7,423 bases of DNA from JAUWCW01 sp030609125 [NCBI: Candidatus Rokuibacteriota bacterium] (lineage in GTDB: Bacteria; JAUVQV01), in NCBI GenBank assembly GCA_030609125.1, contig JAUWCW010000089.1:1-7423 (forward strand). Reading direction: 5' to 3'. Below are positions 1-7,423 of this stretch, piece after piece. How positions within the stretch are numbered: the first letter of the stretch is position 1; every line of letters begins with the position of its first letter. A model generated the notes under the pieces. That model searched no databases. It saw only the letters and a list, made by a program, of their open reading frames with translations, and had not been told where the DNA came from. A program made the position numbers and the translations under genes.

Positions 1-138
1 ACCGATGGAGATCCGCCGGACGGCACGGTGGTGGAGGTCTATCAGAAGGGGTACCTGATGGAAGGGAGGGTACTCCGTCCCGCCATGGTCGGTGTCGCCA
101 AGATCGTCGACGCCGACGTGGGAGTAGAGGAAGAGTGA
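1..138 (+). CDS. grpE: GrpE nucleotide exchange factor, C-terminal end (partial)
   Basis: This is the 3' end of a gene that starts before the window; 45 codons and a TGA stop are visible. The readable end contains [11 protein letters not shown] followed by [13 protein letters not shown], the conserved C-terminal beta-domain signature of GrpE. That domain contacts the DnaK ATPase domain and drives ADP release. GrpE acts in the cytoplasm as nucleotide exchange factor of the DnaK chaperone cycle. The stop overlaps the dnaK start in the four bases GTGA (135-138), which suggests translational coupling and matches the common grpE-dnaK order of heat-shock operons. The tail after the conserved part is short and acidic (DADVGVEEE). 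The N-terminal coiled coil and any upstream hrcA or CIRCE element lie outside the window. Confidence 0.93.
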
Positions 139-2006
139 GTGTAGTCGTCGGTATTGATCTGGGTACGACCAATTCCTGCGTGGCCGTGATGGAAGGGGGC
201 GGTCCCGTGGTGATCGCCAACGCAGAGGGGAGCCGCACCACCCCGTCCATGGTAGCCATCACGGAGGCCGACGAGAGGCTGGTGGGACACATCGCCAAGA
301 GGCAGGCGGTCTCTAACCCGGAGAACACGGTCTTTTCGGCCAAAAGGCTCATCGGCAGGCGCTTCGACAGCGAAGAGATCCGCCGCGCCAGAGAGATGAT
401 TCCGTTCCGGATCGTGGAGGCGGAAAACGGCGACGCCTGGGTGGAGGTGCGGGGCAAGCCTTACAGCCCTGCGGAGATTCAGGCCATCGTGCTCCAGAAG
501 CTTCGGCAGACCGCCGAGGACTACCTCGGCACTGAAGTCAGGGACGCGGTCATAACCGTTCCGGCCTATTTTGACGACAGCCAGAGGCAGGCGACGAAGG
601 ACGCGGGGGGCATCGCGGGGCTGAACGTCATCCGCATCGTGAACGAGCCGACCGCCGCCGCCCTCGCCTACGGGCTTGAGAGCAAGGAGCGCAAGAAGGT
701 CGCCGTCTACGACCTGGGCGGCGGGACCTTCGATATTTCCATCCTGGAGATGGGGGGGGGTGTCTACGAGGTTCTCTCAAGCAGCGGGGACACCTTTCTC
801 GGAGGGGATGATTTCGACCATCGGGTCATCGAGCACATCGCTTCCCGGTTCCGTGACGAGCACGGCATTGACATCTCGAAGGACAAAATGGCCCTGCAGC
901 GCCTGAAAGAAGCTGTTGAGCGGGCCAAGCATGAGCTTTCCACAGTGGTTGAGACGAACATCAATCTGCCTTTTCTCACCACCGACGCCAGCGGTCCCAG
1001 GCACATGGATTACGTCTTGAGCCGGGCCAGGCTGGAGAGTCTGGTGGGAGATCTCGTGGAAGGAACCATTCCCCCTTGCCGCAAGGCCCTGGAAAGCGCG
1101 GGACTGAAGGCGAAAGATATCGGTGAAGTCATCCTCGTGGGGGGGCAGACGAGGATGCCTCTTGTTCAGGAGGCGGTGAGAAAGTTTTTCGGAAGGGAGC
1201 CGAGCAAGGGGGTCAATCCGGACGAAGTCGTAGCTGTGGGAGCGGCGATCCAGAGCGGCGTACTCACAGGCAGGGTGCGCGACGTTCTCCTGCTCGACGT
1301 GACGCCTCTTTCCCTGGGGATAGAGACCAAGGGGGGGATATTCACCCGACTCATTGAATCCAACACCAGCATCCCGTACAGGAAGAGCCAGATCTTCTCC
1401 ACCGCCACCGACAGCCAGACGTCGGTGACGATCCACGTTCTGCAGGGGGAGAGGGATATGGCGTCGGACAACAAGTCCCTGGGCCAGTTCGAGCTGATCG
1501 GAATCCTCCCCGCACCGCGAGGCGTCCCGAAGATAGAGGTGTCATTCGATATTGACGCCAACGGGATCTTCAACGTTTCCGCCAGGGACAGCGGAACAGG
1601 GCTCCAGCATGCCATCAGTATAACAGCGTCCAGCGGGCTGTCGAAGGACAAGCTGGAGAAGATGAGGGATGATGCCAGCAGCCACGCTCTGGCGGACTCC
1701 CGGAAGCGGAAGCAGGCGGAGCACCGCAACCGCGCGGAGTCTCTTCTCTACTCGGTGGAGAGGACACTGGAGGAGTACGGCGAGAAACTTTCGAAGCAGA
1801 TGCGGTTCGCCCTGCGCGACTCCTCGCAGAGAATGCGGGAGGCCATCGAGGGTGACGACCTGGAAGCGATTAGGAAAATCTCAAAGGAACTGGAAAAATC
1901 CGCCCACGCGGCAACGAAGGCCATACACTCCGCGGGAGAAAAAGGAGTGAGAGAACAAGCCTCCGAGGGTGGAGAAGGGGCTGCCGATGGCTCGTCCGAC
2001 GGCTGA
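135..2006 (+). CDS. dnaK: Chaperone protein DnaK (Hsp70)
   Basis: ATP-dependent Hsp70 chaperone, 623 aa, close to the usual length of about 610-640. The ATPase domain (about 1-382) has the phosphate-1 motif GIDLGTTNS at 6-14, Lys70, [11 protein letters not shown] at 170-180 (Glu171), phosphate-2 DLGGGTFD at 193-200 (Thr198, equivalent to the E. coli autophosphorylated Thr199) and VGGQTRMP at 335-342. Residues about 75-105 keep the insert found in Gram-negative DnaKs. The hydrophobic linker VLLLDVT is at 384-390. The substrate-binding beta domain follows (about 393-500), then the helical lid (about 501-600). The GTG start at 135 is chosen because it gives the canonical N-terminus, has AGAGGA just upstream (126-131) and overlaps the grpE stop. 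The last 20 or so residues are Gly/Ser/Glu-rich and lack the acidic EEV-type ending common in bacterial DnaKs. A nine-G run occurs at 752-760. dnaJ does not follow; a lipoprotein gene overlaps the 3' end by 20 bp. Confidence 0.97.
752..760 (+). repeat. Nine-G homopolymer inside dnaK
   Basis: Nine consecutive G bases encode part of Met-Gly-Gly-Gly-Val (residues 206-210) in a loop of the ATPase domain. The frame is intact here. Tracts of this length are prone to polymerase slippage and to sequencing error. Confidence 0.9.
1971..1980 (+). promoter_or_regulatory. Ribosome binding site that sets the lipoprotein start
   Basis: GGAGAAGGGG lies inside the dnaK coding end and stops 6 bases before the ATG at 1987. 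It favours that ATG over the in-frame GTG at 1969, which has no comparable site upstream and overlaps this purine run itself. Confidence 0.6.
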
Positions 2007-3027
2007 AGCAGGTCGTATCGGGTTCCTGGTCGTGCTTCTTGCGGCGGTGAGCCTGACGGCGGCGTGCGGCAAGAAGGCGCCTCCTTTTCTCACGGTTCCG
2101 GTCGCCGCCGGCAGCCTGAGCGTCTCGAAGGTTGTGACGAGCGGGGAGGAGGTGAGGGTGACCTTCAGGGTTCCGAGAGAGCGATTGAGCTTCGGCAAAG
2201 AGGAAGAGCCGTGGGTCCTGGCGCGGATGCTCCGCCGGCCCTCGCGTGACGGGGAAGCCGGGTTCGAGGAACGGGCCGTCATCGTGGAAGAGGAAGGCCT
2301 GGCCTTCGGCGAGTCGCTGACGCTCATCGACACGGGACTGGTTGAAGGGGAGGTCTATCTTTACCGCGTCGAGCTCAGAAAACAGGAGTCGGAAGAGTGG
2401 GCGGCGACGGATACCCTGACCGTGGAGGCGATCGCTGCCCCGGAGGCCCCGCGAGAACTTCGGGCCGAGGGAACGGAGGGAGCCGTTGTCCTCTCCTGGA
2501 GCCCTCCCGGCGGGGGCAGGGCCGGGGTGGAGTACGTCGTTTTCAAAAGAGGCGCGGAGGAGAGTGAGTCGGCGCCCGTCACTCCCGGGCCCCAGGGAAA
2601 TACCGCCTTCACCGACACACGGGTCGAAAGGGAGCGGGAGTACTGCTATCGCGTCCAGGCGATCCTGCGCTCCCTGGAAACGGAGGCCGTGGGCGGGACG
2701 ACGGATGAGGTCTGTGTGCGGGCTGAGGACAGAAGCGCTCCTCCGGGGCCGTCGGGTCTGCGCGCCGTCGCCGACAGCCGGGGAGTGGAACTCACGTGGC
2801 TGCCGGTTGCCGCGAGAGATGTGAAAGGGTACAACGTCTACCGGGCGGAAGGGGAGGGGCCTTTCCGGATAGTGAACGCATCTCCTCTGGAGGCCGCGCG
2901 GTACCGGGATGAGAAGGTGGTCTCCGGCATGCGCTACCGCTACCGCGTGACGGCCGTGGACGATTCCGAAAGGGGCAACGAGAGCCCTTTTGCCGAAGCC
3001 TCGGCGGTTACCCCTCCCGCCGAATAG
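1987..3027 (+). CDS. Lipoprotein with fibronectin type III-like domains
   Basis: Predicted secreted lipoprotein of 346 aa. The signal peptide has Arg10, a hydrophobic core at about 11-25 ([16 protein letters not shown]) and the lipobox LTAAC with the lipidated cysteine at 27. The next residues are GKKAPP, with no Asp at +2, which by the E. coli rule means outer-membrane destination. Two fibronectin-III-like modules follow, at about 152-246 and 252-344. Each has the PxxLRA entry strand, a Trp (171, 271), a YVV/YNVY strand and a YRVQA/YRVTAVD strand. Residues about 40-150 are strand-rich and end in YLYRVEL, so they may be a third, degenerate module. No catalytic motif is visible; such modules usually mediate binding or spacing in envelope proteins. 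The gene overlaps dnaK by 20 bp and its end overlaps the convergent amidohydrolase gene by 20 bp. An in-frame GTG at 1969 would add six residues before the signal peptide. The lipoprotein call is firm; the role is unknown. Confidence 0.85.
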
Positions 3028-4273
3028 CCGCTGCCTCACGGGACCTGCGGCGGTAGAGCAGGCGCCCTCCCACCACGGTCGCCGCTATCCTCGAGACGGC
3101 GCCCTGCGTCACCACGTCCTCCTCGGTGGCGGCGCTCCCCGCCGGGATTCGAAGAAGAGCGAGATCGGCGTCCCTGCCCGCCTCCAGTGATCCTGAGCCG
3201 GCGAGTCCGAGAGCTTCGGCGGCGCCCAGCGTGAGGCGGCGCAGGATGACCGAGCCGCTTTCCGGCAGGGATCGCCGCACCAGCCTGGCCTCCTCGAAGA
3301 GATCGAAATCGGGTACGCTCGCCAGGCTGTCGGTTCCGTAGACGAACCGGATGCCCGCCTTGCGCCAGCGCTGGTAGTCCGGGATGCCGCATCGCAGAAG
3401 GGCATTGCTGCGGGGGCACGTCACCATGGTGGCGCCGCTCGCGGCTATCTTCGAGAGATCTCGATCGGTGAGGTGGGTTCCGTGAAAGAGAAGTGTCTTC
3501 GTAGAGAGGAGCCCGTGCTCCTCCAGGTACCCTGCCAGGGACCCGCGGAAGGAGGGCCCGAAGGGGAGCCCCCAGCGCCGCACCTGGGGAGCCAGCGGCC
3601 CGCGGCCGCGGAGAAGGTCCTGCTCGTGGCGTGTTTCGCCGACGTGCATGCCGAGGGGAAGGGAGCGGCGCCCGGCCAGGGACCGCAGCGCGGAGAGGAC
3701 CTGGGGCGAGAGGGTGTAGATGGAATGCGGAGAGAGCCCCGGGGCGATTCGCGGTGAGAGAAACGTATCCGACGAGAGGGCCGATTCGAGGCGGGGCAAA
3801 GACTCCTCCGACGAAGATCCGGCCAGAGCGACCGCCTCCAGGTAGGCCCGCATCCGGATCCCGGCCCGCTGCGCCACCACCGGTGATGCGCCGTAGGTCA
3901 CCACGTCGCCGATTGCGGTTATCCCGGAGCGGAGGCACCTGCGAATGCCGGAGGCGGCGGCTTTCTCCCAGTGGGACGCTCCCCAGAAGCTGTCCCGGAG
4001 CCGGCTGGCCCGGACGAGCCCGCGGATCCAGGGGAGAAAGTCGGTGGGCCTGGCCATGGTGCGGAAGAGAGAGTACTCGAGGTGGGTGTGGGCGTTCACA
4101 AGCCCCGGAATAAGGACACTGTCGGGGAAGGCCAGGTGTCTTTCCTTCGGGTGGGTCCGCAGGAGTTCACCGATCGGACCGACTTCGCGGATGACGCCCC
4201 CGGTCACCCTCACACCGGCGTAAGCCGCGGAAGGGGAGGTGACGGGGAAGACCCTGGCGGCGCTGATGATCAT
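3008..4273 (-). CDS. Amidohydrolase, probable aminofutalosine deaminase (ATZ/TRZ type)
   Basis: Metal-dependent amidohydrolase of 421 aa, the usual size of the ATZ/TRZ/chlorohydrolase and adenosine-type deaminase group. Visible metal and catalytic residues are the HxH pair in NAHTHLE (His62, His64), His210 with Glu213 in MHVGE, His264 (and His267) in FHGTHL, and Asp315 in GTDS. SPHSIYT (181-187) is another conserved segment of this group. The C-terminal LEAGRDADLALL (363-374) is the typical return to the small composite beta domain. Its ATG overlaps the TGA of the upstream MTAP-like gene in ATGA (4270-4273), so the two are probably translationally coupled. With mqnE, mqnA and mqnC just upstream, the likely reaction is deamination of aminofutalosine to futalosine in menaquinone synthesis (MqnX/MqnF-like role). 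That assignment rests on context. A deaminase of S-adenosylhomocysteine, methylthioadenosine or guanine is the main alternative. The 3' end overlaps the convergent lipoprotein gene by 20 bp. Confidence 0.8.
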   Translation of the reverse strand: MIISAARVFPVTSPSAAYAGVRVTGGVIREVGPIGELLRTHPKERHLAFPDSVLIPGLVNAHTHLEYSLFRTMARPTDFLPWIRGLVRASRLRDSFWGASHWEKAAASGIRRCLRSGITAIGDVVTYGASPVVAQRAGIRMRAYLEAVALAGSSSEESLPRLESALSSDTFLSPRIAPGLSPHSIYTLSPQVLSALRSLAGRRSLPLGMHVGETRHEQDLLRGRGPLAPQVRRWGLPFGPSFRGSLAGYLEEHGLLSTKTLLFHGTHLTDRDLSKIAASGATMVTCPRSNALLRCGIPDYQRWRKAGIRFVYGTDSLASVPDFDLFEEARLVRRSLPESGSVILRRLTLGAAEALGLAGSGSLEAGRDADLALLRIPAGSAATEEDVVTQGAVSRIAATVVGGRLLYRRRSREAAAIRREG

Positions 4274-5118
4274 GGGGCGCCGGGAACGTCGGGGCCGATG
4301 AGGGTCTTCTTTCTCAAACCTCTGCAGCCGCAGGTCTCCCTGCCGGAGACGAGCGGGAGCAGGTCGAGAAGAAGATTGCCCATGAGAGAGGCGCGTTCAT
4401 GGAAAATGCTCCTCAACTCCCGGTGACTCCAGTCCTGGCCCACCCCCTCGGCCCTGTTGACCACCTGGTGGATTCCGGCGTAGCAGGCGCCGATCTCCCG
4501 GGCGAGGTAGACCTCCGGGGCCAGGCTCTGGCCGATGACGTCCGCGCCCATGGCCGCAAGAGCCCGGACCTCGGCGCGGCTCTCGAAGTGTCGTCCATCG
4601 GTGACGGCGTATACCCCACCTGTTATCAGGGCCGCATCGGGGAGACGGGAGGCGGCGGCCTCGGCGAGAGCGCCGCGCAGGTCCTTGCAGAGGGGGTCCC
4701 GCATGATAAGGAGATAATCGTCTGAGAGGGCGGTGTCGCGGCGGGCCGTCCAGTCAAGGTAGTCATCGGGAATAATGACGCTCCCCGGCGCCCAATCGGC
4801 GTGGACGGTCCCAACGCCGCCTTCGGCAATGATCTTCTCCACGCCGGCCTCTCTCAGTACCGAGAAGAGCTGCTGGGAGGCCTCCTTTCTGGTTGTTCCA
4901 GACCGCCAGCCATGCATCCGGCAGGTGAGGACGAGTTCGCCGTTTCCGAGGCGCAGCGTGTTCATGGGAGGGGAATCGCCGAAAGGTGTGGAGTAAACGA
5001 CTTCCTTGGCGTGAATCTCGACGTCTGCTCGCTGCAGGGCCTCCGGAAAATCTATCGCGTGTGTCCCGGAGCCGCCGATGAGAGCCGTTGATGCCCGAGG
5101 TATCTCTCTATGTGGCAT
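4270..5118 (-). CDS. MTAP/PNP-family nucleoside phosphorylase-like protein, probable futalosine-cleaving enzyme
   Basis: Protein of 282 aa in the trimeric MTAP/PNP family of N-ribosyl phosphorylases. Family features are LIGGSG at 13-18, TPFG at 44-47, GADVIGQSLAPEVYLARE at 191-208 (MTAPs read GADVINMT..PE..LA.E) and FESRAE at 178-183. In my hand alignment Asn221 (in HQVVNRAEG) falls on human MTAP Asp220 and human PNP Asn243. Asn there selects 6-oxopurines such as hypoxanthine. The phosphate-site motif ARHG is changed to CRMHG (66-70) and the usual NYxAN segment is lost, so phosphorolysis is not assured. The C-terminus has an extension containing CGC (263-265). It sits between mqnC and a coupled deaminase-like gene. 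I infer that it removes hypoxanthine from futalosine in place of MqnB. A methylthioinosine or methylthioadenosine phosphorylase is the alternative. The ATG at 5118 puts the nucleotide loop at the usual distance but has no clear Shine-Dalgarno site. Confidence 0.82.
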   Translation of the reverse strand: MPHREIPRASTALIGGSGTHAIDFPEALQRADVEIHAKEVVYSTPFGDSPPMNTLRLGNGELVLTCRMHGWRSGTTRKEASQQLFSVLREAGVEKIIAEGGVGTVHADWAPGSVIIPDDYLDWTARRDTALSDDYLLIMRDPLCKDLRGALAEAAASRLPDAALITGGVYAVTDGRHFESRAEVRALAAMGADVIGQSLAPEVYLAREIGACYAGIHQVVNRAEGVGQDWSHRELRSIFHERASLMGNLLLDLLPLVSGRETCGCRGLRKKTLIGPDVPGAP

Positions 5119-5167
5119 GCCGTATTAGATTGTTAATTCAGGTAGTTAGTAAACATATTGGACAGTA

Positions 5168-5180
5168 TATACATTGTATA
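5168..5180. repeat. Short palindrome TATACA-T-TGTATA over the promoter -10 region
   Basis: A perfect 6-bp inverted repeat with a single-base centre. It overlaps the candidate -10 box and start region, a typical place for a repressor operator. Short AT palindromes also arise by chance in AT-rich DNA. Confidence 0.4.
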
Positions 5181-5202
5181 GTATAAAGTGTCATGTTGAC
5201 AA
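5173..5202 (-). promoter_or_regulatory. Candidate sigma-70-type promoter for the MTAP-like/deaminase pair
   Basis: Read on the minus strand, TTGTCA (5202-5197) could be a -35 box, one mismatch from TTGACA. After 16 bases comes TATACA (5180-5175), or after 18 bases TACAAT (5178-5173), as the -10 box. Transcription would begin near 5165-5168, leaving a leader of about 50 nt before the ATG at 5118. It lies in the AT-rich core. No start-site data exist, so this is a pattern match only. Confidence 0.45.
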
Positions 5203-5283
5203 GGCTGCTATTCTCCCGGGGGAAACACAACGTCTCTGCTGAAGGGCCACGATGTGTTGATAACTCTAGGGACATAGCTCAGG

Positions 5284-6381
5284 TCACTCTGCTTTTCCAC
5301 AGACTTCAAGGATGTGGAAAAGTGTGTCGCGCCGGGCGCAGCCGTTGCCGGAGGAAACGATGAGGTTCACCATCTCCTCCTTCTCAAGGTGATGTGAAGT
5401 GCCGGCGGCCCTGACGACGTTTTCCTCCAGCATGATGCTTCCGAGGTCGTTGGCTCCGAATTCCAGGGAAAGCTGACCGATTTCCGGTCCCTGTGTGACC
5501 CACGAGCCCTGAACAGTGCGGATGTTGTCGAGGAAAAGACGGGCGAGGGCGAGGGTGCGCAGGTAGTCGAAGGTGGTGGCGCCGCCCGTGGCCAGTTCCG
5601 TGTTGGCGGGCTGAAAGGTCCAGGGGATAAAGGAGATGAACCCGGACGTTTTGTCCTGGAGCGCCCTGATCCTTGCGAGATGGTCAAGGCGGTCCTCCGC
5701 CGCTTCGCCGGCGCCGAACATCATCGTCGCCGTTGTCGGCAGTCCCAGCCGGTGGGCGTCTTCCATAACGGAGAGCCACTGCCGGGTGAGGATCTTGCGG
5801 GGGCTGATGCGGCGGCGAACGTGATCGGCGAGAATCTCCGCGCCGCCGCCGGGGAGCGAATCGAGACCCGCGTCCATGAGGCGGCGCAGAACCTCCGGAA
5901 CGGGACAGCCGGCCGCGGTTGAGAGGAAGTGGATTTCCGGGGGCGAGAGGCTGTGAAGGTGAACGGGGCAGCGCTTCTTGATGCGGCTGAAGAGCTCGAG
6001 GAACCAGTCGAGCCCGATCTCCGGGTGGATCCCGCCCTGGAGCATGACCTGTGTCGCGCCGCCGGCGACTGCCTCCCGCACGCGGGTTTCTATCTCATCG
6101 TGGCTCAGCAGGAAGGCTTCGGGACTCTGCGCGTCGCGATAGAAGGCGCAGAAGCGGCAGCGGTTGAGGCAGACGTTGGTGTAGTTGATGTTCCTGTCGA
6201 TCAGGAAGGTCACCGGCTCGTCGCCGTGAATCGCCCGGCGGCGGGCCAGCGCCGCCATGCCCATGTCGAGAAGGTCCGCTTCGCGGTAAATGCGCAGCGC
6301 CTCATCCCGGCTGATGCGGTCGCCCCGGGCGGCGCGGTCGAGAATGCCGCGGGTGGTGTCGCTGCGAGGTTCGCTGTTCAC
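5284..6381 (-). CDS. mqnC: Cyclic dehypoxanthine futalosine synthase (radical SAM)
   Basis: Radical SAM enzyme of 365 aa that cyclises dehypoxanthine futalosine to cyclic DHFL in the futalosine pathway of menaquinone synthesis. The [4Fe-4S]-binding CX3CX2C is C71-L-N-R-C75-R-F-C78, inside DRNINYTNVCLNRCRFCAFYR (62-82; central part typical of MqnC). MLQGGIHPEIGLDW (113-126), LDSLPGGGAEIL (173-184), RRISPRK (190-196) and the C-terminal LEFGANDLGSIMLEENVV (306-323) also fit MqnC rather than MqnE. The GTG at 6381 is chosen because it overlaps the mqnA stop in GTGA (6378-6381) and keeps the conserved N-terminal helix (SRDEALRIYREADLL). A possible G-rich ribosome site lies about 11 bases upstream. 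The open frame continues far upstream to 6981, but that part is the out-of-frame shadow of mqnA. A 10-bp inverted repeat sits just before the stop. Confidence 0.94.
   Translation of the reverse strand: MNSEPRSDTTRGILDRAARGDRISRDEALRIYREADLLDMGMAALARRRAIHGDEPVTFLIDRNINYTNVCLNRCRFCAFYRDAQSPEAFLLSHDEIETRVREAVAGGATQVMLQGGIHPEIGLDWFLELFSRIKKRCPVHLHSLSPPEIHFLSTAAGCPVPEVLRRLMDAGLDSLPGGGAEILADHVRRRISPRKILTRQWLSVMEDAHRLGLPTTATMMFGAGEAAEDRLDHLARIRALQDKTSGFISFIPWTFQPANTELATGGATTFDYLRTLALARLFLDNIRTVQGSWVTQGPEIGQLSLEFGANDLGSIMLEENVVRAAGTSHHLEKEEMVNLIVSSGNGCARRDTLFHILEVCGKAE
5292..5322. repeat. Perfect 10-bp inverted repeat at the 3' end of mqnC
   Basis: CTTTTCCACA (5292-5301) and TGTGGAAAAG (5313-5322) are exact reverse complements separated by 11 bases. 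In mqnC mRNA they would form a hairpin ending a few codons before the stop. No T-run follows on either strand, so it is not a standard intrinsic terminator. Confidence 0.7.
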
Positions 6382-7241
6382 GGTCTCAGCGGTCCCCCCG
6401 CGAGATGTCCCGCGCCGACGGGGGAGAAAAAATCCAGGGGCGGTACTGTTTCCAGCTCTTCGAGCTCCGCGGCTTCGCGATAAAAGCGCAGGAGTCCCTC
6501 CTGCAGCTTCTTGTCGAAATCGAAGGAGAGAGAGCGAAAATACTGCAGGAGAAAGTCCGCCGGGAAACGCTCCCAGCGGGCGGCATCGACGGCGATGGCA
6601 TCGAGATTGGAACGGCAGAAGTCTATGGACTCCTGGAAGAGCCGCCAGGCGTGCTCGACGACGCCGGGGTGTGAATCCGCAAAGCTTCGCCGCGCCGCCC
6701 AGACGGCGAAGACCATCCCCTCGCCGGCATAATTCCACCACTCCGTGCCGAGGTCGTAGACGTGCAGGCCCGGCGCCGGGTTCAGGTGCTCCAGGGCCCG
6801 GTCGCCTATGAGCAGCGCCGCCATGCCCCGGTCCAGCGCCTCGGAGAGGCTGTCGCCGAAGGCAAAGTACCGGGGCCGGATTCCGTGGTGCCGCTCGAGA
6901 ATTATCCGGAGCAGGACGTGGGACGTTGCGGAGGTGCCCGTCAACCCGACGGGCCGGCCGTGGAGCTCCTGCAGGGGGCATCTGCTGACGAGCAGGATGC
7001 TCCGCACCGGCCCGCGGCAGCTCACCGTCGGCCCGGGAAGGAGGATGAACTCTTGCGGGTTCCGGCCGTACTCGATGGAGGAGACGGGGCTGATGTCCAG
7101 GCGCCCTTCGAGAAGGAGCGAATTGAGCTCTGTCGGCGTCCCTTTGACGAGATCGAGGTCAAGAATTCCGTTCCCGTTGACGAGGCCGTAATAGATGGGC
7201 AGGCAGTTGAGAAACTGTATATGTCCAGTCCTGGGGCGCAT
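6378..7241 (-). CDS. mqnA: Chorismate dehydratase MqnA
   Basis: Protein of 287 aa that dehydrates chorismate to 3-[(1-carboxyvinyl)oxy]benzoate, the first step of the futalosine pathway. It has the periplasmic-binding-protein-like fold of the MqnA/MqnD family. Visible family features are HIQFLNCLPIYYGL at 7-20, GTPTELNSLLLEGRLDISPVSS (first 20 at 34-53, Ser54-Ser55 after), VGLTGTSATSHVLLRIIL at 98-115, and LLIGDRAL at 143-150. LNCLP and the ISPVSS segment separate it from MqnD. The ATG at 7241 is chosen because MqnA proteins start a few residues before the I-x-[FY]-LN strand. An in-frame GTG at 7277 would add 12 residues and begin only 3 bases after the mqnE stop. Neither start has a strong ribosome site. 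It sits between mqnE and mqnC, with a 4-base overlap to mqnC, so the three form an operon. Confidence 0.94.
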   Translation of the reverse strand: MRPRTGHIQFLNCLPIYYGLVNGNGILDLDLVKGTPTELNSLLLEGRLDISPVSSIEYGRNPQEFILLPGPTVSCRGPVRSILLVSRCPLQELHGRPVGLTGTSATSHVLLRIILERHHGIRPRYFAFGDSLSEALDRGMAALLIGDRALEHLNPAPGLHVYDLGTEWWNYAGEGMVFAVWAARRSFADSHPGVVEHAWRLFQESIDFCRSNLDAIAVDAARWERFPADFLLQYFRSLSFDFDKKLQEGLLRFYREAAELEELETVPPLDFFSPVGAGHLAGGPLRP

Positions 7242-7280
7242 GGCGGCTATCCCGGAAGATGTTCGGGCGAAGAGCACATG

Positions 7281-7423
7281 TCAGCTTGGGAGCGACACGA
7301 GGTCGCTGTCGGCATGGTGCTCGTTGAGGTGGCGGTAGAGGGTGTCGCGCTCGACGGGAACATAGCCTGCCTCGCGGATCAGCGCCAGCAGCTCTTCGCG
7401 GGAGATGTACTGCCCCGTCGTTG
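7281..7423 (-). CDS. mqnE: Aminodeoxyfutalosine synthase MqnE, C-terminal end (partial)
   Basis: Only the last 46 codons and a TGA stop are in the window; the gene continues past the right edge. The readable end, TTGQYISREELLALIREAG (19 residues) followed by YVPVERDTLYRHL, matches the C-terminal segment of the MqnE radical SAM family (helix with LIREAG, then PVERDTLY). MqnE joins the MqnA product to SAM-derived adenosyl to give aminofutalosine. The position directly upstream of mqnA supports the call. The CX3CX2C cluster site is outside the window, so the assignment rests on this tail and on context. MqnC-type proteins do not end this way. The spacing to mqnA is 39 bases, or 3 if the GTG at 7277 is used. 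Confidence 0.82.
   Translation of the reverse strand, partial: TTGQYISREELLALIREAGYVPVERDTLYRHLNEHHADSDLVSLPS

Follow-up and report, generated by a model that had tools for sequence, protein, structure and literature searches.

The bacterium that carries this DNA, a Candidatus Rokuibacteriota, appears to synthesise vitamin K2 through the futalosine pathway without two of the usual enzymes, MqnB and MqnD. An amidohydrolase-family deaminase and an MTAP-like protein, encoded side by side, probably perform the purine removal of this pathway without MqnB or MTAN. The gene family of the MTAP-like protein is already known and has been called mqnZ since 2016. The available text of Ravcheev & Thiele 2016 notices it, proposes it as a replacement of MqnD and names 12 genomes (PMC4746308). 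We favour for MqnZ the reading of a purine-cleaving enzyme in the role of MqnB. This builds on the observed genes and their order, on finding no homologue of MqnB, MTAN or MqnD in the source genome, on the fold and the PNP-type pocket of the protein, and on its recurrence with mqnC.

The window is the whole stretch of 7,423 nucleotides that was analysed. On its minus strand, the order from 5' to 3' is the end of mqnE, mqnA, mqnC, the MTAP/PNP-fold gene and the deaminase gene. The 3' end of mqnE (7281..7421) consists of 46 codons plus the stop, at the contig terminus. Its peptide is similar to the C-terminus of MqnE from genome G087 (..VERDTLY..). The mqnA gene (6378..7277; PF02621, 232.6 bits) encodes chorismate dehydratase. 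It starts with GTG at 7277 or ATG at 7241 and stops at 6378. Its best PDB matches (E 2.1e-58) are 2nxo (SCO4506), then chorismate dehydratases (7ahr). The match to 2czl (TTHA1568), which we take to be MqnD, reaches only E 2e-7. The mqnC gene (5284..6381) encodes the radical SAM cyclase of dehypoxanthine futalosine (DHFL), with 472 bits against TIGR03699 (cut-off 428.1). It runs from a GTG at 6381 to a stop at 5284, and the motif GTGA is common to the mqnA stop and the mqnC start. The MTAP-like gene (4270..5118; 282 aa; PF01048, 105 bits) belongs to what we call lineage I. It overlaps the deaminase gene (3008..4273; 421 aa; PF01979) in an ATGA at 4273-4270. The earlier note had described these gene identities, the shared strand of the mqn genes and the ATGA overlap, and all are confirmed. 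It also had the pair adjoining mqnC. They are same-strand neighbours but not directly joined, since 165 b separate mqnC from the MTAP-like gene. This gap holds a promoter-like site on the minus strand (TTGTCA-18-TACAAT, 5173..5202; sigma-70-like, 10/12), weak evidence with one match found against 0.4 expected.

MTAN is a member of PF01048. The available text of another source places MqnB in the same family (PMC3914697). Through PF01048, at E 0.001, the source genome yielded two proteins and neither MqnB nor MTAN. The search for mqnB or MTAN that the earlier note had proposed thus returned nothing in this genome. The search for other MTAP paralogues returned one, the second PF01048 protein, which is a true MTAP above its cut-off. 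In principle, this MTAP could act on aminofutalosine and supply the purine removal. Likewise, no MqnD was found in the source genome, where the sole PF02621 gene at E 1e-8 is mqnA. So purine removal is not the only step left open, as had been supposed. The genome is 92% complete, so mqnB or mqnD could lie in its unassembled part.

The MTAP-like protein scores under all NCBIfam family cut-offs. It reaches 109.7 bits with the MTAP model TIGR01694 (cut-off 274.85) and 97.2 bits with the MTIP model PRK09136 (cut-off 223). With the MqnB (TIGR03664) and MTAN models it has no match at E 0.001. Its AlphaFold2 model (pLDDT 88.4) resembles MTAP 4glf (Z 29.8) and MTIP 3ozb (Z 27.1). In the tree, lineage I forms a distinct clade with support 100 and a long stem, apart from the MTIP types.

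We marked in this protein Ser17, Arg67-Met68-His69, Glu99-Gly100-Gly101, Glu179, Gln197-Ser198, Asn221, Trp230 and Arg269. Glu179 and Asn221, presumably the base-recognition residues of a PNP-type pocket, are invariant in 82/82 relatives. In the MTAPs of this set, Ser and Asp stand there instead (178 and 220 in what we take to be the human numbering), so the pocket is not of the adenine type. XapA, of the PNP family of E. coli, presents Glu and Asn at these positions, as does the MTAP-like protein, and the PNP of M. tuberculosis has an Asn aligned with Asn221. Such a pocket would suit a 6-oxopurine, for example futalosine, and its retention argues for a purine-bearing substrate.

We assume that Ser17, Arg67, His69, Ser198 and the Ser/Thr position of MTAP serve in phosphate binding. 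Ser17 and His69 are conserved in 82/82 members of lineage I and Ser198 in 80/82 (Thr in 2), and Arg67 is replaced by Lys in 40/82. At the MTAP Ser/Thr position lineage I has Gly100, and the neighbouring Glu99 is new. Position 99 is acidic throughout (81 E and 1 D of 82), and other residues occupy it in MTAP, MTIP and PNP types. Gln197 is present in 82/82, where these types have Met in our set. A second lineage (II) has neither Glu99 nor Gln197. The loss of a phosphate-binding arginine was considered as proof of a hydrolase. We withdrew this argument because the spacing Arg67-x-His69 matches the Arg-Gly-His of XapA (aligned by eye).

The deaminase has its best PDB match in DR_0824 (2imr, 9.8e-29), nearly equalled by 4dzh (9.9e-28). 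The 12 PDB matches at E 1e-12 include 4m51/3v7p, which we take to be Nis0429, and 7lkj ('Aminofutalosine deaminase'). The entries 4dyk, 4gbd, 3lnp and 4f0r (an MTA/SAH deaminase) outscore 7lkj. DR_0824 and Nis0429 are reportedly aminofutalosine deaminases tested by Goble in 2013. Against the aminofutalosine deaminase family NF006269, the protein obtains 142.2 bits, under the cut-off of 320. The metal and catalytic residues of amidohydrolases are present. His62, His64, His210, Glu213, His264 and Asp315, to which we assign these individual roles by assumption, are common to the G087 deaminase, and most align with DR_0824. A search of the genome for a second copy at E 0.001 gave none. By its sequence, we propose the protein as a candidate aminofutalosine deaminase.

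The order mqnE-mqnA-mqnC-MTAP-like gene-deaminase is also present in G087, a genome of a different phylum (MTAP-like protein 47% identical). It appears again in G277, which has the genus code of G087 and is therefore not independent of it. We retrieved 80 loci by the MTAP-like protein alone. In 65/80, its gene is preceded by mqnC in the same orientation, within 300 b in 59. Together with the order in G087 and G277, this indicates that the gene order of the source is not due to chance. MqnC occurs in 19/19 genomes that hold a member of lineage I or II, in 9/26 with MTAP/MTIP-type members only, and in 129/386 overall. The compact loci consist of ubiD, ubiA, an ubiX-like gene (named by eye), mqnE, mqnA, mqnC and mqnZ. 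A menG/ubiE-like gene, also named by eye, comes next in L012, L014, L015 and L027.

The deaminase gene adjoins the MTAP-like gene in 9/80 loci. In lineage II, the two are neighbours in L129 (with a 4-b overlap), L123 and L141. In the Selenomonas ruminantium group, the gene after mqnZ gives a weak deaminase match (70-78 bits). Two were examined and are near guanine deaminase (374.9 and 372.7 bits, cut-off 375.4), so this gene was not counted as a partner. The MTAP-like gene does not generally have the deaminase as a neighbouring partner. Of the co-occurrence that had been suggested for survey, the association of the MTAP-like gene with mqnC stands, as does its separation from MqnB (0/19).

The absences extend to other genomes. 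In our sample of 386, none of the 19 that carry lineage I or II matched MqnB, even at E 1e-25, against 22 of the 129 with MqnC (P of no overlap 0.02, the genomes not being independent). Among the lineage I genomes of named records, 0/50 passed the MqnB cut-off with one domain. At E 0.001, 18/50 do contain hits to the MqnB model, some of which may be genuine; the highest, in G209 (Hydrogenibacillus), scores 107.2 bits against the cut-off of 124.7. The MqnA/MqnD family (PF02621) is represented by a single gene in 18/18 sampled genomes of lineages I and II, and by at least two in 15/15 MqnB genomes. Exactly one match was obtained in 37/42 genomes of lineage I from named records (39 with two split genes counted). 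MqnD thus seems to be missing as well.

In the route that we propose, the deaminase would convert aminofutalosine, the product of MqnE, into futalosine. MqnZ would then split futalosine into hypoxanthine and DHFL or DHFL 1-phosphate, which would pass to MqnC. The substrates, the order of the steps and phosphorolysis or hydrolysis are the parts that we infer. The invariant pocket and the upstream mqnC support a substitution of MqnB. The earlier note had suggested this substitution by the pair. It gains from the absence of MqnB and MTAN in the searches, from the 6-oxopurine pocket and from the DR_0824-like deaminase. Nevertheless, a plain substitution leaves a hole one step later, because no MqnD was found, and does not account for it. 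The MqnD step would be left to another activity, possibly of MqnZ as well.

We considered a phosphorolytic bypass for this hole. DHFL-1-phosphate would pass through MqnC, and then the MtnA isomerase and an aldolase would replace MqnD, as in the DHAP shunt. All genomes of this type should then have MtnA. MtnA (PF01008, E 1e-20) was found in 15/15 genomes of lineage II, in 13/15 MqnB genomes and in both G087 and G277, but neither in the source genome nor in 7/42 lineage I genomes of named records. The bypass was therefore dropped as a general explanation, and the data would still allow it for lineage II alone. Inspection by eye of the conserved neighbours brought up no isomerase or aldolase that recurs.

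It is unlikely that MqnZ fills the roles of both MqnB and MqnD. MqnC would then cyclise the nucleoside before purine loss, or the order would change otherwise. MqnZ would cleave the cyclic nucleoside on the way to 1,4-dihydroxy-6-naphthoate, so that MqnD would be unneeded. The finding that MqnB and the second PF02621 gene are missing together in lineages I and II is consistent with this, as are Glu99/Asp and Gln197 of lineage I, which differ from MTAP, MTIP and PNP types. The neighbours in the compact loci likewise include no recurrent candidate for the missing MqnD step. However, to our knowledge, isomerase or retro-aldol chemistry has no precedent in the MTAP/PNP fold. Lineage II also has a single PF02621 gene, yet without Glu99 and Gln197. 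The MqnC sequences compared show no clear sign of a changed substrate. No position separates the MqnC of lineage II (15) from that of MqnB genomes (20), and lineage I MqnC (68) differs from the latter at 11 positions. Most of these changes are conservative, and ancestry is a confounding factor. A general form of this idea is somewhat unlikely: a third late futalosine branch in many bacterial families, where an MTAP-fold enzyme of two lineages replaces MqnB and MqnD. Purine removal would be tied to MqnC cyclisation or follow it, releasing 1,4-dihydroxy-6-naphthoate.

We regard as improbable that the deaminase and the MTAP-like enzyme only clear 5'-deoxyadenosine, the by-product of MqnC, or methylthioadenosine, with no pathway role, in the manner of deaminase and MTIP pairs in other organisms. 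Deaminase-family genes do occur beside MTIP-like genes in genomes without MqnC above the cut-off (L119, L120, L125 and L135). A precedent is given by the 5'-deoxyadenosine deaminase and MtiP of Methanocaldococcus jannaschii, described in the available text of a review (PMC6302742). But genomes with MqnB also run MqnC and would need the same clearance, and this reading does not account for why precisely these genomes lack both MqnB and any second PF02621 gene. The source genome already has a true MTAP, and the lineage I clade is separate from the MTIP types. It is very improbable that MqnZ replaces MqnD only, with the purine removed by MTAN or MTAP. The proposal of 2016 came from co-localisation and the absence of mqnD, to judge by its available text (PMC4746308), and our wider PF02621 count agrees with that absence. 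The same text reports no additional support from sequence analysis. Moreover, a purine pocket invariant in 82/82 is needless for an enzyme whose substrate, cyclic DHFL, has no purine, and MTAN was not found in the source genome by the PF01048 search.

The apparent swap of MqnB for a nucleoside-splitting enzyme recurs in many bacteria, and the data suggest that two enzymes of the pathway are missing together in such genomes. They would therefore be labelled menaquinone-deficient by any annotation in which MqnB or MqnD is obligatory. If MqnZ did cover both steps, this would be a novel type of reaction for the purine nucleoside phosphorylase fold. Our literature search found no published test of the annotation of mqnZ as MqnD, no 'futalosine phosphorylase', and no 'MTAP family' together with 'menaquinone'. 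This annotation, ten years old, and the rival futalosine-cleaving reading are now directly testable.

Compared with known systems, the deaminase is a relative of the solved structures DR_0824, 3v7p/4m51 and 7lkj and has the metal-site residues, although it stays below the cut-off of the aminofutalosine deaminase family (142 of 320 bits). The MTAP-like protein shares its fold with MTAP and MTIP, with clear homology. It differs from MTAP in the replaced base residues, the scores below the cut-off and the separate clade. With MqnB and MTAN it has in common the proposed role and PF01048 membership. Nevertheless, its relatives are MTAPs and PNPs, unlike those of MqnB and MTAN. It agrees with the mqnZ of Ravcheev & Thiele as a PF01048 protein beside mqnC/mqnE in a genome where no mqnD was found (92% complete). 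Strains from their work are among our loci: Mitsuokella multacida DSM 20544 (L059), Selenomonas flueggei ATCC 43531 (L041) and S. noxia ATCC 43541 (L045). What our analysis adds to the mqnZ of 2016 is the purine-nucleoside pocket, the absence of MqnB from the searches, a far broader distribution, a second lineage and, in some genomes, a deaminase partner.

The window spans contig C152 from end to end. The source genome has 2.3 Mb in 376 contigs (92% complete, 2% contamination), and its phylum has one other genome within the collection. The minus-strand run of the window starts with the end of mqnE. It continues with mqnA, whose nearest solved structures are chorismate dehydratases, and mqnC, which scores over its family cut-off. 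Then come the MTAP-like gene, here mqnZ (5118-4270), and the deaminase gene (4273-3008), overlapping by ATGA. The single strand and the overlap are as the earlier note described them. On the plus strand, the end of a GrpE-like gene (recognized by eye) and dnaK with a GTG start (PF00012) span 3-2006. A putative lipoprotein gene with fibronectin type III homology (PF00041; 1969-3027, plus) is convergent with the deaminase gene, and their coding ends share 20 bases (3008-3027). The MTAP-like protein falls far under all NCBIfam cut-offs of its superfamily (best TIGR01694, 109.7 of 274.85 bits).

A single scan of named genome contigs gave 126 relatives; the analysis used the 80 best. They come from Thermodesulfovibrionales, Nitrospira, Sporomusa, Selenomonas, Mitsuokella, Pectinatus, Syntrophomonas, Desulfallas, Hydrogenibacillus, Thermoflavimicrobium, Aquicultor and other Actinomycetota. 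These loci were picked by the MTAP-like protein alone. Among the best 80 of 126, 65 have mqnC upstream in the same orientation, at most 300 b away in 59; several of the 15 loci without it end early at contig ends. At least one PF02621 gene occurs in all 11 genomes examined out of these 15. A deaminase of the window type (at least 100 bits) follows in 9/80 loci (L020, L021, L028, L029, L040, L054, L062, L068, L070) and likewise in genomes G087 and G277. The co-occurrence raised by the earlier note holds for mqnC in most loci; the deaminase is not a general neighbour. Among the 80 loci, 13 contain ubiA or ubiD, and a menG/ubiE-like gene, named by eye, is the next gene in L012, L014, L015 and L027.

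In 29/80 loci, from Selenomonas and relatives (L022, L030, L033, L042 and L048 among them), two MqnE-like radical SAM genes precede mqnC, and mqnA is not within the locus. Two Selenomonas ruminantium loci have a guanine-deaminase-like gene directly after mqnZ (L069:8949-10286, L078:8952-10283), perhaps a purine-salvage association.

We aligned the 80 proteins with those of the window and G087 (n = 82). Ser17, Met68, His69, Gly70, Trp71, Arg77, Gly100, Gly101, Glu179, Gln197, Asn221, Trp230, Cys263, Cys265 and Arg269 are invariant. The contig scan relied on two peptide patterns, so conservation inside them is biased. Yet 28 of the 82 members lack the first pattern, and all 28 keep [RK]MHGW. Glu179 and Asn221 align with a Glu and an Asn of the PNP XapA, and Asn221 also with an Asn of M. 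tuberculosis PNP; we take these PNP residues to be base-binding. The MTAPs of the same set present Ser and Asp there. By alignment, Glu179 plus Asn221 is the signature of a 6-oxopurine, the type of base that futalosine carries, which fits a preceding deaminase step. The MTIP types of the set also have this Glu and Asn, so the pocket indicates a 6-oxopurine nucleoside and not futalosine specifically.

The phosphate site gives a mixed picture. It keeps Ser17, His69 and Ser198 (Thr in 2 of 82). Arg67 is replaced by Lys in 40/82, and Gly100 occupies the MTAP Ser/Thr position, with a new acid beside it (Glu99; Glu in 81/82, Asp in one). An AlphaFold2 model (pLDDT 88.4) was built with 46 of the 82 sequences. 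Its best structural matches are MTAPs (4glf, Z 29.8, rmsd 2.7 over 265 residues), and the MTIP 3ozb also aligns (Z 27.1). The model agrees with the MTAP/PNP-type fold claimed before.

We take PF01048 to cover MTAN, MTAP and PNP. In the excerpts of PMC3914697, MqnB also belongs to it, and PF02621 takes in MqnA and MqnD. Two PF01048 proteins were found in the window's genome (E 0.001): the window protein and C153:1251-2219, a true MTAP (317 bits, cut-off 274.85), so methylthioadenosine is already catered for. This search, in a genome 92% complete, found neither MqnB nor MTAN, as the earlier note's proposal of an MqnB substitute supposed. The only PF02621 match (E 1e-8) is the mqnA of the window, so MqnD seems to be missing too. 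Purine removal is thus an open step, as claimed, but seemingly not the only one.

A second deaminase of the window kind was not found in this genome (E 0.001). The best solved relative of the window deaminase is DR_0824 (9.8e-29), and its 12 solved matches include 4m51/3v7p and 7lkj, 'Aminofutalosine deaminase' (6.8e-17). Other amidohydrolases are among them: 4dzh nearly equals DR_0824 (9.9e-28), and several outscore 7lkj. Since the protein also scores under the aminofutalosine deaminase family cut-off, this assignment is likely and not firmer.

A profile search of 386 genomes (E 1e-30, at which weaker members may escape) gave matches in 45. Three hold the window protein's own family, lineage I (G000, G087, G277). 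Sixteen hold a lineage II (G006, G154, G343, G011, G159, G348, G025, G172, G360, G064, G093, G410, G265, G370, G385, G255), with the approximate motifs [SP]RHG, W[ST]GPG, GPRLE[TS] and TNxAEG. The remaining 26 have MTAP or MTIP types only, 15 typed by motif and 11 chiefly by BLAST score. Each lineage forms one clade (support 100 and 98) in a quick tree built from 60 proteins, 30 of them from lineage I and 12 from lineage II; this tree does not settle how the two relate. Beside the lineage II gene lies mqnC in 4/12 loci (L137, L138, L139 and, with an 850-b gap, L136) and a deaminase in 3/12 (L123, L129 with a 4-b overlap, L141). Neither is in the available stretch of L114, L116, L121, L128 and L142 (5/12).

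MqnC is over its cut-off in 129/386 genomes. It is present in 19/19 lineage I/II genomes vs 9/26 with MTAP/MTIP types only (Fisher P 4e-6, ignoring relatedness; the samples contain related species, and all P values should be read as indicative). MqnB passes its cut-off in 25/386 genomes, one (G113) via summed pieces, and 22 of these are MqnC-positive. None of the 19 lineage I/II genomes has MqnB, even at E 1e-25 (P of no overlap 0.02), vs 22/129 MqnC-positive genomes, the anticorrelation expected of a substitute. Of the 80 named-record genomes, 50 were searched for MqnB, and one was flagged over cut-off: G235, a Selenomonadaceae MAG (genome of L046). It was not counted, because the flag sums three weak domains of one frame. 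This 967-residue open frame (G235:C41:40427-42973) contains three PNP/UDP-phosphorylase-type domains, each a weak match to the futalosine hydrolase model. At E 0.001, 18/50 genomes have at least one match (best G209, 107.2 of 124.7 bits), and real MqnBs may be among these sub-cut-off matches.

PF02621 was run over 80 genomes, G255 left out and 15 of the 25 MqnB genomes included. Exactly one match occurs in 18/18 lineage I/II genomes, and at least two in 15/15 MqnB genomes; by family code (hand count), a single gene is found in 10/10 vs 0/14 (P 5e-7). Of 42 lineage I named-record genomes, 37 have exactly one, two have one gene split in two (G212, G219), two have two (G220, the second weak; G225) and one has none (G234). 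In five MqnC genomes that have neither MqnB nor a lineage I/II protein, the matches number 2, 1, 3, 2 and 2. PF02621 cannot separate MqnA from MqnD, and the second genes in three of these five score 37 to 54 bits only, so a divergent MqnD could be missed. G043, sharing the family code of the lineage II genome G370, is MqnC-positive and has one PF02621 gene, but neither MqnB (E 1e-25) nor lineage I/II (E 1e-30) gave a match there. Possibly it holds a member below threshold.

Taken together, the invariance of the purine pocket, the fold, the deaminase partner and the failure to find MqnB or MTAN in the window's genome favour futalosine cleavage as the best single predicted role for MqnZ, in agreement with the earlier proposal. 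The apparent absence of mqnD in both lineages leaves two readings: either some unknown enzyme performs the MqnD step, or MqnZ alters how the pathway ends and thereby removes the need for MqnD. A bypass via a 1-phosphate, MtnA and an aldolase was tested and failed as a general rule. The MqnC sequences of lineage II gave no sign of a different substrate.

Ravcheev & Thiele 2016 (PMC4746308), in the excerpts of that paper, named mqnZ in 12 genomes and proposed it as an MqnD replacement, an idea to which their sequence analysis gave no additional support. The mqnD absence that they saw holds here and extends to both lineages. Their excerpted proposal is the MqnD role; in contrast, we favour futalosine cleavage.
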